Source: Paeniglutamicibacter kerguelensis (GTDB lineage: Bacteria > Actinomycetota > Actinomycetes > Actinomycetales > Micrococcaceae). From it: DNA of 64,000 nt. The translations under genes and the position numbers were made by a program. The notes beneath the pieces were generated by a model. The model saw only the letters and a list, made by a program, of their open reading frames with translations, was not told where the DNA came from and did no database searches. Positions 1-64,000 of this stretch are shown here, one piece after another. The stretch is from positions 744,001-808,000 of the forward strand of contig NZ_JAGIOF010000001.1 in assembly GCF_017876535.1 (NCBI RefSeq), given 5' to 3'. The first letter of the stretch is position 1, and each line of letters starts with the position of its first letter.

Positions 1-496
1 TCCGGTCGAAGGCACGGTCGTGGGATGTCTGGGAGATTCCGCCGACGGCATCGGCGACGGGAAACACCTCGTATCCCTCAGCCAGCATGTCCAGTGTGGG
101 GAATGCCAGGCAGACCTCGGTCCACAGCCCCGCGATGACCACCTTGCGTCGTCCGGTCGTTTCGATTGCCGACCTGAAGTCGGCATCCTCCCAGGCGTTC
201 ACGCCGGTGCGGTCGATTTCCTGGACGCCGGGCAGCTGATCCCTGATCTCCTGGGCCGTGCCCTGGTTGACCCCAAGGTCCACGCCGACGGTTGAGAGGA
301 CCACCGGGATGTCGTATTTCATCGCGATCCGGCAGAGGGCGCCCACGTTGAGGTCGATGCGCTCCCTGGTCGTGGAGGTGACCGTCCCGTATTGCTCGGG
401 CTGGAAGTCGATCAGCGCCAGCACGCAGTTCTGCGGTGTCAGCAGGCGATCCTGCTTCTGGTCGCGGACGGGTTCCGGTTGGGTCTTCTTTTCCAT
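1..496 (-). CDS. isochorismatase-like cysteine hydrolase (C-terminus off the left edge)
   Basis: Reading the minus strand from an ATG at 496 gives 165 uninterrupted residues before the window ends. The start has AAGGAG eight bases upstream. The protein fits the isochorismatase-like hydrolase family (YcaC type): Asp30 in LALIDFQ, Lys118 in GRRKVVIAG and Cys129 in WTEVCLAF match the family Asp-Lys-Cys catalytic triad, and the Leu-Trp-Thr-Glu stretch before the cysteine is typical of the YcaC branch. The family hydrolyses amides or ester-like bonds of small molecules; the substrate cannot be told. It is divergent from the TMEM175 gene across about 150 bp. The last part of the protein lies outside the window. 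Confidence 0.85.
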   Translation of the reverse strand, partial: MEKKTQPEPVRDQKQDRLLTPQNCVLALIDFQPEQYGTVTSTTRERIDLNVGALCRIAMKYDIPVVLSTVGVDLGVNQGTAQEIRDQLPGVQEIDRTGVNAWEDADFRSAIETTGRRKVVIAGLWTEVCLAFPTLDMLAEGYEVFPVADAVGGISQTSHDRAFDR

Positions 497-649
497 CGGG
501 TGCTCCTTAGCGTTCCTCCAGTGTCCAGGCGCAGCCCGGCCGTTGAAGTTCGGTGCAAGTGCAATCATGCTATACACCAACCGGCACGGAAGTAACGTGT
601 GCAGCACCACCAATCAAAACAAGCAATACGGGACGGAAAGGGAGCACGC

Positions 650-1270
650 ATGCCTACCAGCCGCTTGGAAGCGTTCAGCGACGGCGTCTTGGCCATCATC
701 ATCACGATCATGGTCCTCGAACTGCAGATCCCCGAGGGACACGACCTCGGCGCACTCATCTCGACTGCCGGCTCCGGCCTGCTGACCTACCTGCTGAGCT
801 TCGTATATATCGGCATCTACTGGAACAACCACCACCACATGTTCCAGGCCACCGAGCACGTCACCGGTGGAGTCCTCTGGGCCAACCTCCACCTGTTGTT
901 CTGGCTTTCCCTCCTGCCGTTCACCACCGCCTGGATGGACGAGAGCGGACTCGCGCGGATCCCCGTCGTAACCTACGGCATCAACCTCCTAGCCGCGGCG
1001 ATCGCATACATCATCGTGCAGGCCACGATCATTCGCGACCAAGGCCCCGACTCGTCGCTCAAGCAAGCAGTCGGCAAGGACCGCAAGGGCAAGATCTCCA
1101 TGCTGCTCTATCTGGCCGGTGTAGGCAGTGCACTTCTGGGAGGCGAGCAGAACAAGACCTGGGCCTACATCGGCGTCGCGTTCTTCGTCGCCGGTGCAAT
1201 CCTCTGGCTGGTCCCCGACCGGCGGATCGAACGCAACATCAGCGCAGGACACGGAACCCGGCAACCTTGA
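650..1270 (+). CDS. TMEM175 family potassium channel-like membrane protein
   Basis: 206 residues from the ATG at 650, which has a purine-rich GGAAAGGGAG run upstream; an in-frame GTG at 599 would add 17 residues without a better ribosome site. The N-terminus carries RLEAFSDGV, the RxxxFSDG signature of the TMEM175/DUF1211 family, in the first of about six hydrophobic helices (visible at roughly 8-30, 40-65, 80-100, 110-130, 155-175 and 180-200). Bacterial members are tetrameric potassium-selective channels in the cytoplasmic membrane. The Asn-Asn-His-His-His after helix two is also typical. It stands alone, with decayed mobile DNA downstream. Confidence 0.85.
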   Translation: MPTSRLEAFSDGVLAIIITIMVLELQIPEGHDLGALISTAGSGLLTYLLSFVYIGIYWNNHHHMFQATEHVTGGVLWANLHLLFWLSLLPFTTAWMDESGLARIPVVTYGINLLAAAIAYIIVQATIIRDQGPDSSLKQAVGKDRKGKISMLLYLAGVGSALLGGEQNKTWAYIGVAFFVAGAILWLVPDRRIERNISAGHGTRQP

Positions 1271-1448
1271 GTACCGGCCGCCGTCCCTTGGCGGAGCTTG
1301 AGCCGCGTATTCGCCTGCGTAGATTTCAGTGCCATTCTGCACAGGCCTTCTCTATGCCCGTAAGAAGACCGGCGATTCTCGGGGCCCAAGTTGCACCTCG
1401 ATGATAACAGGGGTGGACTTGCCCGCCGATCGCGAGGAACAACGACTT

Positions 1449-1575
1449 CCCGTCAAGGAGGTTCTTCCCGTCCGGTCGCAGCTCGTCCCGAGGAGAGAGA
1501 TGTCGCTGGAGGGTTTGCCGGGAGATGCCGAGCTCCGCACACAGGTCGTTGGCCTTGGTGCCGGCTGGTCCATGG
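1449..1575 (-). pseudogene. C-terminal remnant of a serine resolvase
   Basis: On the minus strand this stretch reads KANDLCAELGISRQTLQRHLS followed by ELRPDGKNLL. That is the C-terminal helix-turn-helix and end motif of actinobacterial serine recombinases (a LGISRQTLYRH...LRPDGEKLL pattern). Nothing resembling the catalytic domain precedes it: the upstream side runs into the ATPase reading frame of the other strand. It is a fragment left by an insertion or rearrangement. The assignment rests on about 35 residues, so it is moderate. Confidence 0.5.
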
Positions 1576-2478
1576 CGGACAGTGCCAGATGGACCTTTGC
1601 TTGGGTCCCTTGGCAGGGGCGGCCAGCCGTGCATCCCCGGCGAGTTCGGCGAGGTCAATAGCGGTGCGCCACCGCCACCCAAGCGGCCGCCCTTCCAAAC
1701 CACGCGCGAGCACCGCCGATTCACCGAGTTCGCGGACGCCGTCCGCACCCACCGCTACATCGGCCTCTGCTGGGGACCGCCCGGTGTCGGCAAAACGCTC
1801 TCTGCCCGGCACTACGCCGGCTCCGACGACTGGGAACAATGGCAATCCCATTTCCCCGAGGACCTCGGCCCCGTACCCGAACGCGTGATCGAGGCCCGCA
1901 CCGCATTCTTCACCCCCACCGTCTCGGCGACCGTCAGGGAAATCGACCGCGGGCTGCCGCGCGCCTGCCAACAGATTTCCTACGCCCTCGACTACGCCGA
2001 ACACGGAGTCGTGGACCCCTACGTGCACCGCGTGTCACGCTCCAGCGGGCGCACCGAACTGCTCATCATCGACGAGGCCGACCGCCTGAAGACCGTGGGC
2101 CTTGAACAGGTTCGCGACTATTTCGACCGGCACAACATGGGCGTCATCCTCATCGGGATGCCAAGGATCGAGAAACGCCTGGCCCGCTACCCGCAGCTCT
2201 ACAGCCGCATCGGCTTCGCCCACGAATACCGCCAGCTCACCCCCGAGGAACTCACCGCCGTCCTGACCAGGCGCTTCGACCCGGAACGCGAGGCATTGGA
2301 TGACGGCGTGGACCATGCGACAGCCATCGCGACCATCGTCAGGATCATCGGTGGCAACTTCCGTCTCGTGGACCGGTTACTGACCCAGATCGACCGCGTG
2401 CAAACGGTCAACGGCCTCACCGGGCTCACGCCCGAGATTGTCGACACCGCGCGGCAGGCCCTGCTGATCGGCCATTAA
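1525..2478 (+). CDS. AAA ATPase of a transposon (TniB/IstB-like), N-terminus uncertain
   Basis: An ATP-dependent transposition helper. It has Walker A GPPGVGKT (residues 84-91 from the ATG at 1525), Walker B LLIIDEAD (179-186) and a following arginine-rich lid region; the family partners a DDE transposase and selects the target. Family-like sequence begins only near residue 50 (about base 1675, from FQTTREHRRF). The first 50 residues overlap the antisense recombinase remnant and look like read-through, so the true start was probably lost and the gene may be inactive. No transposase gene is next to it. A second, diverged copy of its last 50 codons lies at 6718-6873. The frame itself is intact to TAA. 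Confidence 0.65.
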   Translation: MPSSAHRSLALVPAGPWRTVPDGPLLGSLGRGGQPCIPGEFGEVNSGAPPPPKRPPFQTTREHRRFTEFADAVRTHRYIGLCWGPPGVGKTLSARHYAGSDDWEQWQSHFPEDLGPVPERVIEARTAFFTPTVSATVREIDRGLPRACQQISYALDYAEHGVVDPYVHRVSRSSGRTELLIIDEADRLKTVGLEQVRDYFDRHNMGVILIGMPRIEKRLARYPQLYSRIGFAHEYRQLTPEELTAVLTRRFDPEREALDDGVDHATAIATIVRIIGGNFRLVDRLLTQIDRVQTVNGLTGLTPEIVDTARQALLIGH

Positions 2479-2529
2479 GCACCGTGAAAACACGCCATTT
2501 ACCGTTGTGACCCACAACCTCTCACCCTT

Positions 2530-2952
2530 GGGCTGGGAACACATCAACCAAAGCATCGCCGGGCCGACAAGGCCCTCGCCTCCGCCAACCGGGACGGCGA
2601 CCAGCTCGTCAACACCCGCCTCGACAGGCTCGGCCGGTCGGTACTGCACCTCGTCACTCTCGACGCAGACCTCCGGGAACGTGGTGTGGGATCCGAATTT
2701 CAACGCGAACTAATCATCGCCAACACCCGCGATGGACTTGCGGCCGCCCGCGCCCGGGGACGAACCGGAGGACGACGCCCGAAACTCACCTTCGCCCGGG
2801 CCCGCCATGCCCAACAGCTCTACGACGCAGGGAACCACACCGTCCAGCGCATCGCCGATCTGTTTCAGGTCCCGCGCTCCACGATCTACGGCCATCTCGA
2901 CAAAACAAGCATCGGACGGCGAGCCACTGGCGGCGCCCCTGACCCGGCGTAA
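2530..2952 (+). pseudogene. serine resolvase remnant with an internal deletion
   Basis: One continuous frame reads GTHQPKHRRADKALAS, then NTRLDRLGRSVLHLV, then DADLRERGVG and directly EFQRELIIANTRDGL, followed by ARARGRTGGRRPKLT and a helix-turn-helix (IADLFQVPRSTIYGHL). This is a Tn3/Pin-type serine recombinase. The N-terminal part with the catalytic serine is missing, and about 30 residues between the conserved LRERGV and EFQRELI blocks (where GIDTTTPTGRLLFHMLGA-like sequence normally lies) are deleted. An ATG at 2686 opens only the DNA-binding half. The fragment cannot code for an active recombinase. Confidence 0.75.
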
Positions 2953-3111
2953 CAGCAGCTTCGACCAGAATCCCTGCTGCCTGGCCGCACCGGCCTGCTA
3001 CATTCGGCCTTCTCGTTCTCACGCGTTCGATCGGCGTGCGTGGCCTGGGCACTGGCGTCGGACCCTTCGCGCATTCACGAACAACCCATAATCGTGAAAA
3101 CCCGTACCGAT

Positions 3112-3138
3112 CCTCCTCAGACCTCTCAGACCTCTCAG
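3112..3138. repeat. 9-bp tandem repeat
   Basis: The unit ACCTCTCAG occurs twice in direct succession at 3121-3138 and is preceded by a partial unit, 50 bp beyond the 3' end of the carrier-protein gene. It lies in noncoding sequence between the recombinase remnant and that gene. No function is evident. Confidence 0.6.
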
Positions 3139-3187
3139 ACCCCCGAATCTAGAACCATGCATTCCCCACCATCGAGCGTGGCAGATT

Positions 3188-6100
3188 TCAGGCGTACTTG
3201 GATCCCACACCTGATACGGTCCTTTCCAAGGCGACGGGGGACGTGGCGGCGGCACGGGCCTCGTCGGCCGGGTTGCCACCCCACACGGATCCCCGGGAGA
3301 GGGTCGTCCCCTTCATCACGAAGGAGTCGGCGGCGACGACGGCACCGTCTTCTATGGTCACGCCGTAGTGGACAAGGGCGCCGACGCCGAGCGTGACGTC
3401 GTCCCCCATGACGTTGTGGTCGGACTTGAACATCCCGTCCTCCTGGGAGTGGGATTGAACCGTGCTGCCGGCGTTCAGGGTGCAGCGGGAGCCGATCGTC
3501 ACCAGGCTCCGCTCGGGGAACGAACAGCCGTCGTCAAAGACCCGGGAGCCCATCTGCACGCCCATCAGACGCCAAACCAGCGGCTTGAACGGCGTCCCGT
3601 CGAGGATGGCGATGTATCGGCCCTGGATATGCAGCTTCCAGTACCGCTCGTGCCACCAGAAATATGGGTTGTAGATGGAGCAGAGCTGGGGCTGAAGCCT
3701 CCGGAACCCCGTCACGACGTGCTCGATGCCGATGCCGACCAGCAAGCCGACCAAGAGCGCCACGGCAAACGACGCGCTGAGGATGAGGAAACCGAATTGG
3801 TCGGACAGCTCGAGGGCGGCGAACATCGCCAGCAGGGCCAGCGAGGCGTTGAACCACCGCGCCAGCATCAAGAGCGCGATGGTGCGCAGGTTGTGCCGGT
3901 TCTTGGCCGAGAGGTCCCGGCGAAAGCGGGCACGGCCCGCATGCTCCTCGGGAAGCGCGTCCCGCAGGACCGAACGGGGGATCTCGAACGCCGGCGAGCC
4001 GAGCAGGCCCACGTCGTGGCGCACCGGTCCGTCGATGGGGACCTCCACCATGGTCGCGAGCAGGCAGTTGTCCCCGGTCCTGGCCCCGGCCGGGAAGGAA
4101 ACGCGGTTGCCAAGGAAGTTGTGCGCGCCGATCGCCGCCCGGCTGACCTTGAACGACGTCGCCGAGTAGTCGGCATTCATGAACGACAGCCCGTCGGCGA
4201 TCATCGTGCCGGTGCCTATCGTCGACAGGAACGGGGTGTCGTGCTTGAACGCCAAGCCGAGATTCGAGCCGGTCTGCTGGACCTGCGGCTGGTGGTACCC
4301 GATGGCCCGCACGTAGTTCACGACGTACGAGCTGTCACCGAACACCTGCCCAAGCATGGGACTGTTGGTCAACCTCGCCACCGCCCGCGCCGCAGCGTCC
4401 CGCAGCCCGAACAGCGGATACACCGTGTCGGGCTTCACCGCGAGCTGGAGCAGCCGCGGCACGGTCGTTGCGACGACCATCGCCAGGACCGTTGCACCGA
4501 AGACACCCAGGCCAGCGAGTGCGACAGCGTCGGCGTAGAACGTCCAGTCCGCGAACGCGTACGGGTGCGCCTCCAGAAGCGCCGCCACGGGTGGATACGC
4601 CAGGACGAAAAGCGTGACCACCAGTCCCACCATGGTGCGGCCCAGCCCCACCGTGCCCAGGAGCTGGGACACGGCGAACCATCCCCGCCGCCACGGCCGG
4701 TAGGGCGTGGCCTCGACCGTGCTGAAGTCCACATCCGTGCGCCTGCCCGGCGAACCGTGCCACCGCTCACCAGCGGGCACGGCTTGGCCGGTGTACAGAG
4801 TGGACCGGTGGCCCAGTTGCGAGCCGTCTCCCATCGCCGTGTCGATGTCCAGGACGCTGCCCTCGCCGACGGTCACGTCCCGGCCCAGCGTGACCCCACC
4901 CAACTGGATGACGCCGCCGTGGGCGCGGTAGCCGTTGGCGACCACGTCCTTGCGGATCACCGTCCCCTCCCCGATCGTGAGCAGGTCGGTGCAGATCGGC
5001 AGCCGGTTGGTCAGGATCGTCACGTTGCGGCCCACCTTGGCGCCCATGGCGCGAAGGTAGAAGGTCGTCAGCGGGGAACCGGGCATCATCGAGAGGGGCG
5101 AGGTTCGCATCAGGGCCTTGACCAGCCAGAACCGGAAGTAGGCCAGGCTCCAGATGCGGATCTCCCGGGGCCGGAAGCGCCCGACAAAGATCCACTTCGC
5201 GGCCACCGGCAGGATGCACATGAGCACGAACACCACCACGGCGTAGACGATCGACCGCAGGTAGATCGCCCAGAAGCTCGTCCCGTGGGCCAGCCAGTAG
5301 TGGTTCCCCGGTTTCGCCTCGGGGAACAGCCAGTAATACCCCACGACCGCGAGCGCGCCGGCGAGGATGCAGTAGCCGAGGTAGACGAGCACCTGCAGGG
5401 CGCCACAGGTGACGTACTCCCACGTCCGTGCGTCCATGGGCCGCGGCGTCTCCGGCATTGACGCCAGGACTGGTGGGAGCACCTGCGGCTGGTCTTGCTG
5501 CAAGGGGTCTTGCAGGGCCGCGGCCAGGGCCGCGATCGTCGGGCTTCCGTAGATGTCCTTCATGGACACCTTGGGCAGGTCCGGCTGCTTGCGCACCCGG
5601 GCGCAGAACTGCGCCATCACCAGCGAGTCCGCGCCCAGGTCCTGGAAAAAGTCGCTGTCCACCGGGACATGGTCAATGCCCAGCACGCCGGCCAGCACCT
5701 CCGCCAACCGGCCCTGCACGGGCGACATCGCCGGTTCCGCCGGCGCCAGGGCCGCGATCGTCGGGTGCTGGTAGATGTCCTTGATGGACACCGCCGGCAG
5801 GTCCGGCTGCTTGCGCACCCGGGCGCAGAACTGCGCCATCACCAGCGAGTCCGCACCCAGGTCCTGGAAAAAGTCGCTGTCCACCGGGACATGGTCAATG
5901 CCCAGCACGCCGGCCAGCACCTCGGCCAACCGGCCCTGCACGGGCGACATCGCCGGTTCCGCCGGCGCCAGGGCCGCGGCCAGGGCCGCGATCGACGGGT
6001 GCTGGTAGATGTCCTTGATGGACACCGCCGGCAGGTCCGGCTGCTTGCGCACCCGGGCGCAGAACTGCGCCATCACCAGCGAGTCCGCACCCAGGTCCTG

Positions 6101-6307
6101 GAAAAAGTCGCTGTCCACCGGGACATGGTCAATGCCCAGCACGCCGGCCAGCACCTCCGCCAACCGGCCCTGCACCTGCACCTGAGCCGTCGCACCCGTG
6201 GCCGGCGTTGCTGGAGAGCCGTTCCCGGCCGGAGCCGCGGGTGTCTCCGCCGTGTGGGGCGCCGTGGGTTCCGTAGCCGATTCCGCTTTCTGCCTTCTGG
6301 CACTCAT
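3188..6307 (-). CDS. Pls/PosA-like membrane protein with three carrier domains and no adenylation domain
   Basis: 1039 residues. After an Ala/Pro-rich N-terminus (1-43) come three almost identical phosphopantetheine carrier domains, each with LGADSL; the attachment serines are Ser76, Ser154 and Ser228. From about residue 300 the protein follows the C-terminal half of Pls/PosA-type nonribosomal peptide synthetases (epsilon-poly-lysine synthetase family): pairs of transmembrane helices alternate with three hexapeptide (left-handed beta-helix) regions, roughly 415-520, 690-780 and 920-1020, which in Pls form the tandem condensing domains. The usual N-terminal adenylation domain is absent and none is encoded elsewhere in the window, so amino-acid loading would need a partner in trans. 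The ATG at 6307 has GAGG upstream. It is a single gene, flanked by transposon remnants. The product is unknown; an acyl or aminoacyl transferase role at the membrane is inferred. Confidence 0.85.
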   Translation of the reverse strand: MSARRQKAESATEPTAPHTAETPAAPAGNGSPATPATGATAQVQVQGRLAEVLAGVLGIDHVPVDSDFFQDLGADSLVMAQFCARVRKQPDLPAVSIKDIYQHPSIAALAAALAPAEPAMSPVQGRLAEVLAGVLGIDHVPVDSDFFQDLGADSLVMAQFCARVRKQPDLPAVSIKDIYQHPTIAALAPAEPAMSPVQGRLAEVLAGVLGIDHVPVDSDFFQDLGADSLVMAQFCARVRKQPDLPKVSMKDIYGSPTIAALAAALQDPLQQDQPQVLPPVLASMPETPRPMDARTWEYVTCGALQVLVYLGYCILAGALAVVGYYWLFPEAKPGNHYWLAHGTSFWAIYLRSIVYAVVVFVLMCILPVAAKWIFVGRFRPREIRIWSLAYFRFWLVKALMRTSPLSMMPGSPLTTFYLRAMGAKVGRNVTILTNRLPICTDLLTIGEGTVIRKDVVANGYRAHGGVIQLGGVTLGRDVTVGEGSVLDIDTAMGDGSQLGHRSTLYTGQAVPAGERWHGSPGRRTDVDFSTVEATPYRPWRRGWFAVSQLLGTVGLGRTMVGLVVTLFVLAYPPVAALLEAHPYAFADWTFYADAVALAGLGVFGATVLAMVVATTVPRLLQLAVKPDTVYPLFGLRDAAARAVARLTNSPMLGQVFGDSSYVVNYVRAIGYHQPQVQQTGSNLGLAFKHDTPFLSTIGTGTMIADGLSFMNADYSATSFKVSRAAIGAHNFLGNRVSFPAGARTGDNCLLATMVEVPIDGPVRHDVGLLGSPAFEIPRSVLRDALPEEHAGRARFRRDLSAKNRHNLRTIALLMLARWFNASLALLAMFAALELSDQFGFLILSASFAVALLVGLLVGIGIEHVVTGFRRLQPQLCSIYNPYFWWHERYWKLHIQGRYIAILDGTPFKPLVWRLMGVQMGSRVFDDGCSFPERSLVTIGSRCTLNAGSTVQSHSQEDGMFKSDHNVMGDDVTLGVGALVHYGVTIEDGAVVAADSFVMKGTTLSRGSVWGGNPADEARAAATSPVALERTVSGVGSKYA
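5513..6178 (-). repeat. three near-identical in-gene repeats coding for carrier domains
   Basis: Within the Pls-like gene, three direct repeats of about 234, 222 and 222 bp encode carrier domains that differ at only a handful of residues (Ser/Thr and Ile/Met changes near the ends). Synonymous positions are also almost unchanged: the second and third copies differ at a few bases. Spacing between the carrier serines is 78 and 74 codons. The uniformity points to recent duplication or continuing gene conversion. Confidence 0.9.
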
Positions 6308-6717
6308 CAGGGACCTCGGGATTCATCTCAGTTGCTATCTGGTGCCCCCCGATAGCAGCGCCACTGCCATCAATCCCTCACTGAATCGTTGTCGCCTCGC
6401 AACGGAGGCGTCAGCGTGCTGGCGGCAGACGGTTGCCGGTTCGGGCGGGAGGTGCCATGCCCAAAATGACGGCGTCCATGCTGTGGGAAATTCGCTGCGT
6501 ACGTAAACGGGGGGATGCTTTTGCCGAATCCGGACGCTCTGGCTCTGATCGTCCCGTCTGCCCTTCCGCCGCCGAACCATCTTCTTGCTTTCCCAAGCTC
6601 CGCTTCAGCGGCCCCGCATTCCTCACTGGATGCGTTCCGCCGTGCCCCTGCAGTCTTCTTTCATGTTAGGCGGAACCATGCGGGCAGGGTACCCCCCCTC
6701 TCGAGCATCTTCAATGG
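6308..6717. other. intergenic region upstream of the Pls-like gene
   Basis: About 410 bp between the start of the Pls-like gene and the ATPase remnant. It must hold the promoter of the Pls-like gene, but no clear -35/-10 pair stands out. Short open frames exist on both strands, but none has family-like sequence or a convincing ribosome site. Confidence 0.5.
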
Positions 6718-6905
6718 GTCGTCGCGAGCTTCGTTCGGATCACCGGTGGGAACTTCCGTTTCGTCGACCGGTTGCTCGCCCAGATCGAACGTTTCCAAAC
6801 GGTCACCGACCTCACCGTTCTCGCGCTCGAGACTGTCGATACCGCACGGCAGGCCCCGATGATCGGCCATTAAGCACTGTGAAAACCACGCCATTTACCG
6901 TTGCG
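6718..6905 (+). pseudogene. 3' end remnant of a second transposon AAA ATPase
   Basis: The plus strand reads RITGGNFRFVDRLLAQIE, then TVDTARQA and MIGH and stops at TAA (6871-6873). This is a diverged copy of the last 50 codons of the ATPase gene ending at 2478. Similarity continues about 30 bp past the stop (a shared GTGAAAA and GCCATTTACCGTTG) and then ends abruptly in both copies, which suggests a common element boundary. The N-terminal five-sixths of the gene is absent. Confidence 0.8.
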
Positions 6906-7139
6906 ATTCACATATTTAACTGTCGGAAATTTATCGATCAGGTGTCGCGGTCGGGGATCGGCAAATAGGTCGCCTTATGCTGTGTCGGATTGGCGATGCG
7001 ACCATTCGGGGCAATTTGACGCGGGAAACCCGAAATTCCGCTTGTACTTAACTGTCACGGGACAGCCACGTCCGCGCCATGAACGACACAAGTTGTATAG
7101 GTATCAATACACGAAAGAGACTCGACAACGCCGGTCCGC

Positions 7140-7817
7140 TCAGCCTTCTCCGAAACCGGATGCCAAGAGAGCGGCGAGGGCATCGACGGCGTTCCTGCCC
7201 TCGGGGTCCGCGGTGGCGATCTCCACGTCGCTACCGCGGACGAGACCAAGAGCCATGATCGCGAGCAGGCTCGTCGCATCCTGGCCGTTCACCGTGACCT
7301 CCGATGGGAAGGTGCCGGCGAGAGTCACGAAGTCGGCTGCCGGACGCGCATGGAGGCCGTCGCGGTTGACGAGGGTCACCACTCGTGAGTACGCGGGGGA
7401 TTCCGTGGCCCCAGCGGCCGGCGAAGGGGCCACGGCCGTCGGAACAGCGGTCCGGGCGGCAGCCGCGACGCCGTCGAGGTCAGCGCCGGTCTGAGCCGCG
7501 ACGGCGGCGACGACCCCGCCTTCGACGAGTGGGGCGTCGACGATGCCCACTCGGGACCGTTCGTCGTCATCGAGGAAGTCGAGCGCTGTCTCGGCGGTGA
7601 GGATGGCGGAGCCGAGGTCGCAGAGGATGACCACGCCGTCCCCGGACTGGGCCCGCGCGATGGCGGCGGTCACGAGATCGAAACTCGTGCCGATGCCGCC
7701 GTCGTCCATTCCACCTGCGGCCACCAGGGAAACATCCGGTGCCATCTGCCGGGCCAGGTCGACCAATCCGTCGGCGATCTTGGCGCTGTGGGAGACGAAG
7801 ACGAGACCGACGGTCAT
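7140..7817 (-). CDS. dhaM: dihydroxyacetone kinase phosphotransfer subunit DhaM (EIIA-HPr fusion)
   Basis: 225 residues. Residues 1-120 form the mannose-type PTS EIIA domain with the phospho-accepting His10 in FVSHS; an Ala/Pro linker (120-142) leads to an HPr domain with His156 in NRDGLHARPA. It passes phosphate from the PTS to the ADP bound on DhaL, which phosphorylates dihydroxyacetone held by DhaK. It lacks the enzyme I-like domain found in the E. coli protein, so phosphate must come from a separate enzyme I. The ATG overlaps the DhaL stop by four bases (ATGA), showing coupling in a dhaK-dhaL-dhaM operon. Confidence 0.93.
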   Translation of the reverse strand: MTVGLVFVSHSAKIADGLVDLARQMAPDVSLVAAGGMDDGGIGTSFDLVTAAIARAQSGDGVVILCDLGSAILTAETALDFLDDDERSRVGIVDAPLVEGGVVAAVAAQTGADLDGVAAAARTAVPTAVAPSPAAGATESPAYSRVVTLVNRDGLHARPAADFVTLAGTFPSEVTVNGQDATSLLAIMALGLVRGSDVEIATADPEGRNAVDALAALLASGFGEG

Positions 7818-8461
7818 GGCGACGCCGTTCCGCTGGCGGTGTCGGCCGCCGCCCGCAGCAGCAGAGCCGTCGACTGGGCACCGGGGTCGCGATGCCCGAT
7901 CGCACGTTCGCCCAGATAGCTGGCGCGCCCCTTGCGCGCGACGAGCGGCTCGGTCGCCACCGCACCCTGCTCCGCCGCGTCCGCGGCGGCCGCGAGCACC
8001 GCGGCGACATCGACGCCCCGCCCGACGGCGGCATCGGCGGCGTCGACCGCGGGGGTCCAGACGTCAACCATGGTCTTGTCGCCGCTCTCGGCCTTCCCGC
8101 GGAGCACGATGCCGTCCCTCGCCGCCCGGAGCAGCGCGGCGAGCGCGCCGCCATCGAGTTCGACCAACCCGGCCACGGCGCCGGCCGCCTTCAGGTACGC
8201 GGTTCCGTACAGCGGTCCCGCCGCCCCGCCGACCGTGGAGATGAGTGTCGTCGCCACGAGCTTGAGCACGTCGGCGGGGATGGCATCCGCCGGCAGGGTA
8301 TCGAGCTTGGCGATGACGGCGGAGAAGCCGCGGTCCATGTTCTCTCCGTGGTCGCCGTCGCCGATGTCCCGGTCCAGGGTGATCAGCTCCACCCGGTGGG
8401 CGGCGATGACGACGGCGCTCGTCCTCACCCAGTCGATCATCCAGTCGACACCCAAGCTCAT
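7814..8461 (-). CDS. dhaL: dihydroxyacetone kinase ADP-binding subunit DhaL
   Basis: 215 residues. The nucleotide- and magnesium-binding aspartates are visible in the segment DRDIGDGDHGENM (Asp30, Asp35, Asp37), and the rest has the all-helical DhaL pattern with the conserved GGAAGPLYG. In PTS-type kinases DhaL keeps ADP as a permanent cofactor that is re-phosphorylated by DhaM and then phosphorylates dihydroxyacetone in DhaK. It lies 81 bp after dhaK and overlaps dhaM. The gap to dhaK includes a short GGGTC repeat (about 8478-8496). Cytoplasmic. Confidence 0.93.
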   Translation of the reverse strand: MSLGVDWMIDWVRTSAVVIAAHRVELITLDRDIGDGDHGENMDRGFSAVIAKLDTLPADAIPADVLKLVATTLISTVGGAAGPLYGTAYLKAAGAVAGLVELDGGALAALLRAARDGIVLRGKAESGDKTMVDVWTPAVDAADAAVGRGVDVAAVLAAAADAAEQGAVATEPLVARKGRASYLGERAIGHRDPGAQSTALLLRAAADTASGTASP

Positions 8462-8542
8462 CGGGTTTCCTTTCGTCGGGTCGGGTCGGGTCGCGGTCAC
8501 TGGTCATGGTCCCTGGTTGTCGTCACGGGTAGTGGCCACAGG

Positions 8543-9541
<999 letters not shown>

Positions 9542-9808
9542 TGAACTCTCCTAGGGTGCGCGTACCGGGTTCGGGGCCGGCTGGGGGCAGCTTGCGCCCA
9601 GCCTAGCCGCCCCGCGCCCAAGTGGGGAAGAGGTTCGGGCGCAGAAGGGACAGTCCATTTGCGCGGCGATCCGGCCGCCCGGTTTCGCTGCGTCCGGCTG
9701 GGTCCGGCATGGCGCGTGGTTGCCGCGGTCGTCGCTGATGACAAAGACGCGGCCACCGTGTGATCCGTCGAGGAAGCTCTTGCAACCCACTCGAATGGAA
9801 TCATCGCG
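9542..9808. other. intergenic region upstream of dhaK
   Basis: About 270 bp holding the presumed dha promoter. No clear promoter elements, operators or coding sequence could be identified; short overlapping frames on the minus strand have no recognisable content. Confidence 0.4.
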
Positions 9809-9940
9809 GTGACCGCGCCCCTTATTGTCGGCCCTTCCGGACTGCCCACGGAGGCTCTCTCCGGATCGTCCCCGGACCTGATGCGTTCGTTGCTGCGGAG
9901 CGTGATCAACGTGGTGCGCCGCAGACGCGGTTGCCTCCCG
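9809..9940 (+). pseudogene. N-terminal remnant of an IS256/mutator-type transposase
   Basis: The plus strand reads TAPLIVGPSGLPTEALSG followed by SSPDLMRSLLRSVINVV, which resembles the start of actinobacterial mutator-type (IS256) transposases. A one-base shift then brings in ADAVA, matching the family SADADAV segment, after which similarity is lost. A frameshifted stub of about 40 codons remains. The assignment comes from recalled family sequence and is moderate. Confidence 0.5.
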
Positions 9941-10094
9941 GGGGAAAATTCATGCCCGAACTATCGAACTCTGACAGCTGCGGGCATCACCCGGCGCCCT
10001 GTGAGGATGTTGAGGGCTGTGGTGGGCAGTGCGTGTGCAGGGCCGCAGGGAAGCGCAGAACATCTGTGTTATGCCCTTCCCCGCGGATGGGTTC

Positions 10095-10409
10095 CTAGTT
10101 TTCCTCAGGGGATGTCGGCACCGGGTTGCCGGGGACAATGTACTCGTTTTTTGCTGCGGCGTGCATCCCGGGACGGGTGCTTTGGACGGGTTCGGCGATG
10201 CCTAGCTTGCGCAATTCGTCGGGGGACCATCCGGTGCGCTGGGCCGCCGCATAGAGGCGTGCGTCTTCGCGTTGGGCATTTTCAAGTTGTGTTTGGATCT
10301 CGGTGATCTTGAGTCGTGCGGTCACCAGGTGGCGGATGGACTGGACTCGTCCGTCGAGGAGTTTTCTGGTTTGGTCTTCGATGTTTTTCACTGCGAATTC
10401 TGTAGCCAT
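10095..10409 (-). CDS. small hypothetical protein with coiled-coil-like N-terminal half
   Basis: 104 residues from an ATG at 10409, with GGTGGAA upstream; an ATG at 10418 would add three residues. The first 55 residues are helical and heptad-like (IEDQTRKLLDGRV, then ITEIQTQLENAQRE), followed by WSPDELRKLGI, which resembles a short winged or helix-hairpin motif, and a Pro-rich tail. I do not recognise the family. It lies between mobile-element debris and the 2H phosphoesterase, so it may be a mobile-element or plasmid passenger. No enzymatic motif is visible. Confidence 0.55.
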   Translation of the reverse strand: MATEFAVKNIEDQTRKLLDGRVQSIRHLVTARLKITEIQTQLENAQREDARLYAAAQRTGWSPDELRKLGIAEPVQSTRPGMHAAAKNEYIVPGNPVPTSPEEN

Positions 10410-10418
10410 GCATTCCAC

Positions 10419-10756
10419 CCTATTTCGACATTTTGTGGATGTGTTAGCGCCGCATGTCGGGTGGGAGTTTCGCCGGCAATGCCGTGATTTCGCGGAATCT
10501 TCGACGTCGATGTTGCTTGGACCGGCCTGGAACCTGTTCTCCGACGAGCCGCAAATACTGCTGTGACCCGTCCGAATTCATCATTGAAGACCGCCGCCAA
10601 CCTGAGGTTTGCATGGTACTCGTTGCCTTCTTGGAACGGGCTGCTTTCGAAGCGTCCGAATTGGTGCTGGCCCGCCACTGGTACGTCACGACGAAGCCGT
10701 TGGCACGTGCGATCTTCGCTGCACCGGGCGGGCAATAATCGGCGGGGGAATGTGTC
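10419..10756. other. unresolved region, possible degraded gene
   Basis: About 340 bp with open frames in several phases on the minus strand (for example NEYHANLRLAAVFNDEFG in one phase and VGEQVPGRSKQHRRRRFREI in another). No single phase has both a start and a convincing continuous protein, so a frame-shifted remnant is possible. No family was recognised. Confidence 0.3.
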
Positions 10757-11236
10757 CTACTCGGTGTCAGAATCGGGTTCCCAGATGGCCACGACCCGGC
10801 GCAGCAGCGGGTCGTTATCCGGACGCAAATCCACCAGCGCTGCCTGCCGGATCCGGACCTGGTCCCCGGGCAGCAGGCGTGTGCCGGCATGGGTGACGTG
10901 CGGGCGATAGTTCGAGCGGTTGTGCTGCGCGCCGGGCAGGTGGACCTGCGGTCCCAGCGACTCCAGCGCGGCGGTATGGAGCCGCTGCAGGGCCGGCTCC
11001 GGTTCCACCAGCGAGACCGGCACGGACGCGTTGCGGCCGAACTGCGCGTCCGAGCCGATGAGCACGTCAAAGCCCAGTTGTGCCGGCAACACGCCATCGA
11101 GCCGGGCGCGTATGTCGTCGGCGGTTTCCCGGGTATCGAAGCGCACCAAAGTGATGTGCAGCGGCCAGTTGGACCGGGGGAAGACCAAGCCGGCTTGCAC
11201 GGGTACGACAAAGGCAACGAGAACATAAACGCCCAT
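10757..11236 (-). CDS. 2'-5' RNA ligase family 2H phosphoesterase
   Basis: 159 residues. Two H-x-T motifs, His27-x-Thr29 in PLHITLV and His113-x-Thr115 in RPHVTHAG, sit about 85 residues apart, the hallmark of the 2H phosphoesterase superfamily that includes bacterial ThpR (2'-5' RNA ligase / 2',3'-cyclic phosphodiesterase). The biological substrate of such proteins is uncertain. It is a single gene, without obvious operon partners. An overlapping minus-strand frame exists but lacks these motifs. Confidence 0.85.
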   Translation of the reverse strand: MGVYVLVAFVVPVQAGLVFPRSNWPLHITLVRFDTRETADDIRARLDGVLPAQLGFDVLIGSDAQFGRNASVPVSLVEPEPALQRLHTAALESLGPQVHLPGAQHNRSNYRPHVTHAGTRLLPGDQVRIRQAALVDLRPDNDPLLRRVVAIWEPDSDTE

Positions 11237-11525
11237 GGTTCAGGATAGGCCCAGGGCAGGCCCACGGTCCCGGATCCGAGCGCCAGGAGAGTCAGCCGCC
11301 CGGCAGAACGGATCATCGGTGGCCGTCGCGCTGACGGCGCGGGTGTGGGAAATCCGGCTACCAATGGGAAGTTGTTGCTAGGGTCGGTAATTGGGATCGC
11401 TCTCTTTTAGTGGTTGCCGTGCTTGGGTCCGCTCCAACGGTTCCGAGGCGATATCCGTTTATGAAGAAACCACAAGACGATGCCGGTGAAAATCTTTGGC
11501 TGATGGTCGACAAGGGAGAAAAGAC

Positions 11526-13061
11526 ATGACGATTCGGGCAAAGGGCCGTCTCGCTGCGGCCGCTTCCGGGCTAGCCCTGGTTCTGGTCGCGGCCGGGTGC
11601 ACCGCAGCGGATCCGGGCGACGACGCCGGCGCCCGGTCTCAGGGAAACCAAGACAGCGTGGTGTTGGCCGATCCTGTCTCCGAAGTCAGCCGGATCGAGG
11701 GCAATTCCGAGGAAATGGCACTGAAAGCAAGCCAAGCGTTCTTCGAAAAGACACCCGCCGTTGTTGTGTTGGGCAACGACGGCGCGGAGGACGCCGCCGC
11801 CGGGCAGGCCCGTGAACTCGGCGTTCCGCTGCTCGTAGCACCCGAGGACGCGCTGGAGGACACTTCGGATCAGAAGGCTTTCGCCACCGAGCTGGAGCGT
11901 TTGGGCGCGCGCACCCTCATTGCCCACGGAGCCCTTTCCGATTCACTGGTAGGGGGCCGGGAAGTCGTTGACGGGTCAGTGCCAGACGCCGACTTGCCTG
12001 ATATCGATCCGGCCGGAGGCACCACGGAGTCCGGCTTCGCCGTCGTCGTGCGCTCGGGGGACAAGGACGCGGAAGCGGCAGGTCCCGCCCTGGCCACGGC
12101 CCAAGCCGCAGGGGCCGACCATTTCACCATGGAATCGCCTGACCCGAGGGCAGCGAAGAACCAGGAATTCTTCCAGAAGCACGCGGAATCGGAACTGTAC
12201 GCGATCGGCAACGGGTTCGGTAATGCCGAGGATTTCTCGGCCCTGGCGGCAACGGCTGCCGGAGGAAAGCAACTTCCCGGCGGCGGGCAGCTCGTGTTCC
12301 CGGACCGGCGCATGGTCGCGCTGTACGGGACGCCCGGGACCTCTTCACTGGGTTTGCTCGGTGAACAGGACGTCGATGCGGCCATCAAACTCGCCAAGAA
12401 GTACGCCGCGGAATACCAGCCCCATAGCAAGGAAAAGGTCCAGCCGGCCTTCGAGATCATTGCGACCGTCGCTTCGGCGTCCGCCGGCGATGACGGGAAG
12501 TACTCCAGCTACGTTCCCGTGGAGCGACTCGAACCCTGGGTGAAGGCAGCCGAGGCGGCAGGGGTGTACGTGGTGCTTGACCTGCAACCGGGTCGCAACG
12601 ACTTCCTGACCCAGGCTAAGCGCTACGAAAAGCTGCTGTCCTACCCCAACGTCGGCATCGCCTACGACCCCGAGTGGAGGCTCAAGCCCAACCAGCGGCA
12701 CATGGTCCAGATCGGCTCCGTTGATGCCGCCGAGCTCAACCGAGCCAACGATTGGTTGGCTGAGCTGACGCGCGAGCACCAACTGCCGCAGAAGGTCGTC
12801 ATCCTGCACCAGTTCACGCAGAGCATGATCCGCAATCGCTCCACGCTGGACACTTCGCACCCCGAACTGGCGATGGTCGTGCACGCCGACGGCCACGGCT
12901 CACCGGGGATGAAAATGGGGACGTGGGAGAACCTGCGCCGCGACCTGCCCGACGGCATCAGGATGGCGTGGAAGAACTTCATTGACGAGGACTCCCCAAC
13001 GTTCACCCCGGAGCAGACCTTCGACATCGACCCGAAGCCGTGGTTCGTCTCCTACCAGTAG
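11526..13061 (+). CDS. secreted lipoprotein with a C-terminal TIM-barrel-like domain
   Basis: 511 residues from the ATG at 11526, which follows GGGAGAAAAG. The signal peptide ends in VAAGC, a lipobox with Cys25, so the protein is anchored outside the membrane. The middle (about 60-290) has alternating strand/helix patterns like cell-wall-binding repeat proteins (PAVVVLGNDGAEDAA, TLIAHGALSD). The C-terminal 200 residues (AGVYVVLDLQPGRNDF, VGIAYDPEWRL, KVVILHQFTQSM) look like a glycoside-hydrolase-type barrel with acidic residues at strand ends. The substrate is unknown. It is monocistronic, just upstream of pnp. Confidence 0.7.
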   Translation: MTIRAKGRLAAAASGLALVLVAAGCTAADPGDDAGARSQGNQDSVVLADPVSEVSRIEGNSEEMALKASQAFFEKTPAVVVLGNDGAEDAAAGQARELGVPLLVAPEDALEDTSDQKAFATELERLGARTLIAHGALSDSLVGGREVVDGSVPDADLPDIDPAGGTTESGFAVVVRSGDKDAEAAGPALATAQAAGADHFTMESPDPRAAKNQEFFQKHAESELYAIGNGFGNAEDFSALAATAAGGKQLPGGGQLVFPDRRMVALYGTPGTSSLGLLGEQDVDAAIKLAKKYAAEYQPHSKEKVQPAFEIIATVASASAGDDGKYSSYVPVERLEPWVKAAEAAGVYVVLDLQPGRNDFLTQAKRYEKLLSYPNVGIAYDPEWRLKPNQRHMVQIGSVDAAELNRANDWLAELTREHQLPQKVVILHQFTQSMIRNRSTLDTSHPELAMVVHADGHGSPGMKMGTWENLRRDLPDGIRMAWKNFIDEDSPTFTPEQTFDIDPKPWFVSYQ

Positions 13062-13405
13062 GCCGTGCGATCGCCAATGGGCGTGTATTGCGGCGCCTGA
13101 GGTACTGAGACGCCAGATTCGTTTCTGTACCGAGCAACGCCAACACGGTGTGGTGTGGAGAACTGCAACTTGCCTCGATTCCCGGTAGTCTTATACGTGG
13201 TTGTCCGTGTATTGCGGAAAACCAATACAAACAATTACTCCCCGGACCATGCCACCGCAGGTCCCCGCCGCACAGATCGCGGTCCTCGGTAGTGGCTTTC
13301 GCTCTGATTCATCATGTAGCGCGAGTCTCGATCGAAGACCAGATCCGGGCAGGGCACATCGGTTCGCTGCATTCCCCGGGGAGCGATCGAAAGGAATGCC
13401 CCCAC
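13062..13405. other. leader region of pnp, without rpsO
   Basis: 344 bp between the lipoprotein and pnp. It codes for nothing recognisable; in particular, the ribosomal protein S15 gene that commonly precedes pnp is absent. A weak promoter candidate is CTTGCC near 13169 and TATACG near 13192 with 17-bp spacing. The start of pnp at 13406 is set by GAAAGGAATG upstream. Confidence 0.45.
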
Positions 13406-15637
13406 ATGGAGGGTCCAGAAATTCAATTCGCAGAGGCCGTGATCGACAACGGTCGATACGGCAAGCGAGTTATCCGCTTCGAAACCGGTCGTTTGGCCCA
13501 GCAGGCTGCAGGTGCAGCCATGGTTTACATCGACGAAGACACCGCACTGCTCTCGGCAACCACCGCCGGCAAGCACCCGCGCGAAGGCTTCGACTTCTTC
13601 CCGCTGACCGTGGACGTCGAGGAGCGCATGTACGCTGCCGGCCGCATCCCGGGCAGCTTCTTCCGCCGCGAAGGCCGTCCGTCGACCGAAGCCATCTTGG
13701 CTTGCCGTCTGATGGACCGCCCGCTGCGCCCGGCATTCGTCAAGGGCCTGCGCAACGAAGTACAGATCGTTGTCACCGTCCTGGCAATCAACCCGGACGA
13801 GCTCTACGACGTGGTTGCCATCAACGCATCCTCGATGTCGACCCAGCTTTCCGGTCTGCCGTTCTCCGGCCCGATCGGTGGCGTTCGCGTTGCCTTGGTT
13901 GACGACGGAAACGGTGCCCAGTGGGTTGCCTTCCCGAAGCACAGCCAGCTGGAAAACGCCGTCTTCAACATGGTCGTAGCCGGCCGCATCGCTGGCGACG
14001 ACGTTGCCATCATGATGGTTGAAGCCGAAGCAACCGACAACTCTTGGAACCTCATCAAGGAACAGGGCGCCACCGCCCCGACCGAAGAGGTTGTTGCCCA
14101 GGGCCTTGAGGCTGCAAAGCCGTTCATCAAGGCACTGTGCGACGCACAGGCAGACCTGGCAGCACGCGCCGCCAAGCCAACCGTTGAGTTCCCTGTCTTC
14201 CGCGATTACGAAGAAGACGCCTACGCAGCTGTCGAGGCCAAGGCCACCGCCAAGCTGACCGAGATCTACCAGATCGCCGGCAAGCAGGAGCGCGACAACG
14301 CCGCTTCCGCTTACAAGGACGAGGTAGTTGCCGAGCTCGCAGCCGAGGGCACCGCCTTCGAGACCCGCGCAGGCGAGATCTCCAAGGCCTTCGGTTCGCT
14401 GACCAAGCACGTTGTGCGCCAGCGCATCCTGACCGACCAGGTCCGCATGGACGGCCGCGGCCTGTCCGACATCCGCAAGCTCACCGCCGAGGTCGAGGTT
14501 CTTCCCCGCGTCCACGGTTCGGCGATCTTCGAGCGTGGCGAAACCCAGATCATGGGCGTCACCACCTTGAACATGCTCAAGATGGAACAGCAGATCGACT
14601 CGCTGTCGCCTGTAACGCGCAAGCGCTACATGCACAACTACAACTTCCCGCCGTACTCGACCGGTGAAACCGGCCGCGTGGGTTCCCCGAAGCGCCGCGA
14701 AATCGGCCACGGTGCCCTGGCAGAACGCGCCATCATGCCGGTGCTGCCGTCCCGCGAGGAATTCCCGTACGCCATCCGCCAGGTCTCCGAGGCATTGAGC
14801 TCCAACGGCTCGACCTCGATGGGCTCGGTTTGCGCATCGACCCTGTCGCTGCTCAACGCCGGCGTCCCGCTGCGCGCTGCCGTTGCCGGCATCGCCATGG
14901 GCTTGGTTTCCGACGAAGTTGACGGTCAGACCCGCTACGCGGCCCTGACCGACATCCTCGGCGCCGAAGACGCCATGGGTGACATGGACTTCAAGGTTGC
15001 AGGTACCGCCGAGTTCATCACCGCCATCCAGCTTGACACCAAGCTTGACGGCATCCCGGCATCGGTCCTGGCAGCTGCGCTGACCCAGGCACGCGAGGCA
15101 CGTCTGCACATCCTCAACGTCCTGAACCAGGCCATTGACACCCCGGATGAGCTGTCGACCTACGCACCGCGCATCATCTCCGTGAAGATCCCGGTTGACA
15201 AGATTGGCGAGGTCATCGGCCCGAAGGGCAAGATGATCAACCAGATCCAGGAAGATACCGGAGCGGATATCTCCATCGAGGACGACGGAACCGTCCTCAT
15301 TGGCGCCACCAACGGCGAGTCGGCAGAAGCCGCTCGTTCCGCAGTGAACGCCATTGCAAACCCACAGGTTCCGGAAATCGGCGAACGCTACCTTGGCACC
15401 GTCGTGAAGCTGACCACCTTCGGTGCGTTCGTTTCCCTGACCCCGGGCAAGGACGGCCTGCTGCACATCTCCGAGCTGCGCAAGCTCGCCGGTGGCAAGC
15501 GCGTGGATGACGTCGAAGACGTTGTCTCCGTGGGCCAGAAGCTCCAGGTCGAAATCACCAAGGTCGATGATCGCGGAAAGCTTTCGTTGGCCCCGGTTGT
15601 GGCAGAGGACGAAGCCTCCGCCGAATCAGCCGAGTAG
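13406..15637 (+). CDS. pnp: polyribonucleotide nucleotidyltransferase (PNPase)
   Basis: 743 residues. There are two RNase PH-like domains (about 10-235 and 330-560; [16 protein letters not shown] and FRREGRPS in the first, the catalytic-side [15 protein letters not shown] in the second), an intervening helical domain, a KH domain (about 590-650, VIGPKGKMI) and an S1 RNA-binding domain (about 660-735, [22 protein letters not shown]). It phosphorolyses RNA 3' to 5' and can add tails; in actinobacteria the same protein family was also described as GPSI. Codon use is highly biased, as for an abundant protein. A strong terminator follows. Confidence 0.98.
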
Positions 15638-15663
15638 GAAAACTTAGTTTCCTAGGCTAGAAA

Positions 15664-15695
15664 AATCCCGGTCCGCCTTTTGGTGGGCCGGGATT
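15664..15695 (+). terminator. rho-independent terminator of pnp
   Basis: A 14-bp stem (arms AATCCCGGTCCGCC and GGTGGGCCGGGATT, with G-T wobbles) closes a TTTT loop and is followed by ATTCTTT. It begins 27 bp after the pnp stop codon. Confidence 0.9.
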
Positions 15696-15869
15696 ATTCT
15701 TTAAGCGTCAGGGCATGCATGAATTTTTGGCGGCAGCCCGTCCGGAAATGAGAGGCCCCTCATAGCCAGACTGCGAAGCGGTGGCACTGTGGAAGAATGG
15801 ATAAATGCGTTTCGCGCTCTACCAAGTGCGACTCACCCAATTTTTTGTGGACAGTAAAGGACATTCTCA

Positions 15870-17273
15870 GTGGTCATGATTCCCCTGCCGCTCGACGGAG
15901 TTGGCGTATCCCCTGCGAAAGCAGGGGAGCGCGGCGTCTCTGACACCGCGGCCCCCATCGAGGCGGGAGACCCCACAATCATCCACGGGCAGGCCGGGGG
16001 CGCACTGGTGCGCCGCTCCGTTTTGCCTGGTGGTGTTCGTGTGCTGACCGAGGCTATGCCCGGCCAGCGTTCGGCAACCATCGGTTTCTGGGTGGGCGTG
16101 GGTTCTCGCGATGAGCAGGACGGCCAACACGGCTCCACGCACTTCCTTGAACACCTCTTGTTCAAGGGCACCAAGCGACGCACCGCGATGGAAATTGCTT
16201 CCGCCTTTGACGAGGTAGGCGGCGAATCCAACGCAGCAACCGCGAAGGAAAGCACCTGCTACTTCGCCCGCGTGCTCGACACCGACCTGCCCATGGCAAT
16301 CGACGTCATCGCCGACATGATCACCTCCGCCGTTATTGATCCAAATGAATTGGAACAGGAACGCGACGTGATCCTCGAGGAAATCGCGATGGACGCCGAC
16401 GATCCGGGGGACGTCGCCCACGAACGCTTCGTTGAAGCCGTACTGGGGGAGCACTCCCTGGGTCGCCCGATCGGCGGCACCCCCGAGGCCATCACCGGCA
16501 TCAGCCGCGAGTCGGTCTGGGAACACTACCGCCGTTTCTACACCCCCGACGAGCTCGTGATCACCGCCGCCGGTTCGCTCGACCACGACGTGGTCTGCGA
16601 CCTGGTGCTCAGCGCCCTTCGCGAGGCCGGCTGGGAACTGCCCGAGGACGCAACCCCGGTTCCGCGCCGTTCCACCGAGCCCGTGGAAATCACCGGTTCG
16701 GAGCGCATCGAGGTCATTCGCCGACCTGTCGAACAGGTCAACATCATCATGGGTTGCCCCGGCATCGTGGCAACCGATGAGCGACGCCACGTGATGAGCG
16801 TGCTCAACGCCGTGCTCGGCGGCGGCATGTCCTCGCGCCTGTTCCAGGAGATCCGCGAGAAGCGCGGGCTGGTGTACTCCACCTACTCGTTCTCCGCAGC
16901 GTACTCCGATGCGGGCTACTTCGGCATGTATGCCGGATGCGCCCCGGCCAAGACCGAACGCGTGATCAAACTGCTGGCCGCCGAGCTCGAGAAGCTTGCG
17001 GCCGACGGCATCACCGAAGAAGAACTGCGCAAGGCCGTAGGACAGCTGTCCGGCGGTATGGTGCTGGCACTCGAGGATCCGGGATCGCGCATGTCACGCC
17101 TGGGCCGCGCCGAGCTTGTCACCGGCGTCTTCCATGACATCGACGAGTCGCTCGATCGCGTCAAGGCCGTCACCCCGGCACAGGTGCAGGAGCTGGCAGC
17201 CCTTTTGGCGGCACGCCCGCGCACCATCACCGTGGTGGGTCCCTTCGACAAGGCCTCCGACTTCGGAATGTAA
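15870..17273 (+). CDS. M16 family zinc metallopeptidase (processing-protease-like)
   Basis: 467 residues from GTG at 15870; an in-frame ATG at 15876 is equally possible. The inverted zinc motif HFLEH (91-95) and the downstream glutamate in the HERFVEAVLGEHSLG segment show an active M16 peptidase; the C-terminal half has the paired inactive-fold sequence with GGGMSSRLFQEIREKRGLVYS. Such proteins are 400-450 residues and follow pnp in many actinobacteria; they cut peptides in the cytoplasm, with unknown physiological targets. The first 45 residues are not conserved-looking and may be partly non-essential. It has its own terminator. Confidence 0.93.
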   Translation: MVMIPLPLDGVGVSPAKAGERGVSDTAAPIEAGDPTIIHGQAGGALVRRSVLPGGVRVLTEAMPGQRSATIGFWVGVGSRDEQDGQHGSTHFLEHLLFKGTKRRTAMEIASAFDEVGGESNAATAKESTCYFARVLDTDLPMAIDVIADMITSAVIDPNELEQERDVILEEIAMDADDPGDVAHERFVEAVLGEHSLGRPIGGTPEAITGISRESVWEHYRRFYTPDELVITAAGSLDHDVVCDLVLSALREAGWELPEDATPVPRRSTEPVEITGSERIEVIRRPVEQVNIIMGCPGIVATDERRHVMSVLNAVLGGGMSSRLFQEIREKRGLVYSTYSFSAAYSDAGYFGMYAGCAPAKTERVIKLLAAELEKLAADGITEEELRKAVGQLSGGMVLALEDPGSRMSRLGRAELVTGVFHDIDESLDRVKAVTPAQVQELAALLAARPRTITVVGPFDKASDFGM

Positions 17274-17292
17274 GTCAATTGTGGTTCCCACG

Positions 17293-17332
17293 TGGGCCGT
17301 TCGCACCGGATTTGTCCGGAGCGAACGGCCCA
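17293..17332 (+). terminator. terminator hairpin after the M16 peptidase gene
   Basis: 18-bp arms starting TGGGCCGTTCGC, mirrored by GCGAACGGCCCA, have one A-A mismatch and enclose a TTTG loop, about 20 bp after the stop. A weak T tract (ATTTG) follows. Confidence 0.85.
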
Positions 17333-17516
17333 TTTGCGTAACATAGCGGATTCTTTCTACCGCTTATCGCTAATTGTGACCGGCTCAGCGTGACCGACGG
17401 ATGGAAAAGTGCCCCTGTTCACAGGTTTTTGCGTTCTCGACTAGGCTGAATGACTTGTGACGTCGATCACCGTCATATTTCATTCGCTCGCACGAGAAAG
17501 TGTTGGAACCATTACT

Positions 17517-19025
17517 ATGGACAATCTCGCAACGGTGTTAGGTGACATCAGCAGTGTCATCTGGGGCCCATTCATGTTGATTCCGCTGCTCTTGGGCACC
17601 GGGCTTTACCTGACCATCCGCCTGGGTGGCCTGCAGTTCTTCAAGCTGGGAGTGGCCCTTCGCTTGGGCCTGCTCAAGCGCAAGGACGACGGCGCCGAAG
17701 GTGACATCTCGCAGTTCCAGGCACTGACCACGGCGCTGGCCGCAACCGTCGGCACCGGCAACATCGTCGGCGTGGCAACCGCCATCGGCATCGGCGGCCC
17801 CGGCGCGCTGTTCTGGATGTGGGTCACCGGCCTGGTCGGCATGGCTGCAAAGTATTCCGAGGCATTCCTGGGTGTGCGCTACCGCGCCACCGACTCCGCC
17901 GGCGAAAAGTCCGGCGGACCGCAGTACTACCTGGAACGCGGCATCAGGGGACCTCTGGGCAAGGTGCTGGCGCTTTCCTTCGCCGTCTTCGCAACGCTCG
18001 CCTGCTTCGGCATCGGCAACATGACCCAGGGCAACTCGATCGCGGCGAACCTGGAGAACTCCTTCAGCGTTCCGACCTGGACCACAGGCATCGTGCTGAC
18101 CGTTCTCTCGTTGGTTGTCCTGGTCGGCGGCATCAAGTCCATCGGCAAGGTCACCGCAGGCTTCGTGCCGGTCATGATCATCTTCTACGTCGGTGCGGCC
18201 CTGTACATCCTGATCGCCAACATTGGCCAGGTTCCGGCCGCTATCGGCCAGATCTTTGCTGACGCCTTCACCGGCACCTCGGCAATCGGCGGCTTCGCCG
18301 GTTCGGCCATCATCATCGCCGTGCAGTTCGGTGTGGCACGCGGCATCTTCTCCAATGAATCGGGCATGGGCTCGGCGGCCATCGCGGCGGCCGCGGCACA
18401 GACCACCCACCCGGTGCGCCAGGGCTTGGTCTCCATGACTCAGACCTTCATCGACACCATCATCGTTGTCACCTGCACCGGCCTGGTCATCATCACCACC
18501 GGCGCCTGGAACTACGTCGACCCGGAAACCGGCGAGCAGATCAAGGCCTCGCTGATGACCGGCTACGCCTTCACCTTCGGCCTGCCGGGCGAATGGGGAC
18601 ACTGGATCGTGACCATTGGCCTGGTCATGTTCGCCTTCTCCACGATCCTGGGCTGGTGCTACTACGGTGAGCGCAACATCGAGCGCCTCGTCGGCCGCCG
18701 TGCGGTCATGCCGTTCCGCGTGGTCTTCTCGTTGATTGTTTACGTAGGCTGCACCACCGAACTGACCGCGGTCTGGAACTTCTCCGACATGATGAACGGC
18801 CTCATGGCGTTGCCGAACCTCATCGGCCTGCTGATCATGTCCGGCTTGATCGTCCGCGAAACCCGTTGGTACCTCAAGAACGACCCGAAGCTCGAAGCCA
18901 GCAAGGACGAGATCGAGGAGTTCATGAAGAACCAGAAGGGCTGGGACGAATGGAAGGCCGGCGACGTCATCGGTTCGAGCCACTCCCACAAGACCACCCA
19001 GGATCGTGAACTCGACTCTGTCTAG
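17517..19025 (+). CDS. alanine/glycine:cation symporter (AGCS family)
   Basis: 502 residues from ATG at 17517, chosen because family members begin just before the IWGP...LLGTGLYLTIRL helix; an in-frame GTG at 17457 adds 20 residues. About 11 transmembrane helices, with the AGCS signatures ATVGTGNIVGVATAI, GPGALFWMW, KYSEAFLGVRYR and NESGMGSAAIAAA. The family imports L- or D-alanine and glycine with sodium or protons. No glycine riboswitch motif was found in the 170 bp upstream. It converges on the CycA-like permease across a shared terminator. Confidence 0.95.
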   Translation: MDNLATVLGDISSVIWGPFMLIPLLLGTGLYLTIRLGGLQFFKLGVALRLGLLKRKDDGAEGDISQFQALTTALAATVGTGNIVGVATAIGIGGPGALFWMWVTGLVGMAAKYSEAFLGVRYRATDSAGEKSGGPQYYLERGIRGPLGKVLALSFAVFATLACFGIGNMTQGNSIAANLENSFSVPTWTTGIVLTVLSLVVLVGGIKSIGKVTAGFVPVMIIFYVGAALYILIANIGQVPAAIGQIFADAFTGTSAIGGFAGSAIIIAVQFGVARGIFSNESGMGSAAIAAAAAQTTHPVRQGLVSMTQTFIDTIIVVTCTGLVIITTGAWNYVDPETGEQIKASLMTGYAFTFGLPGEWGHWIVTIGLVMFAFSTILGWCYYGERNIERLVGRRAVMPFRVVFSLIVYVGCTTELTAVWNFSDMMNGLMALPNLIGLLIMSGLIVRETRWYLKNDPKLEASKDEIEEFMKNQKGWDEWKAGDVIGSSHSHKTTQDRELDSV

Positions 19026-19068
19026 CCAAACACCGTCTAGCCCTACACGGGCGTAAGGCGCGTATAAC

Positions 19069-19112
19069 AAGCGATCCCTGCACCTCGAGAAATCGAGGGG
19101 CAGGGATCGCTT
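19069..19112. terminator. bidirectional terminator between two convergent transporter genes
   Basis: A long near-perfect inverted repeat: AAGCGATCCCTGC then CCTCGA, loop GAAA, and the mirrored arms ending GCAGGGATCGCTT. It is followed by TTTG on the plus strand and flanked by A-rich sequence on the other side. It lies between the stops of the AGCS and amino-acid permease genes. Confidence 0.92.
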
Positions 19113-19209
19113 GTTTGCGCCGGGGGATTCCGCTTCGGCCGGAAGAATCGACTCCTTGAAGGAAAGGAGCCAGCAGTCCTGGCTGCTGCCGGGAACATCC
19201 GGGCAGCGT

Positions 19210-20685
19210 TTATGGCTGGAGGCGCGCCTTGCGCTCCTCGTGCTCCCGGGCGACCTTCACGTCGTGCAAGGCACGGATCTTCGCGTGCTCCGGGTTGCGG
19301 CGCAACATCAGGTAACCACAGGTCAGAAGCACAAACCAGATCGGCGTGAAGAACAGCGCCATCAGGGTGTCTGGCTGAGTGGTCAAGGCCCAGATGATGA
19401 AACCGAAGAACGCGAGCACGACGTACGGCATGAACGATCCGCCGGGCATCTTGAATTTGCTGGTCTCGTGCAGGTGCGGGCGGCGACGGCGGTAGACGAT
19501 GTAGCTAATCATGATCATCGTCCATACGAACATGAAGCACAGGGCGGAAATCGTGGTGACCAGGGTGAACGCCTCTGCAACCGACCCCTCTGCGTACAGC
19601 AACACAACGCCGGCCAGCAGGAAGAAGCAGGAGAAGAGCAGCGCGTTTTTCGGAACTTTGCGGCTGGACAGCTTGCCGAACCCCTTGGGTGCGTCCCCCT
19701 CGCGGGCCAGTCCGTAGACCATGCGGGACGTGGAGTAGATGCCCGAGTTTGCGCTCGAGGTAGCCGAGGTCAGAACAACGAAGTTGACGACTCCGGCGGC
19801 GCCGACCAATCCGGCCAGGGCGAACATGGCCACGAACGGCGATTCGTCGGCGCTGTAGCTGGTCCAGGGCCGCACGGACATCAAGATGATCAGCGAACCC
19901 ACGTAGAACAGCAGGACACGAATGGGGATGGAGTTCACCGCGCGCGGCAGATTCTTTTCCGGATCCTTTGTCTCGGCTGCGGCTGTACCTACCAGCTCGA
20001 TGCCGACGAAGGCGAACACCGCAATCTGGAATCCGGCCACGAAGCCCATGAAGCCGGTCGGGAACATCCCGCCGTGCTCCCAAAGGTTGGCGAAGGAGGC
20101 CGTGGCGCCCTCGGTCTCGAACCCGGTGATGATCATGACCAGACCGGTGACGATTAGGCCCATAATGGCAATGATCTTGATCAGCGCAAACCAGAACTCG
20201 GTCTCACCGAAGGCCCGGACCGTTGGCAGGTTCAAGGCGAGCAAGAGCAAGATACAGGTCAGCGCAGGAATCCAAAGGGCGAGGTCCGGCCACCAGAAAG
20301 CCACGTAGTGCGCGATCGCGACCACGTCGGCAATGCCCGTGACGATCCAGCAGAACCAGTAGGTCCATCCCGTGAAGAACGAGGCCCACGGTCCGAGGAT
20401 GTCGCCGGCGAAGTCGCCGAAGTTCTTGTACTGGAGGTTGCTCAGCAGCAATTCGCCCATGGCGCGCATGACGAAAAAGAGCATGAAGCCAATGATCATG
20501 TACACGAAAATGACGGAAGGGCCGGCGACCGAGATGGTCTTTCCGGATCCCATGAACAAGCCCGTGCCAATGGCGCCACCAATGGCCATGAGTTGAATAT
20601 GGCGGTTTGACAGAGCCCGCTGGAGTGGTGGACTGGCTTGAGGAACGATATCCTCCCACTCGGTTTCGGTGGAATTTTCACTCAT
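19210..20685 (-). CDS. amino-acid permease, CycA-like (APC superfamily)
   Basis: 491 residues from ATG at 20685. Twelve transmembrane helices, with the APC family start RALSNRHIQLMAIGGAIGTGLFMGSG, then AGPSVIFVYMIIG and MRAMGELL, and the conserved FQIAVFAFVGIELVGTAAAET segment. This pattern is closest to the D-serine/D-alanine/glycine proton symporter CycA (also AnsP/GabP relatives); exact substrates cannot be fixed from sequence. Its neighbour across the terminator is another alanine/glycine carrier, so both may serve alanine or glycine recovery, for example from cell-wall turnover. Confidence 0.9.
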   Translation of the reverse strand: MSENSTETEWEDIVPQASPPLQRALSNRHIQLMAIGGAIGTGLFMGSGKTISVAGPSVIFVYMIIGFMLFFVMRAMGELLLSNLQYKNFGDFAGDILGPWASFFTGWTYWFCWIVTGIADVVAIAHYVAFWWPDLALWIPALTCILLLLALNLPTVRAFGETEFWFALIKIIAIMGLIVTGLVMIITGFETEGATASFANLWEHGGMFPTGFMGFVAGFQIAVFAFVGIELVGTAAAETKDPEKNLPRAVNSIPIRVLLFYVGSLIILMSVRPWTSYSADESPFVAMFALAGLVGAAGVVNFVVLTSATSSANSGIYSTSRMVYGLAREGDAPKGFGKLSSRKVPKNALLFSCFFLLAGVVLLYAEGSVAEAFTLVTTISALCFMFVWTMIMISYIVYRRRRPHLHETSKFKMPGGSFMPYVVLAFFGFIIWALTTQPDTLMALFFTPIWFVLLTCGYLMLRRNPEHAKIRALHDVKVAREHEERKARLQP

Positions 20686-20974
20686 TATTCTGATCCTTGG
20701 TCTAGAAGAATGAAAGGTGATGGAAACTACCTGTCTTTCAAAACCATACGCCCGATTTCGGGCTTTGTTCAGGGGAAATGGAGCCTGCAATTCCGAGATG
20801 GATCGCCGGGATCACGCGTTTTCGCAAGGATTTCGCAACGAATCCGCAGGACATCACGGAATCTCGAAATCTTTGGCCGGACGGTGCCGGCGCCGGCTCG
20901 TTTTGACGAGGGCATGCCGCACCGGTTTCGCCCCGAAGAAACGGGGTTCCGACCGCCAAACACGTATGGCCACG

Positions 20975-21018
20975 CAGGAAGGCGCCCACGGACTTTCCGG
21001 TCCATGGGCGCCTTCCTG
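20975..21018 (-). terminator. hairpin downstream of moaD
   Basis: 18-bp arms (CAGGAAGGCGCCCACGGA and TCCATGGGCGCCTTCCTG, one mismatch) around an 8-base loop, 35 bp beyond the moaD stop. The T tract on the minus strand is poor, so termination is likely but not certain. Confidence 0.65.
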
Positions 21019-21052
21019 TGTGGTTCTTCAGGTGTTCAATCTGCGGTGATTC

Positions 21053-21370
21053 TTAGCCCCCGGCAAAGGGCGGCAGGACATCGAGTTCGTCGGTTGGCTT
21101 GAGGGTCCGGGAACGATCTTGTTCGTTGACTCCGTTGATGAGGAAACTGCAGCGGAGCAACACCGTGCCCAGCGCCGTGGTGCGGCGTACCAGCAGGTCG
21201 CCGCTCACCGGGGCGGACAACGGTTCGCGTGCCGAGAGTAAGTCCAGTACTTGCCCCAGGGTTGCCTCCCCGTCGTTGTCCGGGGTTCCAGCCGGCAATT
21301 CATCAAGGTCGAGGTGTTCCTCGTGGGTGCCGGCAGCCTGGGCGGCTGCCGCAAAATAGCGAATGCGCAT
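21053..21370 (-). CDS. moaD: molybdopterin synthase small subunit MoaD
   Basis: 105 residues, slightly longer than usual. Beta-grasp ubiquitin-like protein ending in PPFAGG: the terminal Gly-Gly is adenylated and thiocarboxylated to carry sulfur for converting precursor Z (cPMP) into molybdopterin with MoaE. Start ATG at 21370 overlaps the moaA stop by one base (TAATG), so the two are co-translated; the ribosome site is GGAGG-like (ATCCTCC in the plus strand). The partner MoaE is 6 kb away on the other strand. Confidence 0.92.
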   Translation of the reverse strand: MRIRYFAAAAQAAGTHEEHLDLDELPAGTPDNDGEATLGQVLDLLSAREPLSAPVSGDLLVRRTTALGTVLLRCSFLINGVNEQDRSRTLKPTDELDVLPPFAGG

Positions 21371-22476
21371 TATCCTCCGATGGCGCTCATGGAGCGGTCC
21401 GATTGTACAAAATCCTTGGAGCCCAGCCCTACGTGGTCCATGCCGTGTGCCCGGGGCTTTCCCCACATCGCGGCACGCCAGCGTTCGGCAATGTCGATGT
21501 CACCGGATCCGTCGCGCAACAGTGCGCTCAAATCCGTTTCCTCGCGCGAGAACAGGCAGCTCATGACCTTGCCCTCGGCCGTGATGCGGGTGCGGCGGCA
21601 ATCGGAACAGAACGGTTCGGACACCGAGGCAATGATTCCCACTGCGCCAAGAATCGTTTGCGGATCTTCATGCGTGGAAACCAGGAAGCGTTCGGCAGGC
21701 GCACCGTCGCGCGGCCGGGTGTCGGGGTTCAAGATGAAGTGCGGTTCCAGGTATGCACGCAACTGGGCTGCGGTGACCATGTTGTCCTTGCGCCATGTGT
21801 GGTCGGCATCCAGCGGCATCTGTTCGATGAAGCGCAGCTCAAGCCCGCGCTCCAGCGCCCAGGCCAGCAGCTCCGGCGCCTGCTCGTCGTTGATGCCGCG
21901 CATCAGCACCGCGTTGATTTTCACCGGGGCCAGGCCCACGGCAAGGGCCGCATCGATGCCCTCGAACACCGAGTCGATGTGGTCGCGGCGGGTGAGCATG
22001 GCGAAGGTTTCGGCATGCAGGGTATCGAGCGAGACATTGATGCGACTGAGCCCGGCTTCGGCGAGCGCCGCGGCTTTCTTGGCAAGTCCCACCCCGTTGG
22101 TGGTCAGCGAGATGGGCAGCTCCGGGAACTCGGCACGGACTGCTGCAATGATTTGGGCCAGGTCCACGCGGACCAACGGTTCGCCGCCGGTGAGGCGCAG
22201 CTCGCGGATGCCGAGGTCGCGCACGCCGATGCGCACGATCCTGGTTATTTCCTCGAGGGTGAGCAGCTTGGACTTGGGGAGCCAAGCCAGACCGTCGGCG
22301 GGCATGCAGTAGGTGCAGCGCAGGTTGCACTTGTCGATCAGCGAGATGCGCAGGTCGGTGGCCTGCCGGCCGAATTTGTCGCTTAGCCCGGGGGCGCCGG
22401 CAGGGGCCGGGGTCAGGATCGTGGGCATGGGGAGGCTGACGGTCGTGGAGCGGGGTGTATCTATTTGCGTCGCCAT
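21370..22476 (-). CDS. moaA: GTP 3',8-cyclase MoaA (radical SAM)
   Basis: 368 residues. The radical-SAM cluster motif is Cys50-x3-Cys54-x2-Cys57 (DKCNLRCTYCMP); the second iron-sulfur cluster cysteines are in CSDCRRTRITAEGKVMSCLF, and the protein ends in Gly-Gly as MoaA requires. It starts molybdenum cofactor synthesis by converting GTP to 3',8-cyclo-7,8-dihydro-GTP. The first 35 residues are an unconserved Pro/Thr-rich leader, so a start further inside is possible. It is first of a two-gene operon with moaD. Confidence 0.95.
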   Translation of the reverse strand: MATQIDTPRSTTVSLPMPTILTPAPAGAPGLSDKFGRQATDLRISLIDKCNLRCTYCMPADGLAWLPKSKLLTLEEITRIVRIGVRDLGIRELRLTGGEPLVRVDLAQIIAAVRAEFPELPISLTTNGVGLAKKAAALAEAGLSRINVSLDTLHAETFAMLTRRDHIDSVFEGIDAALAVGLAPVKINAVLMRGINDEQAPELLAWALERGLELRFIEQMPLDADHTWRKDNMVTAAQLRAYLEPHFILNPDTRPRDGAPAERFLVSTHEDPQTILGAVGIIASVSEPFCSDCRRTRITAEGKVMSCLFSREETDLSALLRDGSGDIDIAERWRAAMWGKPRAHGMDHVGLGSKDFVQSDRSMSAIGG

Positions 22477-22930
22477 ATATCGAGGGTAGACCACTGGCTG
22501 CGGCTTTGTTCCGTGCGGTGGGCCGGGCAGCAGTGGAAGGCCCCGGATGGCCTTTCTGATTTGCGGAGTTGAATTTGGCGAAACATCGCATATGCAGGGT
22601 ATTCCATGCGCTGACAGGAGATTTTGCGTATGTTTAGGCGTCTTCCTGGCCGTGGTCATTGAAGCGGGGAACCACGAAAAATACCTGCGAGCGCTCCGCT
22701 GTAGCAGCGGCCGGCCGCGCCTGGGTTGGGGCGCTGTCATGGCGGTCTGATGCGCAGGTGCAGGCCTCGACCGGATCGAAGGCGGCCATCCGCTGCCAAG
22801 AGGAATGCGGGGACTCCGATGCGTGCGCTTGGCCCGCGTCAATACGCGCGACGAACGCTTAAGATTGCTGCACCAACAATCCCGGTAATGCGACGACCGG
22901 ATTGTTCTGCCTGCTGAGGAGAAGGGTGCG
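22477..22930. other. intergenic region between moaA and a RibD-like gene
   Basis: About 450 bp between divergent genes. It must contain the moaA promoter and that of the plus-strand reductase. No open frame with recognisable content and no clear operator or riboswitch fold was identified. Confidence 0.4.
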
Positions 22931-23551
22931 ATGGGTGAGCTGCACGTCAACATGAACATCACGATGGACGGCGTGATCCAGGCAAACGGCGGTCCCAACG
23001 TGCAGGACGGGGACTTCGAATACGCCGGATGGGAGCGTCCCTATTGGGATGCGGAATCCGGCGAACAGATGGAATCGGATGTCCAGGGTGCCGACGCGCT
23101 GCTGCTGGGCCGAACGACGTACGACATCTTCCGTTCCTACTGGCAGGGCCAGTCGGACACGATTGGGCAGACCTTCAACCGGGTGCCCAAGTACGTCGCT
23201 TCACGCGGCAGACCGGAGCTGTCTTGGGAGATCAGCACGCAGGTATCCGACGCTGCCGGGCAGGTGCCCGAGCTGCGCGAGCGGCATCGGCAGATCCACG
23301 TCTGGGGCAGCGGGAACCTGCTGCAGACCCTGTTCCGTGAAGGCCTGGTCGACAGGTTGAACCTCTGGGTGTGTCCGGTCGTGCTCGGCAAGGGAAAGAA
23401 GTTGTTCCCGGATGGCACGGCCGCCACCCGGTTCGAGTTGGTCGAGCAGCCAAGGCTGTACCGGTCCGGTGTGTTGTTGATGCGCTACCGGCGCCTCGAA
23501 GGACCCCCGGAGACGGGGAGCATTGACGAAGCCACCAACGCCGCGGGCTGA
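22931..23551 (+). CDS. RibD C-terminal/dihydrofolate reductase-like protein
   Basis: 206 residues, start ATG at 22931 after GAGGAGAAGGGTG. N-terminal NMNITMDGVIQ, then LLLGRTTYDIFRSYW, and the nucleotide-site pattern IHVWGSGNLLQTLFREGLVDRLNLWVCPVVLGKGKKLF match the RibD-C (bacterial bifunctional deaminase-reductase C-terminal) family. These are stand-alone NADPH-dependent reductase-like proteins of unknown substrate, common in multiple copies in actinobacteria. A second member lies convergently at 23631-24278. Confidence 0.88.
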   Translation: MGELHVNMNITMDGVIQANGGPNVQDGDFEYAGWERPYWDAESGEQMESDVQGADALLLGRTTYDIFRSYWQGQSDTIGQTFNRVPKYVASRGRPELSWEISTQVSDAAGQVPELRERHRQIHVWGSGNLLQTLFREGLVDRLNLWVCPVVLGKGKKLFPDGTAATRFELVEQPRLYRSGVLLMRYRRLEGPPETGSIDEATNAAG

Positions 23552-23630
23552 TTGCTGCCGGGGCAGGGCATTGAGGGCGCCGCGTTGAAGGCAGCCGGGA
23601 GAATCCGGCCATGCGGTAGCGCCCCGGGGT

Positions 23631-24278
23631 TCAGGTCGAGGCGGTTCCGGCACCCGTACGGGTGAACGTCACGTGCGTGACCCCGCTGGGCGAGGAGGTG
23701 GCCTCGATTACGTAGTTCTTCTCGAGGCCCTCCAACCCGTCCCAGAGACGCACACCCCGGCCCAGCAGGATGGGGACCACCACTGTGTGCATGTGGTCGA
23801 TGAGCCCGGCGGCAAGAAAGTCGCGGATCACCGTGGGGCCGCCGCCGATGCGTACGTCCTTGCCGTTCGCGGCCGCCCGGGCCGTCTCGAGCGCCTCGGC
23901 GGGCGACGCGTCGATGAAGTGGAACGTCGTGCCGCCCTCCATCTCGATCGACGGGCGCGTGTGGTGGGTGAGGACGAAGACCGGTGTGTGGAACGGCGGG
24001 TTGGGACCCCACGCACCCTTCCACTCGGGGTCCTCGTGCCATCCGGGATGTCCGAACTTGCCGGCACCCATGATCTCGGCGCCGATCCCCGGCTCGTGCT
24101 CCCGTGCGAAGACATAGTCGACGCCCCCGCTGCCGTCGGGCTGCCAAAACCGGGTGGCGAACATCCATTCGTGCAGCCTGTCGCCGGCATGGCCGAAATG
24201 TGCGTCCTTGCTCTGTCCCTCACCTGTGCCGAAGCCATCGAGCGAGATGGAGAAGTTGTGTACGCGGACGAGTGACAT
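23631..24278 (-). CDS. RibD C-terminal/dihydrofolate reductase-like protein
   Basis: 215 residues from the ATG at 24278, with GGAG eight bases upstream. It begins with VRVHNFSISLDGFGTG and has ADGKDVRIGGGPTVIRDFL-like and MHTVVVPILLGRGVRLW segments of the same reductase-like family as the convergent neighbour, but is clearly a different subgroup (long insert with HPGWHEDPEWKG, and FVLTHHTRPSIEMEGGTTFHF). Substrate unknown. The 80-bp gap to the neighbouring stop holds no clear terminator. Confidence 0.88.
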   Translation of the reverse strand: MSLVRVHNFSISLDGFGTGEGQSKDAHFGHAGDRLHEWMFATRFWQPDGSGGVDYVFAREHEPGIGAEIMGAGKFGHPGWHEDPEWKGAWGPNPPFHTPVFVLTHHTRPSIEMEGGTTFHFIDASPAEALETARAAANGKDVRIGGGPTVIRDFLAAGLIDHMHTVVVPILLGRGVRLWDGLEGLEKNYVIEATSSPSGVTHVTFTRTGAGTAST

Positions 24279-24758
24279 GGATGGTGCTCCTTCGGTGATC
24301 GGCGGCTCTGCCGCGGTGCTTTCCGAAATTTCCACGCTGCCGTTGCCGGCCGCCGGTAACCGTGGTGCACGACGTTTGGCTGCGGCGATAGGGGGCTGCC
24401 CATGCGCGCGGTTACCAGTTCGGCGCGCAGCCCATCGAACGGTCGCGTCCCCTGCTGTGCATATCGCTACACTACGTCCCCCGTGGAAGGCCCGAAAGAT
24501 CCGGGTTGTACTGGTTCGCAATGCCGGGTGGCTGTGGCGATGCAGCATTTCTGGATTCGGCTGAGCATTACAGCGTGAGCGCACACCAGACAAGCGGGAT
24601 GAAGACGGCGAGGGTTCCAGTCGGTGACTGCCCTTCGCTGGCCGACGGTCCCGCAACGGTTTCATGGCACCTCGACATGGTGTCCGGCCGGTTCATCGCC
24701 CATGGGAAAATTGGAGCGCCCGCGCACCAACCACTTCGTTGACCCTAGGATGGTTGCC
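24279..24758. other. intergenic region upstream of moeA
   Basis: 480 bp between divergent genes. No family-like coding sequence was seen, and the frames open here run into moeA without a ribosome site. It presumably carries the promoter of the moeA-moaC-mog-moaE operon; no firm operator was identified. Confidence 0.4.
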
Positions 24759-26015
24759 ATGAACTCACCATTCCGCCGCAGCGTCGCAGGGCACCGGGAC
24801 AGCATCAGGGAACTTGTCGATGCGGCGCTTCTGGGCCTGGGCAGCGAAACGGTCCGGCTGCGCGAGGCCCGGGGACGCAGGCTTGCAGCCACCCTGGGTG
24901 CCCCGCGCTCGCTGCCGCCGTGGGACAACTCCCAGATGGACGGGTACGCGGTGCACACCGGCGACCTGGGCAATGGCCGGCTGCGCGTTGTGGCACCCAT
25001 TGCGGCGGGAGAGGCTGCACCGGCGCTGGAGCGGGGGAATGCCGCTCCCATCATGACCGGGGCACCCATCCCGGCCGGCGCCAACACGGTGATCCCCATC
25101 GAAGCGGCGGTTCCGGACCGTTTCCCCGACGCCGCGCAGCTTGCCGCCGGGTTCCACGTGAGTCTCCCCGCCACGGCCGAGGACGGCGCGTACATTCGCG
25201 TGGAGGGCAGCGACATCGCCGCGGGGGACACGGTCCTCGAAGCGGGTACGCGGTTGGGGCCCACCACGCTGGGAATCCTCGCGGGCCTGGGCATCGGCGA
25301 AGTCGCAGTCACCCGGCGCCCGTCGGTGCTGCTCCTTTCCACCGGCGATGAGCTCGTCGCCCCGGGGGGCGAGCTGGGGCCCGGACAGATCCACGACGCC
25401 AACACCACCCTGCTGGCCGCGGCCCTCGACTCGGCAGGCTGCACCGTCACCACGGTCGGCGTGCTCGATGACTCGCCAAGTCTCTTCACCGACTCCCTGC
25501 GGACGGCACTGGCGTCCGGCGAGCGCGGCTACCACCTGGTGATCAGCAGCGGCGGCATCTCCAAGGGGGCCTTCGACGTGGTCAAGGAGGTGCTGGCAAC
25601 AAACGGCATCGAGTTCGGCTCCGTGGCCATGCAGCCGGGAGGGCCCCAGGGTTGCGGAACGCTGGCCCTGCCGGGCTGCGATCCCGTCGCATTCATCGCC
25701 TTCCCCGGCAACCCGGTCAGTGCCTTTGTCAGCTTCGAAATCTTCCTGCGCCCCGCGCTCGCCGAACACCTGAGACTTCCCGCCAGGCCGCTGCTCGAGG
25801 CCCGGCTCACCGAGGACATGGGATCGATGCCCGGTAAACTACAGGTGCGCCGCGGCACCTACCGGGACGGGATATTCACCCCCTTGGGCGGTGCTTCCTC
25901 CCACCTTCTGGCGGCGCTTGCAGCCAGTAACGCATTCATCCTCATCGACGAGGACACCACCGAACTCGCCGCGGGCCAGACCGTGCAAACCCTAGTCATT
26001 GGAGACGGCTCATGA
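24759..26015 (+). CDS. moeA: molybdopterin molybdotransferase MoeA
   Basis: 418 residues from ATG at 24759 (AGGA seven bases before); ATG at 24750 is an alternative. The pattern is full-length Moe[15 protein letters not shown] near the N-terminus, [18 protein letters not shown], the MPT-binding fold with LLSTGDELV and [17 protein letters not shown], and [20 protein letters not shown]. It inserts molybdate into adenylated molybdopterin. It is first of four overlapping genes. Confidence 0.95.
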
Positions 26016-26542
26016 GCCAGGAACCACTCCCTTCCGCGCTTTCGCATGTGCGCGCCGACGGTAGCGCCCACATGGTCGATGTCAGCGCCAAGGTCGAAAC
26101 CAGCCGTGAGGCAACGGCAGAGGCAACGCTGCACACTACAGCCGAGGTGCTTGCCTTGGTTTCCGCCGCCGGGATGCCCAAGGGAGACGCCCTGGCCGTG
26201 GCCCGTATCGCCGGCATCATGGGAGCCAAGAAAACCTCCGAACTGATTCCGCTGTGCCATCCGCTGCCGATTTCCAAGGTGGTCATCGACTTCGAGCTCG
26301 AGGCGGCCGGGTCCGTGCGCATCCTGGCCACCGTCAAGACCCGCGGCGTCACGGGCGTGGAAATGGAGGCGCTGACCGCGGTAAGCACCGCGGCCTTGGC
26401 ACTGTATGACATGATCAAGGCCGTCGACAAGCATGCAATCATCGACGGCATGCGCGTGCTGGCCAAGTCCGGCGGAAAGTCCGGTTCCTGGAACATTGCG
26501 CCGCAACAACAAGAAAACCCCCAAGGAGAACTCCGCGCATGA
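26012..26542 (+). CDS. moaC: cyclic pyranopterin monophosphate synthase MoaC
   Basis: 176 residues. HMVDVSAK at the N-terminus, [37 protein letters not shown] and the DMIKAVDK segment are the conserved active-site blocks of MoaC, which turns the MoaA product into cPMP. The start ATG overlaps the moeA stop (ATGA), and the end overlaps the next gene by four bases, so translation is coupled. The C-terminal 15 residues (Gln-rich) are an unconserved tail. Confidence 0.96.
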
Positions 26543-27039
26543 GCGCCTGCGAACCACTGCCCTGCCCGCGTAAGGCGGCCATCCTGATCAGTTCCACCCG
26601 TGCGGCACTCGGCATCTACGAGGACGCCAGTGCCCCGGTGATCGGCGACTGGCTCCAGGAACACAACTTCGACGTCATACCGGCGGTCATCGTGCCGGAC
26701 GGGCCGAGCGTCGGCGCCGCCCTGCAGGGCCTGCTGCTGGCGGGCCCGAGGGTCATCATCACCAGCGGCGGCACCGGGCTGAACCCGGACGACACCACCC
26801 CGGAGGAAACCGAGCCGCTGCTGAACCGCACGATCCCCGGCATCATGGAGGCGCTGCGTGCCACGGGCCGGGCCAACACACCGCTGGCCGCGCTCAGCCG
26901 CGGGCACGCCGGCATTGCAGGCGAAACCTTCATCGTGAACCTGCCCGGTTCTCCCTCCGGCGTGATGGACGGGCTGACCGTGCTGGCTCCGCTGATCGAG
27001 CACATCTGCGACCAGATCGAGGGCCGGCATGGCCACTAA
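26539..27039 (+). CDS. molybdopterin adenylyltransferase (MogA/MoaB family)
   Basis: 166 residues. The MoCF-binding fold is shown by [21 protein letters not shown] and by [17 protein letters not shown] near the end. It adenylates molybdopterin before MoeA adds molybdate. Sequence alone does not separate the MogA and MoaB names. Overlaps moaC by four bases and moaE by eleven. Likely cytoplasmic. Confidence 0.92.
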
Positions 27040-27475
27040 GGATCCCGCCGCACCGGGCGAGGTAGTTTACGCAGCGGTCAGCGACACGCCCCTTGACGTG
27101 AACACCGCATGGGACGCGGTGGAGTCGGAGCGCACCGGAGCCGTCGTCACCTTCGGCGGCATCGTGCGCAACCACGACGGCGGCAAGGAAGTCGTGAAGC
27201 TGGCCTACAGCGCACACCCGAGCGCCAACGCCCGCATGCTTGAGCTGGTTGCCGAGGTGGCCTCCCGCCACCCCGGGACACGGCTCTGGGCCGCCCACCG
27301 GGTGGGGGAGCTGCAGATCGGGGATGCCGCACTGGTTGCGGCGGCGGCCGCGGCGCACCGCGGCGAGGCCTTCGAGGCATGCCGCGATCTGGTCGAGACC
27401 GTCAAGACGCACGTGCCGGTGTGGAAGGAACAGTTCTTCGCCGACGGGCACGTCGAATGGGTAGGCAGCGCCTAG
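27029..27475 (+). CDS. moaE: molybdopterin synthase large subunit MoaE
   Basis: 148 residues. GAVVTFGGIVRNHDGGKEVVKLAYSAHP is the conserved N-terminal block; HRVGELQIGDAALVAAAAAAHR and then VKTHVPVWKEQFF, with the active-site lysine region, are the C-terminal block. It works with MoaD to convert cPMP to molybdopterin. It is the last of the plus-strand Moco operon; its start lies inside the preceding gene. Confidence 0.95.
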   Translation: MATKDPAAPGEVVYAAVSDTPLDVNTAWDAVESERTGAVVTFGGIVRNHDGGKEVVKLAYSAHPSANARMLELVAEVASRHPGTRLWAAHRVGELQIGDAALVAAAAAAHRGEAFEACRDLVETVKTHVPVWKEQFFADGHVEWVGSA

Positions 27476-27518
27476 CCGAAACCGGCTTGCCGAGCACCCG
27501 TGGAATCGCATGCCCCGT

Positions 27519-28205
27519 TCAGCCGGCGAGGTGGGTGAAGCCGTTGCCTGTGATCAGCGCACCCACCAAGAGGACGACGACACCGGCAACGATGTGTTGG
27601 TTCCGTTCCAACCAACCAAGGACCTGGCGCAACCGCGGCTCCATGGCATCGGGACGCACCAGGGATGCCAGGACGGGTATGGCGACGCTTGAGCCGCCGA
27701 TCGCCGTGTACACCGCCAAAGCCATCATGCCTTCGGAGACGCTGAGGCTCTTGGTCCCGATGGCAAGACCTGCGGCCGCTGCAAGCAGCACGGCCTTGGG
27801 TCGCAGGTTCAGCGCCACACCCAAACCGGCTGCCGAGACCGGGCTGATGCCGGCGAGCCGCGCAGCCCAGGAGCTCCCGGATCGGGTATCCGCCTGGCGG
27901 ACGATCAACACGACTCCGAACACCAACAAGGCGATGCCAATGATGATCTCCAGCGCACCGAACACGGGGAAGTCCGTCGGCGACGACGGGCGGGACACCG
28001 TGGAGAGCCCCAGGGCGAAGAGGCCGGCAACCCCGAAGAGGCCGACGATCCAGCCGACCAGGTAGAAAGGGGCAGAGCTCCGCCCCTTTTCCGACAGGAG
28101 CAACGCGATCATCGCCAGGATGGGTACGCTGCTCAGCGCCGCGGCGACGGCAAGGGGGACCACGGCGCCGATCGCGCTCAGCATGGCCGCCGTCCACGGA
28201 GACAT
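27519..28205 (-). CDS. GAP-family membrane protein (Sap-like)
   Basis: 228 residues, six predicted transmembrane helices with the duplicated LysE-like layout; conserved Pro-rich GAVVPLAVAAALSSVPILAMI at the start and GISPVSAAGLGVALNLRPKAVLLAAAAG in the middle match the GAP (Sap, sulfolipid-1-addressing protein) family of actinobacteria. Members are thought to export small or lipid-like molecules. It lies 10 bp downstream of the AI-2E-type gene on the same strand and probably shares its transcript. Confidence 0.85.
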   Translation of the reverse strand: MSPWTAAMLSAIGAVVPLAVAAALSSVPILAMIALLLSEKGRSSAPFYLVGWIVGLFGVAGLFALGLSTVSRPSSPTDFPVFGALEIIIGIALLVFGVVLIVRQADTRSGSSWAARLAGISPVSAAGLGVALNLRPKAVLLAAAAGLAIGTKSLSVSEGMMALAVYTAIGGSSVAIPVLASLVRPDAMEPRLRQVLGWLERNQHIVAGVVVLLVGALITGNGFTHLAG

Positions 28206-28215
28206 CCGAGCTGGT

Positions 28216-29256
28216 TCATCCCGGACTCTTGTCGCCCGTCAGCCAGCGTGCGAACGTCGTGCGGGCGTCGGTCTCCAGCACCACCACCCTCACCAGTAGC
28301 GTCATCGGAATCGACAGGATCGCACCCGCCGGGCCCAGCACGGTGCTCCAGAACACCACCGAAAAGAACGTGAGGGTCAGGTTCAGCTGCACGGCATCGC
28401 TGACGAACTTGGGTTGGACGAGTGCCTGGAGCACGAGGTTGATGGCGCAATAGGCCGCCAGCACCACAAGGGCCGTTCCCCATCCGCCGGTGACCAGGGC
28501 AAGCACCAACGGCGGGATCAGTCCGATGACGAATCCGATGCTGGGGATGTAGTTGGTCACGAACGCAAGCACCATCCACGCCGCGGCCCCGGGCACTCCC
28601 AGCGCCCACAGGATGAGCCCGTCAAGGATCGCCACGACTGTTCCGAAGATGGTGTTGATCACGTAGTAGCGGCGCACGGATGACCCGTACCGCGCGAAGG
28701 CGGTGATGGTGCGCTTGTGGCTCTTGGCGAACCGCGCGGTCATGCCCTCGATGAGCCTGGCATCGAAGGCCATGAACAGGATGTACGTGAAGACGAATGC
28801 CAACGCGATGACAAGAGTGGCAACTGCGCCGGTCAGCCACGCAACGGCAGCGAGGAGCACCTTGGGGTCGATCCCGGAGGGTTCGGCCACGGAGATGCCC
28901 ATGCCGTGCAGCAGCCCGGCCGCCGCCGCCGTCGCGTCCGAAAGCTCGCTGCCGTAGTCGCGGATCATTTGATTAAATTGCGCGATTCCGAGGAGCACCA
29001 GTGTGAGGATGGCCAGCAGCACGAGCCAGGAAACGACCACCACCGCTGTGGCTGCCGCCCAGTCCGGAAAGCCCCGCTTCAACAATTTCCCGCGAACCGG
29101 GTGCACCGTGACCACAACAACCATCGCGAAGAGGGCCGGCGTCACGAGGTCGCGCCCCAGATGAAGGCCAATAACGGCAACTGCAGTGGCCGCCAACATG
29201 ATGACCGTGCGGCCCGCGGGAGAGAAGCCTGTGCCGGGACCTCGTTCGATGGTCAT
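28216..29256 (-). CDS. AI-2E family transporter-like membrane protein
   Basis: 346 residues from ATG at 29256. Eight hydrophobic segments, with the family landmarks LVTPALFAMVVVVTVHPVRGKLLKRG, FVTNYIPSIGFVIGLIPPLVLAL and the conserved C-terminal QPKFVSDAVQLNLTLTFFSVVFW...GPAGAILSIPMTLLV region. The family includes the E. coli TqsA/YdiK proteins; some members are sodium/proton antiporters. The ribosome site before the chosen ATG is weak. Divergent from the DUF1269 gene. Confidence 0.88.
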   Translation of the reverse strand: MTIERGPGTGFSPAGRTVIMLAATAVAVIGLHLGRDLVTPALFAMVVVVTVHPVRGKLLKRGFPDWAAATAVVVVSWLVLLAILTLVLLGIAQFNQMIRDYGSELSDATAAAAGLLHGMGISVAEPSGIDPKVLLAAVAWLTGAVATLVIALAFVFTYILFMAFDARLIEGMTARFAKSHKRTITAFARYGSSVRRYYVINTIFGTVVAILDGLILWALGVPGAAAWMVLAFVTNYIPSIGFVIGLIPPLVLALVTGGWGTALVVLAAYCAINLVLQALVQPKFVSDAVQLNLTLTFFSVVFWSTVLGPAGAILSIPMTLLVRVVVLETDARTTFARWLTGDKSPG

Positions 29257-29706
29257 TGCGGACCAGCGGCTCGTGTCGGCGCGGTCCGTCGCCGGGTACC
29301 GGGGGTCCCCATGCCCGTCACTGCCGAAGCGGTTCCGTCGATCCCGCGGCATTCCATGGTGGCACGGGTGTGTGTCTCCAATGTCCCGGACACGGCAAGG
29401 CATGGTTCGTCCGGGGTTCCCTGGCCGCATCCATCCGACATGTGGCTGATCTTTCCGTTCGCTGCCCGACACAACATGGTGACTCCAGATTCCCCCGCAC
29501 CGCATCGGGCAACATCACCCGCATGAGGTGGTGCGGGGGTGATGGCCTTCAAACAATGCTGGGATGCATGGCCCCGCCGACGAGGAACGTCTGCGCCGAC
29601 CGAAACCCGATTTCCGACAAAGCCCCCCCAATTGTCCATGCCTACCATTCGGCGGCATGGCCCAACTCGACGAACAACGTCGAGACGTTCGAAAGGAAAC
29701 AGCTCC
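29257..29706. other. intergenic region between divergent membrane-protein genes
   Basis: 450 bp. Just before the ribosome site of the plus-strand gene lies a 7-bp inverted repeat, CTCGACG-AACAA-CGTCGAG (29666-29684), which could be a small operator or hairpin. No coding sequence was recognised. Confidence 0.4.
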
Positions 29707-30201
29707 ATGTCAGAACTGATTGTGATCTCCTTCGATTCCGAACTCCAGGCTGAAGGCGCCTACAAAGAGATTCAAGTCCTGCAGGACAACCTTGTGGTCG
29801 AGCTCGCCGGCCTGGCGCTCGTGAAAGTCGACGACAAAGGAAAGACGCATGTCGAGCACCCGGGAGGTTTTGGCAGCGTCGGCATGGGCGCTGCCGGGGG
29901 AGCGCTGTTCGGGATGCTGATTGGCATACTGTTCTTCATACCCTTCGCCGGGTTGATCTTCGGAGGCCTGTTCGGGGCGTTGTTCGCAGGCATCGACAAG
30001 ACCGGCCTGAACGCGGAGTTCCGTGAGCGGGTCAAGAGCGCGGTCACGGAGGGCAAGTCGGCCGTAGTCCTCTATGCAACCAAGATCACCGAGGACAAGT
30101 TTGCCGCAGCGCTGGCTCCCTACAAGGGCACCGTCATCCAGACCTCGCTCTCGGAGGCCGACGAGAAGACACTGGTCCACGATCTCAGCGAGGTCAAGTA
30201 G
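29707..30201 (+). CDS. DUF1269 family membrane protein
   Basis: 164 residues, ATG at 29707 preceded by GAAAGGAAACAGC. A cytoplasmic-looking N-terminus (SELIVISFDSELQAEGAYKEIQVLQ) is followed by one long glycine-rich hydrophobic stretch (GMGAAGGALFGMLIGILFFIPFAG, about 58-98) and a charged C-terminal domain ending in SEADEKTLVHDL. This is the DUF1269 pattern, with unknown function; the glycine-zipper-like hairpin suggests membrane insertion. Confidence 0.88.
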   Translation: MSELIVISFDSELQAEGAYKEIQVLQDNLVVELAGLALVKVDDKGKTHVEHPGGFGSVGMGAAGGALFGMLIGILFFIPFAGLIFGGLFGALFAGIDKTGLNAEFRERVKSAVTEGKSAVVLYATKITEDKFAAALAPYKGTVIQTSLSEADEKTLVHDLSEVK

Positions 30202-30242
30202 GCACGTCGGAACACTAAATCAAAGGACCGCCCCCAAGGAGC

Positions 30243-30283
30243 GGGCCAGGCCGGACGCTGTCCCCGCACGGTCGGCCTGGCCC
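30243..30283 (+). terminator. hairpin after the DUF1269 gene
   Basis: 11-bp arms GGGCCAGGCCG and mirrored CGGCCTGGCCC are separated by about 19 bases and followed by TCTCCGTCATTT. It lies 42 bp downstream of the stop codon. Confidence 0.65.
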
Positions 30284-30592
30284 TCTCCGTCATTTCGTGG
30301 CTATCGGGGCGCATGGTTGCGCACCGACACCGACACCGACGCCTGTCTGCCGGCGGGCGCCGTCGTCATCGCACAGTCGATGGCCTTGCCGCCATCGAGA
30401 ACCCGCGGGTGCAGGTCGGGCCTGTATCTGTATCATTCCGATGCTCGTCTACGCACTTCGTGGCGGTTCGCATGCGGCCATGGATCCGGCAGGCATGAAC
30501 CATTCGGGTCATCAAAGGTGGGTGATGCGACACCCGGGGAACCGGACGACGATCGATCGGGTAAGCATTTCCCAAGGAAGGCAGGTCTCCGA
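30284..30592. other. intergenic region upstream of the DUF1254/DUF1214 gene
   Basis: 309 bp with no recognisable coding content. The only clear element is the AAGGAAGGCAGG ribosome site directly before the ATG at 30593. Confidence 0.4.
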
Positions 30593-31531
30593 ATGAGTCC
30601 ACTACCCGTAAACGTCGACAACTTTGCCCGCGCCGAATCCGACCGAATGTTCGCGGCCATCTCGCACCGTGCAGGTGGCACCGGTCAGTGGAGCCATGGC
30701 AAGGTGCCAACGGCAATCGATTCCCAACCCGTCATCCGCATGAACCGCGACACCCTGTATAGCGCGGCGGTCGTTGATGTCAGCAAGGGTGCGACCCTAG
30801 GCATCCCGGATGTGGGGGATCGCTACGTGTCGGTGATGATTTTGAACCAGGACCACTACATCAACACGGTGTTGCACGAACCGGGAAACCATGAGCTTTC
30901 CCTTGCCGATTTCGGTACCGACTTCGTGTTGGTCGCAGCCCGCATCCTGGTGGATCCGGAAGATGCAGCAGACGTGGCGGAAGTCAACGCCTTGCAGGAC
31001 CGGTTGGTGATCTCATCGACCAGCAGCAGGGCCTTCGAGTTGCCCGACTACAACGATGCGTCGGCCGCTTCCACCCGTACGGCACTGCTTGACCTGGCCA
31101 AGGGGCTCTCCGGCCTGGAATATTGCTTCGGCAGCCAGCAAGACGTGGACCCGGTGCGCCACCTGATCGGGTCGGCGGCAGGATGGGGCGGACTGCCGGA
31201 ACACGAGGCCTCCTACATCAACGTTTCCCCGGGACTTCCGGCGGGGAAGTACTCGCTGACGGTGGGCGAGGTGCCTGTCGACGGGTTCTGGTCGCTTTCG
31301 CTCTACAACGCCGAGGGCTATTTCCAGGAGAACGGGCAGGGCTCCTACAGCGTCAACAACATCACCGGCGTGCCAAACGCCGACGGAACGATCACCATAA
31401 ATTTCGGCGGTTCCCCGGATGAGCCAAATTCCTTGCCTGTCATGGAAGGGTGGAATTACCTGATCCGCTTGTACCGCCCGCGCGCCGAGGTGCTTGAAGG
31501 ACGATGGCAGTTCCCCGGGATCAGCAGTTGA
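30593..31531 (+). CDS. DUF1254/DUF1214 domain protein
   Basis: 312 residues from ATG at 30593. The N-terminal half has NRDTLYSAAVVDVSKGATLGIPDVGDRYVSVMILNQDHY (DUF1254-type), and the C-terminal half has the DUF1214 block PVDGFWSLSLYNAEGYF with SVNNITGVPNADGTITINFGG and the final NYLIRLYRPRAEVLEGRWQFP. The biochemical role of this fold is unknown. No signal peptide is visible, unlike many relatives, so it is probably cytoplasmic here. Single gene. Confidence 0.85.
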   Translation: MSPLPVNVDNFARAESDRMFAAISHRAGGTGQWSHGKVPTAIDSQPVIRMNRDTLYSAAVVDVSKGATLGIPDVGDRYVSVMILNQDHYINTVLHEPGNHELSLADFGTDFVLVAARILVDPEDAADVAEVNALQDRLVISSTSSRAFELPDYNDASAASTRTALLDLAKGLSGLEYCFGSQQDVDPVRHLIGSAAGWGGLPEHEASYINVSPGLPAGKYSLTVGEVPVDGFWSLSLYNAEGYFQENGQGSYSVNNITGVPNADGTITINFGGSPDEPNSLPVMEGWNYLIRLYRPRAEVLEGRWQFPGISS

Positions 31532-32370
31532 GCGATGCCGAACAGCGATGACGGAAAGATCGCAGACCGCCCGACGGAATCCTTGAACACGATCCGGCAA
31601 AGACACATGCCATCGAACTCAAAGTCGACGGAGTGTTGCTGAAAGCAGTGCCTGACCCGACCCGCAGCGGGATAGCGCGCCTGCTGGATCTGTCCTGCTA
31701 AATAGGCACGAAACTGCCGACGCGTCGGGCACGCCGTTTGGCGGGCCCGACGCGTTCCCGTTCCCGTTCCCGTTCCCGTTCCCGTTGGCTGTGCACGTGC
31801 TGCTTCCCATCCGCAACATGGAACGGACACGGTTTTTCATGATGGACCCGAAAACAGCCATATCCGTGGGTGATGTGTGGTCCGCTGAGTCGATCCGTTG
31901 CTCGTTGGCTCGGCGGGCCTCGGGTTTTCGGGCCGGCGGGATCCCGGTCTTCGGACCAGGGCAAGCAGACGAACGAGACGAAATTGTCGCTAGCAGGACA
32001 GCTTCGCCTACGTCTATGTGGCAGGCAGAGTAAAAGACGGAATCTTCCTGCTTCGATGATTTATAGACAAAGAACCTGTTTTTCGCACCATTGCGCCTTA
32101 GACGTTGATGAAGGTCGTGCCGGCGGGGAACCCTGCAGCTCGGGTGAGATGTTGGGCCCTGTCCGCGACAACCATCCATATCTACTTTGCAGCACGGTTC
32201 CGGACAGAACCGTGCGTTCCTGAACCATATCCATCTTCTGTCTGACATGACTGACGTGCCTGTTTTCACCCGATTAGGGGGAGCAGATGATCAAGGGTCC
32301 CTTGTTAGCGTGAATGAAGTGCCACCGCACTTCCGCGATAGCAGACAACAAGAGAAAAGCGGGCATTGTC
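31532..32370. other. long noncoding region with a hexamer repeat
   Basis: About 840 bp without a convincing gene. It contains the GTTCCC array (listed separately). Frames open on both strands lack ribosome sites and family-like sequence. Base composition is less GC-rich around 32030-32110. Confidence 0.5.
31754..31786. repeat. GTTCCC hexanucleotide tandem repeat
   Basis: Five and a half perfect head-to-tail copies of GTTCCC in noncoding sequence. It would be translated as an Arg-Glu dipeptide repeat on the minus strand, but no real gene covers it. A candidate variable-number repeat. Confidence 0.95.
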
Positions 32371-32760
32371 ATGGATTTCTGGGCGTCCTTCTGGGACATC
32401 ATCTGGTGGTTCTTCGTCGTCTTTGCGTTTATGGCGTATTTGTGGGCCGTGCTCGCGATCATCATTGACCTGTTCCACGATCACAAACTCAGCGGCTGGT
32501 GGAAGGCCTTGTGGTTCGTCTTCCTGATTTTCGTGCCTTTTCTCACGGCGGTCGTGTACCTGATCGCTCGTGGAGACGGGATGGCAGAGCGCAGCCAGAA
32601 AGCAAGTCGCACGAGGCTGGAAAGCTATGAGCCATACAATCGCGACGTCGCAGGTTACAGCAGCAGCGATGAGATCGCGAAGGCGAAGATTCTTCTGGAC
32701 TGCGGCACGATTAGCCAGGCCGAGTTTGCCAGCATCAAGCTCAAAGCGCTCGCAAAGTGA
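32371..32760 (+). CDS. small membrane protein with SHOCT-type C-terminus
   Basis: 129 residues from ATG at 32371. Two transmembrane helices (about 5-30 and 40-62, WWFFVVFAFMAYLWAVLAIIIDLF and KALWFVFLIFVPFLTAVVYLI) have the PLDc_N-like spacing, followed by a charged linker and a SHOCT-like motif at the end (DEIAKAKILLDCGTISQAEFASIKLKAL). Such actinobacterial proteins are common and have no assigned function. An in-frame upstream start at 32314 lacks a ribosome site. Confidence 0.85.
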   Translation: MDFWASFWDIIWWFFVVFAFMAYLWAVLAIIIDLFHDHKLSGWWKALWFVFLIFVPFLTAVVYLIARGDGMAERSQKASRTRLESYEPYNRDVAGYSSSDEIAKAKILLDCGTISQAEFASIKLKALAK

Positions 32761-33180
32761 CAGCTTCACATGAGCGGAGGGCCTTTCAGGTGATGGGTGC
32801 CCACCTCTGAGACTTGGCACAGTTGGGGAAGCTTCCACCGTGACTTTGTGGGCTTCAGCGGGTGTTCGCTCGAGCAGCTGCGCAATTCAAGCGGACGGGA
32901 GAAGCCCAAGCCGAGTTGACCGACCTCGACGTGACAAAGGCCCTGGAATTGTGCGGAGAAGTATCCGCGCGTGAGAACCGAAATGCCCTGGAAGCGGCGA
33001 TCCGTATCCGTGCGTCCGTGTGACCGACCACCGCTCTTTGACTGCCCATGGCCGCTGATGCCTTGGCATTGCCTGTGTTGGTGCTGCCTACGGCGGGCGG
33101 TACCGCAGGCCACCACGGCTGCGGGGCACCCGGGGTCATCGACTCCTTCCCTCGGTGGAATTCCCGATACGCTAGAACCC
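32761..33180. other. region upstream of dapB with a possible 53-residue frame
   Basis: 420 bp. A GTG at 32862 opens a frame to TGA at 33023 (AAAQFKRTGEAQAELTDLDV...), amphipathic and with plausible codon use, but it has no good ribosome site and no known family, so it is not called as a gene. The dapB promoter must lie in this region; no clear elements were identified. Confidence 0.4.
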
Positions 33181-33939
33181 ATGAGTGCACCACTAAAAGT
33201 CGCCGTCATCGGCGCATCAGGACGAATGGGAGCCGAGGCCGTCAAGGCCGTCGACTCCGCCACCGACATGAAACTTGTTGCGGCGCTGGGCCGCGGAGAC
33301 GAACTCCAGGCCATCGTGGATGCCGGTGCCACCCACGTGGTGGACCTGAGCGTGCCAGCGAGCACCGAGGAAAACGTCCGCTTCGCTGTCGAGCACGGCC
33401 TGCACGCCGTGGTCGGCACCACCGGCTGGGACGATGCCAAGAGGGCCTCCCTGCAGGAACTGCTGGCCAAGAACCCGGGAACCGGCGTGCTCATCGCCCC
33501 GAACTTCGCCCTGGGCTCCGTGCTGGCCAGCGCCTTCGCCGCCACCGCCGCACGCTACTTCGAATCGGTGGAAATCATCGAGTTGCACCACCCCAACAAG
33601 GTCGATGCACCGTCGGGCACCGCGGTGCGCACCGCCGAACTGATCGCCGCCGAACGCGCCGCGGCCGGCGTGGCGCCGAGCCCGGATGCCACCGAAACCC
33701 AGCTTGAAGGTGCCCGCGGCGCCGTCGTCGACGGCATCCACGTGCACTCGGTGCGCCTGCGCGGACTCGTCGCCCACCAGGAAGTGCTGCTCGGCGGCGA
33801 GGGCGAACAACTCACGCTGCGCCACGACTCCTACGACCGCGCCTCCTTCATGCCCGGTGTCCTGCTGGGCCTGCGCACCGTTGCCTCCCGCCCGGGGCTG
33901 ACCTACGGCCTTGACGGCTACCTCGAGTTGGGACGCTAG
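33181..33939 (+). CDS. dapB: 4-hydroxy-tetrahydrodipicolinate reductase DapB
   Basis: 252 residues. N-terminal NAD(P)-binding loop VIGASGRMG (9-17), GTTG at 79-82, APNFALG, and the catalytic HHPNKVDAPSGTA segment (His136/His137, Lys140). It reduces the DapA product in the diaminopimelate/lysine pathway that also feeds peptidoglycan. The ATG at 33181 fits the normal family start. dapA lies 28 kb downstream on the same strand, separated by the catabolic island. Confidence 0.97.
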   Translation: MSAPLKVAVIGASGRMGAEAVKAVDSATDMKLVAALGRGDELQAIVDAGATHVVDLSVPASTEENVRFAVEHGLHAVVGTTGWDDAKRASLQELLAKNPGTGVLIAPNFALGSVLASAFAATAARYFESVEIIELHHPNKVDAPSGTAVRTAELIAAERAAAGVAPSPDATETQLEGARGAVVDGIHVHSVRLRGLVAHQEVLLGGEGEQLTLRHDSYDRASFMPGVLLGLRTVASRPGLTYGLDGYLELGR

Positions 33940-33945
33940 GCGCGC

Positions 33946-34395
33946 ATGAAAACCAAGATCTGGGTCGGCGCCATCCTGCTGCTTTTCGTGTTCTACCTGG
34001 TTGCCGCCTTCGGCTCCGCCGCGCGCTTCATCACCGCCGCCGAACCGCTGGCCAAGGTCATCGGCGTCGCCGCGCTGGTGATCCCGCTGGTGGGCGTGTG
34101 GATCCTGATCCGCGAGGTGCTCTTCGGCTCCCGCACCCAAACCATGGCCGGCATCCTTGAATCCGAGGGCCTGCTGCCGGAGGACAACCTGCCTCGCACC
34201 CCGTCCGGGCGCATCGTCAAGGCCGCCGCGGACGAGGACTTCGTGCAGTACAAGGAAGAGGTCGAGGCCAACCCCGAGTCGTGGAAGTCCTGGCACCGGC
34301 TGGCGCTGGCCTACGACGCGGCGGGGGACCGCAAGCGCGCCCGCGAATCGATGCGTACCGCTATCGGCTTCTACCTGGCCGACACCAAGAAGTAG
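33946..34395 (+). CDS. membrane protein with a TPR-like tail, downstream of dapB
   Basis: 149 residues, start 7 bp after the dapB stop, so in the same transcript. Two transmembrane helices (5-26 and 36-57), then a cytoplasmic part with GILESEGLLPEDNLPRTPSGRI and a single TPR-like repeat (NPESWKSWHRLALAYDAAGDRKRARESMRTAI). I recognise the layout as an actinobacterial conserved hypothetical; its function is unknown. Confidence 0.8.
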   Translation: MKTKIWVGAILLLFVFYLVAAFGSAARFITAAEPLAKVIGVAALVIPLVGVWILIREVLFGSRTQTMAGILESEGLLPEDNLPRTPSGRIVKAAADEDFVQYKEEVEANPESWKSWHRLALAYDAAGDRKRARESMRTAIGFYLADTKK

Positions 34396-34494
34396 CAACG
34401 GCGTCCGTCCGGGACCCCAATCGGGAACAGGCGGGGGTGTGCCCGGGACGCGAACCGCTGCGGTCCGCGCCCTGGGCGGTGGAAGCAGGTGGAG

Positions 34495-35550
34495 CTAGTG
34501 CGCGGTCTCGAAGCTGCGCAGCCCCAGCCGGTTGAGTGTGCTGCGCAGGAAGTCGGCGGATTCGAGGACCATCTTCTCCCCGTTGTACTCGGTGGCACGC
34601 ACGGTGTCGATCGAGGGGCGTTCGCCGGCCGCCGTCTGCCGGGCGTAGGCCGTGGCAAGTCGGCGGATCTCGGTGACCTCGGCCGGGTCCAGGTCCGGGT
34701 GCAGTGCGGTCCATACCGGATCGTCCAACCCGATCGGCAGGTGCAGCGTCGGCCCGGCGTTCTCGATGGACAGCGGCAGCTCCGGGTTGGCCGCGTGAAG
34801 GATCGAGATGACCGCATCCCAGTCGATCACGCCCTGGCCGATGGTGGCGAAGACACGCCCGAAGGTGCCATCCTGCTCACCCAGGACGAAGTCGCGCAGG
34901 TGGGTTGCGCGGGTGTATGGGGCGACGCGGCGGGCCGCGGCCACCGGGTCTTCGCCGCGCACCACCACGTTGGCGCAGTCGAAGGTCACGCCCACGGTGT
35001 CCGGGCCGACGGCCTCCACCAGACGCACCACCTCGTAGCTGGTGATCTCCTCGTGGGTCTCGATATTCATGTGGATTCCGTGTTCGCGGGCCGTCGGGGC
35101 CAGCAGCTTGAGGAATTTCTCGATCGCCACCAGCTGGTCGGCCCACGGGGCGTCCGTGCGGAAGCGGTCGAAGACATGGTAGCCGGGCAGGCCCTTTTGG
35201 TAGTTCGCGCAGGCCACCCACAGGTCGGTGACCCCGGCGCCCTGGCTGGCGGCCTCGATCATTTTGACCATGCCGCGGGTGTAGTCCCCGTCGCCGAGCC
35301 GGCGCACCGCGGGGGCCTCTGCCGCCGCGTAGGGGTTCACCTTGGCCAGTCCCATTTGCAGGTAGAGTCCCAGGTCGTCGGCATGGGCCCGAACCTCGGC
35401 AAGCAGCCCGTGGTCAAGGGTTGGCGAGACGTCCAGTATGGTGCGGAAGTACACGCCCTCTAGCCCGTAGTTCTTGGCCTTGTCCAGGATCTGGAAGGGG
35501 GTGTCGGTGGCCTCGTGTGGGATCTTGCTGCCGTCAACTCCGATGCGCAT
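34495..35550 (-). CDS. sugar phosphate isomerase/epimerase-like TIM barrel
   Basis: 351 residues, AP-endonuclease-2/xylose-isomerase-like TIM barrel. Metal-ligand glutamates and histidines are seen in MNIETHEE, in VTFDCANVVVRGEDP and in THLRDFVLGE and LSIENAGPT. The family isomerises, epimerises or lyses sugar-like or amino-sugar-like compounds. It is the last gene of the cluster A operon, 33 bp after the solute-binding protein. It is paralogous to the first gene of the same operon (40959-42041): both share a segment of the form ANxVVRGEDPV followed by a THLxDxVL motif. Substrate unknown. Confidence 0.85.
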   Translation of the reverse strand: MRIGVDGSKIPHEATDTPFQILDKAKNYGLEGVYFRTILDVSPTLDHGLLAEVRAHADDLGLYLQMGLAKVNPYAAAEAPAVRRLGDGDYTRGMVKMIEAASQGAGVTDLWVACANYQKGLPGYHVFDRFRTDAPWADQLVAIEKFLKLLAPTAREHGIHMNIETHEEITSYEVVRLVEAVGPDTVGVTFDCANVVVRGEDPVAAARRVAPYTRATHLRDFVLGEQDGTFGRVFATIGQGVIDWDAVISILHAANPELPLSIENAGPTLHLPIGLDDPVWTALHPDLDPAEVTEIRRLATAYARQTAAGERPSIDTVRATEYNGEKMVLESADFLRSTLNRLGLRSFETAH

Positions 35551-35583
35551 GTGATTCTCTCCTTGGATTCGTGTTCAGTGGTC

Positions 35584-37182
35584 TTAGCGTCCCCACTCCG
35601 AAAAGCGGAGTGAGGAGGAGTACTTGAAGTGGTTGACGTCCCGGGCAAGCACCGCGGTGAAGCGGGCCCGGTAGAGGACGATGGTCGAGGAATTCTCGAG
35701 CCACTTCTCGGTCAGGGCGTCGATGACCGGCTGCTGGTCCTTCAGGTCGGGGATCCGACCCAGTTCGTCGAGCAGCTCGGTGGTTCCGTCGATGCAGATG
35801 TGCTGGTTGTTGAAGTTGCTGCCGCAGGTCATCTTCTTGCGCAGCTCGTAGGCGGCCACCGAACCGGCGCCCTCGAAGAGCAGCGCGGACCCGTACTTGC
35901 CGGTGTTGAACCGGGTGGCGAAGGAAGTGGGGGTTTGCGAGTCGATGTTGACCTTGACGCCGATCTCCTCCCATCCGGCCTTCAGGATGGTTGCCAGTGT
36001 GGAGACGCTGGGGGCCGCGGGGTTGATCATCAAATCGATGGTGGGGTTCTCGATTCCCGACTCGGCCACGAGCCGGCGGGCCAGTTCCTTGTCCATCGTG
36101 CGCGGGACGCTGAGTTCCTTGTTGAAGCCCGGGACATCCGGCGGGAAGGGCCCGTAGTAGCTGTCGGCGAACCCGTGGGCCACCTCCTCGATGATCTGGT
36201 CGTAGGGCACCGAATGGGTCAGCGCCTCGCGCAGCTTGGCGTTCGCGCTGTTGCCCTCCTGGTTGTTCATTGACACCGTCACCGGCGACAGCGACGGGGC
36301 GCTGGCCACCTTGCAGCAGTCTTCGCTGCGCAGCTGGTCCACCACGTAGGGCGGCAGGCCCAGGGTGACGTCCGCCTGGCCGCGACGGGCCTGCAACATC
36401 AGGGTCGGCACCGAGGTGATGAAGTTGATGCGCACGGTTTCCTCCAGCGCCGGCTTCCCGTGGTAATTCGGGTTGCGCTTGAGGATGGCGTGGTTGTTCG
36501 GCACGTAGGTGTCCAGCTCGTAGGGCCCGGAGCTGCTGGCGGTGTGCGAGGCGAGCCACTGGTTCGGGACGCCCTTCCTGTCCTCGCCGTGGGCCTTGAT
36601 TTCCACCGGGTCGTAGATCGAGCCGCGGGACTGGGCCAGTGTGACCAGGATCGAGGGATACGCGCGGGAGAGCTCCAAACGCACGGTGGCCGGGTCCACA
36701 ACAACCACGTCCTTGATCAGCGGCGGGTCGGTCAGGCCGATCTGCAGGGCCAGCGCGCCGCATGCGCCGATGGTCAGGTTGCGCATGATGGAATAGCGCA
36801 CCGCCTCGGCATCCAGTGGGTTGCCGTTGGCGAACTTGGCGCCTTCCCGCAGCTTGAAGGTGTAGTTCGTGCCGTCCTCGGAGACGGTCCAGGACTCGGC
36901 CAGGTCAGGCTGGATCCGATCCGGGCTGGTGCTGGCCACGACCGTGCCGTCTTCCTGGGTGTCCGTATCCAAGGCCACCAGCCGGGCGTAGAAGTTGCTT
37001 GCAAAGGAATTGTCGTCGCCCGCGCAGACGAAGGCAGGGTCGATGTTGGTCAGCTGGGTGGACCAGTTGATCGTGAACGGACGGTCCTCCCCGGAGGCCG
37101 CGTTCGGCACGGTGCCGCAGCCAGTCAGCGCCAACAGCGCTGCACCCAGTGCAGCCACGGCGCGGGTCAAGGTACTACGCAT
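35584..37182 (-). CDS. peptide-type ABC transporter solute-binding lipoprotein (cluster A)
   Basis: 532 residues, family 5 extracellular binding protein. Lipobox LTGC with Cys22. It shows the family pattern DLAESWTVSEDGTNYTFKLREGAKF, a mid-part with SSGPYELDTYVPNNHAILKRNPNYHG, and an ADVTLGLPPYVVDQL hinge region. It captures the substrate (peptides, opines or similar small amides) outside the membrane. Its start overlaps the preceding ATPase gene by eight bases (ATPase stop TAG inside ATGCGTAG). The conserved Trp/Asp peptide pocket cannot be resolved by eye, so the substrate remains open. Confidence 0.9.
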   Translation of the reverse strand: MRSTLTRAVAALGAALLALTGCGTVPNAASGEDRPFTINWSTQLTNIDPAFVCAGDDNSFASNFYARLVALDTDTQEDGTVVASTSPDRIQPDLAESWTVSEDGTNYTFKLREGAKFANGNPLDAEAVRYSIMRNLTIGACGALALQIGLTDPPLIKDVVVVDPATVRLELSRAYPSILVTLAQSRGSIYDPVEIKAHGEDRKGVPNQWLASHTASSSGPYELDTYVPNNHAILKRNPNYHGKPALEETVRINFITSVPTLMLQARRGQADVTLGLPPYVVDQLRSEDCCKVASAPSLSPVTVSMNNQEGNSANAKLREALTHSVPYDQIIEEVAHGFADSYYGPFPPDVPGFNKELSVPRTMDKELARRLVAESGIENPTIDLMINPAAPSVSTLATILKAGWEEIGVKVNIDSQTPTSFATRFNTGKYGSALLFEGAGSVAAYELRKKMTCGSNFNNQHICIDGTTELLDELGRIPDLKDQQPVIDALTEKWLENSSTIVLYRARFTAVLARDVNHFKYSSSLRFSEWGR

Positions 37183-38005
37183 GATTCGCTCCTTGCAGTT
37201 CTTCGCCAGCGGGTTGCGATGCTCCGGGCACTGCGTCCAGCAACGAACGGGTATAGGGATGGGACGTGTGCTCGAAAACCTCGGCGGCGCTGCCGTATTC
37301 GACCACCCGGCCGTGGTGCATGACCGCAATCCGGTGGCTCATCAGCCGCGCCACGGCCAGGTCATGCACGATAAACAGATAAGTAAGCTGCAGTTCGTCC
37401 TGCAGCTCGGCGAGCAGATTGAGAACCTGGGCCTGGATCGATACGTCAAGTGCGCTGACCGGCTCGTCCAGCACCACCAGCTCCGGGTTGAGCACAAGGG
37501 CGCGGGCAATCGCGATTCGTTGGCGTTGGCCACCGGAAAATGCGTGCGGGTAGCGTTCGGCTTGCTTCTCGGTCAGTCCCACTCGGGCCAGCGTCTGTGC
37601 TACGCGGCGGCGCCGCTCGGCCGGGTCCTTGCATCCGTGGACTATCAGTGGTTCTTCGACCAAGTCGCGCACGGTGTAACGCGGATCCAGCGAACCGTTG
37701 GGATCCTGGAAGACCATCTGCATGCTCTTGCGCAGCGACCGGCGCTCGGGACGCGAAAGGTTGGTGAGTTCCCGTCCGTCGAAGCGGATGGACCCGGAAT
37801 CCACGTCCGTCAGCCCCATGACGCAGGACGCCGTGGTGGACTTGCCCGAGCCTGATTCGCCGACCAGGCCCAAGGTTTGGCCGCGCTTGACGCCGAGGGT
37901 GACGTCATGCAGGATTTGCACGCGCTTGCGCCCTCCGACGCCGCTGGAGTAGGACTTGTTCAAGTTCTCGATGACCAGCAGGTCACCGGTTTCGGCGTTG
38001 TTCAT
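37175..38005 (-). CDS. ABC transporter ATPase, DppF/OppF-like (cluster A)
   Basis: 276 residues. Walker [14 protein letters not shown]-loop QMVFQDPNGSLDPR, signature FSGGQRQRIAIARAL, Walker B LVVLDEP, switch His in FIVHDLAV. The C-terminal HPYTRSLLDAVP is the DppF/OppF hallmark. It lacks most of the usual cysteine-rich C-terminal domain. It powers import together with the other ATPase, which overlaps it by four bases at the start. Confidence 0.93.
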   Translation of the reverse strand: MNNAETGDLLVIENLNKSYSSGVGGRKRVQILHDVTLGVKRGQTLGLVGESGSGKSTTASCVMGLTDVDSGSIRFDGRELTNLSRPERRSLRKSMQMVFQDPNGSLDPRYTVRDLVEEPLIVHGCKDPAERRRRVAQTLARVGLTEKQAERYPHAFSGGQRQRIAIARALVLNPELVVLDEPVSALDVSIQAQVLNLLAELQDELQLTYLFIVHDLAVARLMSHRIAVMHHGRVVEYGSAAEVFEHTSHPYTRSLLDAVPGASQPAGEELQGANHA

Positions 38006-39042
38006 GGCGTCGCTCCTTCGGGGGTCTGTGCGAAGTGGCAGCGGGAGATCGCGCCGCTGGCCAGCAGCACCGGTTCGGGGCGCTGCTCGTGGCACAGCGA
38101 CTGGCTGGAACCCAGCAGGCAACGCTCGGCAAAGGCGCAGCCCACCTCGTCCAGCGACAAGTCCGGCGGGGAACCGGGGATGGCCGGCAGCCGCCCGCGG
38201 AGGGTGGTGCGCGGGTCGATCATGCAGTTCAGCAGTGCCCGCGTGTAAGGGTGGGCCGGCTCCGCGAACAGGGCGTCGGTGCTGGTCTGCTCCACAATGC
38301 GCCCGGCGTACATGACGTTGACGCTGTCGCACAGCTGCCGCACGATGCCAAGGTTGTGGGTGATCATCACCAGGGCGTTGCCGCGCTCGTCGCAGATCTT
38401 TTCCAGAAGCTCAAGCACCTGACGCTGAGTGGTGACGTCCAGGGCCGTGGTTGGCTCGTCGGCTACCAAGACGACAGGGTCGTTGGCGATGGCCATGGCA
38501 ATCAGCACGCGCTGGCGCATGCCGCCTGAGTACTGGTGCGGGTAGTCGTTGATGCGTCGGCGTGGGTCCTCCACTCCCACCTCGGACAGCAATTGGCAGG
38601 CCAGTTCCTTCGCCTCGCGCACCGAAACATCCTGGTGCACCCGGATGGCATCCACGAACTGGCTGCCGATGGTCTTCAACGGATCCAGTCCGGCCATCGG
38701 GTCCTGGAAGACCAAGCCGATGTCGTTGCCGCGGATCTTGGAGATCTCCCTGTCGCCCAGCCCGACCAACTCGCGGCCGCGCAATTTGACGCTGCCGGAA
38801 GCCACGCGGCCCGGGGGTGGAACCAATCCAACAAGGGACATGGCCAAGGCCGACTTTCCGGAGCCGGATTCTCCCACGACCGCCAGGCGCTGACCCGGGC
38901 GAAGCTGAAAGCTGACGTCGCGCACGGCGCGGACCGTGGAGCCGGGAAGGTCGAAGTTCGTGCACAGGTTGCCGATTTCGAGTATCGATTCAAGCTGCTG
39001 CGCTCGCACCGGATGCACCTGCGCTTCGGTATTCACTGACAT
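38002..39042 (-). CDS. ABC transporter ATPase, DppD/OppD-like (cluster A)
   Basis: 346 residues. Walker [12 protein letters not shown], signature [15 protein letters not shown], Walker [15 protein letters not shown], switch MITHNLGI, and the C-terminal oligopeptide-ABC domain with cysteines ([22 protein letters not shown]). The first helix of the frame was set at ATG 39042, which directly adjoins the permease stop. Partner of the DppF-like ATPase in a heterodimer. Confidence 0.93.
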
Positions 39043-40058
39043 TAGCGTGCTCCTACTCGGGTTCGTGGGTCGACAGTAGTCAGGGTGAGGTCGGCCAGCA
39101 GGCTGACAACCACGTACAAGATGGCGGCCAACAGAAGCACGGCCTGGACAACCGCAAAGTCTTTTTGGATGATCGCGTCGGCGGTCATTGATCCGATGCC
39201 AGGCCAGCCAAAGACCTTCTCGACCAGAAGGCTGCCCGTGAGCAGGTCGGCGAGCAGCAGCGATCCGGCCGGAAGAATGGAAAGCAGGCCATGCGGTGCG
39301 ATGTGCCGGTGGAAGACCGGAAACTTGGTCAGCCCGTGGCTGCGGGCGACCATGACAAAGGTCTCGCGGCGGGTCGTGCGCAGCTGCGAACGGTACAGCC
39401 GGGATAGGAAAGCGAACGGTCCGATGGCGATGATCGCCGCCGGCAGCACCAGGTGCCACAGCGCGTTTAGCGCCAGCGATGCGTCGCCGGAGAGCAGTGC
39501 GTCCACGGAGTACAGCCCGGTGACCGGCTCCGGTGGCACCAGCCCCGGGCTCAATCGCCCCTCTGGGCCGGGGAACAGTCCAAACTGCACCGAAAAGACC
39601 ATCAGCGCCAGCAGCGCGATCCAGAAGGGCGGGGAGCCCATGGCCAGCGAGGAGGCCCCGCGCAGCAGCCGGTCGGCCCATGGCCGGTTCGAGTACACGG
39701 CCAGCGATGCGAAGAGCACCGAAGCGCCGATCGCGAAGAGCACGGCGAGCAATCCGAGTTCGATCGTCGCCGGCAGCCGGTCGGCCAGCAGGTTGGTGAC
39801 GGTGTCGCCGGTGGAGTATGAGAAGCCAAGATCGCCGGTGAAAATGTTGCGCACGTAGCGCCAGTACTGCACCAGCAGGTTTTGGTCGAGACCCATCTCC
39901 GAGCGCAGTGCTGCGACGGACTCGTCGGTGGCCATGTCCCCGGCGATCGCGCGGGCGGGATCTCCGGGGACCACGCGCAGCAGGATGAAGGCGAAGATGG
40001 AAGCGCCGAAAATCGTTGTGGCGGCGACGCAGATGCGACGGAAAGCGGTGGAGAGCAT
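39042..40058 (-). CDS. ABC transporter permease, DppB-like (cluster A)
   Basis: 338 residues, six transmembrane helices. N-terminal VVPGDPARAIAG and MGLDQNLLVQYWRYVRNIFTGDLGFSY are typical of DppB; the EAA loop is visible as YRSQLRTTRRETFVMVARSHGL. Forms the channel with the DppC-like subunit 15 bp upstream. Cytoplasmic membrane. Confidence 0.93.
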   Translation of the reverse strand: MLSTAFRRICVAATTIFGASIFAFILLRVVPGDPARAIAGDMATDESVAALRSEMGLDQNLLVQYWRYVRNIFTGDLGFSYSTGDTVTNLLADRLPATIELGLLAVLFAIGASVLFASLAVYSNRPWADRLLRGASSLAMGSPPFWIALLALMVFSVQFGLFPGPEGRLSPGLVPPEPVTGLYSVDALLSGDASLALNALWHLVLPAAIIAIGPFAFLSRLYRSQLRTTRRETFVMVARSHGLTKFPVFHRHIAPHGLLSILPAGSLLLADLLTGSLLVEKVFGWPGIGSMTADAIIQKDFAVVQAVLLLAAILYVVVSLLADLTLTTVDPRTRVGAR

Positions 40059-40072
40059 CGATAAATCCTTTC

Positions 40073-40951
40073 CTAGACCGCATCGGAGCGGGGGTCGAGT
40101 ACCTCACGGGCGCGGTCGGCGATGAGCGTGGTGAGGGTGACCGCAATGAGAAGCCCCATGCCCGGGAATCCTGCGATCCACCACTGCCCGGTCAAGAAGA
40201 ACTGCTGCCCTTCGGTGATCAATGCGCCCCACTCGGCCGTGGGCGGCTGGGCACCCAAGCCCAGGAACCCCAGCGCGGCCAGCGACAGGATCGAAGCGCC
40301 GAACACGGCGGCCATTTGCAGGATTATTGTTGGCACCAGGTGCGGGAAGACGTGGCGGAACAGGATTCTTGCAGGGTGGGCGCCGATGGCGTCGGTGGAG
40401 CGGATGAAGTCCTGGCCGTACAGCCGCATCACCTCGCTGCGCAGTGTGCGCATGTACCAGGGGAATGAATGGATGGACAGGCCGATGACCACCGCTGTTA
40501 CGCCGGGTCCGATGGCCATGGCAATCGCCATGGCCAACAGGATCGCCGGGAAGCAGAGGATCGAGTTGGTCAACCAGGTGAGCACGGTGTCCAGCCATCC
40601 ACGCATCGACCCGGCCAGCAGCGCCAACACGCAGCCGACGACGGCGCCGATCACCGCGATCAGCAGGCCCGCGAAGACCGAGGTGCGCCCGCCGGAAAGG
40701 AAACGGGCGAGCATGTCGCGTCCGGTGTCGTCGGTGCCCATCGGGTGTGCGGCGCTCGGGCCCTGGAGGGAATTGGACAAGTCGATCGCGTCGGGGTGCA
40801 GCGGCCACAGCCACGGGCCGATGGCCAGCGCGAACACCAGAGCTGCAAACAGCCCGAGGAAAGTGGCCAGTGCCACGTCGCGCTTTAGAAAGACGAGAAG
40901 CGGATTGCTTCGCTGCTCGGCCGCCCGGGCCGAGGCTACGCTGAGGGTCAT
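40073..40951 (-). CDS. ABC transporter permease, DppC-like (cluster A)
   Basis: 292 residues from ATG at 40951. HPMGTDDTGRDMLARFLSGGRTSVFAG is the DppC N-terminal periplasmic signature; EAA-type loop RSEVMRLYGQDFIRSTDAIGAHPARI; C-terminal LGLGAQPPTAEWGALI. Six helices. Its start lies 7 bp after the TIM-barrel gene. Confidence 0.93.
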   Translation of the reverse strand: MTLSVASARAAEQRSNPLLVFLKRDVALATFLGLFAALVFALAIGPWLWPLHPDAIDLSNSLQGPSAAHPMGTDDTGRDMLARFLSGGRTSVFAGLLIAVIGAVVGCVLALLAGSMRGWLDTVLTWLTNSILCFPAILLAMAIAMAIGPGVTAVVIGLSIHSFPWYMRTLRSEVMRLYGQDFIRSTDAIGAHPARILFRHVFPHLVPTIILQMAAVFGASILSLAALGFLGLGAQPPTAEWGALITEGQQFFLTGQWWIAGFPGMGLLIAVTLTTLIADRAREVLDPRSDAV

Positions 40952-40958
40952 GGCACTG

Positions 40959-42041
40959 CTACCTTCCTGACTGGGTGGAGTCATCCACCGTGGTGCTGGA
41001 CAAGTTCTGAAGCGCCCGACGCAGGTATGCGGCGCTGGCCGCGAACTGCTCTGCGCGCTCGGTGGCAGAGGGATCGTCGTTCCACCGTTCCAGCTCCGGG
41101 ATCTGCCCGCCCTCGACCAGGGCTGTGGTCGCCCGCGCCATGCGTGCCAGTTGGCCCAGGTCGTCCGGGTGCAGGTGCGGTTCGTTCTCGAACCAGGCGC
41201 GGTTGTGCACCGGGGTATCGAAGCGCCCGCGATGCTGCTCGATCGTGAAGGTGCGCACCCCCTGGGCCCACAGCGAGCCGAGGATCTCATCCCAGGGCAG
41301 CACGCCCTGGCCGATGGGGCATAGGCGACGGCGGTATCCGGTATCGATGGGGAACAAGACCAGGTCTTCCAAATGGGTACTGCGCACCTGCGGTGCCAGC
41401 GCCCGGGTCACCTTGACCGGGTCTTCGCCGCGCACAACCAGGTTCGCCACGTCCAACCCGATGCCGAAGACCTCGGGGTCCAAGCGGTCGATGACCTGTT
41501 TGACCTCGGCCGAGGAGAGATCCTCGTGGGTCTTCAGGTTCAGCCGGGCCCCGGCGGCCGCGGCCACAGGATGCAGCGAACCGAGCGTGTGCAGGATCTG
41601 GGAGAGCTGAGCCGGGTGGTCAAGGGTGCGCTCGCCGTGGCGCACTGTCGTGCGCTCAGTGCGGGTGTGCAGGAAGTACTCGGTGCAGCCCAAGTCCAGG
41701 CCGGCGGCCAGGGTGGCGGCCAGTTCGGCACGGGCCGTTCGGGCTTCCTGGACTGGACCGGCCGAGCCGAGCCCGAGCAGCAGCTCGGAACCGGAGGAGG
41801 CGATGTCCCGGGCTGCGCCGCGCAACTCCACGACGTCGGTGTCGCGGGACTCGAGGGCGAAGTTGTTCAGCGTGATGGACGTGTAGCCCTGCTCAAGGGC
41901 GGTGGCGATGCCCTGGCGCAGCGGTGTGGTTTCGGTGCCCGGGAAACGGGTAAACTGCGCTCCAATGCGGTAGCTGGTTGTGGGTGCGCGGTGGGGCTGG
42001 ATGCTGGAGGCGTCGACTCCATGATGTGTGATCTGGGTCAT
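40959..42041 (-). CDS. sugar phosphate isomerase/epimerase-like TIM barrel, first gene of cluster A operon
   Basis: 360 residues from ATG at 42041. AP-endonuclease-2-like TIM barrel; metal-site motifs in LNLKTHEDLSSAE, IGLDVANLVVRGEDP, STHLEDLVLF and FTIEQH. It is a paralogue of the last gene of the operon, so the pathway may need two related isomerase or lyase steps. It is the promoter-proximal gene, divergent from the GntR gene, with palindromic operator candidates between. Confidence 0.82.
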   Translation of the reverse strand: MTQITHHGVDASSIQPHRAPTTSYRIGAQFTRFPGTETTPLRQGIATALEQGYTSITLNNFALESRDTDVVELRGAARDIASSGSELLLGLGSAGPVQEARTARAELAATLAAGLDLGCTEYFLHTRTERTTVRHGERTLDHPAQLSQILHTLGSLHPVAAAAGARLNLKTHEDLSSAEVKQVIDRLDPEVFGIGLDVANLVVRGEDPVKVTRALAPQVRSTHLEDLVLFPIDTGYRRRLCPIGQGVLPWDEILGSLWAQGVRTFTIEQHRGRFDTPVHNRAWFENEPHLHPDDLGQLARMARATTALVEGGQIPELERWNDDPSATERAEQFAASAAYLRRALQNLSSTTVDDSTQSGR

Positions 42042-42044
42042 GGG

Positions 42045-42090
42045 GCTAGTCTTATCAGAGGTAAGACGTCTTACGAAAGAGTAGTTTTCG
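42045..42090. promoter_or_regulatory. candidate GntR operator in the cluster A divergent promoter
   Basis: A perfect 14-bp palindrome GTAAGACGTCTTAC (42061-42074), with an additional inverted half-site GTCTTA at 42049-42054. The TCTTA/TAAGA half-sites occur three times with helical-turn-like spacing between the operon start (42041) and the GntR start (42151). FadR-type GntR regulators usually bind short palindromes in the intergenic region they control. The binding protein is inferred. Confidence 0.6.
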
Positions 42091-42150
42091 AAAAAGTTTT
42101 GTGGCACTATCGCTTGGAAAGAGACTTGACGACAGCCGTAAGGAGCGATC

Positions 42151-42876
42151 ATGCCCCCCATTGCACGGCGCAGCGTGGTTGATGAAGCCATCGACGACAT
42201 GCGCCAACGCATCACCAGCGGAGAGTGGCCCCTGGGTTCCCGCATCCCCCCGGAATCGTTGCTTGTGGCCGAGCTCGGGCTTTCCCGTGCGCCGTTGCGC
42301 GAGGCGGTTCGGGCCTTGGTCCATGCAGGGTTGTTAATCACCCGCCAAGGGGATGGCACATTCGTCTCGGCGACCAACGAGCGGGCTCTGGCTCTGCACC
42401 GCGGCCTTTCGGCCGCGCGCGAGCAGGACATCATCGAGACCAGGCAGGCGCTGGACATCACCGCCGCGGGGCTGGCCGCTCAGCGGCGGACCCAGGAGGA
42501 CCTGCAACAGCTGGCCGATGCGCTCGAACGCCGCCGCATCGCGGCCGTGGCCAACGACATCGTGGCTTTTCGCACCGCCGACGTGGACTTCCACCGCGCG
42601 GTGTTCGCCGCGACGCACAACGAGCTGCTGAAGGACATCTATGCCACCCTCACCGAGGTCATCGAAGTCGATTGGATCACCGGGGTTGGCGTTGAGCGGG
42701 CCGCGTTGGCAGAACATGACAACCATGACGAGATTTACGAGGCGATCCGTCGCGGCGACCACCAGGAGGCCGTCGCCGCGGTGGCCTCCATTCTCGACCG
42801 ACATGTGACGGACCTTCAGGCCGCGGTTGGCTCCCCAGCGGTCGTACCGCCGCAATCCCGCGAGAAGCAGAACTAA
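42151..42876 (+). CDS. GntR family regulator, FadR/FCD subfamily (cluster A)
   Basis: 241 residues, ATG after AAGGAGCGATC. The N-terminal winged helix-turn-helix covers about 8-70 (SLLVAELGLSRAPLREAVRALVHAGLLITRQGDGTFVS); the C-terminal all-helical FCD ligand domain has the D...H pattern (DVDFHRAVFAATHN). FCD regulators often bind carboxylates via a metal. It probably represses the divergent operon and itself until a pathway intermediate binds. The stop overlaps the amidohydrolase start (TAATG). Confidence 0.92.
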   Translation: MPPIARRSVVDEAIDDMRQRITSGEWPLGSRIPPESLLVAELGLSRAPLREAVRALVHAGLLITRQGDGTFVSATNERALALHRGLSAAREQDIIETRQALDITAAGLAAQRRTQEDLQQLADALERRRIAAVANDIVAFRTADVDFHRAVFAATHNELLKDIYATLTEVIEVDWITGVGVERAALAEHDNHDEIYEAIRRGDHQEAVAAVASILDRHVTDLQAAVGSPAVVPPQSREKQN

Positions 42877-44342
42877 TGGGTCGTATCACCCGGGTCAGGG
42901 CGGCATTCGTCATCGGCTACGCGGACGGGGACCACTGCATCTGGCCCAGGGGGGAGTTGGTGCACGAGGACGACGTCGTCGTCTTTGTGGGCCGCGGCTA
43001 CGAGGGGCGCGTTGATGTGGAAATCGACGCGGGCCACGCCATCGTCTCGCCCGGGTTCATCGACCTGAACGCCCTGGCGGACATCGACCACGCGATCTTC
43101 GACTCGTGGCCCACGGGCGATAGCCGGCTGGGCCTGGCCTGGTCCCAGGAGTACCTGGCCGGCCACGGACCGGTGTTCACCGAAGAGGAAGAACTCTTCC
43201 GGCGGCAGTTTGCGCTCAGCCAGCTGGTGCGCAACGGCATCACCACGATCATGCCGATCGCCGCGGAGACCTACAAGCCCTGGTGCGAGGACTATGCCGA
43301 CGCGGCGCAGTTGGCCGCGGCCGTGACCGGGATCGGGCTGCGCGCCTACCTGGGCCCCAGCTACCGCACCCACGTCCCCTACACCGACGGCACCGCCACG
43401 CTGCTCCACGAGGACGAGGCGAAGGGGCTGGACGGCCTGGCGCAGGCGATCCAATTCTGCCGGGACCACGAGGACACCGCCGGCGGGCTGATCCGCACCG
43501 CGCTGCTGCCGGCGCGCATCGAGACGCAGACCGAGCGGACGCTGAAAATGACGCGTGCCGCCGCCGACGAGCTCGGGGTCCCGGTCCGCCTGCACGCGGC
43601 CCAGGGCCTGTTCGAGGTCGGGGAAATTCTCGCCCGCACCGGGCTGCGCCCCATCCCGTACCTCGAGTCGATCGGGTTCCTGAAGGAGAAGACCTTCGTC
43701 CCGCACGCCTGGACGGTGCCCGGGCACCGCCACATGCCCGGGCACTTCGGGCAGGGCGACGACGTCAAGATCCTGGCCGAGCACGGGACCACCGTGATCT
43801 TCTGCCCGATCCCCACCGCCCACTACGGGGTCTGCCTGGAGGACTTCGATGCGTACCGGGCCAAGGGCGTCCGCGTGGTGCTGGGCACCGATTCGGCCCC
43901 GCCGAACATGATCCGCGCCATGGACCTGGCCATGGGAATGACCAAGGCGAGCACCGGGGACCGGACCAGTGCCCAGTCCGAGGACCTCTACCGGGCCGCG
44001 ACCCTGGACCCCGCGGCCGCGCTGGGCCGCGACGACCTGGGACGGCTGGCCGCCGGCGCCCAGGCCGACTACTTCGTGCTGGACCTGGGCGGGACCCACA
44101 TCGGGCCGCACGGGGACCCGGTCCGCACGCTGGTCATGAACTGCGACGGCCGTGACGTGACCCGGGTGGTGGTCGCCGGGCGGACCGTCGTGGAAGACAA
44201 ACGGATCGTGACCGTCGAGACCGGCTCCTACGCCGGGCGCGCCCAGCGCTTCCTGGAAAAGTACATGGCCTCCTTCAGCCTCAGCGACTTCAGGAAGCGC
44301 CCGACGAACGAACTCTTCCCCTCCAGCTTCCCGCTGCGCTGA
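42876..44342 (+). CDS. amidohydrolase-family enzyme, copy 1
   Basis: 488 residues. It has the small beta-sandwich and TIM-barrel layout of ATZ/TRZ-like amidohydrolases: VSPGFIDLNALADIDH, then VRLHAAQG, VPHAWTVPGHRHMPGH, and GTDSAPPNMIRAMDLAM with the catalytic-type aspartate, and YRAATLDPAAALGRDDLGRLAAGAQADYFVLDL at the end. The first metal motif HxH expected after PGFID is absent (LNALADID instead), so metal binding or activity may be unusual. Substrate unknown, presumably a C-N bond of the imported compound. It is coupled to the GntR gene by TAATG. It recurs without visible change at 57325-58791. Confidence 0.85.
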   Translation: MGRITRVRAAFVIGYADGDHCIWPRGELVHEDDVVVFVGRGYEGRVDVEIDAGHAIVSPGFIDLNALADIDHAIFDSWPTGDSRLGLAWSQEYLAGHGPVFTEEEELFRRQFALSQLVRNGITTIMPIAAETYKPWCEDYADAAQLAAAVTGIGLRAYLGPSYRTHVPYTDGTATLLHEDEAKGLDGLAQAIQFCRDHEDTAGGLIRTALLPARIETQTERTLKMTRAAADELGVPVRLHAAQGLFEVGEILARTGLRPIPYLESIGFLKEKTFVPHAWTVPGHRHMPGHFGQGDDVKILAEHGTTVIFCPIPTAHYGVCLEDFDAYRAKGVRVVLGTDSAPPNMIRAMDLAMGMTKASTGDRTSAQSEDLYRAATLDPAAALGRDDLGRLAAGAQADYFVLDLGGTHIGPHGDPVRTLVMNCDGRDVTRVVVAGRTVVEDKRIVTVETGSYAGRAQRFLEKYMASFSLSDFRKRPTNELFPSSFPLR

Positions 44343-44353
44343 CACCGGCCGCG
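42877..44353 (+). repeat. 1477-bp direct repeat, left copy
   Basis: From TGGGTCG just inside the start codon to GACACCGGCCGCG after the stop, this sequence reads the same as 57326-58802. Shadow frames in all phases also match, so no base difference was noticed. The flanks differ immediately outside, apart from a short shared AGCAGAA on the left. Confidence 0.9.
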
Positions 44354-45162
44354 ACCAAGAGCGCACTCAACGACGGTTGCCTTCGGAAGATACACGAACG
44401 GCACCGAAATCCGTTGACAATGTCCGTGTCGAGGGATCAGTGCCGTTTAAGGTCGAGCAACTGCGAAGCTATGCTGCCGTATGTTGACCTGGTCCGGATG
44501 GAACCGTGTCTTTTTGCGGATCGTTGACGGGCGGGAACCGCCGCGGTTGCTTGTTGCTGTGGACCCTATGGATAGAGGAAGCCCCCGGGTATTTGCCGCC
44601 GCCCAAGAGATCGCGATCGAGCTGCTTTGGTTGGTCTCGGAATATTGTTTAAGGCGCAACACTCGTGGCGAGGCGATGACATGTAGCTTGCGTCCGTGCG
44701 AATAGGGCCGTTGGCACACCGAACCATCTGCGTAGGGATACGCCACCGCATGGGAATCGAATTTGCGGGATACTCGCAACGACTTTGAGGGTTGCCGAAC
44801 ACCGTTGCGGCACAAAATCTCTCCAAGGTGATATCCGGTCGGTATTCCGAGGCTGTGAATCCAGTGCCGCTACTTGCTTTACGTTTCAGCCCGAGGACGG
44901 TTGGTATACCGAATTGTTCGAAGTCTATGAATGCTGGATCTCTGGGGACGCCCGGGTGACTGAGGCTCGGGGCCTTTCGCTTGGCTGAAGTGGCAGAGTC
45001 TGCATTGATGTTCCGGAAAACTTTCTTGGCGCGGAAAGGCGGTGCGAATGAAAGTGCCGTATGCGCAGACTCTCGTAGCTTGATCTCCGGGTCTTTCTTT
45101 GGAATACCAAATTGGCTACACTTCGAAGCAAGATACTTCACTTCGGATAGAAACGACTGCTC
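44354..45162. other. long region of lower GC without a recognisable gene
   Basis: About 810 bp between the amidohydrolase and the cyclodeaminase-like gene. A 191-codon frame on the minus strand (44566-45141) lacks a ribosome site, is rich in Arg/Ser/Pro and has no family features. Composition is less GC-rich than neighbouring genes, consistent with acquired or decayed DNA. It should contain the promoter of the next gene. Confidence 0.45.
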
Positions 45163-46149
45163 ATGACACTTTTACTCAATGCCTCTGCACTGCAGACGGT
45201 CCTCGACATGCCTTCAACCGTAGAAGCTGTGGAGCAAGTCTTTGCCGATATTGCCAACGGCACCGCCATGCAGCCTTCGCCCGTCGCCATGAACGTATCT
45301 CCGGCCGATTCCAGCTTCATCGTGATGCCCGGCGTAGCCGCAGGCCCCGGGCTGGCATCGGTCAAACTGCTTGCAGACATTCCCTCCAATTCGGGTCGCG
45401 GATTGCCGACGCAGCGGTCCATGATCATGCTGGCCGACCACGTGACTGGTGAATCGTTGGCAATCCTGGACGGGCGCGTTCCCACCCGTATTCGGACTGC
45501 GGCCGCCACGGCGGTGGCTACCCGCCATTTAGCTCGGCCCGAGGCCTCGACCCTGGGCTTGGTTGGTGCGGGGGCCCTGGCGGTGGCACATGTCGAGGCT
45601 CTGCTGTGCGTACGGCCTATCAAGCGGATTGTTGTTTGGACGCGCTCGGCCGAACGAATGCAGGAGTTCCGTGCCGCAATTGCCCATCACGACTTACACG
45701 TCGAATCAGTTGACAGTGTTGAGGCGGTTTTCGCCGCCAGCGACGTCATTTGCACACTGACGCCCGCGGTCGAACCCATTGTTAAGGGGGAGTGGTTTCG
45801 CCCGGGGGTTCATATCAACGCGGTTGGGGCTCGCCCGCGACCGGGTGAGCGAGAAATCGACACCGTGGGGATGGCTCGTGCCCGCGTCGTGTTTGACCAC
45901 TGGGGCACAGCGAAAACTAAATCGGGTGAGTACCTCGTGGCGTTGTCGGAGGGGGCGATCGCGGCCGAAGACATTGTGGGGGAGCTGGGCCAATTGATCA
46001 CCGGCCAAATCGTGGGCCGGCGCAATGCCGAGGACATCACATTGTTCAATTCCGTGGGGGTGGGACTACTTGACCTTGCAATTGGGCGATTGGCCTACGA
46101 CCGTGCCCTTGGCCGCGGGCTTGGGCAGCACGTGAACCTGTCACTTTAG
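45163..46149 (+). CDS. ornithine cyclodeaminase/mu-crystallin family protein
   Basis: 328 residues. N-terminal substrate-binding lobe (KLLADIPSNSGRGLPTQRSMIMLADHVTGESLAILDGRVPTRIRTAAATAVATRHLA) and Rossmann NAD(P) domain (LGLVGAGALAVAHVEAL, glycine-rich loop) fit the family, which includes ornithine cyclodeaminase, alanine dehydrogenases and ketimine or opine-like reductases such as N-carboxyalkyl amino acid dehydrogenases. The precise reaction cannot be read. Next to a GntR gene and upstream of a peptide-type importer, so it likely acts on an imported or released amino acid. Confidence 0.88.
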   Translation: MTLLLNASALQTVLDMPSTVEAVEQVFADIANGTAMQPSPVAMNVSPADSSFIVMPGVAAGPGLASVKLLADIPSNSGRGLPTQRSMIMLADHVTGESLAILDGRVPTRIRTAAATAVATRHLARPEASTLGLVGAGALAVAHVEALLCVRPIKRIVVWTRSAERMQEFRAAIAHHDLHVESVDSVEAVFAASDVICTLTPAVEPIVKGEWFRPGVHINAVGARPRPGEREIDTVGMARARVVFDHWGTAKTKSGEYLVALSEGAIAAEDIVGELGQLITGQIVGRRNAEDITLFNSVGVGLLDLAIGRLAYDRALGRGLGQHVNLSL

Positions 46150-46240
46150 GCGAACGGTATAGTCACGCCACGATTCCTGTTGGACACATAGACTTGAGGA
46201 AAGTAGCTGAATCGGACAATGCAACGGAAAGGCAGGAACA

Positions 46241-46900
46241 TTGCCTGTAACGCCAGGGTTTGAACCGGAGTCGGTCCGTGTGACCGACCATATCCGCAAC
46301 GAGATCATTGACGGTGTCCGTGCCCCGGGGAGCAAGCTTGTCGAACGCGATCTGGCCAATGAACTGGGAGTCAGTCGCCTACCGGTTCGAGAGGCCCTCA
46401 AGACGTTGGTTGCCGAAGGGATCGTGACACCCCGGCCGCGTACCTGGGCCGTGGTGAGAGAGTTTACGCCGTCGGACATTGCAGATTTCAATGAGGTTCG
46501 CGGTGGGCTCGAGCTCATGTCGTTCAAGCTGGCGGCCCAGCGCCATACCCGTCAGGGGCTTGCCGAACTGCGGGAAGTGCTTGACCAGGAGCTGTTGAGC
46601 GCTCGAAACGGCGATGCTGTCACCTCGCGTCGGAAGGGTGCCCAATTCCATGAAGTCGTGACCAGGCTGGCCGGAAACGATCTGCTGATTGAATTGAACG
46701 GGATCTTGTCTTCGCGAATGCGCTGGCTGCTTTCACAGCACGACGACTTGACCGCCATGGCTGAAGAACACGAGGAGCTCTACCAAGCCATCGCCGCGCG
46801 CGATGTTTCCAAGATGGATGCTCTGGTGAGTGCCCATCTTGAGACGAGTCATTCAAGCGTTATGACCCGTACCGGGGGAGTTGCCGCAGAATCTGCCTAG
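46241..46900 (+). CDS. GntR family regulator, FCD subfamily (cluster B)
   Basis: 219 residues from TTG at 46241, supported by GGAAAGGCAGGAACA upstream. The winged helix spans about 12-70 (DLANELGVSRLPVREALKTLVAEGIVTPRPRTWAVV); the FCD domain follows with KGAQFHEVVTRLAGNDLLIELNG and a final HLETSH segment. Likely regulator of the preceding cyclodeaminase-like gene or the following importer. It differs clearly from the cluster A GntR. Confidence 0.88.
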   Translation: MPVTPGFEPESVRVTDHIRNEIIDGVRAPGSKLVERDLANELGVSRLPVREALKTLVAEGIVTPRPRTWAVVREFTPSDIADFNEVRGGLELMSFKLAAQRHTRQGLAELREVLDQELLSARNGDAVTSRRKGAQFHEVVTRLAGNDLLIELNGILSSRMRWLLSQHDDLTAMAEEHEELYQAIAARDVSKMDALVSAHLETSHSSVMTRTGGVAAESA

Positions 46901-47508
46901 TGGCAACGTGCCCCGCTGCCTCAGGGATTCCGGAGATTCCTGGCGCACGGGGCAGGGTGAAGTGGCTTCTTCGCCCTGTGATTGCTCGGGCATAGTCCGG
47001 TCGATGATCGGTGTCGAGGCATTTTTTCACACGAACGGAGCATTTTTTGAGCCGCCAAGGCTTGTAACTTGGAGGATTTCTCCGTTCCGAGGTGAGCTCA
47101 GCCCGGGCCTTGAATGCGGGTTGGAAATGAACGGACGCGAAACCCGAACGTGCGCAGACGTAGCAGAAGAACGAAGCGCCACCTCAGGAACGGACCACTG
47201 GATTGAGTTCCTGCAGCATTGCCGTGGACCTCACCGGCAAGCGTAGTGGCGGTCTGGCGGCTCCCGCCCTGAATGGGCAGGAGGGGGAATATCTCTTCCT
47301 GCCCAAACAGCCAATTCCGGGCCTCATGGCGGCGGCGAAAGACCTCACCGTACTTCCCAAGGCCTGTGCACGTCTGCGTATCCCGAACGGGCTTGGCATC
47401 GGTTCATTGATGATCGCCCGCTCATGAACGATGCCCGCCACTGAGCCTTCGGTGCTCCGGCCCATCGCGACTTGTGGATCTGTGCTGCTCTCCGCAGGCG
47501 GGCGGCAT
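46901..47508. other. region without a recognised gene
   Basis: About 600 bp. A plus-strand frame at 47203-47427 reads LFLPKQPIPGLMAAAKDL and RLRIPNGLGIGSLMIARS, coherent but not assigned and without a ribosome site; it may be a fragment of a lost gene. Upstream of it nothing was seen. Confidence 0.35.
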
Positions 47509-47509
47509 C

Positions 47510-47716
47510 TGGAACGTCCGAGCGCTCATGACCATGGCAACATTCGCTGAGGGCTACGACTTCACCGGCAAGCCCATCCATCCCGTCACCACCGAACGGG
47601 ACTACGCCCGCTCCTGCCCCGGTGCGGCCATCGACGAGGGACTGGCGGTGAGGGGCGAGGTAGTTCAGGGCAGCGGACCGGACATCGAATCCTGGCTGCG
47701 CCATACCGGCCTCGTT
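47510..47716 (+). pseudogene. flavodoxin-like protein remnant
   Basis: The plus strand reads ATFAEGYDFTGKPIHPVTT, then ERDYARSCPGAAIDEGLAVRGE and DIESWLRHTGL. This resembles the last part of a flavodoxin-type domain (pattern SYDFSGKTIVPF...C.GAT..GLA...G...D...WL), but the glycine/histidine turn expected after PVTT is deleted and there is no N-terminal flavin-binding part. A decayed fragment; moderate confidence. Confidence 0.45.
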
Positions 47717-47779
47717 GGGGGTTCCCATGGTCACATGAACCGACGTCGAAGACGCCGCCGCCATGGACTGCGACGCGGT

Positions 47780-48619
47780 TCACGACTCCCTACGGTGTTC
47801 CATCCGGAAATGCGAAGGGGACTGGCCGGTCCGCTCCGAGAACAAGCGGCTGAAGTAGGCCGGATCCTCGTAGCCCACCAGCCGGGAGATCCGCTGGGCA
47901 GGAAGGGCCGTGCCCGCCAGGAGGGACTGTGCCCGCGACATGCGCAACTGCAGCACGAACTCTTTGGGTCCGACCCCCATTGCGTCCTGCACGGCTCTCC
48001 GCAGTTCCGACGGTGACACTCCCTGGAGTGCCGCCTGCTCTGTCAGGCCCAGCTGAAGGTGGGCGGTTTCGCGCAGCCCGGACAGCATGCGTTCATGGGG
48101 CCCGGCCGGTACGGCGGGAGTATGCCTTCCGGCGTCCAGCAGGACGCGCTGGGTGAGGACGGAGGCCTCCAGATCGCCACGGGGCCCTTCGAGGCGCAGG
48201 GCTGTCCGCAGTCCTGCGAAAAGTCCAAGTGTCGCGTCAATGTCCGGGTCTTGGCCCTCGACAAGCTGCATCAAGGGACGCTCGTGGGGGAGATGCCCGA
48301 GTTCTTCGAACGCCCGTGCCATTGGGCCTGTGAAGAGGACCCAGTGCTCGCTCCAGCCGCCGGGGCCCGGGCCGTAGCCGTGCCTGATGCCGGGGAATAG
48401 CCACAGGAGGGCCGGCGCCCTGAGCTGCGCCGCCTTGCCCCCGCAATTGAACTGGCCGGTCCCTTCGGAAACGATCACGAGGGCGTAGCTGCTCAGCGTC
48501 CGGCCGGAGAAGGAGGGAAGCCGCCCGCTTTGCTCCCCCGCTCCGAGGCACGCCAAACCAAGGTCCCGCAGCGGTGGGGCGGGCTGCCTGTAGTGCGACC
48601 ACTCGTCCATTGACCCCAT
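47780..48619 (-). CDS. AraC family transcriptional regulator
   Basis: 279 residues from ATG at 48619 (AGGAG four bases upstream); a second ATG at 48610 is possible. The N-terminal cupin-like sensing domain (SSYALVIVSEGTGQFNCGGKAAQLRAPALLWLFPGIRHGYGP) is followed by two helix-turn-helix motifs (ALQGVSPSELRRAVQDAMGVGPKEFV and QRISRLVGYEDPAYFSRLFSERTGQSPSHFR). Divergent from the PhyH dioxygenase gene with a 99-bp gap, so it most likely controls that gene. Confidence 0.92.
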   Translation of the reverse strand: MGSMDEWSHYRQPAPPLRDLGLACLGAGEQSGRLPSFSGRTLSSYALVIVSEGTGQFNCGGKAAQLRAPALLWLFPGIRHGYGPGPGGWSEHWVLFTGPMARAFEELGHLPHERPLMQLVEGQDPDIDATLGLFAGLRTALRLEGPRGDLEASVLTQRVLLDAGRHTPAVPAGPHERMLSGLRETAHLQLGLTEQAALQGVSPSELRRAVQDAMGVGPKEFVLQLRMSRAQSLLAGTALPAQRISRLVGYEDPAYFSRLFSERTGQSPSHFRMEHRRES

Positions 48620-48718
48620 CCTGCTCCTGTCCGGCAGGGGAATCAAGCCGAAGAAAAGTCCAAGTGGGCACCGCGGAAGTCCATTCACTCCGGCAGTCGG
48701 GGCTGACAGGCTGGGGGA

Positions 48719-49570
48719 ATGTTGACCTCGAATGGCTACGTCCTGGACGAATCGGAGACCCGCATGGGCACGCTCGAACCCGTCCCGGCGTCGGAACGCT
48801 TTGACCGTGACGCCCTCTGGACCCGGCTCCGCCGCGACGGCTACCTTTATCTGAAGGGCCAGCTGGACCCAACCCAGCTGCTGGAGTTCCGGCGCTACTA
48901 CTTCGAATCGCTCGACGGGGCCAATGTGTACGCAGCGGGAACCGACCCGCTCCTCGGCCTTGCCGCGGCCGGGAACGTGGACCGCGCCGCCATGCGCCGC
49001 AGCCTCTTCGACGTCATCGTCCCGGGCCCGGAGTACGCGGCACTGTGCACCATGCCGGCCATCGCGGACTGGTTCGCCTGGCTCCTGGCCGACCGTGTCC
49101 ACCTGCACCGGCGCAAGATCATCCGGCACACCAAACCGGGGGAGACGGGGATCGGAACTGCCACCCAGGCCCACTACGACCTCGTGTACCTGCGCGAGGG
49201 CAGCGACAGGGTCCTGTCCATGTGGATTCCGGTGGGCGATTGCCCCCGGGAACGCGGCGGCCTCGCCTACCTGGAGGGCAGCCACCACTGGGTCATAGCA
49301 GGGGAACGCGCCGGGACCCTCAAGCTGCCGGCCGCCTCCATCACCGCGGACCTGCCGGGACTGGCCAACCAGCACGACGCACGGTGGCTGCTGGCGGATT
49401 ACGAGGCAGGCGACGTGGTGGTCCACTCGGCGCACATCGTGCATGCCGCCTTGGACAACGCCGACGCCGGCGGCACCATGCGCCTGTCCACCGATATCCG
49501 CTACCAGCGGGCCGGCGAGCCGATCGACTGGCGCTGGCAGGAGCACTGGAATCACGACGACGGCCTCTAG
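48719..49570 (+). CDS. phytanoyl-CoA dioxygenase (PhyH) family oxygenase
   Basis: 283 residues. The iron-binding facial triad is likely His152-x-Asp154 (QAHYDLVYL) and a histidine in VVVHSAHIVHAAL (about 236-242), with Arg255 (GTMRLSTDIRY) for 2-oxoglutarate. FIPVGDCPRERGGLAYLEGSHHW-like sequence is the conserved PhyH core. An Fe(II)/2-oxoglutarate hydroxylase of an unknown small substrate. Start ATG 48719 after GGCTGGGGGA; Met16 is an alternative. Paired with the divergent AraC gene. Confidence 0.88.
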   Translation: MLTSNGYVLDESETRMGTLEPVPASERFDRDALWTRLRRDGYLYLKGQLDPTQLLEFRRYYFESLDGANVYAAGTDPLLGLAAAGNVDRAAMRRSLFDVIVPGPEYAALCTMPAIADWFAWLLADRVHLHRRKIIRHTKPGETGIGTATQAHYDLVYLREGSDRVLSMWIPVGDCPRERGGLAYLEGSHHWVIAGERAGTLKLPAASITADLPGLANQHDARWLLADYEAGDVVVHSAHIVHAALDNADAGGTMRLSTDIRYQRAGEPIDWRWQEHWNHDDGL

Positions 49571-50079
49571 CCGGGACGGCCAGGCATCCAGTTCCTCCCT
49601 TCGGAAACGGAGTTCCCGTTGGGGCCCTCGGCGGGGCGACCCCGAGCATGGCAGAGTCTCCAGATTTGTGCCGCCCGCACCGCGCACTATAAGTCGCCGG
49701 TACAGCTACCGTATGAAACGACTTTGCAGACGCCTTGGTCTTCGACTGCCGCTGGGTCTTGCCATTCGATCGCCCTGCGTGGGGCGCGGGACGCTCCAAT
49801 GCGGTAGACCGCAGCCCTGAAGGGAGTTCTGACAGGGCCTGTAGGTTCCGAGCCCTTGAGCGCCATCGAAGAAATTGGTTGACCGTTTCAGTAACCAAAT
49901 TTTTATACAGATGCGCATCTGGTATCCAAAATTTGATCAATTTTTCCCATTATTGCAAGGTTCTTTGGCGAGTCTGTCAGCAATTTGCGCTTCATGGATA
50001 TTTTGGTATTCCATCGCTGGTGAGTTTGGTATACAGTTTTTTGTGTTGCATGAATCACTCTCGCGAAGGGCTCGTCGTC
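49571..50079. other. AT-rich upstream region of the cluster B importer operon
   Basis: About 510 bp. The stretch 49880-50050 is markedly AT-rich compared with the rest of the window and holds the promoter and palindrome listed separately. A second partly matching site, TTTGGTATACAG (about 50024-50035), resembles the inverse of CTGGTATCCAAA at 49920-49931. Confidence 0.6.
49879..49921 (+). promoter_or_regulatory. candidate promoter with overlapping palindromic operator
   Basis: A -35-like TTGACC (49879-49884) and a -10-like TTATAC (49903-49908), 18 bp apart, are followed directly by the perfect 14-bp palindrome CAGATGCGCATCTG (49908-49921). It lies 160 bp upstream of the first gene of the cluster B importer. 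The overlap with the -10 suggests repression by a dimeric regulator; the cluster B GntR is the nearest candidate. Confidence 0.55.
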
Positions 50080-51078
50080 ATGACCAACACAGCTTCGAAG
50101 GCTCAAAAGCCGGTGACCACCAAGCCGGTGGCTACCGGTCGTTCACTGCTGGCCACCGCGTGGTTGCGCATCCGTAAGAACCGCGTCGCCATGATCAGCC
50201 TGGTGGTGGTGATCCTGACGATCCTGTTCGCCATCTTTGCTCCGGTGCTTGTGGCGATCTCGGGCCAAGACCCGAACACAACCAACACTTCTCCGGACGT
50301 GCTGGACAACTTCTACACACCGGGTTTGCCGCTGCCGTACTACATGTACCCCAGCGCAGAGCACTGGCTCGGGGTGGAACCGGGTCTGGGCCGGGACCTG
50401 TTTGCACGTCTGGCCTACGGGGCCCAGGTCTCGCTGAGCATTGCCCTTCTCTCCACCTTGGTTTCGGTGGTGCTGGGCACTGTTTTGGGAGCCGCTGCCG
50501 GATACTTCGGCGGCAAGATCGACATGGTCATCAGCCGCATCATGGACCTGTTCCTGGCCTTCCCGCACCTTCTGCTGGTGCTTTCGATCGCGCCCATCCT
50601 CCAATCCAGGTTGGCCGGCACGAACCTCGCCAGTGGGTCTTTCGTTCCCATCGCTTCTCTGGTCATCGTGCTGGGTTTCTTCGGCTGGGCATACCTCGCC
50701 CGTGTGGTTCGCGGACAGGTACTGATGATTCGCGAACAAGAATTCATGGACGCGGCGAAGTCCTACGGCACTTCGCATCGTTCGATGATCCTCAAGCAGG
50801 TCATCCCCAATGTTTCCGGGGTCGTTTTGGTCTACGCCACGATGATGATCCCCGCCAACATCACGGCGGAGGCAGCACTGTCCTTCTTGGGCGTGGGCGT
50901 CAAGGACCCGACCCCTTCGTGGGGCCAGATGCTCAACGCCGCCCAAGCGGGCAACTGGTACCTCAGTGATCCGTGGTTCCTGGCCGTTCCGAGCATCGCG
51001 CTGATCATCACGGTGCTGGCCTTCAACCTGCTGGGCGATGCGCTGCGCGATGCGCTGGATCCCAAGTCCTCACGCTAG
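50080..51078 (+). CDS. ABC transporter permease, DppC-like (cluster B)
   Basis: 332 residues from ATG at 50080 (GAAGGG upstream). It begins with a cytoplasmic leader, a helix (MISLVVVILTILFAIFAPVLV), the DppC marker HWLGVEPGLGRDLFARLAYGAQVSL, and the EAA loop REQEFMDAAKSYGTSHRSMILKQVIPN. The end GVGVKDPTPSWGQMLNAAQAGNWYLSDPW is typical. Unlike cluster A, the DppC-like gene comes first, before the binding protein. Confidence 0.93.
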   Translation: MTNTASKAQKPVTTKPVATGRSLLATAWLRIRKNRVAMISLVVVILTILFAIFAPVLVAISGQDPNTTNTSPDVLDNFYTPGLPLPYYMYPSAEHWLGVEPGLGRDLFARLAYGAQVSLSIALLSTLVSVVLGTVLGAAAGYFGGKIDMVISRIMDLFLAFPHLLLVLSIAPILQSRLAGTNLASGSFVPIASLVIVLGFFGWAYLARVVRGQVLMIREQEFMDAAKSYGTSHRSMILKQVIPNVSGVVLVYATMMIPANITAEAALSFLGVGVKDPTPSWGQMLNAAQAGNWYLSDPWFLAVPSIALIITVLAFNLLGDALRDALDPKSSR

Positions 51079-51130
51079 ATAGATTTCCACCTTTCCAGTT
51101 TCAATTCGCTTCATTTCCATAGGAGGATCC

Positions 51131-52858
51131 ATGAAAAAGCAAGCAGTCATGATGCTGTCGTTCACGGCGGCGATGGCCCTCGGGCTGACCGCCTGTGCCG
51201 GAGGCCCGGGTGTTACCAAGGAACCCCAAGGAGGGGTGGACCAGTCGGCCGACCGGTATGCACCCGTGGTCGTGCAGTCCGGTTTCGCTGAAAAAGGCGG
51301 CAACATCAACGTCTTGATGTCCGCAGACTTCGCGACCCTGGATCCGGGAAATTCCAACTACGTGCAGACGGCCAACGTCGGACAGCTGTACTACCGGACA
51401 TTGACCATGGCCAAGGAAACCGCGGGCCAGCCGCCGGAAATCGTCCCGGACTTGGCCACGGATTTGGGCAAGGTTTCCGATGACGGAAAGACCTGGACCT
51501 ACACGCTGCGTGACGGGCTGAAGTTCGAAGACGGTTCTCCGATCACTTCCCAGGACATCAAGTACGGGGTGGAGCGCACCTACGCCCGCGACGTCTACAC
51601 CCAGGCGCCCCAGGAACTGAATTCGGCGCTGACCGATGACGCCTACAAGGGCCCGTACTCCGACGACGATCTCGAGGCCATCGAAACGCCCGACGACAAG
51701 ACCATCGTCTTCCATCTCAAGCAGGCCTTTGCCGAATTCCCGGCACTTGTCTCCCGTTCGAACACCGCACCGGTGCCGAAGGCGAAAGACACGAAGCAGG
51801 ACTATACCAACCACCCGGTCTCCTCCGGCCCGTACAAGGTCAAGAGCTATGACCGGGGGCGCGAAATGGTTCTGGAACGCAACGAAAACTGGGACCCGGC
51901 CACCGACCCGAACCGCCCGGCATTGCCGGACACCTACACCTTCAGCCTGTCGACCTCGCAGTCGACCATCGCCCAGAAACTGATCTCGGACGCCGACGCG
52001 AACGCCATCACTCTAGACAGCAACGGCGCCCTGCAGGTCTCGGACGCGGCAAGCCTGAACGACCCAAAGATCAAGGAACGAACCGCCGGCGGCTTCCTGG
52101 GCTGCATCGACGTGCTCGACCTGAACACCGAGACCATCACGGACCCGACGGTGCGCAAGGCCATCGCCCTGGCCATGGACCGGGAGTCCATCCAGGTGCA
52201 ATACGGCGGAGCACGCTTCGGCGAACTGGTGAACACCCAGCTGACCGAAAACATGGCCGGTGTCACCGAACAGATCAGCGACCTGGATCCGGCAGGCAAG
52301 CCCAAGATCGAAGAAGCCAAGAAGCTGCTCGAGGGCAAGGACTACCCGAAGAAGTTGGTTTACGGCTACTCCAACGCCACCGAGCGCTTCAAGAACGTCG
52401 GTACCGTCCTGCAACAGAATATGAAGGAAATCGGGATCAGTCTGGAGTTGCGTCCGATCCCTGCCGCGAACTACTACTCGACCCTCGCCGGCGAAGGCAT
52501 GCCGGACATCGCACGCTCCGGCTGGTGCGGCGGTGCCGACTCTTCATCGGTGCGCATGACCGTGGACCCGAACCTCGGCCCGTCGCTGGATGGCAAGACC
52601 TACGGGTTCAGCAACATTCCGCGCTTCCACGGCGAAGCGCTCTCCAAGAAGATGTACGAGCTGCGTTCCGCCACCGGTACGGCCGAGGAACTGGGCGCCA
52701 AGTGGTCCGAGGTCTACAACGAGGTCATGGCCACCTACCCGCTGGTTCCTACCATGCACAGCTACACCAACTCCGTCGTCGGTTCCAACATCCGAAATGC
52801 CCAGGTCGGCTACTTCTTTGGCGCCATTGACCTGAATTCGGTCGGCGTCGCAGAGTAA
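51131..52858 (+). CDS. peptide-type ABC transporter solute-binding lipoprotein (cluster B)
   Basis: 575 residues, family 5 binding protein with a lipobox LTAC (Cys22) and the strong ribosome site AGGAGG. Family features: GGNINVLMSADFATLDPGN, VPDLATDLGKVSDDGKTWTYTLRDGLKFEDG, SSGPYKVKSYDRGREMVLERNENWDPATDP. It captures the substrate for the cluster B importer. It is not closely similar to the cluster A protein, which suggests a different ligand or origin. Confidence 0.93.
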   Translation: MKKQAVMMLSFTAAMALGLTACAGGPGVTKEPQGGVDQSADRYAPVVVQSGFAEKGGNINVLMSADFATLDPGNSNYVQTANVGQLYYRTLTMAKETAGQPPEIVPDLATDLGKVSDDGKTWTYTLRDGLKFEDGSPITSQDIKYGVERTYARDVYTQAPQELNSALTDDAYKGPYSDDDLEAIETPDDKTIVFHLKQAFAEFPALVSRSNTAPVPKAKDTKQDYTNHPVSSGPYKVKSYDRGREMVLERNENWDPATDPNRPALPDTYTFSLSTSQSTIAQKLISDADANAITLDSNGALQVSDAASLNDPKIKERTAGGFLGCIDVLDLNTETITDPTVRKAIALAMDRESIQVQYGGARFGELVNTQLTENMAGVTEQISDLDPAGKPKIEEAKKLLEGKDYPKKLVYGYSNATERFKNVGTVLQQNMKEIGISLELRPIPAANYYSTLAGEGMPDIARSGWCGGADSSSVRMTVDPNLGPSLDGKTYGFSNIPRFHGEALSKKMYELRSATGTAEELGAKWSEVYNEVMATYPLVPTMHSYTNSVVGSNIRNAQVGYFFGAIDLNSVGVAE

Positions 52859-52869
52859 GGCAACGGATC

Positions 52870-53871
52870 ATGGCTAGTTTCCTCTTCCGCAGAATCGGCG
52901 CGATGCTCCTGCTGCTTCTCGTCGTCAGCTTCATTACCTTCACGCTGTTCCAATTCGGTCCCGCGGACCCCGCTTCCGCCGCGTGCGGCCAGGAGTGCAC
53001 TCCCGATCGCGTCGAGCAGGCCAGGGTGGCGCTGGGCCTGGACAAGCCCTTCTTTGTCCAGTACCTGGCCTTCCTTTCGGGGCTGGTCGGTCCGCGCATG
53101 CTCGGGGCCCCGGGCGCCGAGCAGTACTGTGCCTGGCCTTGCCTCGGGAAGAGCTTCCAGACCAACGAGAACGTCACGGACATGGTTGCCAATGCCCTGC
53201 CGTACACGTTGTCGCTGGCCGTGGGCGCCGTGCTGTTGTGGACGATCTCGGGCGTGGGCCTCGGGTTGTACGCCGCACTGCGGAAGGGGAAACTAGCCGA
53301 TCGCATCATTGTCGGTGCCTCGTCGATCGGTGTTTCGCTGCCGATCCCCGTCACCGGACTGGTGCTGTTGCTGGTCTTCGTCGGAACGCTGGGATGGTTT
53401 CCGTTCACCACCAACCAGATCCGGTCCCCGTTCGGCGAGGCGGGGTTCGGCGGCTGGACCGCCAACTACTTCCTGGCCTGGGTCGCCCTGGCGGTGCTTT
53501 TCTCGGCACAGTACGTGCGCATCACCCGAAGCAACATGATCGAGACCTTCTCAGAGGACTTCATGCGAACGGCACGGGCCAAGGGGCTGGCGCGCCAAAC
53601 CATCGTGTTCAAGCACGGCGTGCGGGCCGGCATCACTCCGATCATCACGATGCTGGGCCTGGACCTCGGCGCGCTGCTGGGCGGTGCGGTGCTCACCGAG
53701 CAGATCTTCTCCGTGCCGGGACTGGGCTTCACCGCGGTGCGCGCGGCCACCAGCGGGGATTTGCCGGTGACCATGGCCATCACCATGCTTGCCGCCTTCT
53801 TCATAATTCTTTTCAACGTGATCGTGGACGTGTCCTACGCGTTCATCGATCCGAGAGTCAAGGTGGGCTAA
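52870..53871 (+). CDS. ABC transporter permease, DppB-like (cluster B)
   Basis: 333 residues, six helices. N-terminal FLFRRIGAMLLLLLVVSFITFTLFQFGPADPASAACG and the helix-2 region with GLDKPFFVQYLAFLSGL; EAA loop TRSNMIETFSEDFMRTARAKGL. An insert with four cysteines in the first external loop (ACGQECTPD, YCAWPC) is notable and recurs in a subgroup of actinobacterial relatives. Starts 11 bp after the binding-protein stop. Confidence 0.92.
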   Translation: MASFLFRRIGAMLLLLLVVSFITFTLFQFGPADPASAACGQECTPDRVEQARVALGLDKPFFVQYLAFLSGLVGPRMLGAPGAEQYCAWPCLGKSFQTNENVTDMVANALPYTLSLAVGAVLLWTISGVGLGLYAALRKGKLADRIIVGASSIGVSLPIPVTGLVLLLVFVGTLGWFPFTTNQIRSPFGEAGFGGWTANYFLAWVALAVLFSAQYVRITRSNMIETFSEDFMRTARAKGLARQTIVFKHGVRAGITPIITMLGLDLGALLGGAVLTEQIFSVPGLGFTAVRAATSGDLPVTMAITMLAAFFIILFNVIVDVSYAFIDPRVKVG

Positions 53872-53873
53872 CC

Positions 53874-54887
53874 ATGGAACCGATGCTGACGGTCAAGAAC
53901 CTGAGCGTAAGATTCCCGACCGACGACGGACACGTGGCGGCCCTGAACGGCATGGACCTGACCTTGCATCGCGGGGAGACCGTGGGCCTGGTGGGCGAGT
54001 CAGGTTCCGGGAAATCCGTGACCAGCCAGGCCATCATGGGCCTGTTCAAGGAGACCCGTGCGCAGGTCGAAGGGGAGATCACCTTCGAGGGCACGGACCT
54101 GCTGGCCCTGGGGGAGGACGCCATGCGCGCCTACCGGGGGAAAAAGATCGGCATGATCTTCCAGGACCCGCTCTCGGCCATGCACCCCTTCTACACGGTC
54201 GGGTCACAGATCGCCGAGGCCTACCGGGTCCACAACAAGGTGTCGAAAAAGGCGGCCCGCGCGGTGGCCATCGAGATGCTGGGCAGGGTGGGCATTCCCG
54301 ACCCCAAAAGGCGGGTGGACAGCTACCCCCATGAGTTCTCCGGCGGCATGCGCCAGCGCGCCATGATCGCCATGGCCCTGGTCTGCGAACCGGAGCTGCT
54401 GATCGCCGACGAACCGACCACTGCACTGGACGTCACCGTCCAGGCCCAGATCCTGGACCTCATCTCCGAGCTGCAGGCCGAGACGAACTCCGCTGTCATT
54501 TTCGTGACCCACGATCTGGGCGTGGTGGCCCAGCTGTGCCAGCGCGTGGTCGTCATGTATGGCGGCCAATGCGTCGAGCAGGCCACCGTGCGCCAGATAT
54601 TCAAGCACCCGTCCCATCCCTACACCCGAGGACTGATGGCCTCGATGCCGCACCTGTCGGGCGAGGGCGACCGGCTGACACCGATCCCCGGCTCCCCGCC
54701 GGCGCTCCTGTCCCTGCCGCAGGGCTGCATCTTCGCCGACCGCTGCCAGTTCGCCCAGCTGGTTCCCGACAGCCTGTGCACCACGATGCGACCCGGCCTG
54801 CTGGTCGAGGGCGGGCATGCAGTGCGTTGCCACGCCCACGAGCTGGACCTGCTGGGCGAACACCACCTGATCGGAGCGGGATCGTGA
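53874..54887 (+). CDS. ABC transporter ATPase, DppD/OppD-like (cluster B)
   Basis: 337 residues from ATG at 53874, two bases after the permease stop. Walker [13 protein letters not shown]-loop [13 protein letters not shown], signature [15 protein letters not shown], Walker [15 protein letters not shown], switch FVTHDLGV. The C-terminal oligopeptide-ABC domain has [19 protein letters not shown]. Pairs with the next gene, overlapping its start (GTGA). Confidence 0.93.
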
Positions 54888-55885
54888 ACACGCCACTACT
54901 CGAGGTCACCGACCTGACAAAGCACTTCCCGACCAAGGGGACCATGGGCCGGACCACCGGGGTGGTCAAGGCAGTGGACGGCGTGAGCTTCACGCTCCAA
55001 CGCGGAACGACGCTCGGCCTGGTTGGCGAGTCCGGCTGCGGAAAATCCACCACCGGCAAGGTGCTCATGCGGCTGCTGGATCCCACCAGCGGCAGCATCA
55101 AGCTGGACGGCGAGGAGGTCACCGGCCTGCGCGGCGGGCAGCTGGACGGATTCCGCCGGCGCGTGCAGATGGTCTTCCAGAACCCCGCCTCGTCGCTGAA
55201 CCCGCGCCAGTCGATCGGCGCAACCATTGCGGCGCCCCTGGTCGAACAGCGCATCAAGCCCCCGGGCGGCATCAAGGCCACGGTGATGGACCTGATGGAC
55301 AGGGTGGGCCTGCGCCCCGAGCACGTCAACCGTTTCCCGCACGAGTTCTCCGGCGGCCAGCGCCAGCGCATCGGCATAGCCCGGGCGCTGGCCCTGGAAC
55401 CCGACGTGGTGATTTGCGACGAGCCGGTCTCCGCGCTGGATGTCTCGGTGCAGGCCCAGGTGGTGAACCTGCTCAAGGACATCCAGCGTGACACCGGGGT
55501 CGCCTACATCTTCATCGCCCACGACCTGGCGGTGGTCAAGCACATGGCCGACGAGGTGGCGGTGATGTACCTGGGCAAGATGATGGAAAAGGCGCCCAAG
55601 CACCAGATGTTCGCCGACCCGCGCCACCCCTACACCCGCGCGCTGCTCTCGGCCGTGCCCAGCGTCGACCTGGACGCCGCGCTGACCGAGCGCATCCGGC
55701 TGGGCGGGGACCTGCCTTCGCCCAGCGACCCGCCCTCGGGCTGCGTGTTCCGTACGCGCTGCCCCGCCTACCAGCTGCTGGACGAGGCAGGCCAGGCCCG
55801 CTGCACCAGCCAGGTGCCCGCCGGCGAATTGGCCTGCCACTTCCCGCAGGCACCGATGGCCATGGCAGCCATCGCCCAGAGATAG
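54884..55885 (+). CDS. ABC transporter ATPase, DppF/OppF-like (cluster B)
   Basis: 333 residues from a GTG start overlapping the previous stop by four bases. Walker A GLVGESGCGKST, QMVFQNPASSLNPR, signature FSGGQRQRIGIARAL, Walker B VVICDEPVSALDVS, switch FIAHDLAV. C-terminal [12 protein letters not shown] and CVFRTRCPAYQLLDEAGQARC. It completes the cluster B importer. Cytoplasmic face of the membrane. Confidence 0.93.
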   Translation: MNTPLLEVTDLTKHFPTKGTMGRTTGVVKAVDGVSFTLQRGTTLGLVGESGCGKSTTGKVLMRLLDPTSGSIKLDGEEVTGLRGGQLDGFRRRVQMVFQNPASSLNPRQSIGATIAAPLVEQRIKPPGGIKATVMDLMDRVGLRPEHVNRFPHEFSGGQRQRIGIARALALEPDVVICDEPVSALDVSVQAQVVNLLKDIQRDTGVAYIFIAHDLAVVKHMADEVAVMYLGKMMEKAPKHQMFADPRHPYTRALLSAVPSVDLDAALTERIRLGGDLPSPSDPPSGCVFRTRCPAYQLLDEAGQARCTSQVPAGELACHFPQAPMAMAAIAQR

Positions 55886-55922
55886 CACGACCCCCGATGA
55901 ACCACCTGGAAGGAACACCCAC

Positions 55923-57146
55923 ATGCTGATCAGCAACGCCCGTCCCTGGGCCGGAAAAGCCAGCGACATCCTGATCGAGGACGGCAAGATCGCCGCGATC
56001 ACCGAGCACGACCCGACCCGCGAGCTTGGCGCGGAGGACGTCGAGGGACGTAGCCGGATCCTGATTCCCTCGTTCTCCGACGTGCACGTGCACCTGGACT
56101 CGACCCGCATCGGCCTGCCGTTCCGCAAGCACACGGGCCGCCCCGGGGTGTGGGGCATGATGAGCAATGACCGCGAGCACTGGCGGGACGCCGAAACCGG
56201 GTTGGAAGAACGCGTGGCCGAAACGCTGGAGCGCATGATCGCCCGCGGCACCACCCGGGTGCGCTCGTTCGCCCAGGTGGATGTCGACTGCAAGCTCGAG
56301 AAGTACGAGGCCGTCGTGGCGGCGAAGGAAAAATTCGCCGACCAGGCCGACGTGCAGATCATGGTGTTCCCACAGGCAGGGATCCTGCTGGAACCGGGCA
56401 CCGAGAGGTACCTGGAGGACGCGCTGCGGGCGGGCGCCGACGTCATGGGCGGCATCGACCCCTGCGAGTTGGAACGGGACCCGGTGCGCCACCTGGACGT
56501 GGTGTTCGGGCTGGCCGAGAAGTACCAGGTCGAGGTGGACATCCACCTGCACGAAGCCGGCACCCAGGGGGTCTTTTCGGCCGACCTGATCGCCGAGCGC
56601 ACCCGGGCCCTGGGCATGCAGGGCAAGGTCAACCTCTCGCACGCCTACGAGCTGGGCAGCGTCAATGCCGCAACCAGCCGCCGGCTGATCGACACGTTCG
56701 CCGAACTGGACATCTCGCTGACGTCGGTGGCGCCGAGCACCTCCAACCACTTGCCGATGGTGGACCTGGCCGAGGCCGGGGTGCGCTTCGGGCTGGGCGA
56801 GGACGGGCAGCGGGACTACTGGAGCCCGTACGGCAACTGCGACCTGCTGGACCGGACCTGGCAACTGGCCTTCGTCAACGGTTTCCGCAAGGACGAGCTG
56901 ATCGAACACTCCCTGGCCGTGGCGACCATCGGCGGCGCCTCGATCATGGACCACGACGTGCCGCGCCTGGCCTCCGTGGCCGACCGCCCGGGCGTTGCCG
57001 TGGGCGACCGCGCCGACCTGGTGCTGGTCGACGGCGAGACCATCGCCTCCACGGTGATGGACCGGGGCACCGACCGCACCGTCATCCACGACGGGCGCGT
57101 TGTTGCCGACGGGCTGAAGGTCCTTTCCGTGGAACGCAGCCGCTAA
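55923..57146 (+). CDS. amidohydrolase family enzyme, cytosine deaminase-like
   Basis: 407 residues, ATG after GGAAGGAACACCCAC. Metal site HVHLD follows SFSD (the usual PGF(I/V)D.H.H position); the middle has VDIHLHEAG and LSHAYELGSV with further metal histidines, and the end GEDGQRDYWSPYGNCDLLDR and LASVADRPGVAVGDRADLVLVDG. This fits the cytosine-deaminase-like amidohydrolase branch, which deaminates or deamidates small ring or amide compounds. It follows the importer by 38 bp and is probably co-transcribed. The exact substrate is not readable. Confidence 0.88.
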   Translation: MLISNARPWAGKASDILIEDGKIAAITEHDPTRELGAEDVEGRSRILIPSFSDVHVHLDSTRIGLPFRKHTGRPGVWGMMSNDREHWRDAETGLEERVAETLERMIARGTTRVRSFAQVDVDCKLEKYEAVVAAKEKFADQADVQIMVFPQAGILLEPGTERYLEDALRAGADVMGGIDPCELERDPVRHLDVVFGLAEKYQVEVDIHLHEAGTQGVFSADLIAERTRALGMQGKVNLSHAYELGSVNAATSRRLIDTFAELDISLTSVAPSTSNHLPMVDLAEAGVRFGLGEDGQRDYWSPYGNCDLLDRTWQLAFVNGFRKDELIEHSLAVATIGGASIMDHDVPRLASVADRPGVAVGDRADLVLVDGETIASTVMDRGTDRTVIHDGRVVADGLKVLSVERSR

Positions 57147-57208
57147 GCACCGGCCGCCGCACGATCCATTGGCCGGCGGGGCCCGCCGGCCGTTGGGCCT
57201 TCCATGTA

Positions 57209-57258
57209 GCAACTGCAACTGCAACTGCAAGAACAAGAACAAGAACAAGAACAAGAAG
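57209..57258. repeat. compound hexanucleotide repeat upstream of amidohydrolase copy 2
   Basis: Three copies of AACTGC (57211-57228) run into four of AAGAAC (57229-57252) and a degenerate AAGAAG. Shortly downstream, CGTACCAACA is repeated twice in tandem (57291-57310), ending at a possible ATG. The arrays lie between two genes of one operon, where slippage could change spacing without shifting frame. Confidence 0.92.
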
Positions 57259-57324
57259 CAGGGCAAACGGGCGATCGCGGCATTGCCGCACGTACCAACA
57301 CGTACCAACATGAGGGAGCAGAAA

Positions 57325-58791
57325 TTGGGTCGTATCACCCGGGTCAGGGCGGCATTCGTCATCGGCTACGCGGACGGGGACCACTGCATCTGGCCCAGGG
57401 GGGAGTTGGTGCACGAGGACGACGTCGTCGTCTTTGTGGGCCGCGGCTACGAGGGGCGCGTTGATGTGGAAATCGACGCGGGCCACGCCATCGTCTCGCC
57501 CGGGTTCATCGACCTGAACGCCCTGGCGGACATCGACCACGCGATCTTCGACTCGTGGCCCACGGGCGATAGCCGGCTGGGCCTGGCCTGGTCCCAGGAG
57601 TACCTGGCCGGCCACGGACCGGTGTTCACCGAAGAGGAAGAACTCTTCCGGCGGCAGTTTGCGCTCAGCCAGCTGGTGCGCAACGGCATCACCACGATCA
57701 TGCCGATCGCCGCGGAGACCTACAAGCCCTGGTGCGAGGACTATGCCGACGCGGCGCAGTTGGCCGCGGCCGTGACCGGGATCGGGCTGCGCGCCTACCT
57801 GGGCCCCAGCTACCGCACCCACGTCCCCTACACCGACGGCACCGCCACGCTGCTCCACGAGGACGAGGCGAAGGGGCTGGACGGCCTGGCGCAGGCGATC
57901 CAATTCTGCCGGGACCACGAGGACACCGCCGGCGGGCTGATCCGCACCGCGCTGCTGCCGGCGCGCATCGAGACGCAGACCGAGCGGACGCTGAAAATGA
58001 CGCGTGCCGCCGCCGACGAGCTCGGGGTCCCGGTCCGCCTGCACGCGGCCCAGGGCCTGTTCGAGGTCGGGGAAATTCTCGCCCGCACCGGGCTGCGCCC
58101 CATCCCGTACCTCGAGTCGATCGGGTTCCTGAAGGAGAAGACCTTCGTCCCGCACGCCTGGACGGTGCCCGGGCACCGCCACATGCCCGGGCACTTCGGG
58201 CAGGGCGACGACGTCAAGATCCTGGCCGAGCACGGGACCACCGTGATCTTCTGCCCGATCCCCACCGCCCACTACGGGGTCTGCCTGGAGGACTTCGATG
58301 CGTACCGGGCCAAGGGCGTCCGCGTGGTGCTGGGCACCGATTCGGCCCCGCCGAACATGATCCGCGCCATGGACCTGGCCATGGGAATGACCAAGGCGAG
58401 CACCGGGGACCGGACCAGTGCCCAGTCCGAGGACCTCTACCGGGCCGCGACCCTGGACCCCGCGGCCGCGCTGGGCCGCGACGACCTGGGACGGCTGGCC
58501 GCCGGCGCCCAGGCCGACTACTTCGTGCTGGACCTGGGCGGGACCCACATCGGGCCGCACGGGGACCCGGTCCGCACGCTGGTCATGAACTGCGACGGCC
58601 GTGACGTGACCCGGGTGGTGGTCGCCGGGCGGACCGTCGTGGAAGACAAACGGATCGTGACCGTCGAGACCGGCTCCTACGCCGGGCGCGCCCAGCGCTT
58701 CCTGGAAAAGTACATGGCCTCCTTCAGCCTCAGCGACTTCAGGAAGCGCCCGACGAACGAACTCTTCCCCTCCAGCTTCCCGCTGCGCTGA
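57325..58791 (+). CDS. amidohydrolase-family enzyme, copy 2 (identical to copy 1)
   Basis: 488 residues, apparently identical to the product of 42876-44342. Here the start is TTG at 57325 with GAGGGAG seven bases upstream; copy 1 has ATG at the same point. An in-frame ATG at 57310 would add five residues but has no ribosome site. Like copy 1 it lacks the HxH after PGFID while keeping HAAQ, HAW and GTDSAPP. It ends the cluster B operon, about 180 bp after the other amidohydrolase, across the repeat array. Having the same enzyme in both clusters implies a shared catabolic step or a recent recombination. Confidence 0.87.
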   Translation: MGRITRVRAAFVIGYADGDHCIWPRGELVHEDDVVVFVGRGYEGRVDVEIDAGHAIVSPGFIDLNALADIDHAIFDSWPTGDSRLGLAWSQEYLAGHGPVFTEEEELFRRQFALSQLVRNGITTIMPIAAETYKPWCEDYADAAQLAAAVTGIGLRAYLGPSYRTHVPYTDGTATLLHEDEAKGLDGLAQAIQFCRDHEDTAGGLIRTALLPARIETQTERTLKMTRAAADELGVPVRLHAAQGLFEVGEILARTGLRPIPYLESIGFLKEKTFVPHAWTVPGHRHMPGHFGQGDDVKILAEHGTTVIFCPIPTAHYGVCLEDFDAYRAKGVRVVLGTDSAPPNMIRAMDLAMGMTKASTGDRTSAQSEDLYRAATLDPAAALGRDDLGRLAAGAQADYFVLDLGGTHIGPHGDPVRTLVMNCDGRDVTRVVVAGRTVVEDKRIVTVETGSYAGRAQRFLEKYMASFSLSDFRKRPTNELFPSSFPLR

Positions 58792-58802
58792 CACCGGCCG
58801 CG
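57326..58802 (+). repeat. 1477-bp direct repeat, right copy
   Basis: Matches 42877-44353 base for base as far as it was read, in the same orientation, 14,449 bp away. It covers the whole amidohydrolase coding sequence except the first base of the start codon, plus about 11 bp after the stop codon. Flanks diverge at once (CCTGAGG here, ACCAAG in the left copy). Confidence 0.9.
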
Positions 58803-58931
58803 CCTGAGGACGGTTGCCAAGGAGTGCGGGACAACCTGCGGCGGGATTGGCCGCCGGACCGTTGGCGAAGGATCAACAACCGCGGCGTGGCAAGGTGCTT
58901 TCCCGTTGCCGCTCCCTCATATGCTGGGGGC

Positions 58932-59282
58932 ATGACAAGGATCCTGCACCTGGCCGAGACCGAACACTGGCTCCAAGCGAAGAAATCCGGCGTGTACAGC
59001 CGATCGACCCGCGGCGCGAGCCTCGAGGACGTCGGGTTCATCCACTGTTCCTCGCAGGAGCAGCTTCCCGTGGTTGCCGGGTTCATCTACGCGGACTATC
59101 CCGGGCAGCTGGTGGTGCTGGAACTCGACGGTCCCGCCATCGAGGCCGCCGGAATCGAGATCAGGCACGAGGACGGCGGCGACGGCGAGCTGTACCCGCA
59201 CGTCTACGGCCCACTGAAACGCGAGTGGGTGAAGGCGGCCCATCCGGCGCGGATGGTCAATGGTGCGTTGGTGGTTGGATGA
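58932..59282 (+). CDS. DUF952 family protein
   Basis: 116 residues. ILHLAETEHWLQA at the start, GFIHCSSQEQLPVVAGFIY with the conserved His-Cys-Ser, and the end with ELYPHVYGPL match DUF952, a small family with an ADP-ribosyltransferase-like fold and unknown role. Start ATG at 58932 after a GGGGGC stretch. Its stop overlaps the phosphatase start (ATGA), so they are co-translated. Confidence 0.88.
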   Translation: MTRILHLAETEHWLQAKKSGVYSRSTRGASLEDVGFIHCSSQEQLPVVAGFIYADYPGQLVVLELDGPAIEAAGIEIRHEDGGDGELYPHVYGPLKREWVKAAHPARMVNGALVVG

Positions 59283-60004
59283 CAGGGCTTGCCTGGGACG
59301 GTTACGTCAACGCCCGGGACCTGGGCGGGATGCCGGCTCCGCTCGCCCGGGACGGGGTCACAGTGTACGGCCGGATTGCGCGCGGGCCCCGTCGTGAGCG
59401 CCTGACGAGTGCGGGCTGGGCCGAGGCGCGTGCGTGGGGGATTTCCTCGGTCGTGGACCTGCGCTGCCCCTATGAGGTCGGCGTGCGGGACTCGGATCCC
59501 GTGGTTGCCGCGCAGGCGTTCGGGGACCTTGCGATCGTGAATGCGCCGACGGAGGACCAGACGGATCCGGCATTCCGGGAGGCCTGCTTCCCGATCCTCG
59601 ATTCACCGGAATACTGGAGCCACAACTGGCGCCTGCAACCCCACCTGGTGCGGGCAACGTTCGAGGCCATTGCGTCCGCCGAGCCGGGCGTGCTGGTCCA
59701 CTGCAGCGCCGGACGCGACCGCACCGGAATGATCTGCGCGTTGCTGCTGGGCAATGCCGGGGTCGATCCCGACGCAGTTGCCGGCGACTATGCCGCATCG
59801 GTCCGCGCCATGGCAGGGGCTGCGCACCACTCGCCGACAGTGGATCGCCAGGCAGAGTGGTCGCCGGAAGAGGTCGAGGTCTGGCTCGGCGGCAAGACCG
59901 CCATCGTTCGCGACGTGGCGGTGAATGCGCGGGACGTCCTTGACATGCTCAAGGTGCCGGCGGCGGTGAGCGAATCATTGCGGTCGATGCTCATCGACGG
60001 TTAG
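59279..60004 (+). CDS. tyrosine-protein phosphatase (MptpB/Y_phosphatase3 type)
   Basis: 241 residues. The P-loop HCSAGRDRTG (141-150) has catalytic Cys142 and the arginine at 148; the Asp following cysteine-x4-arginine and the N-terminal NARDLGG fit the actinobacterial PtpB-like family that hydrolyses phosphotyrosine and sometimes phosphoinositides. No signal peptide is visible. Coupled to the DUF952 gene. Confidence 0.9.
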   Translation: MTGLAWDGYVNARDLGGMPAPLARDGVTVYGRIARGPRRERLTSAGWAEARAWGISSVVDLRCPYEVGVRDSDPVVAAQAFGDLAIVNAPTEDQTDPAFREACFPILDSPEYWSHNWRLQPHLVRATFEAIASAEPGVLVHCSAGRDRTGMICALLLGNAGVDPDAVAGDYAASVRAMAGAAHHSPTVDRQAEWSPEEVEVWLGGKTAIVRDVAVNARDVLDMLKVPAAVSESLRSMLIDG

Positions 60005-60039
60005 CCGGGCACGGCGGGAAGCCGTGGAAGAATCGACAC

Positions 60040-60321
60040 ATGGGATCGATGGAACAGACGGCAGGCAAGTCCAAACAACCCGTCGCCACGTGGACACTCA
60101 TGGCCGCGGCACTTGCCATCACGCTGCTCCTGCCGGATTGGGCAGGTTCCGGAAGCCCGCGCTCCCCGTGGCTCCTTGCCTCGCCCGCCGTACTGGGGCT
60201 GGCCGGGGCGTTCCTTGCCGCGCGGCAAGACAGCCCGGGGTGGATGGTGGCCTCCGGTGTCTGGGGCATCGCATTGATTCCAGCGCTCATCTTCATCGTC
60301 ACACTGGTCGGCGGACCGTAG
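60040..60321 (+). CDS. small membrane protein of unknown function
   Basis: 93 residues, ATG at 60040, with a weak upstream site. Three hydrophobic segments (about 17-33, 44-60, 70-90). No family recognised; context is a short operon tail after the phosphatase and convergence with the acyltransferase-like gene, 6 bp apart. Confidence 0.6.
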   Translation: MGSMEQTAGKSKQPVATWTLMAAALAITLLLPDWAGSGSPRSPWLLASPAVLGLAGAFLAARQDSPGWMVASGVWGIALIPALIFIVTLVGGP

Positions 60322-60327
60322 CAGGGC

Positions 60328-61572
60328 TTATTTGCTGCGGGAAAGCGTCGTTGAAACGCCGTGAACCAACGCCTCTAGCGGGCCGCGGCGCCCCATGAAC
60401 TTCAGCAGCAGCCCCAGCAACAGGGCGGCCACGACGTAGATGACGAACAACACGTTCCTCGGCAGGGGAGCCGAAACATCGCTGAAAAGATCCAGCGCCA
60501 CCAAATGCCCTGCGTAAATGGTGAGGGTTGCGGCACCGGCTCCGGTCAACGGCCACAGCAGCATCTCGCCCACGCCGCCCAGCAGCGCGGTGAACGCCAT
60601 GCACAGGAGTTGGGCCGCACCGAGGACCACCAACGCGCAGCCCGTCACATGCAGGACGTCCAGCGGTGCGCCGCTGTGCGGTGTGGAGATGGCCAGGAAC
60701 CAGGGTGTGTCCATGGCACCGTCCAGCCGTTGGCCGGTCGCCAGGGCAACCTCTAGGCCATTGGCATTGAGCTCCGTTGCCGACCGAAGCGACTTGAGGG
60801 CCCCGGGGAGCTCCAGCAGCCGCTCGGAGGCAAGCTTTGATCCCACGGCCATCGCCGAGCCCGCAACCAGCAGGCCCAGCGCCACCGGTGGCCGGGAGAG
60901 GGCCAGACGGCCGACAAACAGGCCGGTGAGCAGGAAACCGAACCACACCAGCAACGGGTAGTAGCCGGTGAGAAAAACGTCCGCCGCGAACACCAGCGGG
61001 GTCGCAAGGTCCGTGAAACCGGGGGAGTTGCCCAACCTGAACGGATCCATGACCCCCTCGACCCACGGGCGCAGCACGTAATAAAGCAAGGGGGAGAGCA
61101 GCAGCCAGCCGGCGGCCCACCAGGCCAGCGTCCGCCGGCGCATGTTCAGGAACGGGACAGCGGCAATGAAAAGCAGCGCGTAGTGCACCAGGATGACCGC
61201 GACGTTCGTGTCCAGGGCAGCGAGGCCAAAGCCGATCAGGGCGATCAGCCAGGCCCGGATGAGCACGCTGCGCCGCAGGGCGCCGAGCCTGCTCGCGGCC
61301 GGGCCCGCGGCGCCGCCGGTGAGCAGCGCCAGGCCAACGCCGGCAAGCAGCACGAACAGGGCGGAGGCCCGTCCAGAAAAGAGGGTGGCGGCCCAGGACG
61401 GGGCAAACCCGTCGCCGGCGAGGGCCACCCGCAGCGGCAGGATATGCACGGCCATCATGCCAATGAGCGCGAGGGCCCTGGCCAGGTCCACGCCGAGGAT
61501 GCGTGGTGATCCACCTGCGGGGCGTGAACCGCGGCTTCCGGCCTTGGCTCCCCGGGACGAAGTTTCGGTCAT
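60328..61572 (-). CDS. acyltransferase-like multi-pass membrane protein (HGSNAT/DUF418 type)
   Basis: 414 residues. N-terminal RILGVDLARALALIGMMAVHILPL with the membrane histidine, followed by about 10 helices, is the heparan-alpha-glucosaminide N-acetyltransferase-like (DUF1624) start; the C-terminal part (ATLTIYAGHLVALDLF, final helices) resembles DUF418. Such proteins transfer acyl groups across the membrane to sugars or glycopolymers. Starts with ATG at 61572. Substrate unknown. Confidence 0.83.
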   Translation of the reverse strand: MTETSSRGAKAGSRGSRPAGGSPRILGVDLARALALIGMMAVHILPLRVALAGDGFAPSWAATLFSGRASALFVLLAGVGLALLTGGAAGPAASRLGALRRSVLIRAWLIALIGFGLAALDTNVAVILVHYALLFIAAVPFLNMRRRTLAWWAAGWLLLSPLLYYVLRPWVEGVMDPFRLGNSPGFTDLATPLVFAADVFLTGYYPLLVWFGFLLTGLFVGRLALSRPPVALGLLVAGSAMAVGSKLASERLLELPGALKSLRSATELNANGLEVALATGQRLDGAMDTPWFLAISTPHSGAPLDVLHVTGCALVVLGAAQLLCMAFTALLGGVGEMLLWPLTGAGAATLTIYAGHLVALDLFSDVSAPLPRNVLFVIYVVAALLLGLLLKFMGRRGPLEALVHGVSTTLSRSK

Positions 61573-61636
61573 TGTTACAGCCTATTGCCTGGCGCCGAAT
61601 GAACCCTTGGGGCGCGCAAAGTGTAACGTTGATGTC

Positions 61637-62557
61637 ATGGCTGAATCTGCGTTGAATACCCCACGTCCGAATTACACCCTGGGAACGGTGCTCACCGCCA
61701 TGGTGACCCCCTTCAAGGACAACGGGGAGGTCGACTACGAAGCAACCGCCAAGCTGGCGAACAAGCTTGTCGACGACGGCTGCGACGGCCTGGTGGTCAC
61801 CGGCACCACCGGCGAAACCTCGACGCTGACCGACGAGGAAAACCTCGCCATGTTCGCGGCCGTGCGCGACGCCGTGGGCGACCGCGCCAAGATCATCGCC
61901 GGAACCGGCACCAACGACACCCGCCACTCCATCAGCCTCTCCCAGCGCGCCGCCGCACTGGGAGGCATCGACGGACTGCTGCTCGTCACCCCGTACTACA
62001 ACAAGCCGTCGCAGGCCGGCGTCAAGGCCCACTTCGAGGCCGTCGCCTCCGCCACCGACCTGCCCGTCATGCTCTATGACATCCCCGGCCGCGCGGGCAT
62101 CCCGATCGAACCCGAAACCATCATCGAGCTGTCCAAGCACCAGAACATCGTGGCGCTGAAGGACGCGAAGGCCGACTACCAGTCGACCACCACGGTGCTG
62201 GGCGCCACCGACCTCGACGTCTACTCGGGCGACGACGGACTGACCCTGCCACTGATGGCAGCCGGCGCCGTGGGCGTCGTCTCGGTGACCGCGCACATCG
62301 CCGCGGCCCAGTACCGCATCCTGGTCGACGCCATGCTCGCGGGCGACCTGGCCACGGCCCGCGCCACCCACTTTGCCCTGGACCCGATCCAGCGCGCCGT
62401 GATGAGCCACATCCAGGGCGCCGTCTCGGCAAAACACATTCTTCACTGGCAGGGTGTCCTGCCGAACACCGTTGTCCGGCTGCCACTTGTGGCTCCGTCG
62501 GAAGCGGAACTCGATTCCATCCGCACCGATTTGCGCGAGGGCGGATGGGAGCTCTAG
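61637..62557 (+). CDS. dapA: 4-hydroxy-tetrahydrodipicolinate synthase DapA
   Basis: 306 residues. GTTGE at 57-61, the catalytic tyrosine region VTPYYNKPSQAG (about 118-129), and the Schiff-base Lys175 in IVALKDAKADY. It condenses pyruvate with aspartate semialdehyde, the first step toward diaminopimelate and lysine, ahead of DapB (33181-33939). ATG at 61637. It lies 15 bp upstream of the RNase J gene and probably shares its transcript. Confidence 0.97.
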   Translation: MAESALNTPRPNYTLGTVLTAMVTPFKDNGEVDYEATAKLANKLVDDGCDGLVVTGTTGETSTLTDEENLAMFAAVRDAVGDRAKIIAGTGTNDTRHSISLSQRAAALGGIDGLLLVTPYYNKPSQAGVKAHFEAVASATDLPVMLYDIPGRAGIPIEPETIIELSKHQNIVALKDAKADYQSTTTVLGATDLDVYSGDDGLTLPLMAAGAVGVVSVTAHIAAAQYRILVDAMLAGDLATARATHFALDPIQRAVMSHIQGAVSAKHILHWQGVLPNTVVRLPLVAPSEAELDSIRTDLREGGWEL

Positions 62558-62572
62558 AAAGGTAAGCAATTC

Positions 62573-64000
62573 ATGACCGAATCTTCCGTTGGGGTCACCG
62601 AACCGGTGCTCCACTCCTTGCCGCCCAAGCTCCAACAGGGCACCTTGCGCATCGTGCCGCTCGGTGGCCTGGGTGAGATCGGGCGGAACATGGCCGTCTT
62701 CGAAATCGACGGCAAGCTGCTGATCGTCGACTGTGGACTGCTCTTCCCCGAGGAGCACCAGCCGGGCGTCGATGTCATCCTGCCCGATTTCAGCTACATC
62801 AAGGACCGCCTCGATGACGTCGTCGGGCTCGTGCTCACGCACGGCCACGAGGACCACATCGGTGCCGTTCCGTACCTGTTGCGCCTGCGCGGGGACATCC
62901 CGCTGATCGGCTCGCGGCTGACCCTCGCGCTGATCTCGGCCAAGCTGGAGGAGCACCGCATCAAGCCGGTGCTGCGCCAGGTTGTCGAGGGCGACGTGGA
63001 GACCTTCGGCCCGTTCGAGACCGAATTCGTTGCCGTCAACCACTCGATCCCGGACGCACTTGCCGTGTTCATCCGCACGGATGCCGGCAACGTGCTGCAC
63101 ACCGGCGACTTCAAGATGGACCAGCTGCCGCTTGATGGCCGCATCACCGACCTGCGCCACTTCGCGCGCCTGGCTGACGAGGGCGTCGACTTGTTCATGC
63201 CCGACTCGACCAACGCGGACGTCCCCGGCTTCACCACCGCGGAAAAGGAAATCGGTCCGGTGCTCGAGGGCCTGTTCGGCCGCGCGCGCAAGCGCATCAT
63301 CGTCGCATCGTTCTCCTCACACATGCACCGCGTGCAGCAGGTCATCGACGCCGCACAGGTCCACGGGCGCAAGGTGGCCTTCATCGGCCGCTCGATGGTC
63401 CGCAACATGACCATCGCCGAGAAGCTCGGCTACCTGCACATACCGCCGGGAATCCTGGTGGACATGAAGAACGTGGACAAACTGCCTGACAACAAGGTCG
63501 TGTTGATGTCCACCGGTTCGCAGGGCGAGCCGATGGCCGCGCTCTCCCGCATGGCCACCGGCGACCACCGCATCCAGGTGGGCCCGGGCGACACCGTCAT
63601 CTTGGCCTCCTCGCTGATCCCGGGCAACGAGAACTCGGTGTTCCGCGTGATCAACGGCCTGATGCGCCTGGGCGCCGACGTCATCCACAAGGGCATGGCC
63701 AAGGTGCACGTCTCCGGCCACGCATCTGCCGGCGAGCTGCTGTACTGCTACAACATCCTGCAGCCGCTGAACGTCATGCCGGTGCACGGTGAGACCCGCC
63801 ACCTGATCGCCAACGCGCGCCTTGCGGCGCAGTCCGGTGTCCCGGCCCAGAACGTGCTGCTCACCGAGGACGGCTCCGTCGTCGACCTCAAGGACGGCGT
63901 GGCGAAGCTCGTCGGCCAGGTCGATTGCGGCTTCGTGTATGTGGACGGCTCCAAGGTCGGCACCATCACCGACGAGGACCTCAAGGACCGCGTCACGCTG
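62573..64000 (+). CDS. rnj: ribonuclease J (C-terminus off the right edge)
   Basis: 476 residues visible, with the rest outside the window. ATG at 62573 preceded by GAAAGGTAAGC. The metallo-beta-lactamase motif is HGHEDHIG (His90, His92, Asp94, His95); the beta-CASP region follows with SFSSHMHRVQQVIDAA, MSTGSQGEPMAALSRM and HVSGHASAGEL. RNase J is an endo- and 5' exonuclease for mRNA decay and rRNA processing. Directly downstream of dapA, as in many actinobacteria. Confidence 0.96.
   Translation, partial: MTESSVGVTEPVLHSLPPKLQQGTLRIVPLGGLGEIGRNMAVFEIDGKLLIVDCGLLFPEEHQPGVDVILPDFSYIKDRLDDVVGLVLTHGHEDHIGAVPYLLRLRGDIPLIGSRLTLALISAKLEEHRIKPVLRQVVEGDVETFGPFETEFVAVNHSIPDALAVFIRTDAGNVLHTGDFKMDQLPLDGRITDLRHFARLADEGVDLFMPDSTNADVPGFTTAEKEIGPVLEGLFGRARKRIIVASFSSHMHRVQQVIDAAQVHGRKVAFIGRSMVRNMTIAEKLGYLHIPPGILVDMKNVDKLPDNKVVLMSTGSQGEPMAALSRMATGDHRIQVGPGDTVILASSLIPGNENSVFRVINGLMRLGADVIHKGMAKVHVSGHASAGELLYCYNILQPLNVMPVHGETRHLIANARLAAQSGVPAQNVLLTEDGSVVDLKDGVAKLVGQVDCGFVYVDGSKVGTITDEDLKDRVTL

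Follow-up and report, generated by a model that had tools for sequence, protein, structure and literature searches.

A three-carrier Pls/PosA-type protein of Paeniglutamicibacter kerguelensis without an adenylation domain: a probable trans-loaded subunit of a split synthetase system

Introduction

Pls-type polymerases, as described in the available portions of the papers that we found, are single proteins in which the adenylation (A) domain fixes the monomer. The window analysed here, a stretch of 64,000 nucleotides of the P. kerguelensis genome, encodes a protein of this type that has three carrier domains and no A domain, which raises the question of how it is loaded and whether it is a working enzyme. 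Judged from sequence comparisons, the gene probably codes for a spare, stand-alone polymerase subunit, the second in a split system of the Pls/PosA type, which would be loaded in trans and probably use L-2,3-diaminopropionate (Dap).

Domain architecture of the window gene

The reading frame has 1039 codons, begins with ATG and runs uninterrupted to its stop. Pfam identified three PP-binding domains (PF00550; 132.7 bits, with a threshold of 20.8) and no match to the AMP-binding family (PF00501) in the 1039-aa protein, and the NCBIfam model of the Pls/PosA tail (TIGR02353, NRPS_term_dom) matched aa 300-1014 over its full length (1-695 of 695) with 640 bits, above the curated cut-off of 423. Compared with a complete Pls/PosA (CHPA) synthetase, the protein has carriers ahead of the tail, three of them, and lacks an A domain in the same chain. 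The features are as follows.

3188..6307, minus strand: gene for the A-less, three-carrier Pls/PosA-tail protein of 1039 aa (ORF and profile searches)
5975..6175, minus strand: carrier domain 1, aa 45-111, phosphopantetheine Ser76 at 6080-6082 (Pfam and HMM)
5744..5941, minus strand: carrier domain 2, aa 123-188, Ser154 at 5846-5848 (Pfam and HMM)
5519..5719, minus strand: carrier domain 3, aa 197-263, Ser228 at 5624-5626 (Pfam and HMM)
5519..6175, minus strand: near-identical tandem DNA array encoding the three carriers (TRF, period 222/234, 94-98% matches)
3266..5410, minus strand: Pls/PosA membrane tail, aa 300-1014, three times a helix pair plus a left-handed beta-helix (TIGR02353)
4736..5047, minus strand: first beta-helix, about aa 421-524 (AlphaFold2 model)
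3998..4249, minus strand: second beta-helix, about aa 687-770 (AlphaFold2 model)
3260..3559, minus strand: third beta-helix, about aa 917-1016, with the widely conserved Q951, S954, E956 and K961 (AlphaFold2 model)

The three carrier repeats differ pairwise at 9, 14 and 19 positions over 204 bp. Since they are near-identical tandem DNA copies and the layout recurs widely in other genomes, the architecture is not a product of chance. Carrier counts were made with our own HMM and left out L089 and L125, as well as L087, L105 (contig edge) and L091 (interrupted). In the AlphaFold2 model (41 sequences, mean pLDDT 76.5), carriers of four helices each occupy aa 39-112, 122-187 and 196-266 and are followed by three units of a helix pair and a beta-helix; hexapeptide acyltransferases are the top PDB matches of the model in Foldseek. 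The earlier note had read three carriers, a membrane tail and no A domain from the letters alone; this is borne out, with the serine positions matching exactly, and the three hexapeptide helices that it placed in the tail agree with the three predicted beta-helices. It had also found no loading enzyme or phosphopantetheinyl transferase nearby, and indeed the window has neither AMP-binding nor PPTase-type matches, both of which occur elsewhere in the genome.

Paralogous operon and predicted monomer

A four-carrier paralogue lies 1.9 Mb from the window gene in a tight six-gene operon, in the order SbnA, four-carrier tail protein, A-T loader, TauD oxygenase, SbnB and LuxE, the first five genes being joined by successive overlaps of 4 bp. 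The loader gene adjoins the paralogue, and the operon was missed by the earlier note because it lies outside the 64-kb window. The core gene set is also present in Arthrobacter, Kocuria, Geodermatophilus, Pseudonocardia, Streptomyces and Pseudogulbenkiania; one locus (L123) has neither SbnB nor the oxygenase.

Both enzymes of the SbnA/SbnB pathway to L-Dap score above their equivalog cut-offs in the operon (SbnA, TIGR03945, 392.7 bits against 350; SbnB, TIGR03944, 418.4 against 327), so that Dap is the likely monomer and the product would be a diaminopropionate-type isopeptide, a narrower proposal than the cell-envelope modification or short peptide of the earlier note; we found no name for it. 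The pocket code of the loader, read by eye, is D-I-W-Q-V-A-A-D-D-K, which matches DVWQMIGDDK, listed as a Dab-class code in section 16 of PMC12283262, at six of ten places; neither DIWQ nor DIWE was found on searching the available part of that paper. The A domains of CHPA synthetases are all described, in the part of PMC10522769 available, as having a D-x-E pocket, and since the proposed trans loader starts with D-I-W instead, again read by eye, the unit used may be something other than plain Dap.

In the scheme that we propose, Dap would be made by the SbnA and SbnB homologues and activated by the separate A-T protein, which has an N-terminal half-C region without the catalytic motif. The aminoacyl group would then be passed in trans to the tandem carriers, either straight from the A domain or via a transfer step (the A-T protein of Streptomyces ends in a thioesterase-like domain), and the membrane tail, which contains the three beta-helices, would link the units by isopeptide bonds, as poly-lysine synthetase does. 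One loader gene would here serve two tail proteins, that of the operon with its four carriers and that of the window. The tandem carriers, which the earlier note supposed to raise flux, and the oxygenase have putative roles in this scheme.

The TauD oxygenase of the operon is a loose end, which we count against our best explanation.

Alternatively, the tail might transfer Dap, singly or as short chains, onto a lipid or the cell wall, the carriers acting as a shuttle, and the product would then be an envelope modification rather than a polymer. The nearest folds to the tail are O-acyltransferases and Pfam finds no exporter family among the six operon proteins, as this reading would have it; yet the characterised tails (Pls, PDAP synthetase and PosA) yield free polymers, according to the available parts of PMC4668381 and PMC10522769, and at least 97% conservation is seen at 43 polar positions, in split as well as in fused tails (96 rows, L046 excluded). 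We regard an envelope modification as quite unlikely, and polymer formation by the split system remains the reading that we prefer.

Co-occurrence of A-less tails and the loader

Two separate searches of 295 family genomes were made, one for close A-less tails and one for the A-T gene at E<=1e-200. Tails of this kind, 71-100% identical, occur in 18 of the genomes, and the A-T gene was found in exactly the same 18. Another 12 genomes have tail matches of 38-49% only; all 12 carry a Pls-type A domain before a tail, and none has the loader. The earlier note had called for a search for multi-carrier, A-less Pls tails and their genomic partners, and the named loci show that this architecture recurs widely with the A-T gene as partner: 58 of 79 loci read as A-less, four of these being truncated at the end of a contig. 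The A-T gene lies in the same locus in 49 of the 58, against 3 of the 21 fused loci.

The fused relatives are more informative when divided by the state of their A domain. A motif check found A3, the pocket Asp, A5, A7 and A8 all preserved in 17 of the 21; in the other four (L101, L108, L119 and L128) the cis A domain is visibly dead. All three fused loci with an A-T gene belong to this dead set, and the genome of L108 has the gene elsewhere. By genome (E<=1e-150), the loader is present in all four dead cis-A genomes, three of which were already known from the locus survey to have it, and in none of the nine tested genomes with an intact cis A domain. The dead-A rows sit at two separate, well-supported positions among the A-less rows of the tree. 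In addition, six true orphan tails besides that of the window (L078, L086, L092, L120, L142 and L157) were all found in genomes with a loader elsewhere.

Where the protein has no cis A domain or a dead one, then, the loader is present, with few exceptions: it is missing from both the locus and the genome of L130 and of L150, two MAG loci, the former on a contig that stops just past the tail and the latter with a separate frame upstream that encodes a Pls-type A domain, and in the genome of L131 the loader gene is broken by stops. Co-occurrence partly reflects operon linkage, and the carriers might be loaded by some other adenylating enzyme, the operon A-T protein serving a different product. 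The genome does offer candidates, with 21 AMP-binding matches of which two are fused Pls-type enzymes, but linkage alone does not fit the contrast between dead and intact cis-A genomes or the presence of the loader in the genomes of unlinked orphan tails, and we consider another loading enzyme the least probable of the alternatives weighed here. The shared 18 genomes, the dead cis-A relatives with a loader and the orphan tails in loader-bearing genomes together point to loading in trans; the proposal of the earlier note that the protein is fed in trans thereby appears well supported.

State of the window copy

The window gene product and its operon paralogue are 95% identical, and the relation between the two copies was mapped as follows.

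3212..6243, minus strand: region in common with the operon paralogue (L044 9698-12981), matched by blastn in pieces that span the carrier repeats and the tail
3188..3211, minus strand: extra C-terminal codons GVGSKYA and a new stop past the duplication junction (paralogue alignment)

DNA identity over the shared segment is 95.5% across 2990 columns, with 91% in the N-terminal piece (blastn), and homology ends at the stop codon of the paralogue. The rest of the operon stretch has no homology anywhere in the 64-kb window, and no operon genes lie beside the window copy in the first 20 kb. This isolation, together with a C terminus that overruns the duplication junction, is what would be expected of a decaying, unexpressed duplicate without a function of its own. 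The omega between the two copies, 0.59, exceeds the values to relatives and favours the same reading, the L083/L142 pair being similar at 0.61, as does the lack of a sigma-70-like promoter in 2700-7200 (none found, 0.5 expected), although this is a weak test here. However, the frame is open, the three serines are intact and none of 151 strictly conserved columns is altered. Omega against four relatives is about equal for the window copy (0.26-0.33) and the operon copy (0.28-0.31), the 51 amino acid differences between the two tails are split evenly (22 with the window copy as the consensus, 24 with the operon copy and 5 with neither), and second A-less copies are present in 6 of the 18 genomes. 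The window copy is intact, with little sign of decay, and we consider the decaying duplicate unlikely and the function of a spare polymerase subunit the better reading. The picture that the earlier note had set against its own proposal, a decayed truncation among homologues that all have an A domain, does not hold, given this and the A-less loci above.

A lone relic was also considered as the main reading and rejected on the operon paralogue and the lack of any excess of changes at conserved sites. A single ancient second-copy lineage was rejected as well, since orphans L086, L092 and L157 cluster with the operon copy L084, but L078, L142 and the copy in the window take other positions. A comparison of six orphan loci, that of the window included and L120 left out, revealed no conserved neighbours at E<=1e-15. 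The neighbouring DhaM gene is confined to this genome among 15 of the genus (E<=1e-30), so that an empty-site test based on it is uninformative.

Relation to known systems

Pls (epsilon-Poly-L-lysine synthetase), PosA (poly-ornithine) and the CHPA synthetases share with the window protein a tail of six TM segments and three beta-helices (TIGR02353) after the carrier or carriers. They differ in that each has a single carrier and an A domain in cis whose pocket begins D-x-E, whereas the split system has three or four carriers and its loader, with D-I-W, in another gene. SyrB1-type shuttles, in which an A-T protein, an Fe/2OG oxygenase and an alpha/beta-hydrolase feed carriers in trans, resemble the proposed scheme but supply ordinary NRPS modules and not a Pls membrane tail.

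The closest parallel in monomer supply is the PDAP synthetase of Streptomyces albulus PD-1, where cysteine-synthase-like and ornithine-cyclodeaminase-like enzymes (NjxA/NjxB) provide L-Dap to a Pls-type tail; unlike the system described here, it is a single A-T-tail protein, and the available part of the paper describes neither an oxygenase nor a split loader (PMC4668381). In streptothricin synthesis (ORF19/ORF18), a stand-alone A protein acts on a chain held on the carrier of another protein and forms an isopeptide, but the A domain itself drives chain growth and no Pls tail is mentioned in the part of PMC9606270 available. Tandem carriers also occur in PUFA synthases, whose output rises with carrier number; these are, in the accessible text, fatty-acid enzymes without a Pls membrane tail or amino acids (PMC5067506).

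The split layout is a variant of a known enzyme type. We found no description of A-less or split Pls enzymes in the open-access literature on poly-amino-acid and Pls-type enzymes, which is weak evidence of absence. A naturally split version and dead cis-A relatives nested among A-less ones indicate that the membrane polymerase is separable from its loader and that its carriers can be multiplied. More tentatively, it is possible that this is a distinct class of poly-amino-acid synthetase, in which one loader and a carrier-acting oxygenase feed oxidised diaminopropionate to interchangeable multi-carrier membrane polymerases; the polymer would then fall outside the known homopoly(amino acid)s, and extra tails such as that of the window would give different chain lengths or outputs while drawing on one loader.

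The split system makes it testable how a tail chooses its aminoacyl donor and whether tail copies set chain length, and its layout could serve the mix-and-match of loaders and polymer builders. Dozens of named genomes, represented by the 49 loci with tail and loader, probably direct the synthesis of a diaminopropionate-type compound that has yet to be characterised. Many of these would be missed by a similarity network that takes in only proteins of 1100-1800 aa, such as the one described in the available part of PMC10522769.

Architecture of the window gene and its paralogue

The domain architecture, the genomic context and the distribution of its relatives indicate that the window gene most likely encodes a spare polymerase subunit that is fed in trans and belongs to a split system of the Pls/PosA type.

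3188-6307, minus strand: window gene, 1039 aa, frame open from ATG to stop

According to Pfam, the protein contains three PP-binding domains but lacks an AMP-binding domain, and TIGR02353 (Pls/PosA terminal domain) was matched over its full length (640 bits, cut-off 423). The carrier serines are residues 76, 154 and 228. The predicted structure (41 sequences, mean pLDDT 76.5) displays three four-helix carriers followed by three units of a helix pair and a beta-helix, and among solved structures the closest folds are those of hexapeptide acyltransferases, for example maltose O-acetyltransferase. The structural points named in the earlier note were correct. The protein belongs to the tail-domain family; because an adenylation (A) domain in cis was looked for and is absent, it does not qualify as a complete Pls synthetase. 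At the DNA level the three carriers form a tandem array of near-identical copies, with 9, 14 and 19 differences per 204 bp, and their protein sequences are 93-98% identical. By analogy with PUFA synthases (PMC5067506), it is plausible that the tandem arrangement would raise flux, as the earlier note proposed.

All other parts of the system are located outside the window (C1:744001-808000). The genome (4.8 Mb) contains three more TIGR02353 matches above the cut-off. Two of them, at C1:546 kb and C1:849 kb, share an open frame with an AMP-binding match; the third, at C1:2639697-2642678, is a paralogue of 1122 aa with four carriers, 95% identical to the window protein and located in a minus-strand operon (locus L044):

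13060-14133, minus strand: SbnA, 4-bp overlap with the next gene
9695-13063, minus strand: four-carrier tail gene (the paralogue), 4-bp overlap with the next gene
7077-9698, minus strand: A-T, the separate gene for the proposed adenylation-carrier loader, 4-bp overlap with the next gene
6070-7080, minus strand: TauD, 4-bp overlap with the next gene
5006-6073, minus strand: SbnB, last of the overlapping genes
3836-4954, minus strand: LuxE, 51 bp after SbnB

The A-T protein consists of A, C-terminal A and T domains with the motifs FTSGSTGEPKG, NGKIDR and LGGTSL, and a motif check found no HHxxxD in it. Directly downstream of the operon lies an IS110-like transposase ORF (1808-3076, by eye). A 697-aa ORF antisense to the window tail gene (3368-5461, plus strand) most likely results from GC-rich codon use; the operon copy has an antisense counterpart of the same length.

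A genome search found three PPTase-type matches, all of them outside the window, in line with the earlier note. The fused enzymes (A domain and tail in one protein) at 546 kb (L045) and 849 kb (L046) have D-F-E and D-A-E pockets (by eye), so the strain may produce further poly-amino acids. L046 is flanked by two PPTase-type matches.

Distribution and carrier numbers

A protein search restricted to 0.55-1.75 times the query length, a range that admits fused enzymes of about 1400 aa, yielded 3483 relatives from 7994 scored candidates, and PF00501 was found in none of the best 120 of the 3483. A scan of genome contigs, from which 79 named loci were kept, gave 21 fused proteins and 58 tail frames without a cis A domain (A-less) by blastp against two A-domain types; the 58 include L087, L089, L105 and L125, whose frames start at a contig edge so that an A domain could be cut off, and L150, where a Pls-type A domain is encoded upstream in a frame of its own. 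Our HMM count in 53 of the 58 A-less frames (edge or interrupted frames L087, L089, L091, L105 and L125 dropped) revealed one carrier in 24, two in 14, three in 13 and four in 2. Fused proteins have one carrier each, except for two in L108, L119 and L128.

A D-I-W-type A-T gene is found in the same locus for 49 of the 58 A-less loci, together with SbnA in 41, SbnB in 42 and the oxygenase in 43 (bits >200); 10 loci miss SbnA, SbnB or the oxygenase, and eight of these are contig edges, the exceptions being L123 and L131. The remaining nine are tail genes away from a loader operon (orphan tails L078, L086, L092, L120 and L142), the broken operon L091, the contig-edge copy L125 and the negatives L130 and L150. 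In L091 (Arthrobacter ipis) the operon is apparently broken or rearranged across contigs. L150, from a Nitrosocosmicus (archaeal) MAG, lacks the trans loader, and its arrangement is either a frameshift or a different kind of split.

Within the genus the system is patchily distributed, since P. kerguelensis alone among 15 genomes has a tail match above 47% identity, and it alone has the A-T gene.

Probable loading in trans

Among the 295 genomes of the family set, tails of 71-100% identity occur in 18, and the A-T gene (E<=1e-200) occurs in the same 18; operon adjacency accounts for part of this co-occurrence. Six of the 18 have two A-less copies and a single A-T match each. Twelve more genomes have a tail match at E<=1e-100 of only 38-49% identity; none has an A-T gene at E<=1e-200, and each of the 12 has, ahead of a tail, a Pls-type A domain that shares 53-83% identity with that of the P. 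kerguelensis fused enzyme. Low identity alone is no proof of fusion, since one of the 18 genomes (G155) carries, besides the close system, a more distant second split system (L182, G155:C275), in which the tail (49% identity) adjoins a second loader (65%), SbnB (87%) and oxygenase (81%).

The genomes of all six true orphan tails (L078, L086, L092, L120, L142 and L157) contain the A-T gene, although several of them also belong to the family set and the two counts are not independent. The A-T gene is also present in the genomes of L091, L108 and L125; in that of L131 it is interrupted by stops.

The A3 loop, pocket aspartate, A5, A7 and A8 are kept in 17 of the 21 fused proteins. Four of these features (A3, the pocket aspartate, A5 and A8) are missing from L108, L119 and L128; L101 shows an altered A3 and nothing beyond A5. 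All four genomes with such a dead cis A domain have the A-T gene (for L101, L119 and L128 already known from the locus before the genome test), whereas none of nine genomes with an intact one (L116, L121, L122, L124, L135, L136, L145, L148 and L151) has it at E<=1e-150. Together with the family-set and orphan-tail counts, this comparison supports the earlier proposal that the window protein would be fed in trans. In a tree of 39 chosen rows, dead-A proteins fall among A-less ones in two separate supported places, and L116 (intact A) is sister, with support of 97/95 for the join and 87/84 for the set that unites A-less and dead-A proteins. The simplest history would be a single recruitment of a trans loader, followed by several losses of the cis domain.

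Probable monomer, oxygenase and possible transfer or release genes

The loader pocket is D-I-W-Q-V-A-A-D-D-K, with small variations across operons (aligned motifs, by eye), and differs from the D-x-E pocket reported for the known loaders of CHPA (Pls/PosA-type) synthetases (PMC10522769). PMC12283262 lists DVWQMIGDDK among Dab codes, with Dap (L-2,3-diaminopropionate) codes close to them. The operon's SbnA and SbnB pass the curated L-Dap model cut-offs. Given SbnA and SbnB in the loader's operon, our best guess for the monomer is Dap.

A single H-x-E/D motif (HHE, residue 109) is present in the TauD protein, whose relatives of known structure are all distant. Of the 79 loci, 17 have a match to the L106 thioesterase-like domain (Pfam-confirmed as PF00975 in L106 only) and 13 have LuxE, and no locus of the 79 has both; as a guess, they could act in transfer or release.

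Duplication and state of the window copy

DNA similarity between the window and the operon stretch extends from 3212 to 6243, ending at the paralogue's stop codon, and the rest of L044 has no further match to the window at E<=1e-3, which indicates that the tail gene alone was copied. Divergence between the copies is uneven, as 95-codon blocks range from zero synonymous differences to Ks 0.24, and in 60-codon blocks the nearest among the compared loci is the operon copy in 11 of 13 and other Arthrobacter-type tails in two. This pattern suggests recombination or gene conversion.

None of the 151 columns that at least 95% of relatives share is changed in the window copy. At the 51 tail positions where the two copies differ, the window copy agrees with the consensus in 22, the operon copy in 24 and neither in 5. 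Its omega to four relatives is 0.26-0.33, like that of the operon copy; omega between the two copies is 0.59, which counts against a functional window copy.

Near the orphan tail gene is an AAA ATPase ORF (PF13401, 1525-2478); such ATPases are frequently found with transposases. Judged by eye, three consecutive minus-strand ORFs at 7140-9541 resemble genes of the dihydroxyacetone kinase system (DhaM, DhaL and DhaK). Among the 15 genus genomes, that of P. kerguelensis alone has a DhaM relative at E<=1e-30, so this stretch may have been recently acquired. A PNPase-like gene has an Actino-pnp leader RNA at its start (Rfam RF01688, 13278-13343; 48 bits, barely above the cut-off of 47.7).
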